From positions 1 through 55,251 of the forward strand of contig NZ_JADILJ010000025.1 of assembly GCF_017355185.1 (NCBI RefSeq): a DNA stretch of 55,251 nt. Direction: 5' to 3'. Below, in pieces: positions 1 through 55,251 of this stretch (position 1 is the stretch's first letter; each line of letters begins with the position of its first letter). Below the pieces are notes generated by a model. It saw nothing but the letters and a program-made list of their open reading frames with translations, ran no database searches and was not told where the DNA came from. This DNA is from Rathayibacter sp. SD072. GTDB taxonomy: Bacteria; Actinomycetota; Actinomycetes; Actinomycetales; Microbacteriaceae. The position numbers were made by a program, and so were the translations under genes.

Positions 1-329
1 GCGACGTCGGTGGGCTCGGTCTCGGCGGCCTGGACCTCCGGAGCCTCCTCGGCCGCGGGGGCCTCGGGCTCGGCGGGGGCGGCCGACGCGGAACCGTCGC
101 CGATCCGGACCAGCTCGGCGCCGACCTCGACGGTCTCGTCCTCCTGGACGAGGATCTCCTCGATGACACCGGCGACGGGCGACGGGATCTCGGTGTCGAC
201 CTTGTCGGTCGACACCTCCAGCAGGGGCTCGTCGACCTCGACGCGATCCCCCACGTTCTTCAGCCAGCGGGTGACCGTTCCTTCCGTGACACTCTCTCCG
301 AGTGCCGGGAGGCTGACGGATTCGCTCAT
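1..329 (-). CDS. sucB: 2-oxoacid dehydrogenase E2 (dihydrolipoamide acyltransferase), N-terminal part
   Basis: Only the N-terminus, about 109 residues, lies in the window; the gene runs off the left edge. It begins [17 protein letters not shown], the classic lipoyl-domain start, and carries the lipoylation motif TDKVDTE with the modified lysine at about residue 43. An Ala/Glu/Pro-rich linker follows. The ATG is preceded by AAGGAG at good spacing. E2 enzymes transfer the acyl group from E1 to CoA through a swinging lipoyl arm. The gene lies 81 bp downstream of lpdA (E3) on the same strand, which fits a shared 2-oxoacid dehydrogenase unit. Succinyl- versus acetyltransferase specificity cannot be decided from this fragment. 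Confidence 0.9.
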
Positions 330-410
330 GATCCTGTCTCCTTAAGACGTGTGCGTGCAGTGTTCAGCTTAGTGAAGCGGGAGCGACGGGTCGCCGCCCC
401 CGCGGTGGGT

Positions 411-1784
411 CTAGAGGGCGTGCAGCGGCTTCCCGGCCAGCGCGAGATGCGCCTCGCCGAGCGCCTCGTTCTGAGTGGGGTGCGCGTGCACGAGGGGCGC
501 GACGTCCTCGGGCTGCGCCTCCCAGTTCACGATGAGCTGGGCCTCCCCGATCAGCTCGCCGACGCGGGCGCCGACCATGTGGACGCCGACGACAGGGCCG
601 TCGACGACGCGGACGACCTTGACCGAGCCGCTCGTGCCGAGGATCGTGCTGCGCGCGTTCCCGCCCAGGTTGTAGTCGTACGACGCGATGCGCTCCGCAC
701 CGTACTCGGCCACGGCCAGCGCCTCGGTGAGTCCGACCGACGCGACCTCCGGGTCGCTGTAGGTGACCTTCGGGACGTTGACATCGGCGACGACCTGCGG
801 GCCGAGGCCGGCGATCTCCTCGGCGACGAAGACGCCCTGCTGGAAGCTCCGATGGGCCAGCTGGAGACCGGGCACGATGTCGCCCACGGCGTAGACGCCC
901 GGAACGGAGGTCTGCAGGCGCTCGTCCGCCACGACGTAGCCGCGATCGAGAGCGACCCCCGCCTCCTCGAGGCCGAGGCCGGCGGTGACGGGACCGCGGC
1001 CGACCGCCACCAGGAGCACGTCGCCCTCGAGCACGGCTCCGCTCTCGAGGCTCACGCTCACGCCCGACTCCGACTGGGAGACCGAGGAGACGCGCGAGCC
1101 GAGCTGGAAGGAGATGCCGCGCTTGCGGAAGGCGCGCTCGAGCTGCTTGCTCGCGCTCTCGTCCTCGTTCGGCACGAGGTGGGGGAGCGCCTCGACGATG
1201 GTGACCTCGGCGCCGAAGGAGCGCCAGACGCTCGCGAACTCGACTCCGATGACCCCGCCGCCGAGCACGACGACCCGGTCGGGCACGTGGTCGAGCTCGA
1301 GGGCCTCGTCGCTGGTGAGGACGCGACCGCCGATCGCGATCCCGGGCAGGGTCCGCGAGGCCGAGCCGGTGGCGACGACGATCGACCCGCCGTGGAGGAC
1401 GTGCTCGCCGACGACGACCGTCCTCGGGCCGGCCAGGCGGCCGTCACCCTCGACGACCGTGATGCCGCGCGAGGAGACGAGGCTCTGCAGGCCCTTGTAC
1501 TTGCCGGCGACCACGCCCCGGCGGTACCGGGTGACGCCGGCGATGTCGATGCCCTCGAAGCTCGCGAGGACGCCGTACTTCTGCGCGTCCTTCGCCCCGT
1601 CCGCCAGCTCGGCGGCGTGCAGCAGGGCTTTCGTGGGGACGCAACCGCGGTGGAGGCAGGTGCCGCCGAGCTTGTCCCGCTCGACGAGAGCCACGCTGAG
1701 CCCCAGTTGAGTCGCCCGCAGCGCGGCGGCGTAACCGCCGCTGCCCCCGCCGAGCACGACCAGGTCGTAGCTCTCTTCCGACAC
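411..1784 (-). CDS. lpdA: Dihydrolipoyl dehydrogenase (E3)
   Basis: 457 aa, normal length for a flavin disulfide reductase. It reoxidises the dihydrolipoyl arm of E2 with FAD and NAD+. Visible features are the FAD-binding GGGSGGYAAA near residue 11, the redox-active disulfide motif GGTCLHRGCVPTK (C43, C48), the NAD-binding GGGVIGVEFAS in the middle, the second FAD motif YAVGDI, and the C-terminal catalytic HAHPTQNE (His about 435, Glu about 440). AAGGGAG precedes the ATG. It sits between pepA and the E2 gene, all on the minus strand, so it probably feeds pyruvate and 2-oxoglutarate dehydrogenase. Confidence 0.96.
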   Translation of the reverse strand: MSEESYDLVVLGGGSGGYAAALRATQLGLSVALVERDKLGGTCLHRGCVPTKALLHAAELADGAKDAQKYGVLASFEGIDIAGVTRYRRGVVAGKYKGLQSLVSSRGITVVEGDGRLAGPRTVVVGEHVLHGGSIVVATGSASRTLPGIAIGGRVLTSDEALELDHVPDRVVVLGGGVIGVEFASVWRSFGAEVTIVEALPHLVPNEDESASKQLERAFRKRGISFQLGSRVSSVSQSESGVSVSLESGAVLEGDVLLVAVGRGPVTAGLGLEEAGVALDRGYVVADERLQTSVPGVYAVGDIVPGLQLAHRSFQQGVFVAEEIAGLGPQVVADVNVPKVTYSDPEVASVGLTEALAVAEYGAERIASYDYNLGGNARSTILGTSGSVKVVRVVDGPVVGVHMVGARVGELIGEAQLIVNWEAQPEDVAPLVHAHPTQNEALGEAHLALAGKPLHAL

Positions 1785-1862
1785 CCAGTGACTCCCTTGC
1801 GACGTGCGGTCCCGGTCTCCCGCGGGCCGCGGCGCGGAGCGCTCAGGACCGGCGGAGGAGGG

Positions 1863-1888
1863 GACGAGGCGGGATCTCCCGCCCCGTC
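1863..1888 (-). terminator. Hairpin after pepA
   Basis: An inverted repeat of about 10 paired bases with one mismatch and a 4-nt loop begins 8 nt beyond the pepA stop. There is no T-run after it, as is common in GC-rich actinobacteria. It may end pepA transcripts or only reduce read-through into lpdA. Confidence 0.45.
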
Positions 1889-1895
1889 GACCCTA

Positions 1896-3389
1896 CTACG
1901 CGCTCGCGAAGCCCTCGGCCAGCGCCACGAGCGTCCGCACGGTGACTCCCGTCGGCCCGCCCGCCGTGAAGCCGTAGGCCCCTCCGGCGTTGTTGGCAGG
2001 ACCCGCGATGTCGAGGTGGGCCCAGGGGATGGTGGTCGTGGCCTCGCCCTCCCCGCGGGTGCCGATGAACTCGCGCAGGAAGTGCCCGGCGATCAGCATG
2101 CCGCCGGCCGTGCTGCCGATCTTCACGTTCGCGAGGTCGGCGACGTCGGAGTTCAGGAGCGGGCGCAGCTCGGCCGGGAAGGGCATCTGCCAGAAGGGCT
2201 CGCCCGCGTCGGCGGCGGTGGCGACGACCCGGGCGGCGAAGTCGTCGTCGCCCATGACGCCCGTGTAGCGGTTGCCCAGGGCGACGCTCGCGGCTCCGGT
2301 CAGGGTCGCGACGTCGATGATCGCGTCGGGCTGCTCCTCGCTCGCCGCGACGAGCCCGTCGGCGAGCACGAGACGCCCCTCGGCGTCGGTGTTGAGGACC
2401 TCGACCGTCGTGCCGCCTCGGATCGTCAGCACGTCGTTGGGCCGGATGGCGCTGCCGGAGGGGAGGTTCTCCGCGATGCAGAGCCAGGCGGTCACCCGGA
2501 CGGGGAGCGCGAGCTCCGCGACGGCGCGTGCGACGGCCCACACGGTCGCCGCGCCCGTCATGTCGTACTTCATCCCCACCATCGAGGCCGGCGGCTTGAG
2601 CGAGAGTCCGCCGCTGTCGAAGGTGATGCCCTTGCCCACCAGCGCGAGGTGGGCGGTCGCTCCCTCCGGCGAGTAGGAGACCTTCACCAGGCGCGGCGGC
2701 CGGGTCGAGCCGCTGCCCACTCCGAGGATGCCGCCGAAGCCCTCCTCGGCCAGTGCCGCCTCGTCCCAGACGGTGACCTCGAGGGGCAGCCCGGTGGCGC
2801 CCTCCTGGACGGCCTCGGCGAGGGTCTGCGGGTAGAGGTGAGACGGCGGCGTGTTGACGAGGTCCTTGACCTCGGCGACAGCCCGGGCGACGATCAGCGC
2901 GCGCTCGAGGATCGCGGGGTCCGCCGTCTCCTCGGTCGAGACGAGCAGGACGGACTCGACGGGGGTCTTCACCGTCGCGGCGGTGGTGCCGCGGAAGGCG
3001 GTGAACGAGTAGGAGCCCAGGGCGGCGCCCTCGGCGACGGCGGCGAGTGCCTCCGGAGTCGTGGCGGGAAGGGCGAGCGCGACGGAGGCGGTCCCCGCCA
3101 GGGTGCGCACCGCGAGACCCGCTGCGGCGCGGAGGGCGTCGGTGGTCGGCTCCGCCGAGCCGAGGCCGACGAGCACGACGACGCCCGCGCGACCGGTCGA
3201 CGGCACGCGCAGGATCGAGTCGACGGCCCCCGTCGCGCCGAGCGCCGGGAGGGCGCCGACCAGGTCCTCGAAGCCCGTCGCCCCGAGCAGCTGCGGCCCG
3301 TCCGGGCCCGGCGCCACGCCCAGGACGAGGGCGTCGGTGTCGATGTCGGAGGCGGGCGCGGACGTGTACTCGAGAGAGGAGAGGGGCAT
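1896..3389 (-). CDS. pepA: Leucyl aminopeptidase (M17)
   Basis: 497 aa. A cytosolic two-metal aminopeptidase releasing N-terminal residues from peptides. The C-terminal catalytic domain has the M17 signature NTDAEGRL (residues 333-340), the metal and catalytic segment GKGITFDSGGLSLKP (K253, D258), and MKYDMTGAATV. The N-terminal domain is the usual variable one. The open frame extends about 2.4 kb further upstream, but homology starts at MPLSSLEY. This ATG also has TAGCAT 7 nt upstream, a leaderless promoter layout. It is divergent from the PAC2 gene across 81 bp. Confidence 0.95.
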   Translation of the reverse strand: MPLSSLEYTSAPASDIDTDALVLGVAPGPDGPQLLGATGFEDLVGALPALGATGAVDSILRVPSTGRAGVVVLVGLGSAEPTTDALRAAAGLAVRTLAGTASVALALPATTPEALAAVAEGAALGSYSFTAFRGTTAATVKTPVESVLLVSTEETADPAILERALIVARAVAEVKDLVNTPPSHLYPQTLAEAVQEGATGLPLEVTVWDEAALAEEGFGGILGVGSGSTRPPRLVKVSYSPEGATAHLALVGKGITFDSGGLSLKPPASMVGMKYDMTGAATVWAVARAVAELALPVRVTAWLCIAENLPSGSAIRPNDVLTIRGGTTVEVLNTDAEGRLVLADGLVAASEEQPDAIIDVATLTGAASVALGNRYTGVMGDDDFAARVVATAADAGEPFWQMPFPAELRPLLNSDVADLANVKIGSTAGGMLIAGHFLREFIGTRGEGEATTTIPWAHLDIAGPANNAGGAYGFTAGGPTGVTVRTLVALAEGFASA

Positions 3390-3396
3390 GGCGGCA

Positions 3397-3402
3397 ATGC
3401 TA
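3397..3402 (-). promoter_or_regulatory. -10 box TAGCAT of pepA, leaderless layout
   Basis: TANNNT ends exactly 7 nt before the pepA ATG, so transcription would start at or next to the start codon. Confidence 0.5.
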
Positions 3403-3457
3403 GGCGCTGTTCGCTCAGGGCCGAGCGCCGCTCGCCAGGGGCCCGACGGGTGCCGTC

Positions 3458-3463
3458 TACAGT
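3458..3463 (+). promoter_or_regulatory. -10 box TACAGT of the PAC2 gene, leaderless layout
   Basis: TANNNT is followed by 7 nt and then the ATG. The purine stretch GAGAGG in that gap could alternatively act as a close ribosome-binding site. Confidence 0.5.
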
Positions 3464-3470
3464 GAGAGGC

Positions 3471-4394
3471 ATGCTGGATCCGGAAGACCTGTTCGAGATC
3501 GAGGGCGACCTCTCCGAGGTTCCGCGCGGGCTGCACCTCGTCGCCGGCCTGACCGGCTTCACCGACGCCGGAGGCGCCGTCGGACAGCTGGGGGAGTACC
3601 TGCTCGACACCCTCGAGCACCGCCCGATCGCCGCCTTCGACCAGGACCAGCTCCTGGACTACCGCGCTCGCCGGCCGATCATCACGTTCGATCAGGACCA
3701 CCTGACCGACTACCGCCCGGCCGTCCTGCGCCTCTCGGTCGCGCGCGACGAGCTGCACCAGCCGTTCCTCCTGCTCACCGGATTCGAGCCCGACTTCCAG
3801 TGGGAGCGCTTCACGCGGGCCGTGGTCTCGCTCATCGAGCGGCTCGAGGTCGCGAGCACCACCTGGGTCCACGCGATCCCGATGCCCGTGCCGCACACGC
3901 GACCCGTCGGGGTCACGGTCAGCGGCAACCGCGAGGACCTCGTCGAGGCGATGTCGGTCTGGCGCCCGCACACGCAGATCCCCTCGAACGTCCTGCACCT
4001 GCTCGAGCTCCGTCTCTTCGAGCGCGGGATGCCGGCGGTCGGCTTCGCGCTCCTCATCCCGCACTACCTCTCGGACACCGAGTACCCGCAGGCCGCCGTG
4101 GCGGCGCTCGAGAGCATCTCGGCCTCGACGGGCCTCATCTTCCCGACCGACCGCCTCCGCGAGAGCGGGCGCGAGTTCCTCGCCAAGGTGGACGAGCAGG
4201 TCGCGGGGAACGAGGAGCTGCAGAAGCTCGTCGCGGCTCTGGAGTCGCGCCACGACAGCTACATGGAGGGCACGAGCCTCCGGTCCCCGCTCACCGACGA
4301 GGACGGCTCCGTTCCCACGGCGGATGCTCTGGCCGCCGAGCTCGAGAAGTTCCTCGCGATCCGGCGCCCGGGCGAGGACTCCGCCGCGTCCTAG
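3471..4394 (+). CDS. PAC2 (proteasome assembly chaperone 2) family protein
   Basis: 307 aa. The N-terminal segment HLVAGLTGFTDAGGAVGQL and the later block GNREDLVEAM are typical of the actinobacterial PAC2 family, whose fold resembles eukaryotic proteasome assembly chaperones and archaeal PbaB-like proteins. Its function in bacteria is not established. A much longer in-frame reading from 351 is antisense to lpdA and pepA and is not coding; the true N-terminus is MLDPEDLFEIEGD. It is followed after 30 bp by an MFS gene and lies opposite an aminopeptidase. Confidence 0.85.
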   Translation: MLDPEDLFEIEGDLSEVPRGLHLVAGLTGFTDAGGAVGQLGEYLLDTLEHRPIAAFDQDQLLDYRARRPIITFDQDHLTDYRPAVLRLSVARDELHQPFLLLTGFEPDFQWERFTRAVVSLIERLEVASTTWVHAIPMPVPHTRPVGVTVSGNREDLVEAMSVWRPHTQIPSNVLHLLELRLFERGMPAVGFALLIPHYLSDTEYPQAAVAALESISASTGLIFPTDRLRESGREFLAKVDEQVAGNEELQKLVAALESRHDSYMEGTSLRSPLTDEDGSVPTADALAAELEKFLAIRRPGEDSAAS

Positions 4395-4411
4395 GGCCCA
4401 CCCGCCGTCGG

Positions 4412-4417
4412 TAGGAT
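4412..4417 (+). promoter_or_regulatory. -10 box TAGGAT of the MFS gene, leaderless layout
   Basis: TANNNT is followed by 7 nt and then GTG. There is no convincing Shine-Dalgarno sequence, which favours initiation on a leaderless mRNA. Confidence 0.45.
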
Positions 4418-4424
4418 CGGACGA

Positions 4425-5753
4425 GTGCGATCTCGTCGAGCGTGGTTCGTCTTCGGAGCCGGTGCCTTCGCCTACCTGGTGGCGGTCCTGGACCGCACCA
4501 CTCTGGGCGTCGCGGGAGTCGACGCCGCCGAGCGCTTCGGAGTCGCTGCAGCGGTGCTCTCCTCGCTGGCCGTCGTCCAGCTGATCGTCTACGCGGGGAT
4601 GCAGATCCCGGTCGGGATCCTGATCGACCGCTTCGGGCCGAAGACCCTCATCCTCTCCGGCACGGCGCTCATGATGGTCGGGCAGGTCGTGCTCGCCCTC
4701 GCCCCGTCGATCGGAGTCGCGATCGTGGGGCGGATCCTCGTGGGTGCCGGCGACGCGGCGATCTTCACCTCCGTCATCCGCTTGACGGTCGCGTGGTTCA
4801 GCGGCCCGATCGTCCCGCAGCTGTCGCAGTGGATCGGCAACATCGGGCAGATCGGGCAGATCCTCTCGGCCCTCCCGTTCGCCGCGATCCTGCACTCCGT
4901 CGGCTGGACGCCCGCGTTCCTCTCCGCGGCGGCGCTGGGCGCCGTCGCCTTCCTCGGAGTGCTGCTCCTGATCAGCGATCTGCCGCCGCGCACGGAGCCG
5001 ATCGTCCTGACTCCGCCGACACTCCGGGCCACCATCGCCCAGCTCGGCGTGAGCCTGCGTCGACCGGGAACCCAGCTGGGATTCTGGTCGCACTTCGTGA
5101 CGCAGTCCTCGGGAACCGTCTTCACCCTGCTCTGGGGCTATCCGTTCCTCGTCTACGCGATCGGACTGCCGCCGGCCGTCGCGGCGCCGACCCTCACGAT
5201 CGTCGTCGTCGCCGGCATCGTGGTCGGCCCCGTCCTCGGAGTGCTCACCGCCCGGCATCCCATGCGGCGGAGCAACCTCGTGCTGGGGATCGTCACCACC
5301 ATGGGCGTGGCGTGGACCGTCGTCCTGCTCTGGCCCGGCGTACCGCCGTACTGGCTGATCGTCCTCCTGCTGATCGTCATCGGCGCCGGGGGACCCGGTT
5401 CGATGATCGGCTTCGACTTCGCCCGGACCTTCAATCCCTCCCGTGCCCTCGGCGCCGCCAACGGCGTGGTCAACGTCGGCGGGTTCCTGGCGAGCTTCAC
5501 GATGATGTTCGCGATGGGGCTCATCCTCGACGCGCTCGCGGGTCCGGACGGCGACGCCGCCCGGCTCTACTCGATGGAGAGCTTCCGCGTCGCGTGGTGC
5601 GTCCAGTACGTCGTCGTGGGCCTCGGGGTCGTCGGTCTGATCAGCGCGCGGCGTCGGACGAGGCGCCGGCTCGCGGAGGACGAGGGAATAATGGTGGCCC
5701 CTCTCTGGGTTGCACTGAGTGACCGCCTCCGTCGAGGACGTCCCGGACGCTGA
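4425..5753 (+). CDS. MFS transporter
   Basis: 442 aa with about twelve hydrophobic segments. The first is AYLVAVLDRTTLGVAG; the loop PVGILIDRFGPKTLI after helix 2 is the MFS motif-A region, and the GRILVGAGDAAIF segment belongs to helix 4. The C-terminus is an Arg-rich cytosolic tail. The GTG start gives MRSRRAWFVFGAG directly before helix 1, and a TAGGAT box lies 7 nt upstream. The substrate cannot be told from the sequence. It stands between the PAC2 gene and sigA on the same strand. Confidence 0.88.
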   Translation: MRSRRAWFVFGAGAFAYLVAVLDRTTLGVAGVDAAERFGVAAAVLSSLAVVQLIVYAGMQIPVGILIDRFGPKTLILSGTALMMVGQVVLALAPSIGVAIVGRILVGAGDAAIFTSVIRLTVAWFSGPIVPQLSQWIGNIGQIGQILSALPFAAILHSVGWTPAFLSAAALGAVAFLGVLLLISDLPPRTEPIVLTPPTLRATIAQLGVSLRRPGTQLGFWSHFVTQSSGTVFTLLWGYPFLVYAIGLPPAVAAPTLTIVVVAGIVVGPVLGVLTARHPMRRSNLVLGIVTTMGVAWTVVLLWPGVPPYWLIVLLLIVIGAGGPGSMIGFDFARTFNPSRALGAANGVVNVGGFLASFTMMFAMGLILDALAGPDGDAARLYSMESFRVAWCVQYVVVGLGVVGLISARRRTRRRLAEDEGIMVAPLWVALSDRLRRGRPGR

Positions 5754-5876
5754 TCGAGCGACCGGCTCCACTGCGGCGGGGCAGCGGGTCGACGGGATCG
5801 GCACCGGAGGCTCGCGACCGATCGATCGGAGTCCTCCGGGGCTCCGCGCGCGACCGCACTACTCAGGCGTGCAATA

Positions 5877-5901
5877 ATTGTCAATAGGACCCGTTCGGGT
5901 C
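5877..5901. promoter_or_regulatory. AT-rich dyad and hairpin in the sigA upstream region
   Basis: The 278-bp gap before sigA holds an unusually AT-rich patch with the inverted repeat ATTG-T-CAAT (5877-5885), followed at once by GACCC-GTTC-GGGTC (5888-5901). It is the most structured part of the sigA leader. I could not assign a clear -35/-10 pair. Confidence 0.3.
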
Positions 5902-6031
5902 GAGGGAGCACCACGCCCACGTCGGGCGTGCGACGTCCTCGACTTGACATGGGTCCTCGTAATGCCCACCGACGGACGGCGCCCTCCGGAGCCGCTCGCA
6001 ACCGGGACGCAACGGATGGAGAGGTGCCGCC

Positions 6032-7315
<1,284 letters not shown>

Positions 7316-7319
7316 GCCG

Positions 7320-8585
7320 GTGATCCGCTACGCGCCGGCGGTCCTCCTCGGGAGGGCCGCCCGCTTCGCGGCACGCCTCCGGAAGCCCGGCGGAGGATCC
7401 GCCGTGCCCGGGCTCGTCGTCAACCGCGTCGCTCCCGGGTTCCTGCCCGCGGTCCTCGACGGCTTCCCCGAGGGGCTCGTCGTCGTCACCGGGTCGGCCG
7501 GCAAGTCGACGACCACGAAGATGCTGGTCGCCGTCCTCCGCGCCCACGGGCTGAGCGTGTTCACCAACCCGTCGACCGCCAACATCGCGCAGGGCCTCAC
7601 CTCCGCCCTCCTGGAGCGGACGGACCTGCGGGGACGCATCGACGCGGACATCGCCGTCCTCGAGATGGACGAGGGGCACGGGGCGCGGCTCGCTCCCCGC
7701 ATGCGCCCCCGCGTCGTCGTGCTCACCAACGTCGTGGTCGATCAGATCGACCGCTTCTTCGACCCCTCGATGGTCGCGCGGATGCTCGCCTCGATCTCGG
7801 AGCGGGCGACCGGTCGGGTCGTGCTCAACGCCGACGACCGCCACGTGGCCGACATCGCGACGAGCCTCCCCGCCGATCGGGTGCAGTGGTACGGAGTCGC
7901 TCCGGCCGTCCGCGCCGCCGCTCCCGGCGGACTCGGCTACGCGGCGGAGGCAGCGACGGGAACGGACCGCGCGACGACGATCGTCTCCGCTACGAACGGG
8001 GCGGCGGCCGAGATCTTGAGCGACGGGGTCCTGCTCGACATCGGACTCCCGGCGCGCGGGATCCACTACGCCGTGGACGCCGCCGCCGCCGTCTCGACCG
8101 CGCGCGCCGTGCTCGGCGACCGCTTCGACGCGGACACCGCCTCCGCCGCCCTCTCCTCGATCGCTCCGGTGTTCGGACGAGGAGAGGTCGTCGTGGTCCG
8201 CGGCCAGGAGGTCGAGTTCGTCCTGGTGCAGAACCCGGCGAGCTACCGGCTGAACATCTCCGAGATCCCGACGGGGACCGAGCAGATCATGCTCGCCATC
8301 GGCTCCGACGTGCGGGATCCCTCGTACTTCTGGCCCGTCGACACGTCCGGCCTCGGAAGGGTCCGCGTGGTCTCGGGATCCAAGGCCCACGAGGCGGCGC
8401 TCCACCTGCAGTACGACGGAGTCGCGATCGACGCCCTCGACGAGGATCTGGGCCGCGCACTCGATGGCTTCCTGGCGCTGCCGGCACCGTCGACCGGGCG
8501 CAAGACGATCGTCTTCTCCGCCGACTCGATGCGCCGGACCCGCGCTCACCTCCAGCTCACCTCCAACCGCGAGGAGACCTCGTGA
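7320..8585 (+). CDS. murT: MurT-type Mur ligase (lipid II D-Glu alpha-carboxyl ligase), cysteine-free variant
   Basis: 421 aa, GTG start 4 nt after sigA. MurT normally activates the alpha-carboxyl of D-Glu in lipid II with ATP and receives ammonia from GatD. The Mur ligase P-loop VTGSAGKSTTTKM has its lysine at 62; NPSTANIAQGL, LEMDEGHG and VVVLTNVVVDQIDRF follow. The C-terminal DUF1727-like domain has DPSYFWPVD (D333), which appears to match the conserved DVSWxWDVD block. Oddity: there is no cysteine anywhere, so the Cys4 zinc ribbon of known MurT proteins is absent. It overlaps gatD by 4 nt, so the two are co-translated. Confidence 0.88.
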   Translation: MIRYAPAVLLGRAARFAARLRKPGGGSAVPGLVVNRVAPGFLPAVLDGFPEGLVVVTGSAGKSTTTKMLVAVLRAHGLSVFTNPSTANIAQGLTSALLERTDLRGRIDADIAVLEMDEGHGARLAPRMRPRVVVLTNVVVDQIDRFFDPSMVARMLASISERATGRVVLNADDRHVADIATSLPADRVQWYGVAPAVRAAAPGGLGYAAEAATGTDRATTIVSATNGAAAEILSDGVLLDIGLPARGIHYAVDAAAAVSTARAVLGDRFDADTASAALSSIAPVFGRGEVVVVRGQEVEFVLVQNPASYRLNISEIPTGTEQIMLAIGSDVRDPSYFWPVDTSGLGRVRVVSGSKAHEAALHLQYDGVAIDALDEDLGRALDGFLALPAPSTGRKTIVFSADSMRRTRAHLQLTSNREETS

Positions 8586-9307
8586 CCTCTCTGCGGATCG
8601 GCGTGCTCGCCCCCGACGTCCTGGACAGCAACGGCGATGCGGCGAACGCCCGCGTCCTCGTCGCTCGGGCGCGATGGGCCGGACTCGATGCGGACCTCGT
8701 CCCGCTGCGTCACCGGGACGACTTCCGCGACCGTCCCGACGTGCTCGTCGCCGGCACCGGGGCCGATGAGGACCTCCCGGGGGTCCTCGACGTGCTCCGC
8801 GACGTCGATGCCACCGTGCGGGGCTGGGCCGACTCCGGGACCGAGTTCGTCGCGATCGGGGCGGGCTGGGAGCTGCTCGCGCAGTCGTTCGCGACCGCGT
8901 CGGGCATCGTGCAGGGGATCGGCGTCTTCCCGGGCCGCGCCGTCCCCGCGGCCGCCCGCGCCACCGACGATCTGGTCGTCGAATCGCCCGCCGGCGTCCT
9001 GGTGGGCTTCGAGAACCATCTGCGGCGCTTCGAGGGGATCGACCCCGGCTCCGTGCTCGGTCGTGTCCTGCACGGGACCGGCGACGGGGAGGGACTCGAG
9101 GGCCACCTCGCCGGATCACTGCTGGGCACACACCTGCACGGTCCGCTGCTCGCGAAGAACCCGGTGCTCGCCGACGCGATCCTGACGCGGATCGCCGAGC
9201 GCAACGGCCTGGAGTACGCGGTCGTGGATCCGCGTCTCGTCCGTGCCGATGAAACAGCTCGAGCCGCCCGCGAGGTCATCGCGAAGCGGCTCGGCGTCGA
9301 CCTGTAG
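8582..9307 (+). CDS. gatD: GatD-type class I amidotransferase-like subunit lacking the catalytic cysteine
   Basis: 241 aa, GTG start in a GTGA overlap with murT. Canonical GatD hydrolyses glutamine and passes ammonia to MurT; it uses Cys94 in a GICGGYQ-type elbow and a later His. Here the elbow reads AIGAGWELL, with Ala (codon GCG, 8861-8863) at residue 94. The downstream GTHLHGPLL keeps the histidine (about 186), and VGFENHLRRF keeps the conserved GFENH block, so the fold is intact. The protein has no cysteine at all. Glutaminase activity is therefore unlikely; it may be a structural or amine-delivery partner of MurT. Confidence 0.87.
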   Translation: MTSLRIGVLAPDVLDSNGDAANARVLVARARWAGLDADLVPLRHRDDFRDRPDVLVAGTGADEDLPGVLDVLRDVDATVRGWADSGTEFVAIGAGWELLAQSFATASGIVQGIGVFPGRAVPAAARATDDLVVESPAGVLVGFENHLRRFEGIDPGSVLGRVLHGTGDGEGLEGHLAGSLLGTHLHGPLLAKNPVLADAILTRIAERNGLEYAVVDPRLVRADETARAAREVIAKRLGVDL

Positions 9308-9319
9308 GACGCGCTCAGC

Positions 9320-9353
9320 GTCCGTCGGGCCGATCGGGGGCGGTGGCCCGGAC
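9320..9353. terminator. Convergent hairpin between gatD and the DUF7455 gene
   Basis: The arms GTCC...GGGCC and GGCCC-GGAC fill most of the 48-bp convergent gap. This fits a terminator used from both sides. Confidence 0.4.
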
Positions 9354-9355
9354 GA

Positions 9356-9589
9356 TCAGGGGCGCTGCTCCTCGAAGAGCCGCGCGGACTCGTCGTGCCA
9401 GCTCTGAGCGATGCTGGAGAGCTTCTCCTGGTACTTCTTGCCGTGGTGGGCGCAGAACAGCAGTTCTCCGCTGTTCACGACGACGCGGATGTACGCCTGG
9501 GCTCCACAGCTGTCGCAGCGGTCGGCAGCGGAGAGCTGGTGGGCACCCGCGAGCTCGTCCACGCCAGTAGGGGTTGCGGTGGTCGACAT
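9356..9589 (-). CDS. Small zinc-ribbon protein (DUF7455-like)
   Basis: 77 aa. CDSCGAQAYIRV with a later CAHHGKKY gives a CxxC...CxxH metal-binding pattern typical of a small, widely conserved actinobacterial family that often neighbours sigA and gyrase-type genes. AGGAGG lies 7 nt before the ATG. The C-terminal half is amphipathic (KLSSIAQSWHDESARLF). Function is unknown; nucleic-acid or polymerase contact would be a guess. It is divergent from parE across 192 bp. Confidence 0.8.
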   Translation of the reverse strand: MSTTATPTGVDELAGAHQLSAADRCDSCGAQAYIRVVVNSGELLFCAHHGKKYQEKLSSIAQSWHDESARLFEEQRP

Positions 9590-9769
9590 GACTTGGCCTC
9601 CTGCACTCGGTCTTCGATCTCTGCTTAGTGGAACCCATCCAAGCACGCGATTGTTTCCGCACCGAGACGATCGGAGGGCATTTCGCTGTGCGCGTAGGCC
9701 CGCCGGATCACTGGCGCTCGGTGCAGGGCACCGCCCGGGTCGCGTCCCGGAGTGAGGGTTCCGCGAAAG

Positions 9770-9775
9770 TAAACT
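9770..9775 (+). promoter_or_regulatory. -10 box TAAACT of parE, leaderless layout
   Basis: TAAACT is followed by exactly 6 nt (GGAGGA) and then ATG. GGAGG sits 1 nt from the ATG, too close for normal Shine-Dalgarno use, so a leaderless transcript explains the start better. Confidence 0.5.
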
Positions 9776-9781
9776 GGAGGA

Positions 9782-11863
9782 ATGGCCTCCACCGACTACT
9801 CCGCCCGGCACCTCTCCGTCCTGGAAGGCCTCGAGGCGGTCCGGAAGCGGCCGGGCATGTACATCGGCTCGACCGATTCACGCGGCCTGATGCACTGCCT
9901 GTGGGAGATCATCGACAACTCCGTCGACGAGGCACTCGCGGGGCACGGCACCGAGATCAGCGTCGTCCTCCACGCCGACGGCAGCGTGGAGGTGCGAGAC
10001 CGCGCGCGCGGGATCCCGGTCGACATCGAGCCCAAGACCGGCCTGTCCGGTGTCGAGGTCGTCTTCACCAAGCTGCACGCCGGCGGCAAGTTCGGCTCCG
10101 GCTCCTACGCGGCCTCGGGCGGCCTGCACGGTGTGGGCGCCTCCGTGGTCAACGCTCTCTCGGAGCGGCTCGACGTCGAGGTCGACCGCAACGGCCGCAC
10201 CTACCGCATGTCGTTCCACCGCGGCGAGCCCGGTCGCTTCGCGGATGCGGGGGAGCCCACTCCGGACGCGCCGTTCACGCCCTTCGAGAACGGCTCGGAG
10301 CTCGCCGTCGTCGGCAAGGTCGCGAGAGGAGTCACCGGCACCCGCGTGCGCTACTGGGCCGACCGCCAGATCTTCACGAAGGGCGCGGCCTTCCAGACGG
10401 ACGATCTCGTCACGCGCGCACGGCAGACGGCGTTCCTGGTTCCCGGGCTCACCCTCGACATCGTCGACGACCGGGAGGACGAGCGGCGCGCCGAGATGTT
10501 CCGCTACGACGGCGGCATCTCGGAGTTCGTCGAGTTCCTCGCGCCCGATTCCGCCGTGACCGACGTGCTCCGTCTGACCGGCACCGGGACCTTCACCGAG
10601 AACGTCCCCGTGCTCACCCCGGGTGGCGCCATGGTGTCCACCGAGGTGGAGCGCAGCTGCGAGGTCGACATCGCCCTGCGCTGGGGCACCGGCTACGAGA
10701 CGGTGATGCGGAGCTTCGTCAACATCATCGCCACGCCCAAGGGAGGCACGCATCAGACCGGCTTCGAGCAGGGACTGCTCAAGCTGCTCCGCTCCCAGGT
10801 CGAGGCGAACGCGCGCCGGCTGAAGGCGGGCTCGGACAAGGTCGAGAAGGACGACGTGCTCGCCGGCCTCACGGCGGTGCTCACGGTCCGTCTCCCCGAG
10901 CCGCAGTTCGAGGGCCAGACGAAGGAGATCCTCGGCACCCCCGCCGTGCGCGCCATCGTCGCGCAGACGGTCGGCTCGACACTCGGCGCCGTCTTCTCCT
11001 CGGCGAAGCGCGAGGACAAGACGCAGATGTCCCAGCTGCTCGAGAAGGTCGTCGCCGAGATGAAGTCGCGCATCTCGGCGCGCGCGCACAAGGAGACGCA
11101 GCGCCGCAAGAACGCGCTGGAATCGTCGTCGCTGCCCGCGAAGCTCGTCGACTGCCGCAGCAACGACGTCGAGAACAGCGAGCTCTTCATCGTCGAGGGC
11201 GACTCCGCCCTCGGCACCGCGAAGCTCGCGCGCAACAGCGAGTACCAGGCACTGCTGCCGATCCGGGGCAAGATCCTGAACGTGCAGAAGGCGAGCGTCG
11301 CCGACATGCTCTCGAACACGGAGTGCGCCTCGATGATCCAGGTCATCGGCGCGGGCTCGGGTCGCTCGTTCGACCTGTCGGTGGCGCGCTACGGCAAGAT
11401 CATCCTGATGAGCGACGCCGACGTCGACGGCGCGCACATCCGCACCCTCCTGCTCACGCTGTTCTTCCGCTACATGCGGCCGCTGGTCGAGGCGGGCCGG
11501 GTGTTCGCGGCCGTGCCTCCGCTGCACCGCGTGGTCGTGATGAACGCGGGCAAGAAGCCGAACGAGACGATCTACACGTACTCCGAGAAGGAGCTGCAGA
11601 GCGTGCTCGCCGCCCTGGCGAAGGCGGGGCGGCGATTCCAGGACCCGATCCAGCGCTACAAGGGCCTCGGCGAGATGGATGCGGATCAGCTCGCCACGAC
11701 GACGATGGACCGCGCCCGCCGCACGCTGCGCCGAGTCCGCGTGTCCGACGCCGAGAACGCGGGCCGGGTCTTCGAGCTGCTGATGGGCAACGAGGTGGCG
11801 CCGCGGAAGGACTTCATCGTCCGCGGATCCGAGACGCTCTCGCGCGACCGCATCGACGTGTGA
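9782..11863 (+). CDS. parE: Type IIA topoisomerase B subunit (ParE/GyrB-like)
   Basis: 693 aa ATPase subunit. The GHKL domain shows LEGLEAVRKRPGMYIG, DNSVDEAL (Mg/ATP binding) and GGLHGVGASVVNAL. The TOPRIM domain shows VEGDSALG (about 471) and DADVDG (about 545) for Mg binding, then QRYKGLGEMDADQL. It pairs with the A subunit that converges on it. Gyrase proper is usually encoded beside dnaA/recF in actinobacteria, so this second locus near sigA is most likely topoisomerase IV (decatenation). Gyrase B cannot be excluded without the rest of the genome. Confidence 0.92.
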   Translation: MASTDYSARHLSVLEGLEAVRKRPGMYIGSTDSRGLMHCLWEIIDNSVDEALAGHGTEISVVLHADGSVEVRDRARGIPVDIEPKTGLSGVEVVFTKLHAGGKFGSGSYAASGGLHGVGASVVNALSERLDVEVDRNGRTYRMSFHRGEPGRFADAGEPTPDAPFTPFENGSELAVVGKVARGVTGTRVRYWADRQIFTKGAAFQTDDLVTRARQTAFLVPGLTLDIVDDREDERRAEMFRYDGGISEFVEFLAPDSAVTDVLRLTGTGTFTENVPVLTPGGAMVSTEVERSCEVDIALRWGTGYETVMRSFVNIIATPKGGTHQTGFEQGLLKLLRSQVEANARRLKAGSDKVEKDDVLAGLTAVLTVRLPEPQFEGQTKEILGTPAVRAIVAQTVGSTLGAVFSSAKREDKTQMSQLLEKVVAEMKSRISARAHKETQRRKNALESSSLPAKLVDCRSNDVENSELFIVEGDSALGTAKLARNSEYQALLPIRGKILNVQKASVADMLSNTECASMIQVIGAGSGRSFDLSVARYGKIILMSDADVDGAHIRTLLLTLFFRYMRPLVEAGRVFAAVPPLHRVVVMNAGKKPNETIYTYSEKELQSVLAALAKAGRRFQDPIQRYKGLGEMDADQLATTTMDRARRTLRRVRVSDAENAGRVFELLMGNEVAPRKDFIVRGSETLSRDRIDV

Positions 11864-11887
11864 CCGTCCCGGGCCCGACGGCGGTCA
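11861..11887. terminator. Convergent dyad between parE and parC
   Basis: CCGTC and GACGG pair around an 8-nt loop, and the outer TGACCG/CGGTCA includes both stop codons. This is a small symmetric element suited to bidirectional termination. Confidence 0.35.
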
Positions 11888-14371
11888 GAGCAGCTCGGGA
11901 GCCGCGCCGATCGTCGCCACGGGAGCCGAGAGCGGCACTCCCGATCCGTCGCGCTTCATGCCGGACTCCGGCAGTGCCGCGACGGACCCGTCGGCCTCGA
12001 GGGCGTGCGCCGGGCCCGGACCGACCCAGGCGACCCCGAGGGCCGTCTCGCCCTTGAGGAAGCGCTGGGCGCGGACACCGCCGGTCGCCCGGCCCTTGGA
12101 CGGGAACTCCGAGAACGGCGAGACCTTCGCGCTGCCCGTGTCGGTGCCGGTCAGCGCCCAGCTGTCGACCGCGACGGTCGCGACGACCGCGTCCTCGCGG
12201 TCGTCCGCCTCGACCACGGCGAAGTGCACGACCTCGTCGGTCTCGCCGAGCTTGACTCCCGCCATGCCCCCCGCTGTCCGGCCCTGGGGCCGCACCGCCG
12301 ACGCCGGGAAGCGCAGGAGCTGGGCCTCCCCGGTGACGAAGACCAGTTCGTCCTCGTCGCCGGCGGGCGCCGCTCCCACGACCGCGTCCTTGGGTTTGAG
12401 CGCGATGAGCTCGACGTCGGGCCGGTTCTGCAGCTCGGCCGCCGACACCCTCTTCACGACTCCCTGGAGCGTGCCGAGGGCGATCGGGCGCGTGTCGTCG
12501 AGCGCCACCAGAGCGAGCACGCGCTCGTCCTTGCCGAGCGCCGGGAGGTAGTCCGCCATGCGGACGCCGGCGCCGAGCTGGACGGAGGACGACGGGACGG
12601 AGGGGACGTCGACGGGGGAGAAGCGGAGCAGTCGTCCCGCGCTCGTCACGGCGCCGATGTCGGTGCGGCTCGTCGTGTCGAGGGCGCTGAGGACGGCGTC
12701 GTGCTTGCTGCGCCGGCTCGCCCTGACCGGCTGCGCCGCCGCCTCGGGATCGCGGTCGACGCGGACCATGCGGCCGGTGGTGCTGAGATGCACCCGGCAC
12801 GGCACGTCGGCGATCTCGAGTACTGCGGCGGTCTTGCGCCCGGTGGTCGCGACGGAGGGGCGCGCCTCGGTGAGGAGCGTGCGACGAGGGGTGCCCAGGC
12901 GCTGCGCGACGTCGTCCAGCTCCTCCGACACGAGCGTCTCGATCCGGCTGCGGCTCGAGAGCAGCGCCTCCAGCTCGGCGATCTCGGCGAGAAGAGTGTC
13001 GCGCTCGGTCTCGAGCTCGATCCGGGAGAACCTCGTCAGCCGGCGCAGCTGGAGCTCGAGGATGTAATCGGCCTGGATCGTGCTGAGGTCGAAGACCTCG
13101 ATGAGGCGCGCTCTGGCCGCAGCGGTGTCGTCGCTCGCGCGGATCAGCTGGATGACCTCGTCGATGTCGACGATGGCCACGAGGAGTCCCTCGACGAGGT
13201 GCAGGCGCTCCTGGCGCTTGCGGAGGCGGTACTGCGACCGCCGGGTCACGACGGTGACGCGGTGGCCCACGTAGACCTGGAGGAGCTCCCGGAGTCCGAG
13301 CGTGCGCGGCTGCCCGTCGACCAGGGCCACGTTGTTGATCGCGAAGCCGTCCTCGAGAGGCGTGTAGCGGTAGAGCTGCTCGAGGACCGCCTCCGGGCTG
13401 AAGCCCGTCTTGATGCCGATCACGAGACGCAGGCCGTTGTCGCGGTCCGTGAGGTCGGTGACGTCCGAGATGCCGCTGAGCTTCTTGTTCTGAACGCCGT
13501 CCTTGATCTTGTCGATGACCTTCTCGGCCCCGACGAGGTAGGGGAGCTCGGTGACGACCAGCCCGGACTTCCGGGCGGTGATGCTCTCGACGGAGACCCG
13601 AGCCCGGGTCTTGAAGCTCCCGCGCCCGGTCGCGTAGGCGTCGCGCACGCCGGCGAGACCGACGATCGTCCCGCCGCTGGGGAAGTCGGGACCCGGCACG
13701 AAGGACATGAGGTCCTCGAGCGAGGCCTCCGGGTGGGCGATCAGGTGCCGCGCCGCTCCGATCACCTCGATCAGGTTGTGCGGCGCCATGTTCGTCGCCA
13801 TGCCGACCGCGATACCGCTGGCGCCGTTGACCAGCAGGTTCGGGAACGCCGACGGCAGGACCTCGGGCTGCTGGTGCGAGTTGTCGTAGTTGGGGACGAA
13901 GTCGACGACGTCCTCGCCCAGGTGCTCGGTCATCGCCATGGCGGCGGGCGCGAGCCGCGCCTCGGTGTAGCGGGCGGCCGCGGGGCCGTCGTCGAGCGAG
14001 CCGAAGTTGCCGTGGCCGTCGACCAGGGGGACCCGCAGGGTGAAGGGCTGGGCGAGGCGCACGAGCGAGTCGTAGATCGAGGCATCGCCGTGCGGGTGCA
14101 GCTTGCCCATGACCTCGCCGGTCACCCGCGCCGACTTGACGTGGCCGTGGTCCGGCCGCAGGCCCATCTCGCTCATCATGTAGAGGATGCGGCGCTGCAC
14201 CGGCTTCAGTCCGTCGCGGGCATCGGGCAGCGCCCGCGAGTAGATGACCGAGTAGGCGTACTCGAGGAACGACCCCTCCATCTCGGTCGAGACGTCGACG
14301 TCCTCGATGCGCTCGGACAGCGAGGAGTGTGCGGCCGGAGTGGATCCGGACGAGGGGGATGCGGCGTTCAT
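11885..14371 (-). CDS. parC: Type IIA topoisomerase A subunit (ParC/GyrA-like)
   Basis: 828 aa. The breakage-reunion domain has the catalytic tyrosine in [12 protein letters not shown] (Y135) and the quinolone region [17 protein letters not shown], with Ala97 at the position of E. coli GyrA Ser83, the natural state in several actinobacteria. The C-terminal beta-pinwheel repeats follow (for example [32 protein letters not shown]). I see no canonical GyrA box (QRRGGKG), which favours the ParC assignment. It is transcribed towards parE rather than in an operon with it. A GAAGTGAG stretch lies before the ATG. Confidence 0.92.
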
Positions 14372-14586
14372 GACTCACTTCGGTGGCGGGCGCAGGGCGA
14401 CGGCGCCGGGTGGCGCCTCTCGCTCTCAGCACGGGGCTCGCGGGCCGGGACGACCGGGCGAGGAGCCCCGAGTGCCTCGTCGCACCGGACCCGTCGTGCT
14501 CGGGGAGGCGCCGGACGGCGTCCCCGCTCGGACCTCCGCCCGCGGGGCTCGCCCGGAGCGAGGAGCACTGTGCGAAACTGAGCGCG

Positions 14587-15717
14587 ATGTCCCACATGCT
14601 ACCCGCCGCCCCCGCCGGGCGGCGGAGCCTCGCCGACGTCCTCCCCGGGGCCCTCGATGCGATCCTCGGACGACGCGGTGCCTTCGGAACCCCCCGCCTC
14701 GACCGCGTCGTCGTGGTGCTCGTGGACGGCCTGGGCGCCTCCAGCCTGAGGCAGCGGTCGGGCCACGCCCGCACGCTCGCCCCCGCCCTCACCCGCGCCA
14801 CGACGATCCCCTCGGGCTTCCCGACGACGACGGCGGCCGCACTCGCGAGCCTGACGACGGGTCTGCGGCCGGGCGGGCACGGCATGGTCGGCTACCGGGT
14901 CCTCGACCGCGGTGCCGATCGACTCGTCAATCAGCTCTCGGGCTGGGACGAGGGCATGGTGCCCGAGCAGTGGCAGCCCCACCCCACCGTCTTCGAGCGC
15001 GCCGTCGTCGAGGGGGTCGCTGCGAGCGTGATCGGCCCGTCGCGCTACGCCCGCTCAGGACTGACGCGCGCGATCCTCCGCGGCGCCGAGTACCGGTCGG
15101 CCGGGAGCATCGCCGAGCGCTTCGCCGCGGCCCGCGACCTCCTCGACGCCGGTGGCCGGCGCATCGTGTACCTCTACGTCCCCGAGCTCGACATGACCGC
15201 GCACGCGCGCGGGTGGGAGTCGCCGGAGTGGACCGCCGCGCTCGAGCTGCTCGACGGCGAGGTCGGCTCCTTCGCGCGGCGTCTCGGACCGCGGGAGGCC
15301 GCGCTCGTCACCGCTGACCACGGTGTGCTCGACGTCCCCGCCTCCTCCCACGTCCTCGTCGAGCACGGGTCCCTGCTCGAGGGCGTGCGGCACCTGGCGG
15401 GGGAGCCTCGCTGCCTGCAGCTCCACCTCGAGCCCGGGGCGGACGCGGAGAGCGTCGCAGCGCACTGGCGCGATGCGGAGGGGGAGCGGGCCTGGATCGC
15501 GACCCGGGCCGAGATCGCCGCGAGCGGCTGGTTCGGCGACATCGGCGCGCCCGCGGCGGAGCGAATGGGCGACGTGTTCGTCGCCGCGCGCAAGGCGATC
15601 GCCTATTACGACGCCGAGGACTCGTCGGGTCGATCGATGATCGGCCAGCACGGCTCGCTCACCCCGGAGGAGACCCAGGTCCCGCTGATCGGCTTCGGAG
15701 CGCTCGACGGCGTCTGA
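14587..15717 (+). CDS. Alkaline phosphatase superfamily phosphodiesterase / nucleotide pyrophosphatase
   Basis: 376 aa. The first metal motif is VVLVDGLG near residue 43. The nucleophile segment TIPSGFPTTTAAALASLTTG supplies a threonine. The later metal ligands are in PELDMTAHARG, TADHGVLD and GQHGS. Family members hydrolyse phosphodiester or pyrophosphate bonds; the substrate is unknown. An upstream in-frame extension is not supported; MSHMLPAAP starts 7 nt after GAAACT, a weak match to the local -10 pattern. It is divergent from parC and convergent with sepH. Confidence 0.85.
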   Translation: MSHMLPAAPAGRRSLADVLPGALDAILGRRGAFGTPRLDRVVVVLVDGLGASSLRQRSGHARTLAPALTRATTIPSGFPTTTAAALASLTTGLRPGGHGMVGYRVLDRGADRLVNQLSGWDEGMVPEQWQPHPTVFERAVVEGVAASVIGPSRYARSGLTRAILRGAEYRSAGSIAERFAAARDLLDAGGRRIVYLYVPELDMTAHARGWESPEWTAALELLDGEVGSFARRLGPREAALVTADHGVLDVPASSHVLVEHGSLLEGVRHLAGEPRCLQLHLEPGADAESVAAHWRDAEGERAWIATRAEIAASGWFGDIGAPAAERMGDVFVAARKAIAYYDAEDSSGRSMIGQHGSLTPEETQVPLIGFGALDGV

Positions 15718-15767
15718 CGCCCGGGCGGTGCACGATCCGGACGTCCCCACGACCGCGGGACGGTCGC

Positions 15768-15796
15768 GGGTGAAGGGCCCTGTAGACCCTCCACCC
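15768..15796. terminator. Hairpin in the convergent gap before the sepH stop
   Basis: GGGTGAAGGG pairs with CCCTCCACCC (one mismatch), with the stem base 2 nt from the sepH stop. A second short stem GACCG-CGGGA-CGGTC lies at 15751-15765. The pair suits bidirectional termination. Confidence 0.45.
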
Positions 15797-15798
15797 GA

Positions 15799-16914
15799 TC
15801 AGTCGTCGCTGCGCGCCCCGAAGACGATCTCGTCCCAGCTGGGCATCGACGTGCGCCCACGGCGGAATCCACCCCGGGTACCGGTCGGTGCGTGCTCCTT
15901 CGCAGGGGCGGCGGCCGCAGGAGGCGCGGCGGGAGCCGGGCGCTCGGGCTCCGGCGCCTTCTCGACGGTCGGAGCCTCCTGCTTCGGCTCCTCGCGGATC
16001 CGGAGAGAGGACGCGTGGTCGCGCTCCCCGCGACGGCGGCGGAGCGCGTCGAGCAGATCGGCGGTGTCGTTGAGATTGCGCTCGCGCTGCTCGGTCGTGC
16101 TCGACACGGGGCGAGGGAGGGTCGAGACCACGCGCGGCGTGTCGGACAGCGCCGGCTGCGGCTCGGTGTCGGAGGTCCGGACGGCCGACGGGCGCGCGTG
16201 CGGGAGGGCGGTCGGGCGACCGGACGCGGGGTGCTCGCCACGGGAGCTGCGCTCGGGCTCGGACGGCCGGGAGAACGCGTCGGTGTCGAAGCGCGTCGCG
16301 AGCTCGTCGACCGCGGCGGGGATGACGGCGCGGAGCCTCGGGATGAGGGTGGGCCGGATCTCGCCCTGCTGCGAGAGTGTCGTCGCCTCGGGAGTCAGGG
16401 GCGACAGGACGGCCTTCTTGGGGTCGAAGCGCCAGCGGGCGTCGTGGTCGATCTCGTCCGAGCGGAACAGGAGCTTGACGGCCCAGCCGTCCTCCTCCTT
16501 CCAGCTCGACCACTGCTCGCCCTCGGCGCCCAGCGCGGCGAGGCGCTCGCGGATGACGTCGCCGAAGGGGGTGCCCTCCTCGAGGGGATCGGGGTCGGCG
16601 CTCGTGTAGACGCGCACCGACAGCGCGGAGGCGACGATGTGCTCGCGCTCGGCGGTGACCGGACCCTCGAAGCGCTGGACGTGCTCGAGGGGCGCGCCCG
16701 TGAGCTCGGCGACCTCCTCGGCGGAGAGGCCCGAACGGATGTGCGCCTGGATCTCGCGGGGTGAGACGCGCTTCTCGCGCGGCGGGAGGGTGTGGACGCG
16801 CGGCCGCAGCTGGCTCTGCAGAGTCTCGTCGATCCGCACCGAGAACCGCTCGCCTCCGTCGGAGACGAGCACGAGCGATCCGCTCTCGACGCCGATCACC
16901 TTCAGTTCCATCAT
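15799..16914 (-). CDS. sepH: Cell-division regulator SepH (DUF3071)
   Basis: 371 aa. The N-terminal DUF3071 domain starts MMELKVIGVESGSLVLV and contains the helix-turn-helix VSPREIQAHIRSGLSAEEVAELTG (here residues about 52-75). A long Pro/Ala/Glu-rich disordered linker follows. The protein ends in the conserved motif MPSWDEIVFGARSDD. In Streptomyces and mycobacteria SepH binds FtsZ and promotes Z-ring assembly. AAGGAGG precedes a double ATG; the first (16914) gives 9-nt spacing, and 16911 is an alternative. It is divergent from the DUF4193 gene across about 210 bp. Confidence 0.93.
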   Translation of the reverse strand: MMELKVIGVESGSLVLVSDGGERFSVRIDETLQSQLRPRVHTLPPREKRVSPREIQAHIRSGLSAEEVAELTGAPLEHVQRFEGPVTAEREHIVASALSVRVYTSADPDPLEEGTPFGDVIRERLAALGAEGEQWSSWKEEDGWAVKLLFRSDEIDHDARWRFDPKKAVLSPLTPEATTLSQQGEIRPTLIPRLRAVIPAAVDELATRFDTDAFSRPSEPERSSRGEHPASGRPTALPHARPSAVRTSDTEPQPALSDTPRVVSTLPRPVSSTTEQRERNLNDTADLLDALRRRRGERDHASSLRIREEPKQEAPTVEKAPEPERPAPAAPPAAAAPAKEHAPTGTRGGFRRGRTSMPSWDEIVFGARSDD

Positions 16915-17128
16915 CGTGCGGGACCTCCTTCTGGACGCGAACGGGGCAAGGATGGCACGGGTTCCGCCCGATGCCCGGGAATACCGCGGGCGGGTCGAAA
17001 GTTGGGGCGGAAGGAGGCGCTGACAGGCGGTGTCAACCACGGATCCATTTGGTTTGCGAATCGATCCGCCTTGATGCACACTGTCCCCGCCGATTTGTTG
17101 AACAGCTGAATATAAGAAGTGGATGGGA

Positions 17129-17422
17129 ATGGCTACGGACTACGACGCCCCCCGCAAGACCGATGACGACTCCGAGTCGATCGAGGCCCTGAAGGAGCGA
17201 GTCCCCGACAAGATGTCCGGAGTCGTCGACGTCGATGACGCCGACAACCCGGGCGGATTCGAACTGCCCGGAGCCGATCTCTCAGACCTCGATCTGGACG
17301 TCGTGGTCCTTCCGCCCCAGGCGGACGAATTCACGTGCGTGAGCTGCTTCCTCGTGAAGCACCGCTCTCAGATCGACCACGAGGAGAAGCTCGGACCGAT
17401 CTGCCTGGAGTGCGCCGCCTAG
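17129..17422 (+). CDS. DUF4193 zinc-ribbon protein
   Basis: 97 aa from the ATG giving [14 protein letters not shown], the standard family N-terminus. An in-frame ATG two codons upstream (17123) would add MG, and the TATAAG 6 nt before it could make that one the leaderless start. The acidic body leads to a C-terminal [11 protein letters not shown]...GPICLECAA, two CxxC knuckles that probably bind zinc. It is a conserved actinobacterial protein without established function. Its TAG overlaps the TAG of the convergent DUF3093 gene in the palindrome CTAG. Confidence 0.85.
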
Positions 17423-17892
17423 GCCTCTCCTCGCTCCGAAGGACGACCGCTCCGTCGCCGTGATCCCCGGATCGCGGCGACGATGTCGTTCGGGCGACGA
17501 CTCGACAGCAGCCAGTACGGCGTCGGGTCCTGCGGATCCTCGATCGGCACCCGCACGACGTCGCGCACCCAGCCCCGGATCACGAGGTAGGCGCGAGCGT
17601 CCAGCCGCGGTCCGCGCTCGGCGAACGCCTCGCGGCCCTCGTGCGACGAGGGCTCGCCCACCAGCTCCAGAGGGATGTGCGCCCTCCCCGCGCGGAGCTC
17701 GCCGTCGACGACCTCGATCACCGGCGAGAGCGCCAGCAGGGCGCCGATGCAGCCCGCGTAGAGGACGAGTGCGACGACGACTCCGACGACCGGGTCGATC
17801 GGTGCGAACACCAGGATGCTGGCAGGGATCACGAGGGCTGTGGAGACGAAGAGCCACGGCGCGGGCCAGAGCCTCTCCCGGTACGACTGCAT
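17419..17892 (-). CDS. DUF3093 membrane protein
   Basis: 157 aa. Two adjacent hydrophobic helices ([17 protein letters not shown] and [21 protein letters not shown]) are followed by a soluble domain with [11 protein letters not shown] near the end, as in the actinobacterial DUF3093 family. Function is unknown. It is divergent from dut across 38 bp; TGCAAT lies 6 nt before the ATG and only partly fits the -10 pattern. The conserved partnership with dut and DUF4193 is typical of actinobacteria. Confidence 0.85.
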
Positions 17893-17918
17893 GTCCCTAT
17901 TGCATCAGACAACTGGTC

Positions 17919-17924
17919 TACCCT
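17919..17924 (+). promoter_or_regulatory. -10 box TACCCT of dut, leaderless layout
   Basis: TANNNT is followed by exactly 6 nt and then GTG. No Shine-Dalgarno sequence is present. Confidence 0.55.
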
Positions 17925-17930
17925 CGTCAC

Positions 17931-18398
17931 GTGAACGAATCCGTCGACGTCGCGATCCGCGCGGACACCCTTCCCGGCTACGCGCACCCGGGGGACGCCG
18001 GAGCCGATCTGCTCTCGACCGAGGACGTCGTCCTCGAGCCCGGTGAGCGGGCCAGCGTGGGCACGGGAGTGGCGATCGCCCTCCCCGAGGGCCATGTCGG
18101 CTTCGTGGTCCCGCGCAGCGGACTCGCCTTCAAGCACGGCATCACCATCGTCAACGCGCCCGGGACGATCGACGCGGGCTACCGCGGCGAGATCCGGGTG
18201 GCGCTGCTCAACACCGACGCGGAGCGCGCGTACCGCGTCACGGCGGGCGACCGGATCGCGCAGCTCGTGATCGTCCCCGTCGTCCGCGCGCGCTTCACCC
18301 CGGTCGACGAGCTGCCCGAGTCCGTCCGCGGGCTCGGCGGCTTCGGATCGACGGGCTACGACGCCTCCCCGACCAGCACTCCGAAGGAGAACGCATGA
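17931..18398 (+). CDS. dut: dUTP diphosphatase (trimeric dUTPase)
   Basis: 155 aa. Converts dUTP to dUMP and pyrophosphate, keeping uracil out of DNA. All five trimeric dUTPase motifs are present in order: GDAGADL (21-27), [32 protein letters not shown] and the C-terminal GLGGFGSTG arm. The GTG start is fixed by the conserved N-terminus and the -10 box 6 nt upstream. The stop overlaps the next start in ATGA, coupling it to DUF3710. Confidence 0.96.
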
Positions 18399-19024
18399 GC
18401 GACATCCAGGCAGCGACAGGACCGGACGCACCGGCGGAGGTCGTCGAACAGGACCTCGAGAAGTCCGCGCCCGCCGATCGCGCCGAGGCGGGGCCGCTCG
18501 ACGAGCGCGAGGCCAACCCCGTGCGCCCCTACATCGACCTCGGCGGCGTGAAGGTCCTCCCGCGCGAGGGCATGCACATCCGCCTCGAGGTCGAGGAGGG
18601 GACCAAGCGGGTCATCGCCGTCGGTCTCGACTACGCGGGGTCCACTCTGCAGGTGCAGCCGTTCGCCGCGCCGCGCTCCTCCGGGCTGTGGCACGAGATC
18701 CGGGGCCAGATCGCCGAGCAGGTCGCCAAGCAGGGCGGCCGCACGGCCGAGCGCGAGGGCGTGTTCGGCCCCGAGCTCGTCGCCCAGCTCCCGATCGCGG
18801 GAGGGGAGTCCCGTGTCGCCCGCTTCGTCGGCGTCGACGGACCGCGCTGGTTCCTGCGCGGTGTCATCGCCGGCGCGGGAGCGGTGAACCAGGAGGCCGC
18901 CGCGGCGGTCGAGGAGCTGTTCCGCAGCATCGTCGTCGTACGCGGCTCCGGCCCCATGCCCCCGCGCGACCTCATCCCCCTGAAGGTCCCCACCGGCGGT
19001 CAGACGCAGCAGAGCGCGAGCTGA
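18395..19024 (+). CDS. DUF3710 protein
   Basis: 209 aa. An acidic N-terminal 45 residues lead into the conserved core with [42 protein letters not shown] and [18 protein letters not shown]3710 genes regularly follow dut in actinobacteria; the function is not known. It is co-translated with dut (ATGA overlap) and leads into DUF3159 after 5 nt. Confidence 0.88.
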
Positions 19025-19029
19025 CCCGC

Positions 19030-19782
19030 ATGGAGCAGAGCCCGCCCGACCGCGAGCAGCAGCCGGAGCCGATCCGCCCCGAGGTGGGGGAGGCCATCGC
19101 CCAGGCGGCGCGCCGTTCCGGTCTCGGGGTCGTCGCCGACGGCGAGCCGTTCGACGGGCGCGCGCTGCTGCGCACGATGGGCGGGGTCCGCGGGATCCTC
19201 GAGGCCGTCGTCCCCGGCGTCGCCTTCGTGCTCCTGTTCACCGTCACCGGCGAGCTCGTGCTCTCGCTCGTCGCCTCGGTGGGGATGGCCGTCCTGTTCA
19301 CCGTGGCGCGCATCCTCGGCCGCACCCCGGTCATCCAGGCGGTCGGCGGACTCCTCGGGGTCGTCGTCTCGGCGGCGCTGGCACTCGTCACCGGTCGGGC
19401 GGTGGACAACTTCGTCCCCGGACTCATCACGAACCTGGTCTACGGACTCGTCTTCCTCGCGTCCGTGCTCGTGCGTTGGCCGCTCATCGGAGTCGCGGCC
19501 GGGTACCTCATGGGCGACGGGACCGCCTGGCGCGACGACAAGCGCAAGCGACGGCTGTTCGCCGCACTGACCCTGGCCTGGGCGGGACTGTTCCTGCTGC
19601 GGCTCGCGGTGCAGTACCCGCTCTTCCTCGCCGAGGACACCACGGCCCTCGGCACGTGGAAGCTGGTCCTCGGGCTCCCGCTGTACGCCCCGCTGCTCGT
19701 GCTGACGGTCCTCGCGGTCCGAGCGGAGTACCGCGGCGCACGGGACGAGGACGAGGACGAGGTCGCCGCGCCGGGTGCGTGA
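19030..19782 (+). CDS. DUF3159 integral membrane protein
   Basis: 250 aa. A soluble 45-residue N-terminus is followed by about six hydrophobic segments, including VVPGVAFVLLFTVTGELVL, AVGGLLGVVVSAALALV and FAALTLAWAGLFLLRLAV; the family block WRDDKRKRRLF lies between the fourth and fifth. The C-terminus is acidic. Third gene of the dut-DUF3710-DUF3159 unit. Function is unknown. Confidence 0.88.
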   Translation: MEQSPPDREQQPEPIRPEVGEAIAQAARRSGLGVVADGEPFDGRALLRTMGGVRGILEAVVPGVAFVLLFTVTGELVLSLVASVGMAVLFTVARILGRTPVIQAVGGLLGVVVSAALALVTGRAVDNFVPGLITNLVYGLVFLASVLVRWPLIGVAAGYLMGDGTAWRDDKRKRRLFAALTLAWAGLFLLRLAVQYPLFLAEDTTALGTWKLVLGLPLYAPLLVLTVLAVRAEYRGARDEDEDEVAAPGA

Positions 19783-19799
19783 CCGCCGGGTCGAGGACG

Positions 19800-19821
19800 T
19801 AGAATTGTCTCGACGTCGAGA
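19800..19821 (+). promoter_or_regulatory. acnA promoter: -10 TAGAAT with overlapping 14-bp palindromic operator
   Basis: TAGAAT (19800-19805) is followed 2 nt later by the perfect palindrome TCTCGACGTCGAGA (19808-19821), which would cover the predicted transcription start and so block initiation if bound by a dimeric regulator. The regulator is unknown. A leader of about 180 nt then precedes acnA. Confidence 0.55.
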
Positions 19822-19989
19822 TAAATAGCTCCCGGCCGCCCCGCGCTCCGACGCAGGGCGCAACGGGTGCGGCGACGCACCGGTGTTAGGTCCTCCTTGG
19901 TGGAGCCCGCTCTGCGCGGTCGCCAAGATGGACTCGGATATGTGGGTCCGCCCGTCGGCGGGATCCACGTCAGCGAAGGAGAGGGCGAC

Positions 19990-22803
<2,814 letters not shown>

Positions 22804-22812
22804 AGCCGACAT

Positions 22813-22849
22813 GCCTGTGCGCCTTCCCGCAAGGGGGAGGCGCACAGGC
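22813..22849 (+). terminator. Rho-independent-type terminator after acnA
   Basis: The 12-bp stem GCCTGTGCGCCT/AGGCGCACAGGC extends inward through a T.G wobble and CCC/GGG to a small GCAA-type loop. It lies 9 nt after the stop, with only a weak T-tail. Confidence 0.75.
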
Positions 22850-22870
22850 GTTCGTGCGCGCCCCGGTGCG

Positions 22871-22876
22871 TAGACT
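22871..22876 (+). promoter_or_regulatory. -10 box TAGACT of dxs
   Basis: TANNNT lies 45 nt before the dxs ATG, giving a leader of about 40 nt. GGAAGG just before the ATG could be the ribosome-binding site. Confidence 0.4.
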
Positions 22877-22921
22877 CGACAGACGTCCACTCCCTCTCAT
22901 CGACCCCGGAAGGCGGCGCGA

Positions 22922-24862
22922 ATGGCTGTTCTCGAGACCATCGGCGGACCGCGCGACCTCGATCGCCTGACCCGCTCCGAGCTCGAGGCCCTGGCGCAGG
23001 AGATCCGGGACTTCCTGGTGCGCGAGGTCTCGAAGACCGGCGGTCACCTCGGCCCGAACCTCGGAGTGGTCGAGACGACGATCGCGATCCACCGGGTCTT
23101 CGACTCGCCGCGCGACGCGATCATCTTCGACACCGGCCACCAGTCGTACGTGCACAAGCTGCTGACCGGCCGCCAGGACTTCTCGGGCCTGCGTCAGCGC
23201 GGCGGACTGGCGGGCTACCCGCAGCGCTCCGAGTCGCCGCACGACATCGTCGAGAGCTCGCACGCGTCCAGCTCCCTGTCCTGGGCCGACGGCATCTCGC
23301 GCGCCTTCACGATGACCGGCCAGACCGACCGGCACGTCGTCGCGGTGGTGGGCGACGGTGCCCTCACCGGCGGCATGACCTGGGAGGCGCTGAACAACAT
23401 CAGCGACGACAACGCCCGCGGTCTCGTCATCGTCGTCAACGACAACGGGCGCTCCTACGCCCCCACCATCGGCGGCATGGCCCGGTTCCTCAACGGAGTG
23501 CGCACCAAGCGCAGCTACCGCACGCTGCACCGGGGCTCGCGCGCCGTCTCCGAGCGGCTCGGCAGCCCTGCCGCCGCCGTCTACCGCGGGGTCCGCGGCG
23601 GGATGCACGGCTTCCTCAGCCGCTTCATCAACAACGAGGCCCTCTACTCCAACCTCGACATCAAGTACCTCGGCCCGATCGACGGGCACGACGTGACGGC
23701 GATGGAGGAGGCGCTCCAGCAGGCCAAGGACTACGGCCAGCCCGTCATCGTGCACGCGATCACGCAGAAGGGGAAGGGCTTCCGACCGGCCGTCGACGAC
23801 CTCGCCGACCAGTTCCACGCCGTCGGCCAGATCGACCCCGAGACCGGGGAGCCGCTCGCCGCGCCCGGCGCCCGCTCGTGGACATCGGTGTTCGCCGACG
23901 AGATCGTGACCCTCGCCGACGAGGACGCCACGATCGTCGGCATCACGGCCGCGATGCTCCGGCCGGTGGGACTGCACAAGATGGCCGAGAAGCACCCCGA
24001 TCGCGTCTTCGACGTCGGCATCGCGGAGCAGCACGCCGTCACCTCCGCCGCCGGCCTCGCGTTCGGAGGGTTGCACCCCGTCGTCGCGCTCTACGCGACC
24101 TTCGTGAACCGCGCCTTCGACCAGGTGCTGATGGACGTGGCCCTCCACCGGGCCGGTGTGACCTTCGTCCTCGACCGCGCGGGGGTCACCGGACCCGACG
24201 GCCCGAGCCACCACGGGATGTGGGATCTCGCGATCCTGCAGGTCGTCCCGAACATCCGCCTCTCGGCTCCCCGCGACTCGGTCCGCCTCCGCGAGGAGCT
24301 CCGCGAGGCCGTCGGAGTGACGGACGCTCCCACCGTCGTCCGCTTCTCGAAGGGCAACGTCGGCGACGAGATCGAGGCTCTCGAGCGGCTGCACGACGGG
24401 GTCGACGTGCTCTCGCGTGCCGAGCGCCAGGACGTGCTGATCGTGACCGTCGGACCGATGGCGACGATGGGCCTCGACGTCGCCCGTCGTCTCGCCGCCC
24501 AGGGCATCGGCGCCACGGTGGTCGACCCCCGCTGGGTCGTGCCCGTCCCGCGGAGCATCATCGAGCTCGCACGCGAGCACCGCCTCGTCGTCTCGATCGA
24601 GGACGGCGTCCGCGTGGGCGGCATCGGGACCCGCATCCGGCAGGACCTCCGCGAGGCGGGAGTCGACACGGCCGTCACCGAGCTCGGGCTGCCGGACCAG
24701 TTCCTCGATCACGCGAAGCGCGAGGAGATCCTCGAGGACGTCGGTCTCACCCCGCAGCACATCGCTCGGGACGTGGTCGCCCAGGTGCTCGGCAGCAAGA
24801 TCCCCGTGGCTCGACCGCTCCCCGAGGAAGCCGCGGCGCACGACGAAGCCCGCACCGACTGA
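22922..24862 (+). CDS. dxs: 1-deoxy-D-xylulose-5-phosphate synthase
   Basis: 646 aa. Condenses pyruvate and glyceraldehyde 3-phosphate with TPP, the first step of the MEP isoprenoid pathway. Visible are TGHQSYVHKLLTGR, the TPP/Mg motif GDGALTGGMTWEALNN, HAITQKGKGF, and the catalytic GIAEQHAVTSAAGLA with its glutamate. The C-terminal transketolase-like domain ends around LPDQFLDHAKREEIL. It has its own promoter and stands alone between acnA and a convergent reductase gene. Confidence 0.96.
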   Translation: MAVLETIGGPRDLDRLTRSELEALAQEIRDFLVREVSKTGGHLGPNLGVVETTIAIHRVFDSPRDAIIFDTGHQSYVHKLLTGRQDFSGLRQRGGLAGYPQRSESPHDIVESSHASSSLSWADGISRAFTMTGQTDRHVVAVVGDGALTGGMTWEALNNISDDNARGLVIVVNDNGRSYAPTIGGMARFLNGVRTKRSYRTLHRGSRAVSERLGSPAAAVYRGVRGGMHGFLSRFINNEALYSNLDIKYLGPIDGHDVTAMEEALQQAKDYGQPVIVHAITQKGKGFRPAVDDLADQFHAVGQIDPETGEPLAAPGARSWTSVFADEIVTLADEDATIVGITAAMLRPVGLHKMAEKHPDRVFDVGIAEQHAVTSAAGLAFGGLHPVVALYATFVNRAFDQVLMDVALHRAGVTFVLDRAGVTGPDGPSHHGMWDLAILQVVPNIRLSAPRDSVRLREELREAVGVTDAPTVVRFSKGNVGDEIEALERLHDGVDVLSRAERQDVLIVTVGPMATMGLDVARRLAAQGIGATVVDPRWVVPVPRSIIELAREHRLVVSIEDGVRVGGIGTRIRQDLREAGVDTAVTELGLPDQFLDHAKREEILEDVGLTPQHIARDVVAQVLGSKIPVARPLPEEAAAHDEARTD

Positions 24863-24941
24863 GGATCGACCCTCGGCGCCCGTCGCGCAGGGATCACCTG
24901 CGAGGCGGCCTCCGGGCGGCTCCGTCGTCGTGGGACCCGCG

Positions 24942-25463
24942 TCAGAGCCGGTAGACGAGCTCGATCGCGCCGCCGGAGAACGGCGTCGACCCCACGAGCT
25001 CGAAGGGCTCGGTGCGCCGCATCGGCAGGAGCGCCCGCCCGCCTCCGAGGAGGACGGGCGTGACCGTCACCCTGACCTCGTCGAGCGCGCCGGCCTCGGC
25101 GAAGCGGGCGGCGACGGCACCGCCGCCCACGATCCAGACGTCGCGCTCCCCGGCGGACTCCCGGATGGCCGGCAGCAGCTCGGAGACGTCGCCGGAGGCG
25201 AAGCGGACCTCACCGCCCTCGGGCTGCGGACGCTCGGCGGAGGTCAGGACCCACGCCGGCAGATCATAGGGCCAGGCGCCCTCGCGACGGACGAACTCGT
25301 AGGTGGTGGAGCCCATCACGACGGCCCCCACACTCGCGAGGAAGCGGTCGTAGTGCTCCTGGAACGCCTCGAAGCCGAACTGCAGGAGCCAGCCGAGGTC
25401 GTCGTCGGGATCGGCGATGAAGCCGTCGAGGGAGGAGGCGACGTAGTAGACGATGCGGGTCAT
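24942..25463 (-). CDS. Dihydrofolate reductase family protein (RibD C-terminal-like)
   Basis: 173 aa. TRIVYYVASSLDGFIAD is the standard N-terminus of small DHFR/RibD-like reductases. GAVVMGSTTYEFV, DVWIVGGGAVAARF (NADPH-binding GGG) and VTPVLLGGG follow. The substrate is unknown. An in-frame extension to 25523 is rejected because the ATG at 25463 has TACCGT 6 nt upstream. It lies downstream of fadB. Confidence 0.85.
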   Translation of the reverse strand: MTRIVYYVASSLDGFIADPDDDLGWLLQFGFEAFQEHYDRFLASVGAVVMGSTTYEFVRREGAWPYDLPAWVLTSAERPQPEGGEVRFASGDVSELLPAIRESAGERDVWIVGGGAVAARFAEAGALDEVRVTVTPVLLGGGRALLPMRRTEPFELVGSTPFSGGAIELVYRL

Positions 25464-25469
25464 GCGGGC

Positions 25470-25475
25470 ACGGTA
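25470..25475 (-). promoter_or_regulatory. -10 box TACCGT of the reductase gene, leaderless layout
   Basis: TANNNT is followed by exactly 6 nt and then ATG on the minus strand. Confidence 0.5.
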
Positions 25476-25526
25476 CGACGGACCACCGACACGACCCTCG
25501 ACGGCCGCCCGCAGCGCCGGCACCGC

Positions 25527-25559
25527 CTCCGGCTCACCGTGCGAGGCGGCGAGCCGGAG
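25527..25559 (-). terminator. Hairpin after fadB
   Basis: CTCCGGCTC and GAGCCGGAG pair perfectly (9 bp) around a 15-nt loop, 19 nt beyond the fadB stop. Confidence 0.4.
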
Positions 25560-25578
25560 ACGGTCATCGGGCGCGGCG

Positions 25579-27702
25579 TCAGTCGACGCCGCGGATCACC
25601 GGGTGGTGGAACGTGTCGCCGAACGCGCGCTCACTCGCTCCGACCCGGTCGAGGTAGGGCGTCAGCCCTCCCATCTGGAACGGGTAGCCGGCGCCCAGGA
25701 TCAGGCAGAGGTCGATGTCCTCGGCCGCGTGCACGACGTCGTCGTCCAGCATCCGCTTGACCTCGTCGGCGAGCCCGGTCTCGACGCGCAGGCGCAGCTC
25801 CTCCGCGGTCATCGGGTCGGAGCCGCCGGCGACGATCGCCACCGCCCGCTTGTCGACGCCCTTCACCCGCCCCTTCGCATCGCGCTCGAACACGTGGCCC
25901 AGCTCGGCCAGCCGGTGCAGGTTGGCGCTCTCGAAGAAGCGGTCGGGGAAGGCCGCGTGGTGCGTGTCGAGCACGTGCGCTCCGACCTTCAGCCCGACCA
26001 GCTCGAGGAGCTCGAACGGCGTCATGGGCAGGCCGAACGGCGCGAGCGACTGCTCGACCACCTCGAAGGGCGTGCCGGTGTCGACCGCGTGCATCGCCTC
26101 GCCGAGCACTTTCGCGAGCACGCGGTTGACGACGAAACCCGGGGTGTCCCGCGTGATGACGGCGTTCTTCTTGAGCTTCGCCGCCGTCACCATGGCGGTA
26201 GAGAGCGTCTCCTCGTCGGTCAGCGGGGTCCGCACGACCTCGATGAGCGGCATGACGGCGACCGGATTGAAGAAGTGGAAGCCGACGAGGCGCTCGGGGT
26301 GCTCCAGACGCTCTCCGATCCGCTCGACGGACAGCGAGGAGGTGTTGGTCGCGAGGACGGCCGTGGAGGACACGTACCGCTCGATGTCGGCGAAGACCTC
26401 CTGCTTGACCGACAGCTCCTCGAAGACCGCCTCGATCACCCAGTCCGCGTCGGCGAACTCGGAGCGATCCGTCGTGCCGGTGACGAGACTGCGCAGGCGG
26501 TTGGCGTCGTCGGGGGAGAGGCGCCCCTTCGCGAGCAGCGCGTCGATCTCCCCGACGATCGTGGCCACGCCCTTGTCCACCCGCTCCTGGTCGAGGTCGG
26601 TGATGACCACCGGGACCTGCAGGCGTCGGACGAACAGGAGAGCGAACTGGGTGGCCATCAGGCCGGCGCCGATCACTCCGACCTTCGTCACGGGCTTGGC
26701 GATCGCCTTGTCGGGAGCACCGGCCGGCCGCTTGGCCCGCTTCTGCACCAGGTCGAAGGCGTAGATGCTCGCCCGGAACTGATCGCCCGAGATCAGATCC
26801 GCGAGGGCTTCGTCCTCGGCGGCGAACGCCTCCTCGCGGGTGGCGGTCTTCGCGCCCTTGAGGAGTTCCAGCGCGCGGTAGGGCGAAGCGGCGACGGTGC
26901 CGATGCGGGACTCGAGCTGCTTGCGGGCGATGCCGATGGCGGCGTCCCACTTCACCATCCGCTCGATCCGGCCGGGAGCATGGGGACGCGAGACGGTCAC
27001 GGTCCCGCCCAGGACGCCGTCGGCCCAGCGCAGCGAGTCCTCGAGGAACGACGCCGACGGGAAGAGCGCGTCGGCGATGCCGAGCTCCAGCACCTCCCGC
27101 CCCTTGATCGTCCGATTGTTCTTCAGCGGGTTCTCGACGACGATCTTCAGAGCGTTCTCGATGCCGATCAGATTCGGGAGCAGGTAGGTCCCACCCCACC
27201 CGGGGATGATGCCCAGGAACACCTCGGGCAGGCCCAGCGCGGGGATCGACTCGTCGACGGTCCGGTAGTCGGCGTTCAGCGCGATCTCGGTGCCGCCGCC
27301 CAGCGCCAGCCCGTTGATGAAGACGAACGAGGGGACACCGAGGTCGGACAGCATGCCGAGGGTGCGGTGCCCGAGGCGAGCCAGCTGGCGGCCGAGCTCC
27401 CGGCTCGGGATGGTGCCCACCTTGCTCAGATCGGCGCCCGCGGCCAGGATGAACGGCTTGCCGGTCAGGGCGACGCCCTGGATCTCCCCGTCCGCCGCGC
27501 GCGCCTTCTGCGCGATCAGGACGTCGGCGAGCTCGAACAGGGACGCCGGACCCAAGGTGCTCGGCCGCGTGTGGTCGCGGTCGTTGTCGAGAGTGACGAG
27601 CGCGAGCACGCGCCCGCTGGCGAGCCGGACGTCGCGCACGTAGGAGTGGGTGACGACCTCCCCCTCCGTGAGGTCTGCGAGGTCCTCGAAACCGTCGAGC
27701 AT
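25579..27702 (-). CDS. fadB: Bifunctional enoyl-CoA hydratase / 3-hydroxyacyl-CoA dehydrogenase
   Basis: 707 aa. The N-terminal crotonase domain shows GKPFILAAGADLSK (oxyanion hole), NGLALGGGTEIALNADYR and FLGIIPGWGGTYLLP. The C-terminal dehydrogenase shows the NAD fold VGVIGAGLMATQFA, where the last glycine of GxGxxG is Ala, the catalytic-His motif VGFHFFNPVAVMPLIE, and DTPGFVVNRVL. Together these carry out the two middle steps of beta-oxidation. The start is MLDGFEDLADLTEG, 2 nt after the thiolase stop; the longer frame is not conserved. It forms an FadAB-type unit with the upstream thiolase. Confidence 0.94.
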   Translation of the reverse strand: MLDGFEDLADLTEGEVVTHSYVRDVRLASGRVLALVTLDNDRDHTRPSTLGPASLFELADVLIAQKARAADGEIQGVALTGKPFILAAGADLSKVGTIPSRELGRQLARLGHRTLGMLSDLGVPSFVFINGLALGGGTEIALNADYRTVDESIPALGLPEVFLGIIPGWGGTYLLPNLIGIENALKIVVENPLKNNRTIKGREVLELGIADALFPSASFLEDSLRWADGVLGGTVTVSRPHAPGRIERMVKWDAAIGIARKQLESRIGTVAASPYRALELLKGAKTATREEAFAAEDEALADLISGDQFRASIYAFDLVQKRAKRPAGAPDKAIAKPVTKVGVIGAGLMATQFALLFVRRLQVPVVITDLDQERVDKGVATIVGEIDALLAKGRLSPDDANRLRSLVTGTTDRSEFADADWVIEAVFEELSVKQEVFADIERYVSSTAVLATNTSSLSVERIGERLEHPERLVGFHFFNPVAVMPLIEVVRTPLTDEETLSTAMVTAAKLKKNAVITRDTPGFVVNRVLAKVLGEAMHAVDTGTPFEVVEQSLAPFGLPMTPFELLELVGLKVGAHVLDTHHAAFPDRFFESANLHRLAELGHVFERDAKGRVKGVDKRAVAIVAGGSDPMTAEELRLRVETGLADEVKRMLDDDVVHAAEDIDLCLILGAGYPFQMGGLTPYLDRVGASERAFGDTFHHPVIRGVD

Positions 27703-27704
27703 GA

Positions 27705-28919
27705 TCAGCGTCCCTTCCGTCGTGCGCGCTTGCCGTCGAAGTGCGGGTTCTCCCAGACGACGGTTCCCCCCTGGCCGAGCCCGACGCACATCGCCGTGAG
27801 CCCGTAGCGCACCTCCGGGTGCGCCTCGAACTGCCGCGCGAGCTGGATCATCAGGCGAACGCCCGAGGAGGCGAGCGGATGGCCGACGGCGATCGCTCCG
27901 CCGTACTCGTTGACCCGGGGGTCGTCGTCGTCGATGCCGAAGTGGTCGAGGAACGAGAGCACCTGCACCGCGAACGCCTCGTTGAGCTCGAAGAGGCCGA
28001 TGTCCTCGATGCCGAGACCGGCCTTGCGCAGCGCCTTCTCGGTGCTGGGGACGGGGCCGATGCCCATGATCTCCGGCTCTACCCCGGCGAAGGCGAAGCT
28101 GACGAGCCGCATCTTGGTGGAGAGCCCGAGCTCCTTCGCCGCGTCCGCGCTCGCGAGGAGCGAGACGGTCGCCCCGTCGTTCAGACCGGAGGAGTTGCCC
28201 GCGGTCACGCGCCCGTGCGGGCGGAACGGGGTGCGGAGCCCCGCCAGCCCCTCGAGGGTCGTCTCAGGACGGGGCGCCTCGTCGGCGGTGGCGAGGCCCC
28301 ATCCGGAGGCGCTGCGAGTGGCGACGGGGATGAGGTCGGGCTGGATGTCGCCGGACTCGTACGCCGCCGCGAGCTTCTGCTGGCTGCGCAGCGCGTAGCG
28401 ATCGGAGCGCTCCTTGGTCAGCTGCGGGAACCGGTCGTGGATCTTCTCCGCCGTCTTCCCCATGTTCAGCGCCTCGTCGCCGACGAGGCGCTCGGACAGG
28501 AAGCGGGGGTTGGGATCGGCGTCGAACCCCATGGGGTGGCGCCCCATGTGCTCGACACCGCCGGCGATCACCACGTCGTACGCGCCGAAGGCGATGCCGC
28601 CCGCGGTCGCCGTCACCGAGGTCATCGCGCCGGCGCACATCCGGTCGATCGCGAAGCCGGGGACGCTGCGGGGCAGCCCCGCGAGCAGCGCGGTCGTCCG
28701 CCCGAGGGTCAGACCCTGGTCCCCCCGCTGCGTGGTCGCCGCGATCGCGACGTCGTCGACGCGATCCTTCGGGAGCGACGGATTGCGCTCCAGCAGACCG
28801 ATCATGGCCTTCACGACAAGGTCGTCGGCCCGCGTCTGCCAGTACATGCCCTTCTCGCCGGCACGCCCGAACGGAGTACGGACTCCGTCGACGAACACGA
28901 CTTCGGATCTCTCGGCCAC
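27705..28919 (-). CDS. fadA: Acetyl-CoA acyltransferase (beta-oxidation thiolase)
   Basis: 404 aa. The nucleophilic cysteine is in IDRMCAGAMTS (C95); the C-terminal catalytic pair is in AVGHPLASSG (H347) and TAMCVGLGQGG (C378). It cleaves 3-ketoacyl-CoA in the last beta-oxidation step. GTG start (MAERSEVVFVDGVRTPFGR) with GGGAGG 4 nt upstream; the extension to 29369 is antisense noise. It lies 74 bp downstream of rnd and is coupled to fadB. Confidence 0.94.
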   Translation of the reverse strand: MAERSEVVFVDGVRTPFGRAGEKGMYWQTRADDLVVKAMIGLLERNPSLPKDRVDDVAIAATTQRGDQGLTLGRTTALLAGLPRSVPGFAIDRMCAGAMTSVTATAGGIAFGAYDVVIAGGVEHMGRHPMGFDADPNPRFLSERLVGDEALNMGKTAEKIHDRFPQLTKERSDRYALRSQQKLAAAYESGDIQPDLIPVATRSASGWGLATADEAPRPETTLEGLAGLRTPFRPHGRVTAGNSSGLNDGATVSLLASADAAKELGLSTKMRLVSFAFAGVEPEIMGIGPVPSTEKALRKAGLGIEDIGLFELNEAFAVQVLSFLDHFGIDDDDPRVNEYGGAIAVGHPLASSGVRLMIQLARQFEAHPEVRYGLTAMCVGLGQGGTVVWENPHFDGKRARRKGR

Positions 28920-28986
28920 AATGCCTCCCAGGAACTCACGGTCGCCCCGATCGTAGGAAGAGCACGGCTTCGACCGGAATCCTTTG

Positions 28987-29004
28987 CCGCTTCCTACGAA
29001 GCGG
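28987..29004 (-). terminator. Hairpin enclosing the rnd stop codon
   Basis: CCGCTTC and GAAGCGG (7 bp) flank a 4-nt loop that contains the TAG stop of rnd. It could modulate read-through from rnd into fadA rather than end transcription. Confidence 0.35.
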
Positions 29005-30193
29005 TTTCCGTGCTCTCCTCGGGCGCTTGGGCGGCTTCCACAAACGCGGTCACGAGCGGACCCGCCGTCGCGTCGATCTGCCAGGAGCGCGCTCCGCCCC
29101 GCGTCAGCTCGGCGGCGACGGTCTCCGGCGTCAGCGGTTCCGGCGGATTCCACGCCAGCCGGCGCAGCAGGTCGGGCGTGAGCAGGTTCTCGACGGGCAG
29201 CGACAGCAGCTCGGCGATCTCGATGACGACGGCGCGGGCCGACTTGAGCCGCAGATCGGCGGCGGGGTTCCGATCGGCCCACGCCCGGGGCGGAGGGAGT
29301 GTCTCGACGGCGGGCCGGGTGGCCGAGGGGAGGTCCTCGGTGCTCAGACCGCGCTGGATCGCCGCCCACCAGCGCTCCACCTCGCCTCGGCTCGCGCGGC
29401 CGGTGAAGTCGCGGCGGCCCGAGAGCTGACCGATGCTGCTGGGGATGTTGCGGGCGACCGCGACGATCGAGGAGTCGGGGATCAGGCGGCCGGGCGCGAT
29501 GTCGCGCTCCCGGGCGAAGGCGTCCCGCGCCAGCCAGAGCTCACGGGCGACGGCGAGGGCGCGGAGTCCGCGCAGCGAGTGCATGCCCGAGAGCCGCCGC
29601 CACGGGTCGGCCAGGGCGGCCTTCGGCTGCCGGGCCAGGGTGGCCTCGAACTCCTCGCGCGCGATGCGGGTCTTGCGCGCCTCGATGAGCATCTCCTCCA
29701 TCCGGTCGCGGAGGTCGACCAGGAGCTCGACGTCCTTCGCGGCGTAGACGAGCCAGCTCTGGGGGAGGGGACGGGTCGACCAGTCGGCCGCCGAGTGCTC
29801 CTTGGCGAGGTGGATGCCCAGCAGGTCCTCGACGACCGCTCCGAGACCCACCTTCGCCAGTCCCAGCAGGCGGGCCGCCAGCTCGGTGTCGAAGATGCGG
29901 GTCGGGTCCAGGCCCACCTCGCGCAGGCACGCGAGATCCTGGCTGGCGGCGTGCAGCACCCACTCCTCGTCGCCGATGACCTCCTGCAGAGCATCCATCC
30001 GGCCGATCGCGGGAGGATCGAAGAGGAACGCGCCGGCGCCGCGGCGGTACACCTGGATGAGGTACGCGCGCTGCGAGTACGTGAAGCCGGAGGCGCGTTC
30101 GGCGTCGACCGCGACGGGCCCCTCGCCAGCGGCGAGGGCGTCGACGGCGGCGAGGAACTCGTCGCGGGTGGAGAGGACGCGGTAATCAGTCAC
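28994..30193 (-). CDS. rnd: Ribonuclease D (HRDC domain)
   Basis: 399 aa. A 3'-5' exoribonuclease of the DEDD family. Exo motifs are VAVDAERASGF (DxE, about residue 29), LHAASQDLACLREVGL and YAAKDVELLVDL (Tyr and Asp). The C-terminal half carries an HRDC-type helical domain (HSLRGLRALAVARELWLARD). The GTG start overlaps the DUF3000 gene by 8 nt, so the two are co-translated, as commonly seen in actinobacteria. Confidence 0.92.
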   Translation of the reverse strand: MTDYRVLSTRDEFLAAVDALAAGEGPVAVDAERASGFTYSQRAYLIQVYRRGAGAFLFDPPAIGRMDALQEVIGDEEWVLHAASQDLACLREVGLDPTRIFDTELAARLLGLAKVGLGAVVEDLLGIHLAKEHSAADWSTRPLPQSWLVYAAKDVELLVDLRDRMEEMLIEARKTRIAREEFEATLARQPKAALADPWRRLSGMHSLRGLRALAVARELWLARDAFARERDIAPGRLIPDSSIVAVARNIPSSIGQLSGRRDFTGRASRGEVERWWAAIQRGLSTEDLPSATRPAVETLPPPRAWADRNPAADLRLKSARAVVIEIAELLSLPVENLLTPDLLRRLAWNPPEPLTPETVAAELTRGGARSWQIDATAGPLVTAFVEAAQAPEESTETAS

Positions 30194-30785
30194 GGTTGTT
30201 CCGTCGGAAGGCGAGCGAGGTCACACCGTCGCTCGATACGGGCGGGAGGCCCGCGAGCATGCACAACAGCTCACCCCAGCCTTCCACGTGGGCGGCGAGC
30301 TGCGCATCCTCGGGACTCCAGGACGCGCGGATCTCGATCTGGGCGCCGTCGCCCTGGGCGGAAAGCTCGCCGAATCCGGTCGAGAGGACCTTCGTCGCCG
30401 TGCCGGACGCCGCGTGGTAGGCGGCACCCCGGGTGTCGAGCGCATCGATCAGCCACGACCAGGCGACCTCGGCGAGGAACGGGTCGGTGCCGATCTCGAC
30501 CTCGAGCGGTGCCTGCGCGAAGCAGACGACGCGGAAGGCGCCGCCCCACTGCTCGGGCTCCTCGGGGTCGTAGAGGAGGATGAAGCGCCCGGTGCCGAGC
30601 TCGGAGTCGCGCCCGTGCGGATGCGGGGCGACATCGGCGGACAGGGCGAGGGCCCACGGAGCGAGCCCGGTCGGCGACGGGATCTCGGACACGGTCAGCT
30701 CGGAGCGGGTCGAGACCGCGCGGATCGCCTCCGTCGCGGCCCGGAACTCCTCCGGTGGCTGAGACGGCGCTGGGAAGTCGGGCAC
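30186..30785 (-). CDS. DUF3000 protein
   Basis: 199 aa. Conserved segments include RSELTVSEIPSPTGLAPWALAL, GRFILLYDPEEPEQWGG, RVVCFAQAPLE and a C-terminal SLAFRRNNRD. It is a known actinobacterial family of unknown function, nearly always directly upstream of rnd. The GTG start is supported by TAGTCT 7 nt upstream. Its promoter overlaps that of the divergent hydrolase gene. Confidence 0.88.
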   Translation of the reverse strand: MPDFPAPSQPPEEFRAATEAIRAVSTRSELTVSEIPSPTGLAPWALALSADVAPHPHGRDSELGTGRFILLYDPEEPEQWGGAFRVVCFAQAPLEVEIGTDPFLAEVAWSWLIDALDTRGAAYHAASGTATKVLSTGFGELSAQGDGAQIEIRASWSPEDAQLAAHVEGWGELLCMLAGLPPVSSDGVTSLAFRRNNRD

Positions 30786-30792
30786 GCTCCGA

Positions 30793-30802
30793 AGACTAGA
30801 GT
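30793..30802. promoter_or_regulatory. Two divergent -10 boxes sharing one TA, between DUF3000 and the hydrolase
   Basis: The decamer AGACTAGAGT reads TAGAGT on the plus strand (30797-30802, 6 nt before ATG 30809) and TAGTCT on the minus strand (30798-30793, 7 nt before GTG 30785). Both fit leaderless promoters inside a 23-bp gap, so the two should exclude each other. Confidence 0.5.
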
Positions 30803-30808
30803 TCCCGC

Positions 30809-32026
30809 ATGCCCGATCCCCGCAGGCACGCCGCGGAGGGTGGTCGGCGCACCGGCGCCCTCCTGCTCGCTCTCCTCGCCCCGCCCGCTCTCGCCGCGAC
30901 GCTCGCCCTGGCGGCGTCGGCCCTCGTCACCGCCTTCCTGCGCGGGGTCGTGATCCCGCCGTCGCGACGGAGCGAGGACACGAGAGTCCTGGACGTACGG
31001 CCCGACGCGCGCGAGATCGTCCTCGCGGCCGGGCCGGAGACGACCGTGAAGGGCGGCTTCAGCCTCTGGTTCGACGGCGGCCGGGGCCACGCCCGCGTCG
31101 GTCGGATCCTCGCCACCGGTGCGGGCAGGGTCGTGCGCGAGCTCGAGACGGTGGATCGGGGACGGCTGCGCGCCGGTGCCCGCGCGCGCATCAACGGCTG
31201 GCTGTTCCTGTCGCCGCGCCAGACGCAGGTGCCGTTCACGGCGGAGCAGGTCCCGACCCAGTACGGCCCCGCGCCCGCCTGGCTCTTCCCGGGCGGCGAC
31301 GGGACGACGTGGGCGATCCACGTGCACGGCCGCGCCACCCACCGGGAGGAGACGCTCCGCGGCGTCCCGGTCCTCCACCGCGCAGGGCTGACCTCCCTCG
31401 TCGTCTCCTACCGCAACGACGGCGACGCCCCCTCGAGCCCGGACGGACGCTACGGCCTCGGTGACACCGAATGGCGGGACGTGGACGCCGCGATCCGCTT
31501 CGCCCAGGAGCGGGGCGCCCGCGACGTGGTGCTCGTGGGCTGGTCGATGGGCGGGGCGATCGCCCTGCAGACGGTGCTGCGCTCGCCCCGGCGGCACCTG
31601 ATCGCCGGACTCGTCCTCGACTCCCCGGTCATCGACTGGCACGAGACCCTGCGCGGCCAGGCGCGGCTGCGGGGGATCCCGCCGGTGATCGCGGCGCTCG
31701 CCCTGACCGCCATGCAGAGCCCGCTGTCGACCGCCCTCACCGGGCAGAGCGCCGTCGTGCCGCTCGCGGACCTCGACCTCGTGTCCCGCGCCGACGAGCT
31801 CACGACTCCGGTCCTCCTCCTGCACAGCGTCGACGACGACTTCGTGCCGAGCGGGCCCTCCGAGGCGCTCGCGGCGGCGCGCCCCGATCTCGTCGAGCTC
31901 GTGCTGGTGCAGGGTGCTCGGCACACCAGGATCTGGAACGACGACCCCGGCCGCTGGGAGCGGGCCGTCGAGGGCTGGCTGCGGCGGCAGGCGCTCAGCG
32001 GGTCCGCGTCCAGCGCGCATAGGTGA
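30809..32026 (+). CDS. Alpha/beta hydrolase, membrane-anchored
   Basis: 405 aa. One N-terminal hydrophobic segment (ALLLALLAPPALAATLALAA) anchors the protein; a beta-rich region follows, then a hydrolase domain. The serine elbow is VGWSMGGA, the acid is likely in HSVDDDFVP, and the histidine is in GARHTRIWND. Substrate is unknown; the external domain could act on lipids or peptides. The 3' end overlaps the convergent reductase gene by 32 bp. Leaderless-type TAGAGT lies before the ATG. Confidence 0.83.
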   Translation: MPDPRRHAAEGGRRTGALLLALLAPPALAATLALAASALVTAFLRGVVIPPSRRSEDTRVLDVRPDAREIVLAAGPETTVKGGFSLWFDGGRGHARVGRILATGAGRVVRELETVDRGRLRAGARARINGWLFLSPRQTQVPFTAEQVPTQYGPAPAWLFPGGDGTTWAIHVHGRATHREETLRGVPVLHRAGLTSLVVSYRNDGDAPSSPDGRYGLGDTEWRDVDAAIRFAQERGARDVVLVGWSMGGAIALQTVLRSPRRHLIAGLVLDSPVIDWHETLRGQARLRGIPPVIAALALTAMQSPLSTALTGQSAVVPLADLDLVSRADELTTPVLLLHSVDDDFVPSGPSEALAAARPDLVELVLVQGARHTRIWNDDPGRWERAVEGWLRRQALSGSASSAHR

Positions 32027-32699
32027 AGCCGGCGTCGTCGACGGCGAGGCGCTCGAGCGAGTAGGAGTCGTCGCCGACCGCTCCGGTCGCGGCGACGGGC
32101 AGCCCGGGGAGGACGACGCGCGGAGCGGTGGTCAGGCAGATCTCGTCCACGAGTCCGGAGGCGAGGAGCTGGCCGGACAGCGAGGCGCCGCCCTCGCAGA
32201 CGACGCGGTCCAGACCGAGCGCGGCCAGGGCGGCGAGCACGTCCTCGACGCGCATCCGCCCGTCCCGAGCGGGGACGTGCACGACCTCGGCACCGTCGGG
32301 GACCGCGGCGGGAGAGTGGAGCGACTCGGGGACGAGGAGGAGCACACGAGCACCTTCTTGCAGCTCCAACCGGTGACCGGCGAGATCGCCGCTCGAGGAG
32401 ACGATCGCCAGCGGGACCCGCCGGGGGACGCGGTAGCCCTCGGCCCGGACGCTCGCGGCGCCGACGAGGACCACCTGCGCCTGCGCGCGGATCACTCCGA
32501 GGATCGTGCGGTCGACGCGATTGGTGAGCGTCTCGCTCGTGCCGTCCGAGCCGATGCTCGAGCCGTTCACGCTCGCGATCATGTTCAGTCGGACGCGCAC
32601 CGAGTCGGAGGGCCGGTACGCGTCCTCGACCGCCGCTCGGGCGCCGTCGTCCCCCAGGCGGACCGCGGGTCCCGCGGGGACGAGCGGCTGGAGGATCAC
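31995..32699 (-). CDS. Pyrimidine reductase family protein (RibD C-terminal domain)
   Basis: 234 aa. RVRLNMIASVNGSSIGSDGTSE, VLVGAASVRAEGYR and VVCEGGASLSGQLL are the RibD/DHFR-fold signatures, with NADPH-binding EGGxSL. It lacks a deaminase domain, so by itself it resembles a riboflavin-pathway-type reductase of unproven substrate. The GTG start overlaps the sufE stop in GTGA; the longer frame to 32969 is shadow coding. Confidence 0.82.
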   Translation of the reverse strand: MILQPLVPAGPAVRLGDDGARAAVEDAYRPSDSVRVRLNMIASVNGSSIGSDGTSETLTNRVDRTILGVIRAQAQVVLVGAASVRAEGYRVPRRVPLAIVSSSGDLAGHRLELQEGARVLLLVPESLHSPAAVPDGAEVVHVPARDGRMRVEDVLAALAALGLDRVVCEGGASLSGQLLASGLVDEICLTTAPRVVLPGLPVAATGAVGDDSYSLERLAVDDAGFTYARWTRTR

Positions 32700-33136
32700 G
32701 CGGCCAGGTGGGCGCGGATCTGGCGCTTGGTGCGGCCGAGCAGGGCGCTCATCCCGCGCAGGCGCAACGGCGAGACGGCCTCGGACAGGCCGATCGTCTG
32801 GGGGAAGTCGTCGGGGACGGCCAGGACCTGCTCCGGCGTCAGTGCGTCGAGCCCCTGAGCGAGGATCGAGGCGAATCCACGGGTCGTGGGAGCCTCCCGC
32901 GGCGCGGTGGCGTGCAGGTGGATCACGTCGCCGTCGAACTCCACGACGATGAAGACGGGGGACTGGCACTCCTCGACCCGCTCGAAGAGATCCGGGTGAT
33001 CGCGGTAGCGCTCGGGCAGCTCGGGGAGGTCGTTCGAGAACTCGAGGAGGAGCTGCAGCCGCTCCGGCTTCTCGAGGGCGAGGAACTCGTCGCGGATGTC
33101 GCGCAGAGCAGCGGGCAGCAGGTCGTCGGAAGTCAT
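32696..33136 (-). CDS. sufE: SufE-like cysteine desulfuration protein
   Basis: 146 aa. The acceptor cysteine is in RVEECQSPVFIVV (C57), matching the CQS motif of SufE, which takes persulfide sulfur from SufS-type desulfurases. TAPREAPTTRGFASIL and SALLGRTKRQIRAHL are family blocks. I prefer the ATG at 33136, with GAGAGG at 9-nt spacing, over the ATG at 33145, where GAGAGG directly abuts the codon. It is next to a sulfurtransferase, which suggests linked sulfur handling. Confidence 0.87.
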   Translation of the reverse strand: MTSDDLLPAALRDIRDEFLALEKPERLQLLLEFSNDLPELPERYRDHPDLFERVEECQSPVFIVVEFDGDVIHLHATAPREAPTTRGFASILAQGLDALTPEQVLAVPDDFPQTIGLSEAVSPLRLRGMSALLGRTKRQIRAHLAA

Positions 33137-33157
33137 CCCGTCCATCCTCTCAGAGCA

Positions 33158-33190
33158 GGAGACCCCGGCCGCGGAGCGGTCGGGGTCTCC
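33158..33190 (-). terminator. Strong hairpin between the sulfurtransferase gene and sufE
   Basis: The 13-bp stem (GGAGACCCCGGCC with GGTCGGGGTCTCC, one G.T wobble) has a 7-nt loop and lies in the 55-bp gap between two same-strand genes. There is no T-run. It may terminate or attenuate before sufE. Confidence 0.55.
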
Positions 33191-33200
33191 TGGACGACGG

Positions 33201-34103
33201 TCAGCGGGCCGCGGGGGCCTCGCCGGGCTCGGAGCCCTTGACGATGGGGACGCGCACAGCGCTGCCCCACTCGGTCCACGAGCCGTCGTAGTTGCGGACG
33301 CCCTCGAAGCCGAGGAGGTGGGTGAGCACGAACCACGTGTGCGACGAGCGCTCGCCGATGCGGCAGTAGGCGATCACGGTGTCGCCGTCCTGCAGGCCGG
33401 CTCCGTCGCGGTAGATGCCGTTCAGCTCGTCCAGCGGTCGGAACGTGCCGTCCTCGGCGGCGGCCTTGCCCCACGGCACGTTCTGCGCGCTCGGGATGTG
33501 GCCCGCGCGCAGTGCCCCCTCCTCCGGGTACGCCGGCGCCGTGGTGCGCTCGCCCGAGAACTCCTCGGCGGAGCGGACGTCGATCAGCGGGTTGCCGAAG
33601 TGCGCGAGGACGTCCTCCTTGAACGCGCGGACGTCCGCGTCGCGGCGCTCGACGACGGGGTACTCGACCGCGTCGGGCGCGGACGCGTCCGTCGTGACGG
33701 GGCGGCCGTCGGCGATCCACTTGTCGCGGCCGCCGTCCAGGAGACGGACGTCCTCGTGACCGAAGAGGGTGAACACCCAGAGGGCGTAGGCGGCCCACCA
33801 GTTGTTCTTGTCGCCGTAGACGACGACGGTCGTGTCGCGGGCGATGCCCTTGGCGCCGAGGAGGGCGGCGAAGGCCGCGCCGTCGATGTAGTCGCGCTCG
33901 ACCGGGTCGTTGAGGTCGGTGTGCCAGTCGATCTTCACCGATCCCGGGATGTGGCCGGTCTCGTACAGCAGGACGTCCTCGTCGGACTCGACGACCACGA
34001 GACCCGGGGTGCCGAGCCGTTGCTCGAGCCACTCACCGCTGACGAGTCGTTCGGGGTGCGCGTAGGCGGCGAACTTCGGCGACGGATCGAGTTCAACGGA
34101 CAA
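33201..34103 (-). CDS. Thiosulfate/3-mercaptopyruvate sulfurtransferase (tandem rhodanese)
   Basis: 300 aa, two rhodanese domains. The N-terminal inactive domain has [19 protein letters not shown]; the C-terminal domain carries the active loop [12 protein letters not shown] with C247. CRIGERS is the actinobacterial CysA/thiosulfate-type loop. It transfers sulfane sulfur, possibly to the neighbouring SufE (inference). The start is TTG with GGAGG 6 nt upstream; no better start exists before the conserved N-terminus [11 protein letters not shown]. Confidence 0.92.
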
Positions 34104-34326
34104 GGAGGACCTCCAGGGTGGTGCGCGGAGCGCGGGCGTGAATCCAGGAGCGGGCTACGCTGGAGCCCGCCCTTCAGCGACAGTACGCGCCCCCGAGCGC
34201 GGGTGCACGGAAGGCGCCGTAAGAGTTCGACACAGAGCCGGGAGCCCTCCGGCGCCGGGCCGGACGGTTCGATGCAGAGTCAGACAGAGCGGCCGGCCCC
34301 CTCCGGACGCACGATGCGAGGTGCGC

Positions 34327-35382
34327 GTGATCCCCGACGACGTCCGTTCGACGAGCAGCCTCACGACGCGCTCGCCGCAGATCAGCGGTCACGAGATCGC
34401 CTCGACGCTCGTACCGCCCCGGCAGTTCGAGGGCGCGACCTTCGAGAGCTACCGCCCGGACCCGGAGTACCCCTCGCAGGCCGAGGCCGTCGAGGCTCTG
34501 CGCGCCTTCGCCGCGGGCGGCGGCTCCCGGGGCGGCGGCGGGTTCTTCGGCTTCGGCCGGAAGAAGGCGCCCGAGGTGAAGCCCGGCGTGTACCTCGACG
34601 GCGGCTTCGGCGTCGGCAAGACGCACCTCCTCGCGGCGATCTGGCACGCGGTGCCCGGCCGCACCTACTTCGGCACGTTCATCGAGTACACGGCCCTCGT
34701 GGGGGCGCTGGGCTATGCGGCGACGGTGTCCCTCCTCAAGGGATCGGCGCTGCTCTGCATCGACGAGTTCGAGCTCGACGATCCGGGCGACACGATGCTG
34801 ATGACCCGCCTGCTGGGCGAGCTCGTCGCCTCCGGGACCCGCATCGCGGCCACCTCGAACACGCCGCCGAACGCGCTGGGCGAGGGCCGGTTCGCCGCGG
34901 CCGACTTCCTCCGCGAGATCCACGCGATGGCGGAGCACTTCCAGACCATGCGGATCGACGGGACCGACTACCGCCGCCGCGACATCGAGGGCCACGCCGT
35001 CGTGCGCACGGACGAGGAGATCTCGACCGCGCTCGCGCAGGCGCCCTCCGGAGCGGTCGTCACCGACGACGCCTTCCGCGCGGCCGTCGACCACCTGGGC
35101 TCCGTGCACCCGTCCCGCTACATCAAGGTCATCGACGGCGTGGACGCGATCGTGCTCCGCGACGTCACCGCGCTGACCGATCAGACCGACGCCCTCCGCC
35201 TCGTCGCCTTCATCGACCGCGTCTACGACGCGCAGATCCCCGTCCTCGCCTCGGGTGTGCCGCTGGACGAGGTCTTCGGCGGCGACATGCTCACCGGCGG
35301 CTACCGCAAGAAGTACCTGCGCTCGATGTCCCGGCTCATCGCGCTCACGAGCATGAGCCCTTTCCGGTCGTCCGCTTCGTAG
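34327..35382 (+). CDS. zapE: ZapE / AFG1-family ATPase
   Basis: 351 aa. Walker A is DGGFGVGKTHLLAA (lysine near 98), Walker B is LLCIDEFELDDPGD, and an arginine-finger region follows in TSNTPPNALGEGRFA. ZapE in E. coli acts at the division ring; the actinobacterial role is untested. The frame is open back to 34138 but without family similarity; the GTG giving MIPDDVRSTSSLTTRSP follows a GAGG at 5-nt spacing. It is divergent from the sulfurtransferase across about 220 bp in which I see no clear promoter. Confidence 0.88.
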   Translation: MIPDDVRSTSSLTTRSPQISGHEIASTLVPPRQFEGATFESYRPDPEYPSQAEAVEALRAFAAGGGSRGGGGFFGFGRKKAPEVKPGVYLDGGFGVGKTHLLAAIWHAVPGRTYFGTFIEYTALVGALGYAATVSLLKGSALLCIDEFELDDPGDTMLMTRLLGELVASGTRIAATSNTPPNALGEGRFAAADFLREIHAMAEHFQTMRIDGTDYRRRDIEGHAVVRTDEEISTALAQAPSGAVVTDDAFRAAVDHLGSVHPSRYIKVIDGVDAIVLRDVTALTDQTDALRLVAFIDRVYDAQIPVLASGVPLDEVFGGDMLTGGYRKKYLRSMSRLIALTSMSPFRSSAS

Positions 35383-35439
35383 GATCGGGGGCTCCACGCC
35401 CCGTCGGCGGTCCGGCGCCGAGCGCCTCGGCAGGTCCGT

Positions 35440-35508
35440 GTAACGCGTTGTTCACACGAACGGCTTCCCTGTAACGCGCTCGAAACGCAGGTCCCCTCGA
35501 ACCGAAAC
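35440..35508 (+). promoter_or_regulatory. GlnR-like boxes upstream of amtB
   Basis: GTAAC-N6-GAAAC at 35471-35486 matches the actinobacterial GlnR consensus (GTnAC-N6-GAAAC). A further GAAAC starts 22 bp later (35504), and an upstream GTAAC-N6-TTCAC lies at 35440-35455. Position before an ammonium transporter fits nitrogen control. Confidence 0.55.
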
Positions 35509-35608
35509 GTCGCGCCGCCAGACTGACGGGCGTACTCAAGCGACTCGACTCCGCTGACGCCCAGGCGTTCTCCGGGTCGCTCCTGCGCACCCGAAGAAAG
35601 GTTTCAGA

Positions 35609-36886
35609 ATGGATCAAGGCAACACCGCCTTCCTTCTCATCGCCGCAGCACTCGTGCTGCTGATGACGCCGGGACTGGCGTTCTTCTACGGCGGTCTCGT
35701 CCGGGCGAAGAGCGTCATCAGCATGATGATGCTCAGCTTCGGCGCGATGGGGCTGATCGGAGTCCTCTGGGTCCTCTACGGCTACGCCATCGTGTTCGGC
35801 AACGGCCCCGCGGGCCCCGCCGGCACCGACTCCTTCTTCGGCATCGACGGCTTCCTCGGCATCGACGTCGCGCAGATCGGTCTGCAGGGCGTCTACAACG
35901 ACGCGCTCGCCGAGCAGACCGGCGCCTACCCGACGATCGCCTTCGCCGCGTTCCAGGCCACGTTCGCCATCATCACCGTCGCGCTCATCTCGGGTGCGAT
36001 CGCCGACCGCGCCAAGTTCGGCGCGTGGATGGTCTTCGCCGGCGTCTGGGCCACGGTCGTCTACTTCCCCGTCGCCTCCTGGGTCTTCAACTTCACCGTC
36101 GGCGACGAGGGCGTCGTGGACGGCGGCTGGATCGCCTACAACGTCGGCGCGATCGACTTCGCCGGCGGCACCGCGGTGCACATCAACGCCGGTGCGGCCG
36201 CCCTGGCCCTCGCCCTGGTCCTGGGCAAGCGCGTCAACTTCACCAAGGGCGCGCACCAGCCGCACAACCCGCCGTTCGTGCTGCTCGGCGCGGGTCTGCT
36301 CTGGTTCGGCTGGTTCGGCTTCAACGCGGGCTCGGAGCTCGCGGCCGACGGCATCGCGGCGATCGCGTTCCTGAACACCATCGCCGCTCCCGCCGCCGCG
36401 ATCCTCGGCTGGCTCGTCGTCGAGAAGATCAAGGACGGCAAGCCCACCTCGATCGGCGCCGCCTCGGGCGCCGTCGCAGGTCTCGTCGCGATCACCCCGG
36501 CGTGCGCCAGCCTCTCGCCGTTCTGGGCGATCGTCCTCGGCGTCATCACCGGTGCGGTCTGCGCCCTGGCGATCGACCTCAAGTACCGCCTCGGCTACGA
36601 CGACTCGCTCGATGTGGTCGGCGTCCACCTGGTCGGCGGCCTCATCGGAACGCTCTACATCGGCTTCTTCGGAACCGACGTCGGACTGTTCCTCGGCGGC
36701 GGCTTCGCCCAGCTCGGCGCTCAGGCCCTGGCGGCCTTCACGGTCCTCGCCTACTCGTTCCTCATGACCCTCCTGATCGGCTTCGTGATCCAGAAGACCA
36801 TCGGGTTCCGCGTCAAGAACGAGGACGAGGTCGCCGGGATCGACACCGCGATCCACGGCGAGGCGGGCTACGTCCTCGCGGACTGA
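35609..36886 (+). CDS. amtB: Ammonium transporter (Amt/MEP/Rh)
   Basis: 425 aa with eleven or so membrane helices. The pore histidines sit in VHINAGAAALALAL and VVGVHLVGGLIGTL; other family blocks are FFYGGLVRAKSVISMM, NPPFVLLGAGLLWFGWFGFNAGSE and ITPACASLSPFWA. AGAAAGG precedes the ATG. Unlike many loci, no glnK or glnD follows; a strong terminator ends the unit. The upstream GlnR-like boxes suggest induction by nitrogen limitation. Confidence 0.95.
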   Translation: MDQGNTAFLLIAAALVLLMTPGLAFFYGGLVRAKSVISMMMLSFGAMGLIGVLWVLYGYAIVFGNGPAGPAGTDSFFGIDGFLGIDVAQIGLQGVYNDALAEQTGAYPTIAFAAFQATFAIITVALISGAIADRAKFGAWMVFAGVWATVVYFPVASWVFNFTVGDEGVVDGGWIAYNVGAIDFAGGTAVHINAGAAALALALVLGKRVNFTKGAHQPHNPPFVLLGAGLLWFGWFGFNAGSELAADGIAAIAFLNTIAAPAAAILGWLVVEKIKDGKPTSIGAASGAVAGLVAITPACASLSPFWAIVLGVITGAVCALAIDLKYRLGYDDSLDVVGVHLVGGLIGTLYIGFFGTDVGLFLGGGFAQLGAQALAAFTVLAYSFLMTLLIGFVIQKTIGFRVKNEDEVAGIDTAIHGEAGYVLAD

Positions 36887-36910
36887 CCCCTCCACTCCGC
36901 ACTGCACCCG

Positions 36911-36944
36911 ACGGGGTGCCGCCCTCTCGAGGGCGGCACCCCGT
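36911..36944 (+). terminator. Terminator of amtB
   Basis: A 16-bp perfect stem (ACGGGGTGCCGCCCTC and its complement) with a minimal loop lies 24 nt after the stop and is followed by a TCCCGTTCCC tail. It is the strongest hairpin in the window. Confidence 0.85.
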
Positions 36945-36976
36945 TCCCGTTCCCGCGCGCGGCCGTGCTTCCGGGC

Positions 36977-36982
36977 TAGGGT
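36977..36982 (+). promoter_or_regulatory. -10 box TAGGGT of the PemK-like gene, leaderless layout
   Basis: TANNNT is followed by exactly 6 nt and then GTG. Confidence 0.5.
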
Positions 36983-36988
36983 TCCCGG

Positions 36989-37519
36989 GTGACTTCCTCA
37001 CGCTCCGTCGTGTCCCTGCTCCTCCGACTCCTCGGCCGCACCGTCGCGCCGAGGCCCGACGCGGGACCGCCGGCGCAGCGTCCCTTCCTGACGCCCACGG
37101 CGACCACTCCCGGCGCGAGCGGCGTCGGCCGCACCGTCGAGGTCGACCCCGCCCGCCTCCGCGGGGTGCACGCGGGCTACGCGCCCACTGCCGACGGCGA
37201 TCCCGACCCGGGCGAGATCGTCTGGACCTGGGTGCCCTACGAGGAGGACGACGGGCGCGGCAAGGACCGCCCGGTGCTCGTCCTCGCGGTCGAGAAGGCC
37301 GGTACGGTGCTGGCGGTGCGCTTGAGCTCCAAGCAGCACGACGGCTACCTGCCGGTCGGCACCGGGGAGTGGGACGCCGAGGGGCGGCCGAGCTGGGTCG
37401 ATCCGGAGCGGGTCTTCCGCATCCACCCCGCCGGTATGCGCCGCGAGGGCGCGGTGCTCGAGCGCTCGCGCTTCGACACCGTCGCCAGGACCGTCTCGGC
37501 GCGCTACGGCTGGCGCTGA
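36989..37519 (+). CDS. MazF/PemK-like (CcdB-fold) protein
   Basis: 176 aa. After about 70 residues of poorly conserved, Pro/Ala-rich N-terminus, PGEIVWTWVPYEEDDGRGKDRPV followed by LVLAVE resembles the N-terminal strand-loop-strand of MazF/PemK toxins (GEIVW...RPVLVL). DPERVFRIHPAGMRREG follows. No antitoxin-sized gene lies beside it, so it may be a solitary or domesticated member and not an active toxin. GTG start with a -10 box 6 nt upstream. It converges on the SGNH gene with a 10-bp gap. Confidence 0.68.
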   Translation: MTSSRSVVSLLLRLLGRTVAPRPDAGPPAQRPFLTPTATTPGASGVGRTVEVDPARLRGVHAGYAPTADGDPDPGEIVWTWVPYEEDDGRGKDRPVLVLAVEKAGTVLAVRLSSKQHDGYLPVGTGEWDAEGRPSWVDPERVFRIHPAGMRREGAVLERSRFDTVARTVSARYGWR

Positions 37520-37529
37520 CCGTCCGGCC

Positions 37530-38288
37530 TCAGCCGATCGGATCGATCGGGACGAACTCCGGGTACTTCGCCGTGCGGCCGTCCCCCGAGGAGGTGCCGG
37601 TGAGGCGACGGCGCACCCAGGGTGCGACGTGCTCCCGGTAGTAGCGCGCGGACCCGAGTCGCGACGCCTGATCCGACGGCATCTCCCGCCACTGGGACGG
37701 GGGAGTGAGTCCCAGTGAGCCGAGCACCTTCGAGGCGACGCGGTGGTGGCCCCGCGGTCCCATGTGCAGCCGGTCCTCCGACCACATCCGGGGGTTCTGG
37801 AACGCGGGGTCGTTCCAGTTGTCGGCGACCACGACGTCGTCGCGGGCCTCGATCCGGCGCAGCACCGCGCTCGTCAGTGCGTCTCCGCGCCGCTTGATCA
37901 TCCGGCCGAGGGGGAGCCTGGCCGAGGGGTCGGCTCCGGCGAGCGCGATCAGGACGACGCCCTCCTCGTCGCAGCGCTGCAGCACTCGCGAATAGGAGTC
38001 GGCGATGCGCTCGATGTCGGCGCGCGGCCGCAGCATGTCGTTCCCGCCCCCGTTGAAGGAGAGGTGAGTGGGCTCGAGCGCGAGAGCGGCCTCGAGCTGC
38101 TCCTCGACGATGGGGCGGATGAGCCGACCGCGGATCGCGAGATTGGCGTACTCGATCCGCTCGCCCCTCGCCTCGGCCCAACCCTGCGCGGCGAGATCGG
38201 CCCAGCCCCGGGTCGATCCGTCGGGCAGCTCGTCGCCGACGCCCTCGGTGAAGGAGTCGCCGATCGCGACGTAGCGGACGGCGGTCAT
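37530..38288 (-). CDS. SGNH/GDSL-family hydrolase
   Basis: 252 aa. All SGNH blocks are present: YVAIGDSFTEGVGD (Ser), the block II region around IRGRL, FNGGGNDML (block III Gly/Asn) and SEDRLHMGPRGHHR (Asp and His of the triad). It is likely a cytosolic esterase or lipase; there is no signal peptide. The frame extends to 38441, but the conserved N-terminus is MTAVRYVAIGDSF with GGGGAG upstream. TACAGT at 38318-38323 is a plausible -10 with a leader of about 23 nt. Confidence 0.88.
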   Translation of the reverse strand: MTAVRYVAIGDSFTEGVGDELPDGSTRGWADLAAQGWAEARGERIEYANLAIRGRLIRPIVEEQLEAALALEPTHLSFNGGGNDMLRPRADIERIADSYSRVLQRCDEEGVVLIALAGADPSARLPLGRMIKRRGDALTSAVLRRIEARDDVVVADNWNDPAFQNPRMWSEDRLHMGPRGHHRVASKVLGSLGLTPPSQWREMPSDQASRLGSARYYREHVAPWVRRRLTGTSSGDGRTAKYPEFVPIDPIG

Positions 38289-38317
38289 CGATGAACTCCC
38301 CAGCGGCGCATCATGGC

Positions 38318-38323
38318 ACTGTA
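38318..38323 (-). promoter_or_regulatory. -10 box TACAGT of the SGNH hydrolase gene
   Basis: TANNNT lies 29 nt before the ATG, with GGGGAG between, so this would be a short leadered mRNA. Confidence 0.35.
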
Positions 38324-38376
38324 GCGGGCGGGTGCTGGACGCGTCCGGGGGGTCGACGCCGGCCGCGGTCGCGGGG

Positions 38377-38772
38377 TCAGTGCTCCCAGCCGACCAGCCA
38401 GGACACGCCGTACCGGTCCCGCACCCGTCCGTCGGTCGCACCCCACGGCCTCGCCTCGAGAGGGTCGACGACCCGGCCGTCCTCGGCGAGGGCGTCGAAC
38501 CAGCGTGCGAGGACGTCCGGCGCCGCCGTGCCGAGGAGTGCGAAGAGCACGCCCTCGAGATGCAGCGGCTCCTCGCCGACCGCGGTGTCGGAGCCGGCGA
38601 GCGACACCGGCCCCGTGAGCACGCCGTGGGCGATCAGCCCACCCGGGCCGTCGGTGCGACCGAACTGCTCGAAGGTGTGCAGCGACAGGTCGCCGCCGAA
38701 GACGTCCCGGTAGAAGCCGAGGGCGTCGCGCGCAGTGCCGGGGAACGCGAGGTAGGGGAGCGGAGCGGTCAT
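38377..38772 (-). CDS. VOC-family protein (PhnB-like)
   Basis: 131 aa. PYLAFPGTARDALGFYRDVFGG and the C-terminal WGATDGRVRDRYGVSWLV are typical of PhnB/glyoxalase-bleomycin-resistance-like proteins; no enzyme activity can be assigned. The start is the ATG at 38772 rather than the GTG at 38781, because TAGGGT lies 7 nt before this ATG and overlaps the GTG. Confidence 0.83.
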   Translation of the reverse strand: MTAPLPYLAFPGTARDALGFYRDVFGGDLSLHTFEQFGRTDGPGGLIAHGVLTGPVSLAGSDTAVGEEPLHLEGVLFALLGTAAPDVLARWFDALAEDGRVVDPLEARPWGATDGRVRDRYGVSWLVGWEH

Positions 38773-38779
38773 GACGGTC

Positions 38780-38785
38780 ACCCTA
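38780..38785 (-). promoter_or_regulatory. -10 box TAGGGT of the VOC gene, leaderless layout
   Basis: TANNNT is followed by 7 nt and then ATG. It overlaps the alternative GTG start and so argues against it. Confidence 0.45.
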
Positions 38786-38818
38786 GGACGCGGCTGTCCC
38801 TGTCGGCGAGCGCCTGCT

Positions 38819-39772
38819 TCAGGCGCCGGTGCCTCGGTGGCCGAACGCGTGCAGGTCGAGATCGGCGCTGAGCCGATCGCTCACGCGGCGGCCGCGGACG
38901 CTCGTCCCGGACGCGTCCAGCGGAGGGCTGACCACGGCGGCTCCGAGGCGGCCGGGCACCGCGAGGACGAGGGCGCCCGAGACGCTCGACTTCGCCGGGA
39001 TGCCGACCGCCTGCATCCAGCGGCCGGACCCGTCGTACACGCCGCAGGTCGCCATGACCGAGAGGACGTCGCGAGCCACTGCGGGCGGTACGACGCGCTC
39101 CCCGGTGACGGGATTGACTCCGCCGAACGCGAGCGTCGCGCCCATCACGGCGAGCGCCCGGGCGTCGACCAGCACCGCGCAGGCCCGGGCATAGGAGGAG
39201 ACCGCGTCGTCGGCTCCGACGTGCATCGTCCCCTCGGAGCGCATGAGGTGCGCGAGAGCGTGGTTGCGGTCGCCGAGCAGGTGCTCGTTGCGGGCGACCC
39301 CTTCGTCGACCTCGAGCGGGCGTCCCGCGAAGGCGGACAGGCCGCGGAGGATGCGCTCACTGCGCTCCCGGGCACCGTCGCCGTCGACGAGGGAGGCGGT
39401 CAGCAGCGCGCCCGCGTTCACCATGGGGTTCGGCGGGCGGCCGGTCCCGCTCTCGAGCTTGATCGCGTCGAAGGCCTCGCCGGTCGGCTCGATGCCCACG
39501 CGCTCGAGCGCCTCCCCGTCGGTGTCGAGCAGCGCCAGGGCGAACAGGAACGGCTTCACGGCGGACTGGATGCTGAAGAGCACGTCGGCCTGCTCGCTGG
39601 AGCGCACCGAGCCGTCCGGCAGCACGAGAGCGAGGCCGCAGAGGCGCGGGTCGGCTGCGGCGAGCTCGGGGATGCTGTCGTCGACGGCTCCGTCGTCCTC
39701 GAGGTCGTCGGCGAGGACGCGACGGCGCAGGGCGTCGAGGTCGTAGGTGCGGGGATCGGCGGCGTCGCTCAT
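38819..39772 (-). CDS. glsA: Glutaminase A
   Basis: 317 aa, serine-dependent glutaminase of the beta-lactamase-like fold. LFSIQSAVKPF contains the SxxK pair (S70, K73); NPMVNAGALL, NEHLLGDRNHALAHLM and VGIPAKSSVSGALV are family motifs. Converts glutamine to glutamate and ammonia. A GGAG lies close to the ATG. The neighbourhood of amtB is suggestive of nitrogen metabolism, but several unrelated genes lie between. Confidence 0.93.
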   Translation of the reverse strand: MSDAADPRTYDLDALRRRVLADDLEDDGAVDDSIPELAAADPRLCGLALVLPDGSVRSSEQADVLFSIQSAVKPFLFALALLDTDGEALERVGIEPTGEAFDAIKLESGTGRPPNPMVNAGALLTASLVDGDGARERSERILRGLSAFAGRPLEVDEGVARNEHLLGDRNHALAHLMRSEGTMHVGADDAVSSYARACAVLVDARALAVMGATLAFGGVNPVTGERVVPPAVARDVLSVMATCGVYDGSGRWMQAVGIPAKSSVSGALVLAVPGRLGAAVVSPPLDASGTSVRGRRVSDRLSADLDLHAFGHRGTGA

Positions 39773-39836
39773 GGCTCCAGCGTGACACGTGCTGCGACCT
39801 GCAGCGCGGGAGGCGGTGCAGACTCCGCCCGGTGAC

Positions 39837-39842
39837 TACCCT
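39837..39842 (+). promoter_or_regulatory. -10 box TACCCT of the aminotransferase gene, leaderless layout
   Basis: TANNNT is followed by exactly 6 nt and then ATG (39849). Confidence 0.55.
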
Positions 39843-39848
39843 GGCCGG

Positions 39849-41075
39849 ATGAGCACTCCGCGCCCCCTCGAGCAGTCCGCGAAACTCCGGAACGTCCTCT
39901 ACGAGATCCGGGGGAAGGCGCTCGTCGAGGCGTCGCGGCTCGAGAGCGAGGGGCACCGCATCCTCAAGCTCAACACCGGCAACCCGGCGGGCTTCGACTT
40001 CGAGGCCCCGCACCAGATCGTGCGGGACATGATCGCCGCCGTGCCCCACGCGCACGGCTACAGCGACAGCCGCGGGATCCTCTCGGCCCGTCAGGCGGTG
40101 ACGTACCGCTACGAGGAGATCGCGGGATTCCCGCCCGTCGACCCCGAGTGGGTGTTCCTGGGCAACGGGGTGTCGGAGCTGATCACGATGACCATGCAGG
40201 CACTCCTGGACGACGGCGACGAGGTCCTCATCCCCGCCCCCGACTACCCCCTGTGGACCGCGATGACGAGCCTCTCGGGTGGGACGGCGGTGCACTACCG
40301 CTGCGCCGAGGAGGACGGCTGGCAGCCGGACCTCGAGGACATCCGCTCGAAGGTGACTCCGCGGACCAAGGCGATCGTCGTCATCAACCCCAACAACCCC
40401 ACCGGCGCGGTCTACAGCCGCGCGGTGCTCGAGGGACTCGTCGCCGTTGCGCGGGAGCACTCCCTCCTGCTGCTGGCCGACGAGATCTACGACCGCATCC
40501 TGTACGACGACGCTCAGCACATCCCGCTCGCGTCGCTGGCGCCGGACCTGCTCTGCCTGACCTTCAACGGACTGTCCAAGACCTACCGCGTCGCGGGCTA
40601 CCGCTCGGGCTGGCTGGCGATCACCGGTCCGCGCGACCACGCGGAGGGGTTCCTCGAGGGCATCACGCTCCTCGCGTCGACGCGGCTCTGCCCGAACGTC
40701 CCGGGGCAGTACGCGATCCAGGCCGCCCTCTCCGGGGTGCAGTCGATCGAGGCGCTGGTGGCACCGGAGGGGCGCCTGCACCGGCAGCGGGACGCGGCGT
40801 GGTCGGGGCTCGAGCGGATCCCGGGAGTGTCCTGCGAGCTGCCGAGAGGGGCCCTGTACGCCTTCCCGCGGCTCGATCCCGACGTGCACGACATCCGGGA
40901 CGACGGGAGGCTCGTCTACGACCTGCTGCTCGCGGAGCACATCCTGCTGGTGCCGGGGACGGGCTTCAACTGGCCGACGCCGGATCACCTCCGCATCGTC
41001 ACCCTCCCCGAGGAGCGGGTGATCTCGGAGGCGATCGAGCGGCTCGGCAACTTCCTGGCGTCCTACCGGCAGTAG
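39849..41075 (+). CDS. PLP-dependent aminotransferase (alanine aminotransferase-like, class I)
   Basis: 408 aa. The PLP lysine lies in TFNGLSKTYRVAGYRSGW (K244). NTGNPAGFDFEAP, YSDSRGILSAR, NPNNPTGAVYS and ADEIYDRILYD are hallmarks of the AlaA/AlaT-type alanine-pyruvate aminotransferases. The family transfers the amino group between glutamate and pyruvate. Start MSTPRPLEQSAKLRNVLYEIRG is fixed by homology and by the -10 box. It is convergent with the HAD gene (16-bp gap). Confidence 0.92.
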   Translation: MSTPRPLEQSAKLRNVLYEIRGKALVEASRLESEGHRILKLNTGNPAGFDFEAPHQIVRDMIAAVPHAHGYSDSRGILSARQAVTYRYEEIAGFPPVDPEWVFLGNGVSELITMTMQALLDDGDEVLIPAPDYPLWTAMTSLSGGTAVHYRCAEEDGWQPDLEDIRSKVTPRTKAIVVINPNNPTGAVYSRAVLEGLVAVAREHSLLLLADEIYDRILYDDAQHIPLASLAPDLLCLTFNGLSKTYRVAGYRSGWLAITGPRDHAEGFLEGITLLASTRLCPNVPGQYAIQAALSGVQSIEALVAPEGRLHRQRDAAWSGLERIPGVSCELPRGALYAFPRLDPDVHDIRDDGRLVYDLLLAEHILLVPGTGFNWPTPDHLRIVTLPEERVISEAIERLGNFLASYRQ

Positions 41076-41091
41076 CCGCCGCCCGGACCGG

Positions 41092-41745
41092 TCAGCGCAG
41101 CAGCGCGCGCAGATCCTCCACGGTGCGTCCGTGCAGGGTCGGCCAGAGGGTGCGATCCGGGCCCTCCGCCAGCGGAACCCGGTGCGGGACCCCCACCGCC
41201 GCGGCCCCCGAGGCCACCGCCGCGGCGAGCCCGATCGGCGAGTCCTCGACGGCTGCGCAGTCCGTGATCGGGACTCCGAGGCGGTGGGCGGCGAGGAGGT
41301 AGGGCTCGGGATGCGGCTTGCCGCGGGAGACGTCCTCCCCGGTGACGACCCCGGCGAGGACGACGTGCTCGGCGAGCGCCGCCGCCACGATCGAGGCGAG
41401 ACGGCGGGACGAGGTGGTCGCGATCGCCTGGGGGATCCCGGCGGCCGCGACGCCGCGGAGGAGCTCGAGCGCTCCGGGCCGCCACGCGATCCTCGCGCGC
41501 AGGTCCGCTGCGACGTCCCCCTCGAGCTCCTCCTCCATCGCGCGGTCGTCGAGCCCGACCCCCGCGCCCCGCAGCGCGAGGGCGGTCTGCTCGAGGGTCG
41601 AGCCGACGAAGGCCAGAGCGTCGTCCTCGCTCCACTCGCCGCCCCACCGCGCCACGAGACGGCGCTGAGCGGCCATCCAGGCGGGTTCGGAGTCGACGAT
41701 CGTCCCGTCCATGTCCCAGAGGACGGCGGCGAGCGGCCCCCTCAC
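41092..41745 (-). CDS. HAD-family phosphatase (beta-phosphoglucomutase-like)
   Basis: 217 aa. Motif I is LWDMDGTIVDSEPAW (nucleophile Asp near 12), motif II is IATTSS, motif III is GKPHPEPYL and motif IV is AVEDSPIGLAAA. This is the subfamily of sugar-phosphate phosphatases and beta-phosphoglucomutases; the substrate is unknown. The GTG start overlaps the MFS stop in GTGA, so it is co-translated with the transporter and controlled by the same operator. Confidence 0.9.
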   Translation of the reverse strand: MRGPLAAVLWDMDGTIVDSEPAWMAAQRRLVARWGGEWSEDDALAFVGSTLEQTALALRGAGVGLDDRAMEEELEGDVAADLRARIAWRPGALELLRGVAAAGIPQAIATTSSRRLASIVAAALAEHVVLAGVVTGEDVSRGKPHPEPYLLAAHRLGVPITDCAAVEDSPIGLAAAVASGAAAVGVPHRVPLAEGPDRTLWPTLHGRTVEDLRALLR

Positions 41746-42965
41746 GCGGCGGCCCCGTCCGCGGGGGCGGTTCCGGTCCTGCTGCGCACCGAGAGCGCGG
41801 GCGCGAGGACGACGGCGAGGAGGCCGGCGAGCGGGACCACGGCCAGGCCGACGCGGAGACCGGCGCTGTCGGCCACGAGCCCGACGACCGGCGGCGACAG
41901 GAGGAATCCGAGGCGCATCAGCCACGAGACGAGCGTCACTCCGGTGCCGGCGCGCAGCCCGGGGATCTCGTCGGCCTCGTGCATGGCCGCGGGCACTGTC
42001 GTGGCGAGACCGAGGCCGGCCGCGGCGAAGCCGAGGATCGTGCCGGGAACGGAGGGGAGCAGGAGCGCCGCGCCCATCCCGACGAGCGCGATCGCGCCGC
42101 CGGTGCGCACCACCGCGCGCTGACCGAAGCGGTCCACGAGGCGGTCGCCGAGGATCCGACCCACGAACTGCGCGCCCACGAGGGCGACGAACCCGGTGGC
42201 GGCGACGGCGGCCGGCGCCTGGAGCTCCCCCGAGAGGTAGACCGCAGCCCAGGTGGAGGCGGCGTCCTCGACCAGCGTTCCGGCGATCGCGACGCCCACG
42301 AGGGCGGCGAGCAGGAGCACGACGCGGCCTCTCGCGCTCGACCGGGGACCGGTCGTCGCCCTCTCGGGGCGCTCGGCGTCATCGCGGCCCGGGAGGCAGA
42401 ATCGCAGCGCCGTCAGGGCCACGATCGCGAAGAGGGCGCCGGAGAGAACGAGGTGCGTCGAGCGGGGGAGGCCCACGGCGATCGCTCCCGCGGCCATCGC
42501 CCCGCCGAGGACCGCTCCGATCGACCAGAGGGCGTGGAAGGAGTTGATGAGCGAGCGGCCGAAGCGGCGCTGCACCCGCAGGCCGTGCGTGTTCTGCGCG
42601 ACGTCGGTGACGGCGTCGGTCGCGCCGGACACGAGCAGGGCCGCCGCGAACGCGAGGAGGGTCGGCGAGACGCCCGCGACCACGGTGCCGATCGCCGTGA
42701 GGATCGTGCCGAGGACCGCCGCGCGACCGCTGCCGATCCGGCGCAGCACGGCGCCGGACGCGAGGCCTGCGAGGATCGCGCCGGCTGGGAACGCCGCGAT
42801 CGCGACTCCGTACGCGGCGTTGTCGAGCTCGAGGTCGGCCTTGATCTCGGGGAAGCGCGGGACGAGGTTGGCGAAGAGCGCCCCGTTGGTCAGGAACAGA
42901 GCGGCGACGGCCCCGCGGGCACGGCGGACCTCTCTGCTCGGAGGAGCGGCAGCGGGAGCAGACAT
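41742..42965 (-). CDS. MFS transporter (FucP/YbjJ-like)
   Basis: 407 aa with twelve predicted helices. ALFLTNGALFANLVPRFPEI at the start and GRILGDRLVDRFGQRAVVR after the central loop are typical of the bypass-of-fucose-like MFS group. The start MSAPAAAPPSREVRR is fixed by the divergent operator: its ATG is the outer end of the dyad, and TACGGT lies 7 nt upstream. A frame through to 43052 crosses the neighbouring gene and is rejected. The substrate is unknown. Probably repressed by the TetR protein encoded opposite. Confidence 0.88.
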   Translation of the reverse strand: MSAPAAAPPSREVRRARGAVAALFLTNGALFANLVPRFPEIKADLELDNAAYGVAIAAFPAGAILAGLASGAVLRRIGSGRAAVLGTILTAIGTVVAGVSPTLLAFAAALLVSGATDAVTDVAQNTHGLRVQRRFGRSLINSFHALWSIGAVLGGAMAAGAIAVGLPRSTHLVLSGALFAIVALTALRFCLPGRDDAERPERATTGPRSSARGRVVLLLAALVGVAIAGTLVEDAASTWAAVYLSGELQAPAAVAATGFVALVGAQFVGRILGDRLVDRFGQRAVVRTGGAIALVGMGAALLLPSVPGTILGFAAAGLGLATTVPAAMHEADEIPGLRAGTGVTLVSWLMRLGFLLSPPVVGLVADSAGLRVGLAVVPLAGLLAVVLAPALSVRSRTGTAPADGAAA

Positions 42966-43005
42966 GCGTACGACCGTACACGCAGAGTGTACGATCGTGC
43001 GCATG
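42963..43005. promoter_or_regulatory. 43-bp dyad operator spanning both start codons and both -10 boxes
   Basis: The arms CATGCGTACGACCGTACAC and GTGTACGATCGTGCGCATG match in 17 of 19 positions around a 5-nt spacer GCAGA. Each arm ends in the ATG of one gene and contains its leaderless -10 box: TACGGT (42978-42973, minus) and TACGAT (42990-42995, plus), each 7 nt before its ATG. The TetR gene two places along the plus-strand unit is the likely binder. Confidence 0.7.
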
Positions 43006-43590
43006 ACCACGGACCACTTCGCGGGAGACGACCGCACCAACCGCGAGCGCATGCTCGCCGGGGACCTCTACCTCGCCGATGATCCGGAGAGCATCCGGAT
43101 CGCGCAGCGCGCCGTGCGCCTCGCCGACGCCTACCACCGCGCCTCCCTCGCCGACGAGGACGCCGCCCGACCGCTCCTCGAGGAGCTCCTCGGCGAGCTC
43201 GGCGAGGGCGCCTTCGTGAAGCCGCCGCTGTTCGTCGACTACGGCGAGAACATCCGCATCGGCGCCCGCACCTTCGTGAACTACCACCTCACCGCCCTCG
43301 ACGTCGCGCCGATCACGATCGGCGAGGACTGCCAGATCGGACCGAACGTCCAGCTGCTGACGCCGACGCACCCGATCGAACCCGGGCCGCGACGCGACAA
43401 GCTCGAGGCCGCCCGGCCGATCACGATCGGCGACAACGTCTGGCTCGGCGGCGGCGTGATCGTCTGCCCGGGTGTGAGCATCGGCGATGACAGCGTGATC
43501 GGAGCGGGGGCGGTCGTGACCCGCGACATCCCGTCCGGTGTCGTCGCGGTCGGCAGTCCGGCCAGGGTGATGCGGAGGGTCGACGAGTGA
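43003..43590 (+). CDS. Maltose/galactoside O-acetyltransferase-like (hexapeptide repeat)
   Basis: 195 aa. An N-terminal Mac-type domain (NRERMLAGDLYLADDPE) is followed by left-handed beta-helix repeats: ITIGEDCQIGPNVQLLTPTH, ITIGDNVWLGGGVIVCPGV and SIGDDSVIGAGAVV. TPTHPI holds the catalytic-type His. It acetylates a sugar with acetyl-CoA; combined with the divergent exporter-like MFS gene this suggests sugar acetylation and efflux (inference). It is co-translated with tetR by a GTGA overlap. Confidence 0.92.
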   Translation: MTTDHFAGDDRTNRERMLAGDLYLADDPESIRIAQRAVRLADAYHRASLADEDAARPLLEELLGELGEGAFVKPPLFVDYGENIRIGARTFVNYHLTALDVAPITIGEDCQIGPNVQLLTPTHPIEPGPRRDKLEAARPITIGDNVWLGGGVIVCPGVSIGDDSVIGAGAVVTRDIPSGVVAVGSPARVMRRVDE

Positions 43591-44147
43591 GCGGGGACGC
43601 TCCGGCGCGTGCGGCGCGGCGGACGGATCCGCACCGGCGCGACCGCATCATCGACGCCTGCCTGGAGGTGATCGCGGAGGCGGGCGTCTCGGGGACCTCG
43701 CACCGACGGGTGGCGGCGGCCGCCGACGTGCCCCTGGGCTCCATGACCTACCACTTCGCCGGCATGGACGAGCTGCTGCACGCCGCCTTCTCGCGCTTCG
43801 CCGACTCGGTCGCCGACCAGGCGCAGCGGCGGATGGACGCGGCCGGCTCGCCCGAGCAGGCCCGGCAGGCGCTCGTGGACCTGGTCGTGCACGACGTCCT
43901 GGGCAGCCATCGCGAGCTCGTCCTCACCCACGAGCTCTACACGCTCGCTGCGCGCCAGCCCGCGTTCCGCAGCCTCACCCACTCGTGGATGGCCAGGACG
44001 CGCGCGGCACTCGAGCAGCACTTCGACCCGGCGACCGCGCGGATGCTCGACGCGCTGATGGAGGGGCTGACGATCCACCGCGCTCTGGACGACGAGCCCG
44101 CCGACGACGCGCTGGTGGAGGAGGCCGTGCGGCGGATCCTCCTCTGA
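43587..44147 (+). CDS. TetR-family transcriptional regulator
   Basis: 186 aa. The N-terminal HTH reads RDRIIDACLEVIAEAGVSGTSHRRVAAAADVPLGSMTYHF, cited here by its ends: residues about 18-57. The C-terminal ligand domain is helical (TetR_C-like). GTG start in a GTGA overlap with the acetyltransferase. Being in one arm of the divergon, it most likely binds the 43-bp dyad and represses both arms, including itself. Confidence 0.9.
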   Translation: MSGDAPARAARRTDPHRRDRIIDACLEVIAEAGVSGTSHRRVAAAADVPLGSMTYHFAGMDELLHAAFSRFADSVADQAQRRMDAAGSPEQARQALVDLVVHDVLGSHRELVLTHELYTLAARQPAFRSLTHSWMARTRAALEQHFDPATARMLDALMEGLTIHRALDDEPADDALVEEAVRRILL

Positions 44148-44171
44148 AGGGCGCGCCGCCGCACCCCGGAG

Positions 44172-44177
44172 TAGCAT
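44172..44177 (+). promoter_or_regulatory. -10 box TAGCAT of the DUF1801 gene
   Basis: TANNNT lies 28 nt before the ATG, and GAGAGG (44195-44200) is a suitable ribosome-binding site. This would be a short leadered transcript. Confidence 0.4.
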
Positions 44178-44205
44178 CGGCGCGTTCCCGCGACGAGAGG
44201 ACCCC

Positions 44206-44640
44206 ATGACCCCGAGCGACGAGATCGACGCCCTGATCGCCCGCACCCCCGACTGGCGCGGGGAGACCCTCGCCGAGCTGCGCCGCGTCGTCCTCGCCGC
44301 CGACCCCGGCATCGTCGAGGAGTGGAAGTGGAGGGGGGCACCGGTGTGGGAGCTCGACGGGATCCTCTGCGTCGGCAACGTCTTCACCTCGAAGGTCAAG
44401 CTCGGCTTCCTCTACGGCGCCTCGCTGCCCGACCCGCAGGGCGTCTTCAACGGCGAGCTCGGCGGCAACCAGCGCCGCTCCGTCGAGTTCGCCGAGGGCG
44501 ACCGGGTGGACGCCGGCGCCCTGACCGCACTCGTGCAGGAGGCGATCGCCTTCAACCGCCGACGCGTCGGCGAGCGCGCGGCCGCTGCGATCGCGAAGCG
44601 GGAGGCGGCCAAGGCCGCTCGCGCAGCCGCGAAGCCCTGA
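44206..44640 (+). CDS. DUF1801 domain protein
   Basis: 144 aa. EIDALIARTPDWRGETLAELRR, EEWKWRGAPVW and SKVKLGFLYGASLPDP match the DUF1801 (YdhG-like) family of small soluble proteins of unknown function. The last 30 residues are an Ala/Lys-rich basic tail. The stop TGA abuts the stop of the convergent DUF4287 gene with no gap (TGATCA). Confidence 0.85.
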   Translation: MTPSDEIDALIARTPDWRGETLAELRRVVLAADPGIVEEWKWRGAPVWELDGILCVGNVFTSKVKLGFLYGASLPDPQGVFNGELGGNQRRSVEFAEGDRVDAGALTALVQEAIAFNRRRVGERAAAAIAKREAAKAARAAAKP

Positions 44641-44886
44641 TCAGGCCCGAGCGGCCTTGACGTAGGCGACGAGCGCGTTGGCGTGCCCGTGCCCGAGACC
44701 GTGCTCGGACTTCAGCCACGCCACGACCTGCATGTGCGGCTCGGTGTCGAGCCGCGCGTCGACCAGGTCCAGCCACTCCTGCACGGGGCGCCCGTAGGTC
44801 TTCTCGATGCTGGGGAAGTAGGACGCCGGCCCCTTGGGCTTGGAGCCGTCGGCGGGGGGTTCCGGAGCGAGCACGCGGTCGGTCAT
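44641..44886 (-). CDS. DUF4287 domain protein
   Basis: 81 aa. ASYFPSIEKTYGRPVQEWLDLV and LKSEHGLGHGHANALVAYVKA are the DUF4287 signature, a small helical domain of unknown function, often found with DUF1801/DUF5655 proteins. TAGGGT 6 nt before the ATG supports the start. Confidence 0.87.
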   Translation of the reverse strand: MTDRVLAPEPPADGSKPKGPASYFPSIEKTYGRPVQEWLDLVDARLDTEPHMQVVAWLKSEHGLGHGHANALVAYVKAARA

Positions 44887-44892
44887 GCCGTC

Positions 44893-44898
44893 ACCCTA
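44893..44898 (-). promoter_or_regulatory. -10 box TAGGGT of the DUF4287 gene, leaderless layout
   Basis: TANNNT is followed by exactly 6 nt and then ATG on the minus strand. Confidence 0.5.
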
Positions 44899-44948
44899 AC
44901 GACCGGGCGCCGCCCGCACGAGTGCCCGCGAGCGGTTCGCCGGCTCCG

Positions 44949-44954
44949 TAGTCT
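44949..44954 (+). promoter_or_regulatory. -10 box TAGTCT of the FAD monooxygenase gene, leaderless layout
   Basis: TANNNT is followed by exactly 6 nt and then GTG (44961). Confidence 0.5.
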
Positions 44955-44960
44955 CGGAGC

Positions 44961-46154
44961 GTGGAAGCGGAGCGGACGGACGTGCTCGTGGTCGGCGGCG
45001 GTCCGGTGGGCGTCCTCCTCGCCGCCCTGCTGGCGCGATCGGGGATCGACGTGCAGGTGTGGGAGCGCCGGGTCGCGCTCCCAGCGGGATCACGGGCGAT
45101 CGGCATCCATCCGCCGTCCCTCGATGTCCTCGCCGGGATCGGCGCGGCCGAGTCCGTCCTCGCGGAGGCGGCGCTCGTGACCCGGGGCATCGCCGGCAGT
45201 GAGGGCCGCGCCCTCGGTGCCCTGTCGTTCGCCCGCGCCTCGCGCTCGCACCCCTACGTCGCGACCCTCGATCAGCACCGCACCGAGTCGATCCTCCGGG
45301 GGCGGCTCGAGGAGCTCTCGCCCGGGGCCCTGCGACCCGGGCTCTCCCTGACGGCTCTCCATCGGCGAGGTCCGCACATCGAGGCTGTCGGCCTGACGGA
45401 CGGCGGTGGGACGGCCACCGTCCGCGCCTCGTTCGTCGTGGGGGCGGACGGAGCCCGGAGCACGGTGCGCGATCTGCTCGGCATCGGCGTCTCGGGCCGC
45501 GACTACCCCGACCGCTACGTGATGGGGGACTTCGCCGATCCCGAGCCGGCCTCCCTCGCGGGCTCGGCCCTCGTCGACGTCGGGCCGGCCGGAGTCGTGG
45601 AGTCGTTCCCGCTTCCCGGGGGTCGTCGCCGCTACGTGGCACTCGTCGGAGCGGACGCCTCGCTCGGCGCTCCCGCCTGGCGCCCCGAGGACCCGCCGGA
45701 CCACGACGCGGCGGCGCGTCTCGCAGCGGTCGTCCGCTCCCGCACCGGCGCACCGGTCGATGCCGCGACCTGCACGATGGTGAGCGGCTTCCGGGTCCGC
45801 CGTCGCGAGGCCGGCGCGCTCGACGACGGCAGGGTCGTGCTCGTCGGCGACGCCGCGCACGAGATCAGCCCGATCGGCGGTCAGGGGATGAACCTGGGCT
45901 GGCTCGACGCCGCGGCGCTGGCTCCGCTCCTGGCGGAGTCGCTCCGCTCGGGGACTCCCGGTCCCTGGCCGTCCTACGCGCGGCGGAGGGCGCGGGCCGC
46001 CCGGCGGGCCGCTCGCCAGGCGGAGCTGAACATGGCGCTCGGGAGGCCGCTCGGTGCGGCCGCGCACCGCGGGCGAACGGCACTGCTGCGCGTGCTCCTC
46101 GCGCTGCCGACGTCGCACGTCCTGGCGAGGGTCTACGCGATGCGCTGGTCCTGA
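44961..46154 (+). CDS. FAD-dependent aromatic monooxygenase (PHBH fold)
   Basis: 397 aa. The dinucleotide-binding VLVVGGGPVGVLLAALLARS near residue 9, the DG motif VGADGARSTVR and the second FAD motif LVGDAAHEISPIGGQGMNLG identify a class A flavoprotein hydroxylase. These use NAD(P)H and O2 to hydroxylate aromatic or quinone substrates. The GTG start follows the -10 box by 6 nt. It is convergent with a UbiA prenyltransferase gene, 2 bp apart, so a joint role on a quinone-like compound is possible but unproven. Confidence 0.9.
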   Translation: MEAERTDVLVVGGGPVGVLLAALLARSGIDVQVWERRVALPAGSRAIGIHPPSLDVLAGIGAAESVLAEAALVTRGIAGSEGRALGALSFARASRSHPYVATLDQHRTESILRGRLEELSPGALRPGLSLTALHRRGPHIEAVGLTDGGGTATVRASFVVGADGARSTVRDLLGIGVSGRDYPDRYVMGDFADPEPASLAGSALVDVGPAGVVESFPLPGGRRRYVALVGADASLGAPAWRPEDPPDHDAAARLAAVVRSRTGAPVDAATCTMVSGFRVRRREAGALDDGRVVLVGDAAHEISPIGGQGMNLGWLDAAALAPLLAESLRSGTPGPWPSYARRRARAARRAARQAELNMALGRPLGAAAHRGRTALLRVLLALPTSHVLARVYAMRWS

Positions 46155-46156
46155 CC

Positions 46157-47008
46157 TCAGGCGACCAGGCGCGCGCCCGACAGGCCGAGCTCGACCACCA
46201 GCACGAGCGAGGCGGCGATGACGATCCGGAAGAGCAGCCGCGTCGGCGGCCCGGTCAGCACGAGGCGGACGCCGACAGCGGCGAGGACGACGACCGCGAG
46301 GGTGCCGACGACCGCCAGGAGGGCGCCGGGACCGCTGACGGGATCGTCGCCCGACAGCTGGCCGACCAGCACGAGGAGCGCACCCGCGATCAGGGACCCG
46401 AAGGCGACGACGCCGGACAGGCGCAGTCCGAGCCGGTGCGGGAAGCCGCGGACCCCGGTGGCCGCGTCGTCGACGAGGTCGGGGAGCACGTTCGTGCAGT
46501 GGATCGCGACACCGAAGACGGCGCCCGTGGCGATCGCCCACGCGGCAGGGAGCGCCCCACCCCCCGCCGAGACGGCGACGACGGGCAGGAGGCCGAAGGC
46601 CACGACGAAGGGCACCACCGAGAACGCGGTGCGCTTGAGCCCGGCGTCGTAGACCCAGCCGGCCGCGACGAGGACGAGGTGGGCGACGGCCGCCACCGGT
46701 CCGAGCAGGAGGGAGAGCAGGATCGACGCGGCAGCCGTGCCCATCGCCGCTGCCCGGACCGTCCGGACGCTGATCAGGCCCGACGCGACCGGCTTGTCGG
46801 TGCGGCCGACGGCGCGATCGCGGTCGACGTCGATCCAGTCGTTCGCGAGGCCGATCGAGAGCTGACCGCAGACGACGGCGAGGGCGACCAGCACGACGGT
46901 GCCCGGGGGGCGGCCCGCGGCGGCGGCGAGCACTGTCGCGAGCACCGTCACCGCGACCGTGGGCCCGGGGTGGGACGAGGCCAGCAGGAGGCGCACCCGG
47001 GACGTCAT
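46157..47008 (-). CDS. UbiA-family prenyltransferase
   Basis: 283 aa with about eight hydrophobic segments. The first Asp-rich motif is NDWIDVDRD (residues 56-64) in the context GRTDKPVASGLIS; the second is the less canonical NVLPDLVDDAATG. Members attach prenyl chains to aromatic acceptors or make related lipids. The acceptor is not predictable. TAGGCT lies 6 nt before the ATG. Confidence 0.87.
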   Translation of the reverse strand: MTSRVRLLLASSHPGPTVAVTVLATVLAAAAGRPPGTVVLVALAVVCGQLSIGLANDWIDVDRDRAVGRTDKPVASGLISVRTVRAAAMGTAAASILLSLLLGPVAAVAHLVLVAAGWVYDAGLKRTAFSVVPFVVAFGLLPVVAVSAGGGALPAAWAIATGAVFGVAIHCTNVLPDLVDDAATGVRGFPHRLGLRLSGVVAFGSLIAGALLVLVGQLSGDDPVSGPGALLAVVGTLAVVVLAAVGVRLVLTGPPTRLLFRIVIAASLVLVVELGLSGARLVA

Positions 47009-47014
47009 CGTGCC

Positions 47015-47020
47015 AGCCTA
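47015..47020 (-). promoter_or_regulatory. -10 box TAGGCT of the UbiA-family gene, leaderless layout
   Basis: TANNNT is followed by exactly 6 nt and then ATG on the minus strand. Confidence 0.5.
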
Positions 47021-47144
47021 CGGGCCGCTCTCCACCGCGCACGCAGACCGGTTCGCCACCGTCTGCTCGTCACTCTCGCGAAGAAGCACGACGGCGGGTG
47101 CTCACGGCGCTCGCCGCGGCGTCGCGCCCAGGCCGACCGGGAAG

Positions 47145-47807
47145 TCAGCCGACGGTGACCGCCGCACTGGAGGGTTTGCGGCCGTGCCGCATCCAGACGA
47201 AGAAGCCCACCAGGGTGAACCCCCCGTAGACCACGTACATCAGGCCGGACGCGTAGTACCCGGCCGAGAAGAGGAGCGGGACGCCCACGACGTCGACCGC
47301 GACCCAGATCAGCCAGAACTCGACCCAGCCCTTCGCCATGCCGTAGGTCGCGAGCAGCGATCCCACGAAGATCCAGGCGTCGCTCCACACGGGCTCGTAG
47401 GAGCCGAGCGCGCGGAACAGCGGGGTCAGCAGCGCGGTGCCGCCGACCATCGCCAGCACGAGGAGACCCCGGGTGCGCCACGACGCCCACCGCGGCTCGA
47501 GCACGGTCGTCGAGGCGTCGGGGCGGTGCGTCCAGCGGTACCAGCCGTAGACGCTCACGATCATGAACATGACCTGCCGACCCGCCTGACCGAGCAGGTT
47601 CACGGGGTTCGGAGTGCCGAAGAGCGCGCCCATGAAGACCGTGAACAGCAGTGCGTTCCCCACGAGGCCGACGGGCCAGGCCCAGACCTTGCGCCGCATC
47701 CCGCCCAGAGCGCTCGCGAGGCCGAAGGCGTTGCCGATCACCCGCCACAGGACTCTCTGGTCGCCCAGGACGATCTGCGCATCGAACAGCCAGTGCACGA
47801 GCTCCAC
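47145..47807 (-). CDS. pnuC: Nicotinamide riboside transporter PnuC
   Basis: 220 aa, about seven membrane segments. Conserved blocks are WPVGLVGNALLFTVFM, GQAGRQVMFMIVSVYGWYRW and WIFVGSLLATYGMAKG followed by WVEFWLIWVAVDVVGVPLLF. Facilitates nicotinamide riboside uptake for NAD salvage. GTG start after GAGGAGG with 5-nt spacing; the longer frame to 47855 lacks family similarity. No NadR-type kinase gene or obvious riboswitch is adjacent. Confidence 0.9.
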   Translation of the reverse strand: MELVHWLFDAQIVLGDQRVLWRVIGNAFGLASALGGMRRKVWAWPVGLVGNALLFTVFMGALFGTPNPVNLLGQAGRQVMFMIVSVYGWYRWTHRPDASTTVLEPRWASWRTRGLLVLAMVGGTALLTPLFRALGSYEPVWSDAWIFVGSLLATYGMAKGWVEFWLIWVAVDVVGVPLLFSAGYYASGLMYVVYGGFTLVGFFVWMRHGRKPSSAAVTVG

Positions 47808-47864
47808 GTGATCCTCCTCAGCCCCCTCGTTCAGCAACGGCGGGCGGCCGTGCATTCCCGGAGG

Positions 47865-48476
47865 TCAGAACAGCGAGTAGACCACGACGAAGCACCACGA
47901 CGCGGCGGCGGTGATCGCCGCGGCCGCGAGTACCAGGACGGGGCGCGGACGTCGGCGCACGACGGCGAGCACGAGGAAGCCGACCCCGAGCAGGATCTCG
48001 AGCCACCAGTAGACGGGGCTCGTGGTGTCGGCGACCGCGCCCAGCGCCCAGATCCCCTCGCCGAGGAGCACTCCCGAGAGGGGCGCGACGGCGAGCACCC
48101 GCCACCCGCGGGTCCCGTGCAGGGTGAGGGAGGCCGCGACTCCGAGGATCGGGCCGGCGGGCACGGCGAGCAGCCAGAAGGGGTCGGAGAACGGAGGGGA
48201 CCAGCCGAAGCCCCTGGCGCCCGTCACGATGTCGTAGCCCTCGAGCATCGCGAAGAAGGACAGCAGTCCGAGCACCGCGCCGGCGACCGGACGTGCTCGT
48301 CCCCCTCGGACGAGGGCGAAGACGAGCATCGACCAGCCGCCGGAGGAGTTCGCGAAGGAGTTCACGGACGTCGGCAGGACGGTCTGCAGGAGGCTCGTCA
48401 GCGCGCCGAGGAGAAGCCCTCCTCCGATCGCCAGGGCGACGGCGGGCAGGAGGGGAGTGCGTCTGGCGGGGGGCAT
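47865..48476 (-). CDS. Multi-pass membrane protein (DUF6518-like)
   Basis: 203 aa with six hydrophobic segments, e.g. LLPAVALAIGGGLLLGALTS, FWLLAVPAGPILGVAASLTL and ILLGVGFLVLAVV. VNSFANSSGGWSMLVFALV and VYWWLEILLG resemble the DUF6518 family. Function is unknown. It is probably co-transcribed with pnuC (57-bp gap, same strand). Confidence 0.7.
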   Translation of the reverse strand: MPPARRTPLLPAVALAIGGGLLLGALTSLLQTVLPTSVNSFANSSGGWSMLVFALVRGGRARPVAGAVLGLLSFFAMLEGYDIVTGARGFGWSPPFSDPFWLLAVPAGPILGVAASLTLHGTRGWRVLAVAPLSGVLLGEGIWALGAVADTTSPVYWWLEILLGVGFLVLAVVRRRPRPVLVLAAAAITAAASWCFVVVYSLF

Positions 48477-48554
48477 GCTCCGAGCATCCCGCGCAGGACC
48501 TGGCGGGCGGATCGGGGAGAACCCTGAGCCGACCCCCGGATCCGCGCGCTCCGG

Positions 48555-49034
48555 TCAGCGGGCGTCGAGCCGCTCGGCGACGTCCGCCGGGAAACCCCCC
48601 GTCGAGACGGGGCTCCAGCGAGCGGGCGTGATGCGCAGCAGGGACTTGTCCTGCAGCGCCATCGCCTCCCGGTACTCCTGCCAGTCGGGGTGCTCGCCGG
48701 CGATGCAGCGGTAGTAGTCGACGAGGCCGTCGGCGGCCTCCGGCATGTGCAGCACCTCCGCGTCGCCGTCCACCTGGATCCACGCGCCGTCCCACTCGTC
48801 CGACAGCACCAGCACGGAGGCGGCGGGACGACGCTCGGCGTTCCGGGTCTTGGCCCGGCCGGGATAGGTGGAGATCACGATCCGGCCCTGCTCGTCGACG
48901 CCGCCGGAGACCGGCGACATCTGCGGGCGGCCGTCAGCACGCGTCGTGGCGACGATCATCCGGTGCCTCGGCCGCACGAAGGAGAGCATTCCCTCGCGGT
49001 CGACCTCGGTGCTCGTGGAGACGGTTCTGGGCAT
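48555..49034 (-). CDS. PPOX-class flavin/F420-dependent split-barrel protein
   Basis: 159 aa. GMLSFVRPRHRMIVATTRADGRP, VVISTYPGRAKTRN-type IVISTYPGRAKTRNAERRP and GAWIQVDGDAEVLHMPE are the pattern of the pyridoxamine-5'-phosphate-oxidase-like fold found in F420- or FMN-dependent actinobacterial reductases. Cofactor and substrate are not decided. The ATG at 49034 is favoured over a GTG at 49052 because TACCGT lies 6 nt upstream of it. Confidence 0.83.
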   Translation of the reverse strand: MPRTVSTSTEVDREGMLSFVRPRHRMIVATTRADGRPQMSPVSGGVDEQGRIVISTYPGRAKTRNAERRPAASVLVLSDEWDGAWIQVDGDAEVLHMPEAADGLVDYYRCIAGEHPDWQEYREAMALQDKSLLRITPARWSPVSTGGFPADVAERLDAR

Positions 49035-49040
49035 GGGTCC

Positions 49041-49046
49041 ACGGTA
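49041..49046 (-). promoter_or_regulatory. -10 box TACCGT of the PPOX gene, leaderless layout
   Basis: TANNNT is followed by exactly 6 nt and then ATG on the minus strand. Confidence 0.5.
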
Positions 49047-49085
49047 GGGCACGGTGCCGGACGGCGACCGACCCGTTCACCGGTG

Positions 49086-49514
49086 TCAGCCCGCGCGGAC
49101 GGAGACGTTCTTCCCGAGCCCAGTCCAGTCGAGTCCGGGCGCGTCCTCCGGGCCCTCGCCGTCGGGGTGCACGCGTACGGTCCAGGCGCCCGGCTTCGAG
49201 GCCTCCATGCCGCCGCTCCCACTGCAGCCGCTCGCGGAATCGGCGCCGTCGTCGACGACGACGCAGCGGCCCCGCTAGTCCGACAGGCCGAGGTAGACGT
49301 CGATCCCCTCGGCGGTGCCCGCGAAGCGGACGGACTCGGGATCGATGCCCGTGTCGATGCCGCCGGCCTCGGGCATCACGTCCGCCTCGGTCCGCTCCCG
49401 CTCGAAATCGGAGTAGGGCGTCGGTCCGGCGCACCCGGCGAGCGGCAGCAGCGCCAGCAGCGCCGCCCCGATCGTGCCGATCCACCGTCGTCCACGTGTG
49501 CTGCTCCGCGCCAT
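49086..49514 (-). pseudogene. Small lipoprotein gene interrupted by one in-frame TAG
   Basis: A signal peptide with lipobox LPLAGC (Cys28) opens a secreted lipoprotein. Codon 80 is TAG (49275-49277), yet the same frame continues for 62 more codons to a TGA at 49086 with protein-like content (RCVVVDDGADSASG, GAWTVRVHPDGEG, LDWTGLGKNVSVRAG). So a 142-codon gene carries a single nonsense codon, most simply a CAG-to-TAG change. The truncated 79-aa product could still be made. TAGGGT at 49544-49549 and an AGGGGG ribosome-binding site precede the ATG. Function is unknown. Confidence 0.75.
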
Positions 49515-49541
49515 CGAGGCCCCCTTCGCGCTGCGGTGGGT

Positions 49542-50135
49542 TCACCCTAGCGGGGGAGTGCGCCCCGCTACGGTGCGAGCCGCCTCCAGGACGGAAGCGA
49601 CGAGTTTCTGCAGCGGGATCTCGCCGAACCGGTGCTCCTCGGCGCGGACGAGCCGGTCGGCGAGGTCGGGCCGCAGCGTCCGGAGCAGCCGGCGCGCGCG
49701 CTCGGCGTGCAGGGAGTTCGAGACGAGGACGACGGTGTCGGACTCCTCGAGGAGCGCTGCGGCGTTCCGCAGGTTCTCCTCGGTCGTGCGGCTCTCGCGC
49801 TCGAGCACGAGGGGGCCGCGATAGCGCCTCTCACGACGCGCGTACCGCGCCATCAGGTCGGCCTCGGGGACCGACCCGGCGACGCTCCCCCCGCAGAGCA
49901 CGAGGACGCTCCGGGAGCTGTGCCGGGAGCGCAGGGCGGCGCGCACGCGGTAGCGGTTCACCGCGTTCGCCCGGGTGCCGCGGTTCCGGAACCCGAGCAC
50001 GACGACGCATTCGCGGCCGACGTCGCCCGCGGGCCGTCGGACCGCTCTCTGCGAGGTGATCCAGTACTGCGCCTCGACGACGGCGAGGGCCGTCAGTCCG
50101 GCGGCGGCGGCCAGCGCGAGCGGTCGGGCGATCAG
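49542..50135 (-). CDS. YdcF/ElyC-like DUF218 protein with probable CTG start
   Basis: 197 aa. One N-terminal hydrophobic helix (ARPLALAAAAGLTALAVVEA), then the DUF218 fold: ECVVVLGFRNRGTRANAVNRYR, SVLVLCGGSVAG, LERESRTTEENLRNAAALL and VVLVSNSLHAERARRLL. ElyC/YdcF-type proteins are linked to envelope metabolism or nucleotide binding; this one's role is unknown. No ATG, GTG or TTG suits the N-terminus; a CTG overlaps the lacI stop as CTGA, mirroring the ATGA/GTGA couplings elsewhere in the window. Confidence 0.75.
   Translation of the reverse strand: MIARPLALAAAAGLTALAVVEAQYWITSQRAVRRPAGDVGRECVVVLGFRNRGTRANAVNRYRVRAALRSRHSSRSVLVLCGGSVAGSVPEADLMARYARRERRYRGPLVLERESRTTEENLRNAAALLEESDTVVLVSNSLHAERARRLLRTLRPDLADRLVRAEEHRFGEIPLQKLVASVLEAARTVAGRTPPLG
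49544..49549 (-). promoter_or_regulatory. -10 box TAGGGT of the interrupted lipoprotein gene
   Basis: It overlaps the stop codon of the YdcF-like gene and lies 29 nt before the lipoprotein ATG, allowing a short leader with the AGGGGG ribosome-binding site. Confidence 0.35.
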
Positions 50136-51130
50136 AGCGAGCTCTCGCGGACGATCAGTCGCGGTGCGGCGATGTACTCCTCCGCCGGAGTCGTCCCGCC
50201 GCCGATCCGGTAGACGAGCCGCTCGACGGCAGTCCGCGCCATGAAGCCGTGATCCGGATCGATGGTCGTCAGCCGGGGCACGGTGTAGTCGCCCTCGAGG
50301 ATCGCGTCGAAGGCCGCGACGCGGACCCGCCCCGGAACAGGCACTCCGCGATCCGCCAGACCGCGGAGCACTCCGATGCCGACCGTGTCGGTGATGCAGA
50401 AGACCCCGTCGAAGGGCACACCGCGGTCGATGAAGTCCCGGATGCCCCGCGACCCGCCCGCCATCGTGAACTCCCCGACCGCGATGTGCAGAGCCGGATC
50501 GATCGCGAGCCCGGCGTCCTCGTGCGCACGGCGGTAGCCCTCGAGGCGCAGGCTCGAGACGTCCACCTCGTCGCCGGCGGGATCGTCGACCATGACGATC
50601 CGGCGGCAGCCCTGCTCGATCAGATGGGCGACCGCCGTCCGCGCGCCCTCCACGTTCGCCATGGCGACGTGGTCGACCGGGCCCTCGAAGATCCGCTCGC
50701 CCAGGATCACGAGCGGGTGATCGACCCGGAGCAGCTCGGTGTCGGCCGCCCCGAGGCCGACGGTGCTCAGGATGATCCCGTCGTAGAGCCGCTTCCTGGA
50801 CGACGCGAGGGCGCCGAGCTCGTTCTCGCGCCGCGCACCGGTCTGCTCGATCACGACGCGCAGCCCGTGCTTCTCGGCCGCGGCGATGATCTCGGCGGCG
50901 AGACGCCCGTAGTACGGCCGGTCGATCTCGGGCACGGCGAGCCCGATCGTCCCGGTGCGGCCGGTGCGGAGATTGCGGGCGGCCACGTTCACGCGGTAGT
51001 CGAGCCGCGTGATCACGTCCAGCACCCGCTCGCGCGTGGTCTCCCGGACGTGCGGGTGGTCGTTCAGGACGTGCGACACGGTCATCGCCGAGACCCCGGC
51101 CTCTTTCGCGACGTCGTGGATGGTCACCAT
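50132..51130 (-). CDS. LacI-family transcriptional regulator
   Basis: 332 aa. The LacI HTH is VTIHDVAKEAGVSAMTVSHV at residues 2-21, followed by the hinge region VNVAARNLRTGRTGTIGL and a periplasmic-binding-like sensor domain (VFCITDTVGIGVLRGL, VRVAAFDAI). GAGGAGG lies 6 nt before the ATG. It is last but one in the sugar-transport operon and presumably regulates it; the operator would lie upstream of the binding-protein gene, beyond the window edge. Confidence 0.94.
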   Translation of the reverse strand: MVTIHDVAKEAGVSAMTVSHVLNDHPHVRETTRERVLDVITRLDYRVNVAARNLRTGRTGTIGLAVPEIDRPYYGRLAAEIIAAAEKHGLRVVIEQTGARRENELGALASSRKRLYDGIILSTVGLGAADTELLRVDHPLVILGERIFEGPVDHVAMANVEGARTAVAHLIEQGCRRIVMVDDPAGDEVDVSSLRLEGYRRAHEDAGLAIDPALHIAVGEFTMAGGSRGIRDFIDRGVPFDGVFCITDTVGIGVLRGLADRGVPVPGRVRVAAFDAILEGDYTVPRLTTIDPDHGFMARTAVERLVYRIGGGTTPAEEYIAAPRLIVRESSL

Positions 51131-51173
51131 CACGCACCTCCTCTCGTCGAGCTTGCCACGAACGCGGGCCCGG

Positions 51174-52088
51174 TCACGGCAGCAGGGCGCGGAGCCGGGC
51201 GGCCTCGTCGTCGTCGAGCGCGAGGAGCGATCCGTGCCGCGCGCCGGGCGGCAGCCGAGCACCGGGCACGGGCTCGAACACTCCGCTGCCGGGGTCCGAC
51301 GACGAGAACAAGCGGTAGCCGCGCATCCCGAACTCGTCGATCAGGAGCCAGGTCGCCGACCCGTCGGGCGAGCGTGCGAGCGCCGGGCCCTCACCGCGGG
51401 CGAGCTCGGGGCTGCCGATGCCCGTGCGCACCGTCTCGAAGGCGCCCTCGAGCGACGGGCCCTGCGCGAGGGTGACGGACGTCGAGTCCGACCCGGGCGG
51501 GGTCTCCACCGTGAAGCGGAGCCAGCCGTCGCCGTCCTCGAGGAACGCCGCATCGATCGCGTTGAGCCCGGTGTCCAGCGCGGTCCGCGCCGAGGTGAAG
51601 CTCTCGAAGTCCCTCGTCTCCGAGACGAGGATCCGCTGGTGCGCCGCCTCGACGCGGTCCGACTCCGGGTCGAAGAGAGCCGAGGAGAAGAAGACCAGCC
51701 AGCAGTCGCGGTCCGCGCTCCAGTACGCCTTCGGGGCCCACGCGTTGCCGGCCGCCGTCGGCGCCACGATCCGCAGCACGGGGTCGCCCCACGTCACGAG
51801 GTCGCCGGACCGCCAGATCAAAATCGACCGGCTCCCGTTCCGCACGGCGCGGTGCCAGTCGGCCTCCTCCTCCTCCGTCCGCAGGTCGGTGGCGAGGAGG
51901 ACGACGCGACCGGAGGCGCCATCGCGGACCAGGAAGGGGTCGCGCGCACCGCCCGAGCCGATCGCGGGTCGCAGCGGCGCGATCGGCAGCGGGAGGAACG
52001 CGCGAGGCGTCTCGTCCTCGCTCACGGCGAACCGCACCGCCTCGCCGTCCGCACCCGGGAGGAAGTGGGCGAGCAGGAAGCCGCTCAC
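51174..52088 (-). CDS. GH43-like five-bladed beta-propeller glycosidase
   Basis: 304 aa. GGARDPFLVRD (D50) is the usual catalytic-base loop of GH43/GH62/DUF377-type propellers; NAWAPKAYW, NAIDAAFLEDGDGWLRF and ARGEGPALARS (likely acid Glu) follow. There is no signal peptide, so it would act on imported oligosaccharides, perhaps arabinose- or xylose-containing. The GTG start overlaps the permease stop in GTGA, tying enzyme to uptake. Confidence 0.82.
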   Translation of the reverse strand: MSGFLLAHFLPGADGEAVRFAVSEDETPRAFLPLPIAPLRPAIGSGGARDPFLVRDGASGRVVLLATDLRTEEEEADWHRAVRNGSRSILIWRSGDLVTWGDPVLRIVAPTAAGNAWAPKAYWSADRDCWLVFFSSALFDPESDRVEAAHQRILVSETRDFESFTSARTALDTGLNAIDAAFLEDGDGWLRFTVETPPGSDSTSVTLAQGPSLEGAFETVRTGIGSPELARGEGPALARSPDGSATWLLIDEFGMRGYRLFSSSDPGSGVFEPVPGARLPPGARHGSLLALDDDEAARLRALLP

Positions 52089-52996
52089 CCCTTCACGCTG
52101 CCCGAGACCAGGCCTCCCACGATGTGCTTCTGCATCGCGATGAAGAACACGACCATCGGCAGGAGCACGACGACGCTGAGCGTCAGGAACGCGGGCCAGT
52201 TCACCCCGAACTGACCGACCGCCTTGTACACCTGCAGGACGAGGGTCTGCTTCTCGGGCGAGCTGATGAAGACGTTCGGCGTGATGAAGTCGTTCCACAC
52301 CCACATCGTCTGGAAGACCCCGACGGTGATCAGGATCGGGCGGATCAGCGGCAGCACGATCCGCCAGTAGATCTGCCACGGACCCGCGCCGTCGATCCGC
52401 GCGGCCTCGAAGATCTCGAGCGGCAGCGACTTCATGTAGCCCTGGATGAGGAAGTAGCAGAAGATCGAGCCCGCCGAGTAGAGCAGGATCAGCCCCTCGA
52501 GGCTGTCGACGAGCCCCGCGTTCGCGAGCAGGCGGTACAGCGGGATGAGGGTCGCCTGACCCGGGACGAGGAAGGCGATGATCAGCACCACCGAGACGAT
52601 CCGGGTGAGGACCGTCGTCCGCAGCAGCATGGCGTAGGCCGCCATGGATCCCACCACGAGCATCAGCGCGACGGACACGACCGTGAGGTAGAAGGTGTTC
52701 GCGAACGCGCCGACGATCGGGACGGAGGCGAACACGTCGGCGTAGTTGCCGAGGTCGAGGGTGCTCGGCAGCGCGAACGGATCGCTCGACACCTCCTGCT
52801 GCGTCTTCAGGGTGCTGACGACGATGTAGTAGAAGGGTGCGCCGACCACGGCGGCCAGGGCGAGCATCGCGAAGCTCGTCAGCGCGCTGCTCCAGCCTCG
52901 ACGACGCTGAGCCGCGGTGCGTCGCCGACGACGGGCGGCGGCGGGCGGACCCACGGCCGGGGGAGTCGGCGGGAGCGAGACGGCGGTGGCGGTCAT
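52085..52996 (-). CDS. Carbohydrate ABC transporter permease (MalG type)
   Basis: 303 aa, six helices. After an Arg-rich N-terminus come FAMLALAAVVGAPFYYIVVS and the EAA loop EIFEAARIDGAGPWQIYWRI. The C-terminus is MQKHIVGGLVSGSVKG, typical of MalG-family proteins. It is coupled at both ends: ATGA overlap with the upstream permease and GTGA overlap with the glycosidase. Confidence 0.94.
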   Translation of the reverse strand: MTATAVSLPPTPPAVGPPAAARRRRRTAAQRRRGWSSALTSFAMLALAAVVGAPFYYIVVSTLKTQQEVSSDPFALPSTLDLGNYADVFASVPIVGAFANTFYLTVVSVALMLVVGSMAAYAMLLRTTVLTRIVSVVLIIAFLVPGQATLIPLYRLLANAGLVDSLEGLILLYSAGSIFCYFLIQGYMKSLPLEIFEAARIDGAGPWQIYWRIVLPLIRPILITVGVFQTMWVWNDFITPNVFISSPEKQTLVLQVYKAVGQFGVNWPAFLTLSVVVLLPMVVFFIAMQKHIVGGLVSGSVKG

Positions 52997-53937
52997 GAGG
53001 TCCTCTCCTCGAAGCGGCGCGAGATGAGCAGCTGAACGGCGACGATCGACCCGACGACGAGGAGGAAGACGACGGCGAGAGCCGAGGCCTTGCCGAACTG
53101 CGCCTGAGCGACACCGTTCTGGATGATCGACTGCGTGATCGTGTAGGTCGAGAAGCCCGGTCCGCCCTTGGTCAGGGTGAACGGGAGGTCGTAGACCTTC
53201 AGCCCGCCCGTCATCAGGAGCAGCGTGCTCACCGTCACCGCGGGGGCGAGGAGGGGGAGCGTGATCGAGAAGAACCGGCGCGGGGCCGACGCCCCGTCGA
53301 TCCGGGCGACCTCGTAGTAGTCCTCGGGGATCGACTGGAGGTAGGCGAGGTACAGGATCGCGTGCCAGCCGGTGCTCGACCAGACGCCGACGATGATCAC
53401 CGACAGCTGGGCGAGCGCGCCGTTCGACAGCCACGGCACGGGTCCGAGCCCGGCGACCGCGTCCAGGACCCGGTTGATCGCTCCGGACCCCAAGGGCGAG
53501 AGGATCAGTCCCCAGACGAGGCCCAGGATCGCGATGCTCGGGATCGCCGGGAAGAACAGGATCGCCCGGACGGCCCCCCGCCCCACGAAGGGACGGTTGA
53601 GGACGAGCGCCAGGGGGATGGCCAGCACCGTCACCAGGACGGTGGTCCCGAGACTGTAGGTGAGAGTGAAGACCAGCCCCGCGAGCATCGCGGGATCGCG
53701 GAAGATGCTCACGTAGTTGGCCAGACCGACGAAGTCCGAGTCGACCGAGTAGCCGTCGAAGTCCGTGAGGCTGAAGTAGAAGGACTGGGCGAGCGGCACG
53801 GCGAACAGCAGGACGAAGACGAGGACGATCGGCACGAGGAAGAGACTCGTGCTGACGGTCTCGCGTCGGCGCAGGGGGTCGACGCGGCGGCGCAGGGCGA
53901 GGGCGGGGCCTCGGCGCGGGGCGGTGAGAGTGGACAC
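52993..53937 (-). CDS. Carbohydrate ABC transporter permease (MalF type)
   Basis: 314 aa, six helices. LFLVPIVLVFVLLFAVPLAQSFYFSLTDF (given by its ends: LFLVPI at about 32 to LTDF at about 60) opens the protein; the EAA loop is DYYEVARIDGASAPRRFFSI, and the KGGPGFSTYT block before the last helices is typical of MalF/UgpA-like permeases. GTG start after GGAGG. It forms the channel with the next gene; no ATP-binding subunit is encoded here. Confidence 0.94.
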   Translation of the reverse strand: MSTLTAPRRGPALALRRRVDPLRRRETVSTSLFLVPIVLVFVLLFAVPLAQSFYFSLTDFDGYSVDSDFVGLANYVSIFRDPAMLAGLVFTLTYSLGTTVLVTVLAIPLALVLNRPFVGRGAVRAILFFPAIPSIAILGLVWGLILSPLGSGAINRVLDAVAGLGPVPWLSNGALAQLSVIIVGVWSSTGWHAILYLAYLQSIPEDYYEVARIDGASAPRRFFSITLPLLAPAVTVSTLLLMTGGLKVYDLPFTLTKGGPGFSTYTITQSIIQNGVAQAQFGKASALAVVFLLVVGSIVAVQLLISRRFEERTS

Positions 53938-53961
53938 GGATCCTCCGTTCGCGGAGAGCGG

Positions 53962-53979
53962 GCCCGGCCGGAGCCGGGC
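53962..53979 (-). terminator. Intercistronic hairpin between binding-protein and permease genes
   Basis: GCCCGGC-CGGA-GCCGGGC sits in the 49-bp gap. Such stems after binding-protein genes usually lower downstream permease expression or protect the upstream mRNA rather than fully terminate. Confidence 0.45.
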
Positions 53980-53986
53980 CGCGCCC

Positions 53987-55231
53987 TCAGTCCTGCGACT
54001 CGAGACGCGCCTGCAGCGCTGCGGAGACGTCCTCGGGGGACGACTGGCCCTGAGCCAGCAGCTGGATCTGCGCCACCGCCTCCGTGCTCAGAGCGTCCTG
54101 CTCCCGGGGCCAGGCGATCGAGGGGAGGTAGAAGCGCCCCGCCTGCAGCCCCGCGAGGTTCGGCTCGAGCGCCGGATCGACGACCGGGGTGTAGTTGCCG
54201 GTGGTGGTCAGCGCCGAGGTGCCCTCTTGGTAGATGCGGACGCCCTCCTCGCTGCCGAGGAAGCTCAGGAACGCCTCCGCCTCGTGGTCGGTCTTGGCGT
54301 TGATGGCGAAGCCGGGCGACGCGGCGCCCGCCCAGTAGCCCGCTCCGTCGAGGGTGGGGAAGGGCGCGAAGACGACGTCGAGGTCCGGCGCCTTCTCGCG
54401 CACGGCGGGGAGGTTCCAGGGGCCGGCGGCGATCATCGCCACCCGGCCGTTCGCGAACTCGTCCACGATCTGATCGCCGGTGAGGCTGACGACGTCCTGG
54501 CTCATCAGCCCGCGGCTCAGCAGCTCGCTCCAGGCGGTGAGCGGCTCGTTCCACAGGTCGCCGAACTGAGCGCTCCCGTCGAAGATCGCCTCGTCGACGT
54601 TCCCGCCCTGCTCCGCGTCGGCCGAGCCGACCATGGCCGAGAGGCCCATCGGGATCTGCGTGGCCGAGTCGTAGTACGGAACGACCCCCGTGTCCTTCAC
54701 GGTCTCCACCACGTCGAGGAAGCCGTCCCAGTCGGTCGGGACCTCGGTCACTCCGGCTGCGTCGAGCAGGGCCCGGTTGACCAGGATCCCGCCGGCCCAC
54801 GACGAGGTCGACATGCCGTACGCCTTGCCGTCGCTGCTGTACGTCTCGGTGTTGTAGGGGGACATGTCGGCCATGAACGGCTCGTCGGTGAGGTCCTTCA
54901 CGAAACCGCCCTCGATGAGGTTCGTCTTGTTCTCGGCGGCGATGACGAAGACGTCGGCGGCGTTGTTTCCGGCGAGGCGGGTCTGGAGCGTCGAGATGTA
55001 CTCGGCGACAGGGGGAGCGTTCGAGAACTCGATCGCGATGTCCGGGTTCTCGGCCTCGAACGCCTCGATGACCGGGGTCATCGTGGCCTCGTTGTCCCAG
55101 GAGAAGAAGCTGAGCTGGGTCTTCCCGGAATCGGCGCCGGCGGAGCCGCAGGCGGTCAGGGCGAGAGCGCTCGCCGCGGCGACGGAGAGAGCGGCCGCGC
55201 GGAGGGCGGCGGAGTGGGGGCGATGCGACAT
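53987..55231 (-). CDS. Extracellular sugar-binding lipoprotein of an ABC transporter
   Basis: 414 aa. The signal peptide ends in the lipobox ALTACGS (lipidated C28). The mature part resembles family 1 solute-binding proteins (LSFFSWDNEATMTPVIEAFE, GGILVNRALLDAAGV, GRVAMIAAGPWNLP, AEAFLSFLGSEEGVRIYQ). AGAGGAAATGCA precedes the ATG. The ligand is likely an oligosaccharide. First gene of the operon; its promoter lies past the right edge. Confidence 0.95.
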   Translation of the reverse strand: MSHRPHSAALRAAALSVAAASALALTACGSAGADSGKTQLSFFSWDNEATMTPVIEAFEAENPDIAIEFSNAPPVAEYISTLQTRLAGNNAADVFVIAAENKTNLIEGGFVKDLTDEPFMADMSPYNTETYSSDGKAYGMSTSSWAGGILVNRALLDAAGVTEVPTDWDGFLDVVETVKDTGVVPYYDSATQIPMGLSAMVGSADAEQGGNVDEAIFDGSAQFGDLWNEPLTAWSELLSRGLMSQDVVSLTGDQIVDEFANGRVAMIAAGPWNLPAVREKAPDLDVVFAPFPTLDGAGYWAGAASPGFAINAKTDHEAEAFLSFLGSEEGVRIYQEGTSALTTTGNYTPVVDPALEPNLAGLQAGRFYLPSIAWPREQDALSTEAVAQIQLLAQGQSSPEDVSAALQARLESQD

Positions 55232-55251
55232 TGCATTTCCTCTGTTCGATG

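What the first reader, a model, noticed from the sequence alone, without database searches (positions are those of the whole stretch)
7320..9307. MurT/GatD pair without the glutaminase cysteine: possible amino-acid ligase for B-type peptidoglycan
Seen: GatD residue 94 is Ala (GCG at 8861-8863) in AIGAGWELL, where known GatD enzymes have Cys94; the His of GTHLHGPLL and the GFENH block remain. Neither MurT nor GatD contains any cysteine, so the MurT Cys4 ribbon is missing too, while the P-loop and the D333 region persist. Known: MurT-GatD amidates the D-Glu alpha-carboxyl of lipid II, and Microbacteriaceae have B-type walls cross-linked through that carboxyl by a diamino acid or a glycine-containing bridge. 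Inference: the pair no longer makes D-isoglutamine and instead attaches another amine, giving the missing first step of B-type cross-bridge synthesis. I know of no description of this.
Basis: partly seen in the sequence, partly recalled or inferred. Interest (0 to 1): 0.9.

Follow-up and report, generated by a model that had tools for sequence, protein, structure and literature searches.

The report
Wall-building enzyme pair without its glutaminase
Many bacteria of one soil and plant family carry a cell-wall enzyme pair that has lost the part which makes ammonia but kept the part which builds amide bonds, at a chromosomal spot where relatives keep other bond-making enzymes instead, so it probably attaches an amino acid that cross-links their unusual cell walls.

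Summary
It is no error. Of 120 same-family genomes (Microbacteriaceae) 77 carry this MurT type; in 71 a GatD without Cys was read. Of 87 GatDs read elsewhere in the phylum 85 keep Cys. Seven MurT active-site residues are kept in 71 of 71, while the ammonia-gate Arg is lost in all 71. On the tree these MurTs form one branch; 68 of 72 pairs have sigA beside them. A differently derived Cys-less pair sits at the sigA site in 7 of 120 genomes. Elsewhere that site often holds a CofE-fold ligase, mostly with an ATP-grasp protein: of 59 named loci 31 have MurT*, 24 CofE-like, none both, with about seven switches. I read the pair as an ATP-dependent ligase joining an amino acid, probably a D-diamino acid, to the D-Glu alpha-carboxyl for B-type cross-links. 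Substrate and product are inferred; no assay or structure model was available.

The parts
7320..8585 (+). murT* (421 aa): Mur-ligase-like ATP-dependent subunit; active-site core kept, no Cys
   Evidence: ORF; Pfam Mur_ligase_M 48.8 bits and MurT_C 23.4 bits, just under its cut-off of 25; NCBIfam MurT 86.6 of 800 bits; PDB matches; residue table
8582..9307 (+). gatD* (241 aa): glutaminase-fold subunit without the catalytic Cys
   Evidence: read from GTG 8582, overlapping murT; Pfam GATase_3 45.4 of 27 bits; PDB 5n9m/6gs2/6fqb matches; dN/dS 0.20-0.33 against three relatives
8858..8860 (+). Gly93 codon GGG: position of the catalytic Cys (S. aureus Cys94)
   Evidence: alignments
8861..8863 (+).
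   Evidence: alignments
9137..9139 (+). His186 codon (S. aureus His189), kept here; lost in 21 of 72 Cys-less GatDs
8957..8959 (+). Arg126 codon (S. aureus Arg128, glutamine capture), kept in 68 of 72 Cys-less GatDs
   Evidence: role from PMC6085368 passages
7491..7511 (+). P-loop GSAGKST
7668..7673 (+). Asp117-Glu118 (S. pneumoniae Asp112-Glu113), kept in 71 of 71
8316..8318 (+). Asp333 codon (S. aureus MurT Asp349)
6032..7315 (+). sigA-type primary sigma factor gene directly upstream; marks the site of the ligase cassettes (gene name recalled; no family scan run)
   Evidence: synteny; named scan
9356..9811 (-). small conserved ORF after gatD (called DUF7455 from recall), right border of the cassette
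   Evidence: tblastn matches in relatives; no family scan was run on it
9782..11863 (+). gyrB/parE-type topoisomerase subunit gene (name recalled), border marker
   Evidence: tblastn matches in relatives

Best explanation
MurT*/GatD* is an amino-acid ligase derived from the D-isoglutamine synthase. MurT* uses ATP to activate the alpha-carboxyl of D-Glu (stem position 2) of a lipid-linked wall precursor, as ordinary MurT does. GatD* no longer makes ammonia; it is a structural subunit and, in the bolder form, the binding pocket for an amino acid whose carboxylate is held by the kept Arg126. The nucleophile is the amine of an amino acid, most likely a D-diamino acid (Dab, Orn or Lys by genus), giving the one-residue bridge of B2-type peptidoglycan. 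Shown by sequence: loss of the nucleophile, conservation of the ligase core, purifying selection, a conserved site next to sigA, alternation with other ligase families. Inferred: substrate, product, and the role of the GatD* pocket.
For: (1) The 42 sampled MurTs whose GatD lacks Cys form one branch (SH-aLRT 100, quick tree of 101 rows) with no Cys-type row inside; the site is G53 A13 S3 N2 T1 in 72 GatD loci. Cys-to-Gly and Cys-to-Ser abolish amidation in S. aureus (PMC6113224, passages). (2) MurT P-loop Lys, Asn85, Asp112, Glu113, Arg140, Arg304 and Asp355 (S. pneumoniae numbers) are kept in 71 of 71; Arg135, said to close the ammonia gate in models (PMC6085368 passages), is in 33 of 33 Cys-type and 0 of 71 Cys-less proteins. 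(3) sigA lies in the stretch read for 68 of 72 Cys-less and 0 of 14 Cys-type family loci. (4) A second Cys-less lineage ('H-type': Cys to His, Gln in one named MAG; His to Ile or Leu) sits at the same site in 7 of 120 genomes, in none of which the window type was found. (5) At that site 31 of 59 named loci have MurT*, 24 a CofE-like ligase, 0 both; ATP-grasp with 22 of 24 CofE-like and 0 of 31 MurT*; 7 changes on a ParE tree. In the 120-genome panel MurT* 77, CofE-like 17, overlap 0. (6) Alanine-racemase-like genes lie near in 14 of 31 MurT* and 16 of 24 CofE-like loci. (7) Three genomes carry MurT*/GatD* and a Cys-type pair together, so the two are not simple alternatives.
Against: No assay, ligand or structure. 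His189 and Arg128 are mostly kept, so some amide chemistry in the pocket is not excluded. Not all of the active site is unchanged: the P-loop Thr is Ser in 68 of 71, Lys321 is Gln in 23 of 71. Carriers and non-carriers do not split cleanly by published wall subtype; the bridge details behind the one-/two-residue idea are recalled; two of 19 Microbacterium loci carry MurT*. Glaciihabitans is 'B10' in one table (PMC7033078, passages). Exclusivity has limits: the Glaciihabitans MAG RYN_57 has H-type at sigA and a window-type GatD elsewhere, and in G053 a CofE-like gene and a Cys-less MurT/GatD stand side by side. Of 40 sigA loci fetched from genomes without a clear window-type MurT, 19 show none of the cassettes. 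No diaminobutyrate transaminase over the cut-off was found in this genome.
Confidence: 0.6

Rival explanations
1. MurT* still makes D-isoglutamine, using free ammonia or ammonia from another glutaminase; GatD* is only a scaffold.
For: Seven MurT active-site residues are fully kept and the GatD* fold is retained; in most MurT*-bearing genomes no Cys-type GatD was found.
Against: Cys mutants of S. aureus GatD abolish activity (PMC6113224 passages). The ammonia-gate Arg is lost in 71 of 71. Three genomes carry a Cys-type pair beside MurT*. The site alternates with CofE-like and ATP-grasp ligase families rather than with amidotransferases.
Confidence: 0.15
2. The pair attaches an amino acid to the D-Glu alpha-carboxyl, but glycine or another small group, or as a wall decoration rather than a cross-bridge.
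For: Same residue and synteny evidence; Cys-less MurT-GatD fusions also occur in two genomes of another class whose wall type is unknown.
Against: Agromyces and Agreia, genera of named carriers, have B2gamma walls with diamino acids (PMC5217419, PMC5945732 passages); the other cassette, with two ligase families, fits glycine-containing bridges better (inference on recalled structures).
Confidence: 0.15
3. The pair acts on another carboxyl or another precursor, e.g. in third-residue, hydroxyglutamate or secondary-polymer chemistry.
For: Three residues are missing next to the third-residue motif, before Asp333 (alignment); some Microbacteriaceae have 3-hydroxyglutamate (PMC5945732 passages).
Against: Asn85 and Asp112-Glu113, which place the acceptor carboxylate in MurT docking models (PMC6085368 passages), are kept in 71 of 71.
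Confidence: 0.08
4. Sequence error or decaying pseudogene.
For: GatD* has higher dN than MurT* and ParE in three comparisons.
Against: The same state in 71 further loci in open frames; dN/dS 0.10-0.33 for MurT* and GatD*.
Confidence: 0.02

Closest known systems
Lipid II isoglutaminyl synthase MurT/GatD (S. aureus, S. pneumoniae, M. tuberculosis)
   Same: Two-gene operon, homology over both subunits, MurT active-site residues, GatD His and Arg128
   Different: No glutaminase Cys; ammonia-gate Arg135 (0 of 71) and GatD Tyr17 (0 of 72) lost; NCBIfam equivalog scores far below cut-off (86.6 of 800, 76.6 of 450 bits); sits next to sigA
Mur ligases (MurC-F)
   Same: ATP-dependent joining of an amino acid to a carboxyl of the wall precursor (proposed); same central and C-terminal domains
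   Different: No N-terminal UDP-binding domain (published for MurT, PMC6113224 passages); works with a GatD-fold partner
F420-0:gamma-glutamyl ligase (CofE) fold, PF01996
   Same: Occupies the same sigA site in many genomes without MurT*; known members join amino acids by amide bonds (recalled)
   Different: Unrelated family; the one sigA-site member scanned scores 28.4 of 180.65 bits in the F420 equivalog model
ATP-grasp PF14397 (sugar-transfer associated ATP-grasp)
   Same: Near the CofE-like gene in 22 of 24 named loci and near H-type MurT/GatD in 4 of 7 unnamed loci
   Different: Not seen with window-type MurT* (0 of 31 named loci)

Membership tests
Lipid II isoglutaminyl synthase (MurT/GatD, glutamine-hydrolysing) | Homology of both subunits to solved MurT and GatD | tested here: met
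Lipid II isoglutaminyl synthase (MurT/GatD, glutamine-hydrolysing) | Catalytic Cys of GatD | tested here: not met
   Gly93
Lipid II isoglutaminyl synthase (MurT/GatD, glutamine-hydrolysing) | Catalytic His of GatD and Asp of MurT | tested here: met
   His186 and Asp333 present; the His is lost in 21 of 72 clade members
Lipid II isoglutaminyl synthase (MurT/GatD, glutamine-hydrolysing) | NCBIfam equivalog score over cut-off | tested here: not met
   MurT 86.6 of 800 bits, GatD 76.6 of 450 bits
Lipid II isoglutaminyl synthase (MurT/GatD, glutamine-hydrolysing) | Glutamine- and ATP-dependent amidation of D-Glu | not testable with these tools
   needs an assay
Mur-type ATP-dependent amide ligase (works like) | P-loop Lys, acceptor Asn, Asp-Glu pair, hinge Arg, C-terminal Asp | tested here: met
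   71 of 71
Cys4 zinc-ribbon MurT subgroup | Cys tetrad in MurT | tested here: not met
   no CxxC in 71 of 71; none in 25 of 33 Cys-type MurTs either, so not diagnostic
B-type cross-bridge ligase | Carriers have B-type walls with an amino acid on the D-Glu alpha-carboxyl | tested here: inconclusive
   Agromyces, Agreia and Cryobacterium B2gamma in print, but at genus level only; many relatives of B-type genera lack the pair

The most novel reading that the evidence does not exclude
The sigA neighbourhood of Microbacteriaceae is an exchangeable cross-bridge island. At least three separately derived ligase systems (window-type MurT*/GatD*, H-type MurT/GatD often with ATP-grasp, and a CofE-fold ligase mostly with ATP-grasp), with racemase- and transaminase-family genes, replace one another there and set which amino acid(s) are put on the alpha-carboxyl of D-Glu. 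This would supply the missing first step of B-type peptidoglycan and assign a CofE-fold enzyme to cell-wall synthesis.
Probability: 0.5. Interest if true: 0.93.

Novelty: new variant of a known kind. Interest (0 to 1): 0.85.

Why it matters
Peptidoglycan of type B, cross-linked through D-Glu, has long been used to classify actinobacteria, yet my searches (open-licence papers only) showed no enzyme for its first step. A glutaminase-dead MurT/GatD that takes an amino acid instead of ammonia would show how an amidotransferase becomes a ligase. The exchange of ligase families at one site would give a genomic test of wall chemistry in a large family that is now typed by hydrolysis and chromatography.

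Tried and rejected
Rejected: sequence error or pseudogene (family-wide pattern, dN/dS below 1). Rejected as argument: the missing Cys4 ribbon, absent in 25 of 33 Cys-type actinobacterial MurTs too. Rejected: 'every Microbacteriaceae genome has the pair' (77 of 120). Rejected: 'H-type is part of the same clade' (separate branch on the MurT tree, with a long-branch warning from the program). Tried without result: literature on Microcella putealis against M. alkaliphila; a review on wall diversity; a Subtercola genome paper; diaminobutyrate transaminase in the own genome (10 matches, none over cut-off).

Rows dropped and limits: L005 is the window's own copy and is inside the counts of 72 and 71. 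L049 and L093 were left out of MurT residue counts (fragmentary MurT). L185 (titled Stenotrophomonas, carries the CofE-like cassette) was left out of the 59 named loci; L177 and L216, titled Actinomycetes and Cellulomonadaceae MAGs, were kept. L162, L174, L177, L179 and L197 had no long ParE and are not in the ParE tree. Only 50 of the 80 named loci were handed to the whole-genome GatD search. Outside the family, 20 of 46 strong order-level hits and 70 of 74 phylum-level hits (the 70 include the window) were fetched. sigA loci of G061 and G065 were not fetched and G022 gave no sigA match; L117 and L144 are short.
Full report
What is there. The window holds sigA (6032-7315), murT (7320-8585) and gatD (8582-9307) on the + strand, followed by a small minus-strand ORF and a gyrB/parE-type gene (these neighbours are named from recall). 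MurT and GatD match the solved S. aureus and S. pneumoniae proteins. Neither contains a Cys. The nearest named relative found is Rathayibacter iranicus (MurT 83%, GatD 62%; ParE 94%), so the window is probably Rathayibacter or a close genus. One copy of the pair was found in this genome.

Family survey. In 120 genomes of the same family (own included; named relatives show it is Microbacteriaceae) GatD was found in 83 (E 1e-6) and MurT in 89 (E 1e-25). Of 85 GatD loci other than the window's, 71 lack the Cys and 14 have it. By genome, 77 of 120 carry the window-type MurT*; in 71 of these a Cys-less GatD was read, in 6 only the MurT was found. Seven carry a different Cys-less type (below), 17 a CofE-like gene, 12 only a Cys-type GatD, and 7 remain. 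Of those 7, G005 has another Cys-less variant. G054, G066 and the named Leifsonia aquatica hold both a Cys-less and a Cys-type pair.

Outside the family. In the same order 20 of 20 fetched GatDs (8 families) have the Cys, and none has sigA within the stretch read; these are 20 of 46 strong hits. Across the phylum 63 GatDs have Cys and His and 4 MurT-GatD fusions have Cys; two genomes are in both sets, so 85 distinct ones have Cys. The two exceptions are genomes of one genus in another class (f53) with fused, Cys-less MurT-GatD. Four of the 74 phylum-level hits were not fetched.

Residues. In 71 of 71 Cys-less MurTs (window included) the P-loop Lys, Asn85, Asp112, Glu113, Arg140, Arg304 and Asp355 (S. 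pneumoniae numbers) are kept; other positions vary, e.g. P-loop Thr to Ser in 68, Lys321 to Gln in 23. Arg135, which in models closes the gate between GatD and the MurT active site (PMC6085368, passages), is in 33 of 33 Cys-type and 0 of 71 Cys-less proteins. In GatD, Arg128, said to capture glutamine, is kept in 68 of 72 although the Cys is gone from all 72 (that is how the set was defined) and the His from 21; Tyr17 is in 34 of 34 Cys-type and 0 of 72. Published C94G and C94S mutants of S. aureus GatD abolish amidation (PMC6113224, passages). Other class-specific positions are. dN/dS of MurT* and GatD* against three relatives is 0.10-0.33, of ParE 0.05-0.07, so both are under selection, GatD* more loosely.

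Descent and site. A quick MurT tree of 101 rows places all 42 sampled Cys-less MurTs on one branch (SH-aLRT 100), beside ordinary Cys-type MurTs of the order. sigA lies in the stretch read for 68 of 72 Cys-less pairs and for 0 of 14 Cys-type pairs of the family. In seven genomes the sigA site holds a different Cys-less pair, 'H-type', with FLFTHNALEVLG-like letters instead of the Cys motif and Ile or Leu instead of the catalytic His. Its MurT groups with the f53 fusions, not with MurT* (the program warns of long branches). Three genera hold MurT* and H-type in different species: g38, g43 and g48. One named MAG, Glaciihabitans RYN_57, has H-type at sigA and a window-type GatD elsewhere.

What stands there otherwise. 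In 22 of 24 named loci without either pair the gap between sigA and the next marker is still 1.7 kb or more; in two Leucobacter loci it is under 0.3 kb. Most hold a CofE-fold ligase (the L158 protein: PF01996, 44 bits, cut-off 25) and an ATP-grasp protein (PF14397, 152 bits, cut-off 31), often with an alanine-racemase-like gene and in a few loci a diaminobutyrate-transaminase-like gene or MurJ (one protein of each kind was scanned, the rest found with models built from these). Among 59 named loci (L185 left out) 31 have MurT*, 24 CofE-like, 1 H-type, 3 none (all Leucobacter), 0 both. ATP-grasp accompanies 22 of 24 CofE-like and 0 of 31 MurT* loci. A quick ParE tree of 55 rows needs 7 changes between MurT* and CofE-like; well-supported branches alone force 6 for the CofE-like label. 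ParE lies beside the site and could have moved with it. Swaps occur within Microbacterium, Microcella and Salinibacterium, and in the unnamed panel within genera g7, g9 and g13. In 120 genomes MurT* (77) and CofE-like (17) do not co-occur (Fisher p 2e-9, not corrected for kinship). Of 40 sigA loci fetched from genomes without a clear window-type MurT, 14 have CofE-like, 7 H-type and 19 neither, two of these being short stretches. The 20 sigA loci titled outside the family (L218-L237) show none of these genes at E 1e-7.

Links between the systems. In G053 a CofE-like gene, a MurT and a Cys-less GatD stand together away from sigA, and in G418 (f53) a CofE-like gene follows the Cys-less fusion; its sister G407 shows none there. 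CofE-like genes of this kind are rare in the phylum (8 of 158 genomes at E 1e-15). So the two ligase types look like parts of one pathway, but they may do successive steps in some genomes rather than always replacing one another.

Wall chemistry. In print (passages only): Agromyces aureus B2gamma (PMC5217419); Subtercola and Agreia B2gamma, Agreia with L-Dab and D-Orn (PMC5945732); Cryobacterium B2gamma, Glaciihabitans 'B10', Salinibacterium 'B' with Lys, Orn (PMC7033078); Microbacterium with D-Orn, L-Lys or Dab (PMC10757982) and type B (PMC11319209). From recall only: Microbacterium bridges contain Gly next to D-Glu; Curtobacterium, Clavibacter and Rathayibacter have a D-diamino acid alone. 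On that recall MurT* fits one-residue bridges and CofE-like plus ATP-grasp fits two-residue bridges; this is an inference, and the walls of the sampled strains were not looked up one by one.

Mechanism proposed. MurT* activates the D-Glu alpha-carboxyl with ATP; the missing glutaminase and the missing gate Arg fit an amino acid, not ammonia, as the nucleophile; Arg126 of GatD* may hold its carboxylate. Steps shown: residue losses and retentions, site, exclusivity with the limits named. Steps inferred: acceptor, donor and the role of GatD*. My odds: 0.95 that GatD* is no Cys glutaminase, 0.8 that MurT* is an ATP-dependent ligase on this carboxyl, 0.6 for the amino-acid bridge.

Novelty. Searches for GatD with MurT and Microbacteriaceae (0 papers), MurT/GatD with type B wall terms, cross-linkage type B with MurT, group B wall biosynthesis terms and Microbacteriaceae with ligase terms listed no paper that describes this, judged from titles and abstracts' starts. 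PMC6085368 (passages) states that murT-gatD is universally present in Actinobacteria; PF08353 finds no MurT in 22 of 29 Microbacteriaceae genomes chosen mainly for lack of earlier hits. The library holds open-licence papers only.

Noticed in passing
named sigA loci, e.g. L158 10407-12300, L168 10128-17000, L215 10499-15000: Between sigA and parE many Microbacteriaceae carry a CofE-like ligase, ATP-grasp, alanine-racemase-like and in a few loci diaminobutyrate-transaminase-like or MurJ genes: a likely wall-synthesis island.
   Followed up: partly
L347 4908-7133, L348 8823-11048: MurT-GatD fusion without glutaminase Cys or His in an actinobacterial genus of another class (f53); in L348 a CofE-like gene (11333-12028) follows directly.
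   Followed up: partly
L345 7104-10014 and L155: Genome G053 has CofE-like, MurT with CxxC pairs and a GatD lacking Cys and His in one cluster away from sigA.
   Followed up: partly
L346 8563-10634: Genome G005 (1.4 Mb) has a further MurT/GatD variant with Asn at the Cys site and Ala at the His site.
   Followed up: no
L352, L353, L354: In other phylum members a CofE-like gene lies beside an ORF that matches the transaminase model built here (86-93 bits).
   Followed up: no
L185: A contig titled Stenotrophomonas maltophilia carries a Microbacteriaceae-like sigA, CofE-like and ATP-grasp stretch; likely contamination of that assembly.
   Followed up: no
L085 (G015, 0.9 Mb genome): A strongly reduced genome of the family keeps the sigA-linked Cys-less pair, with Ser at the Cys site.
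   Followed up: no
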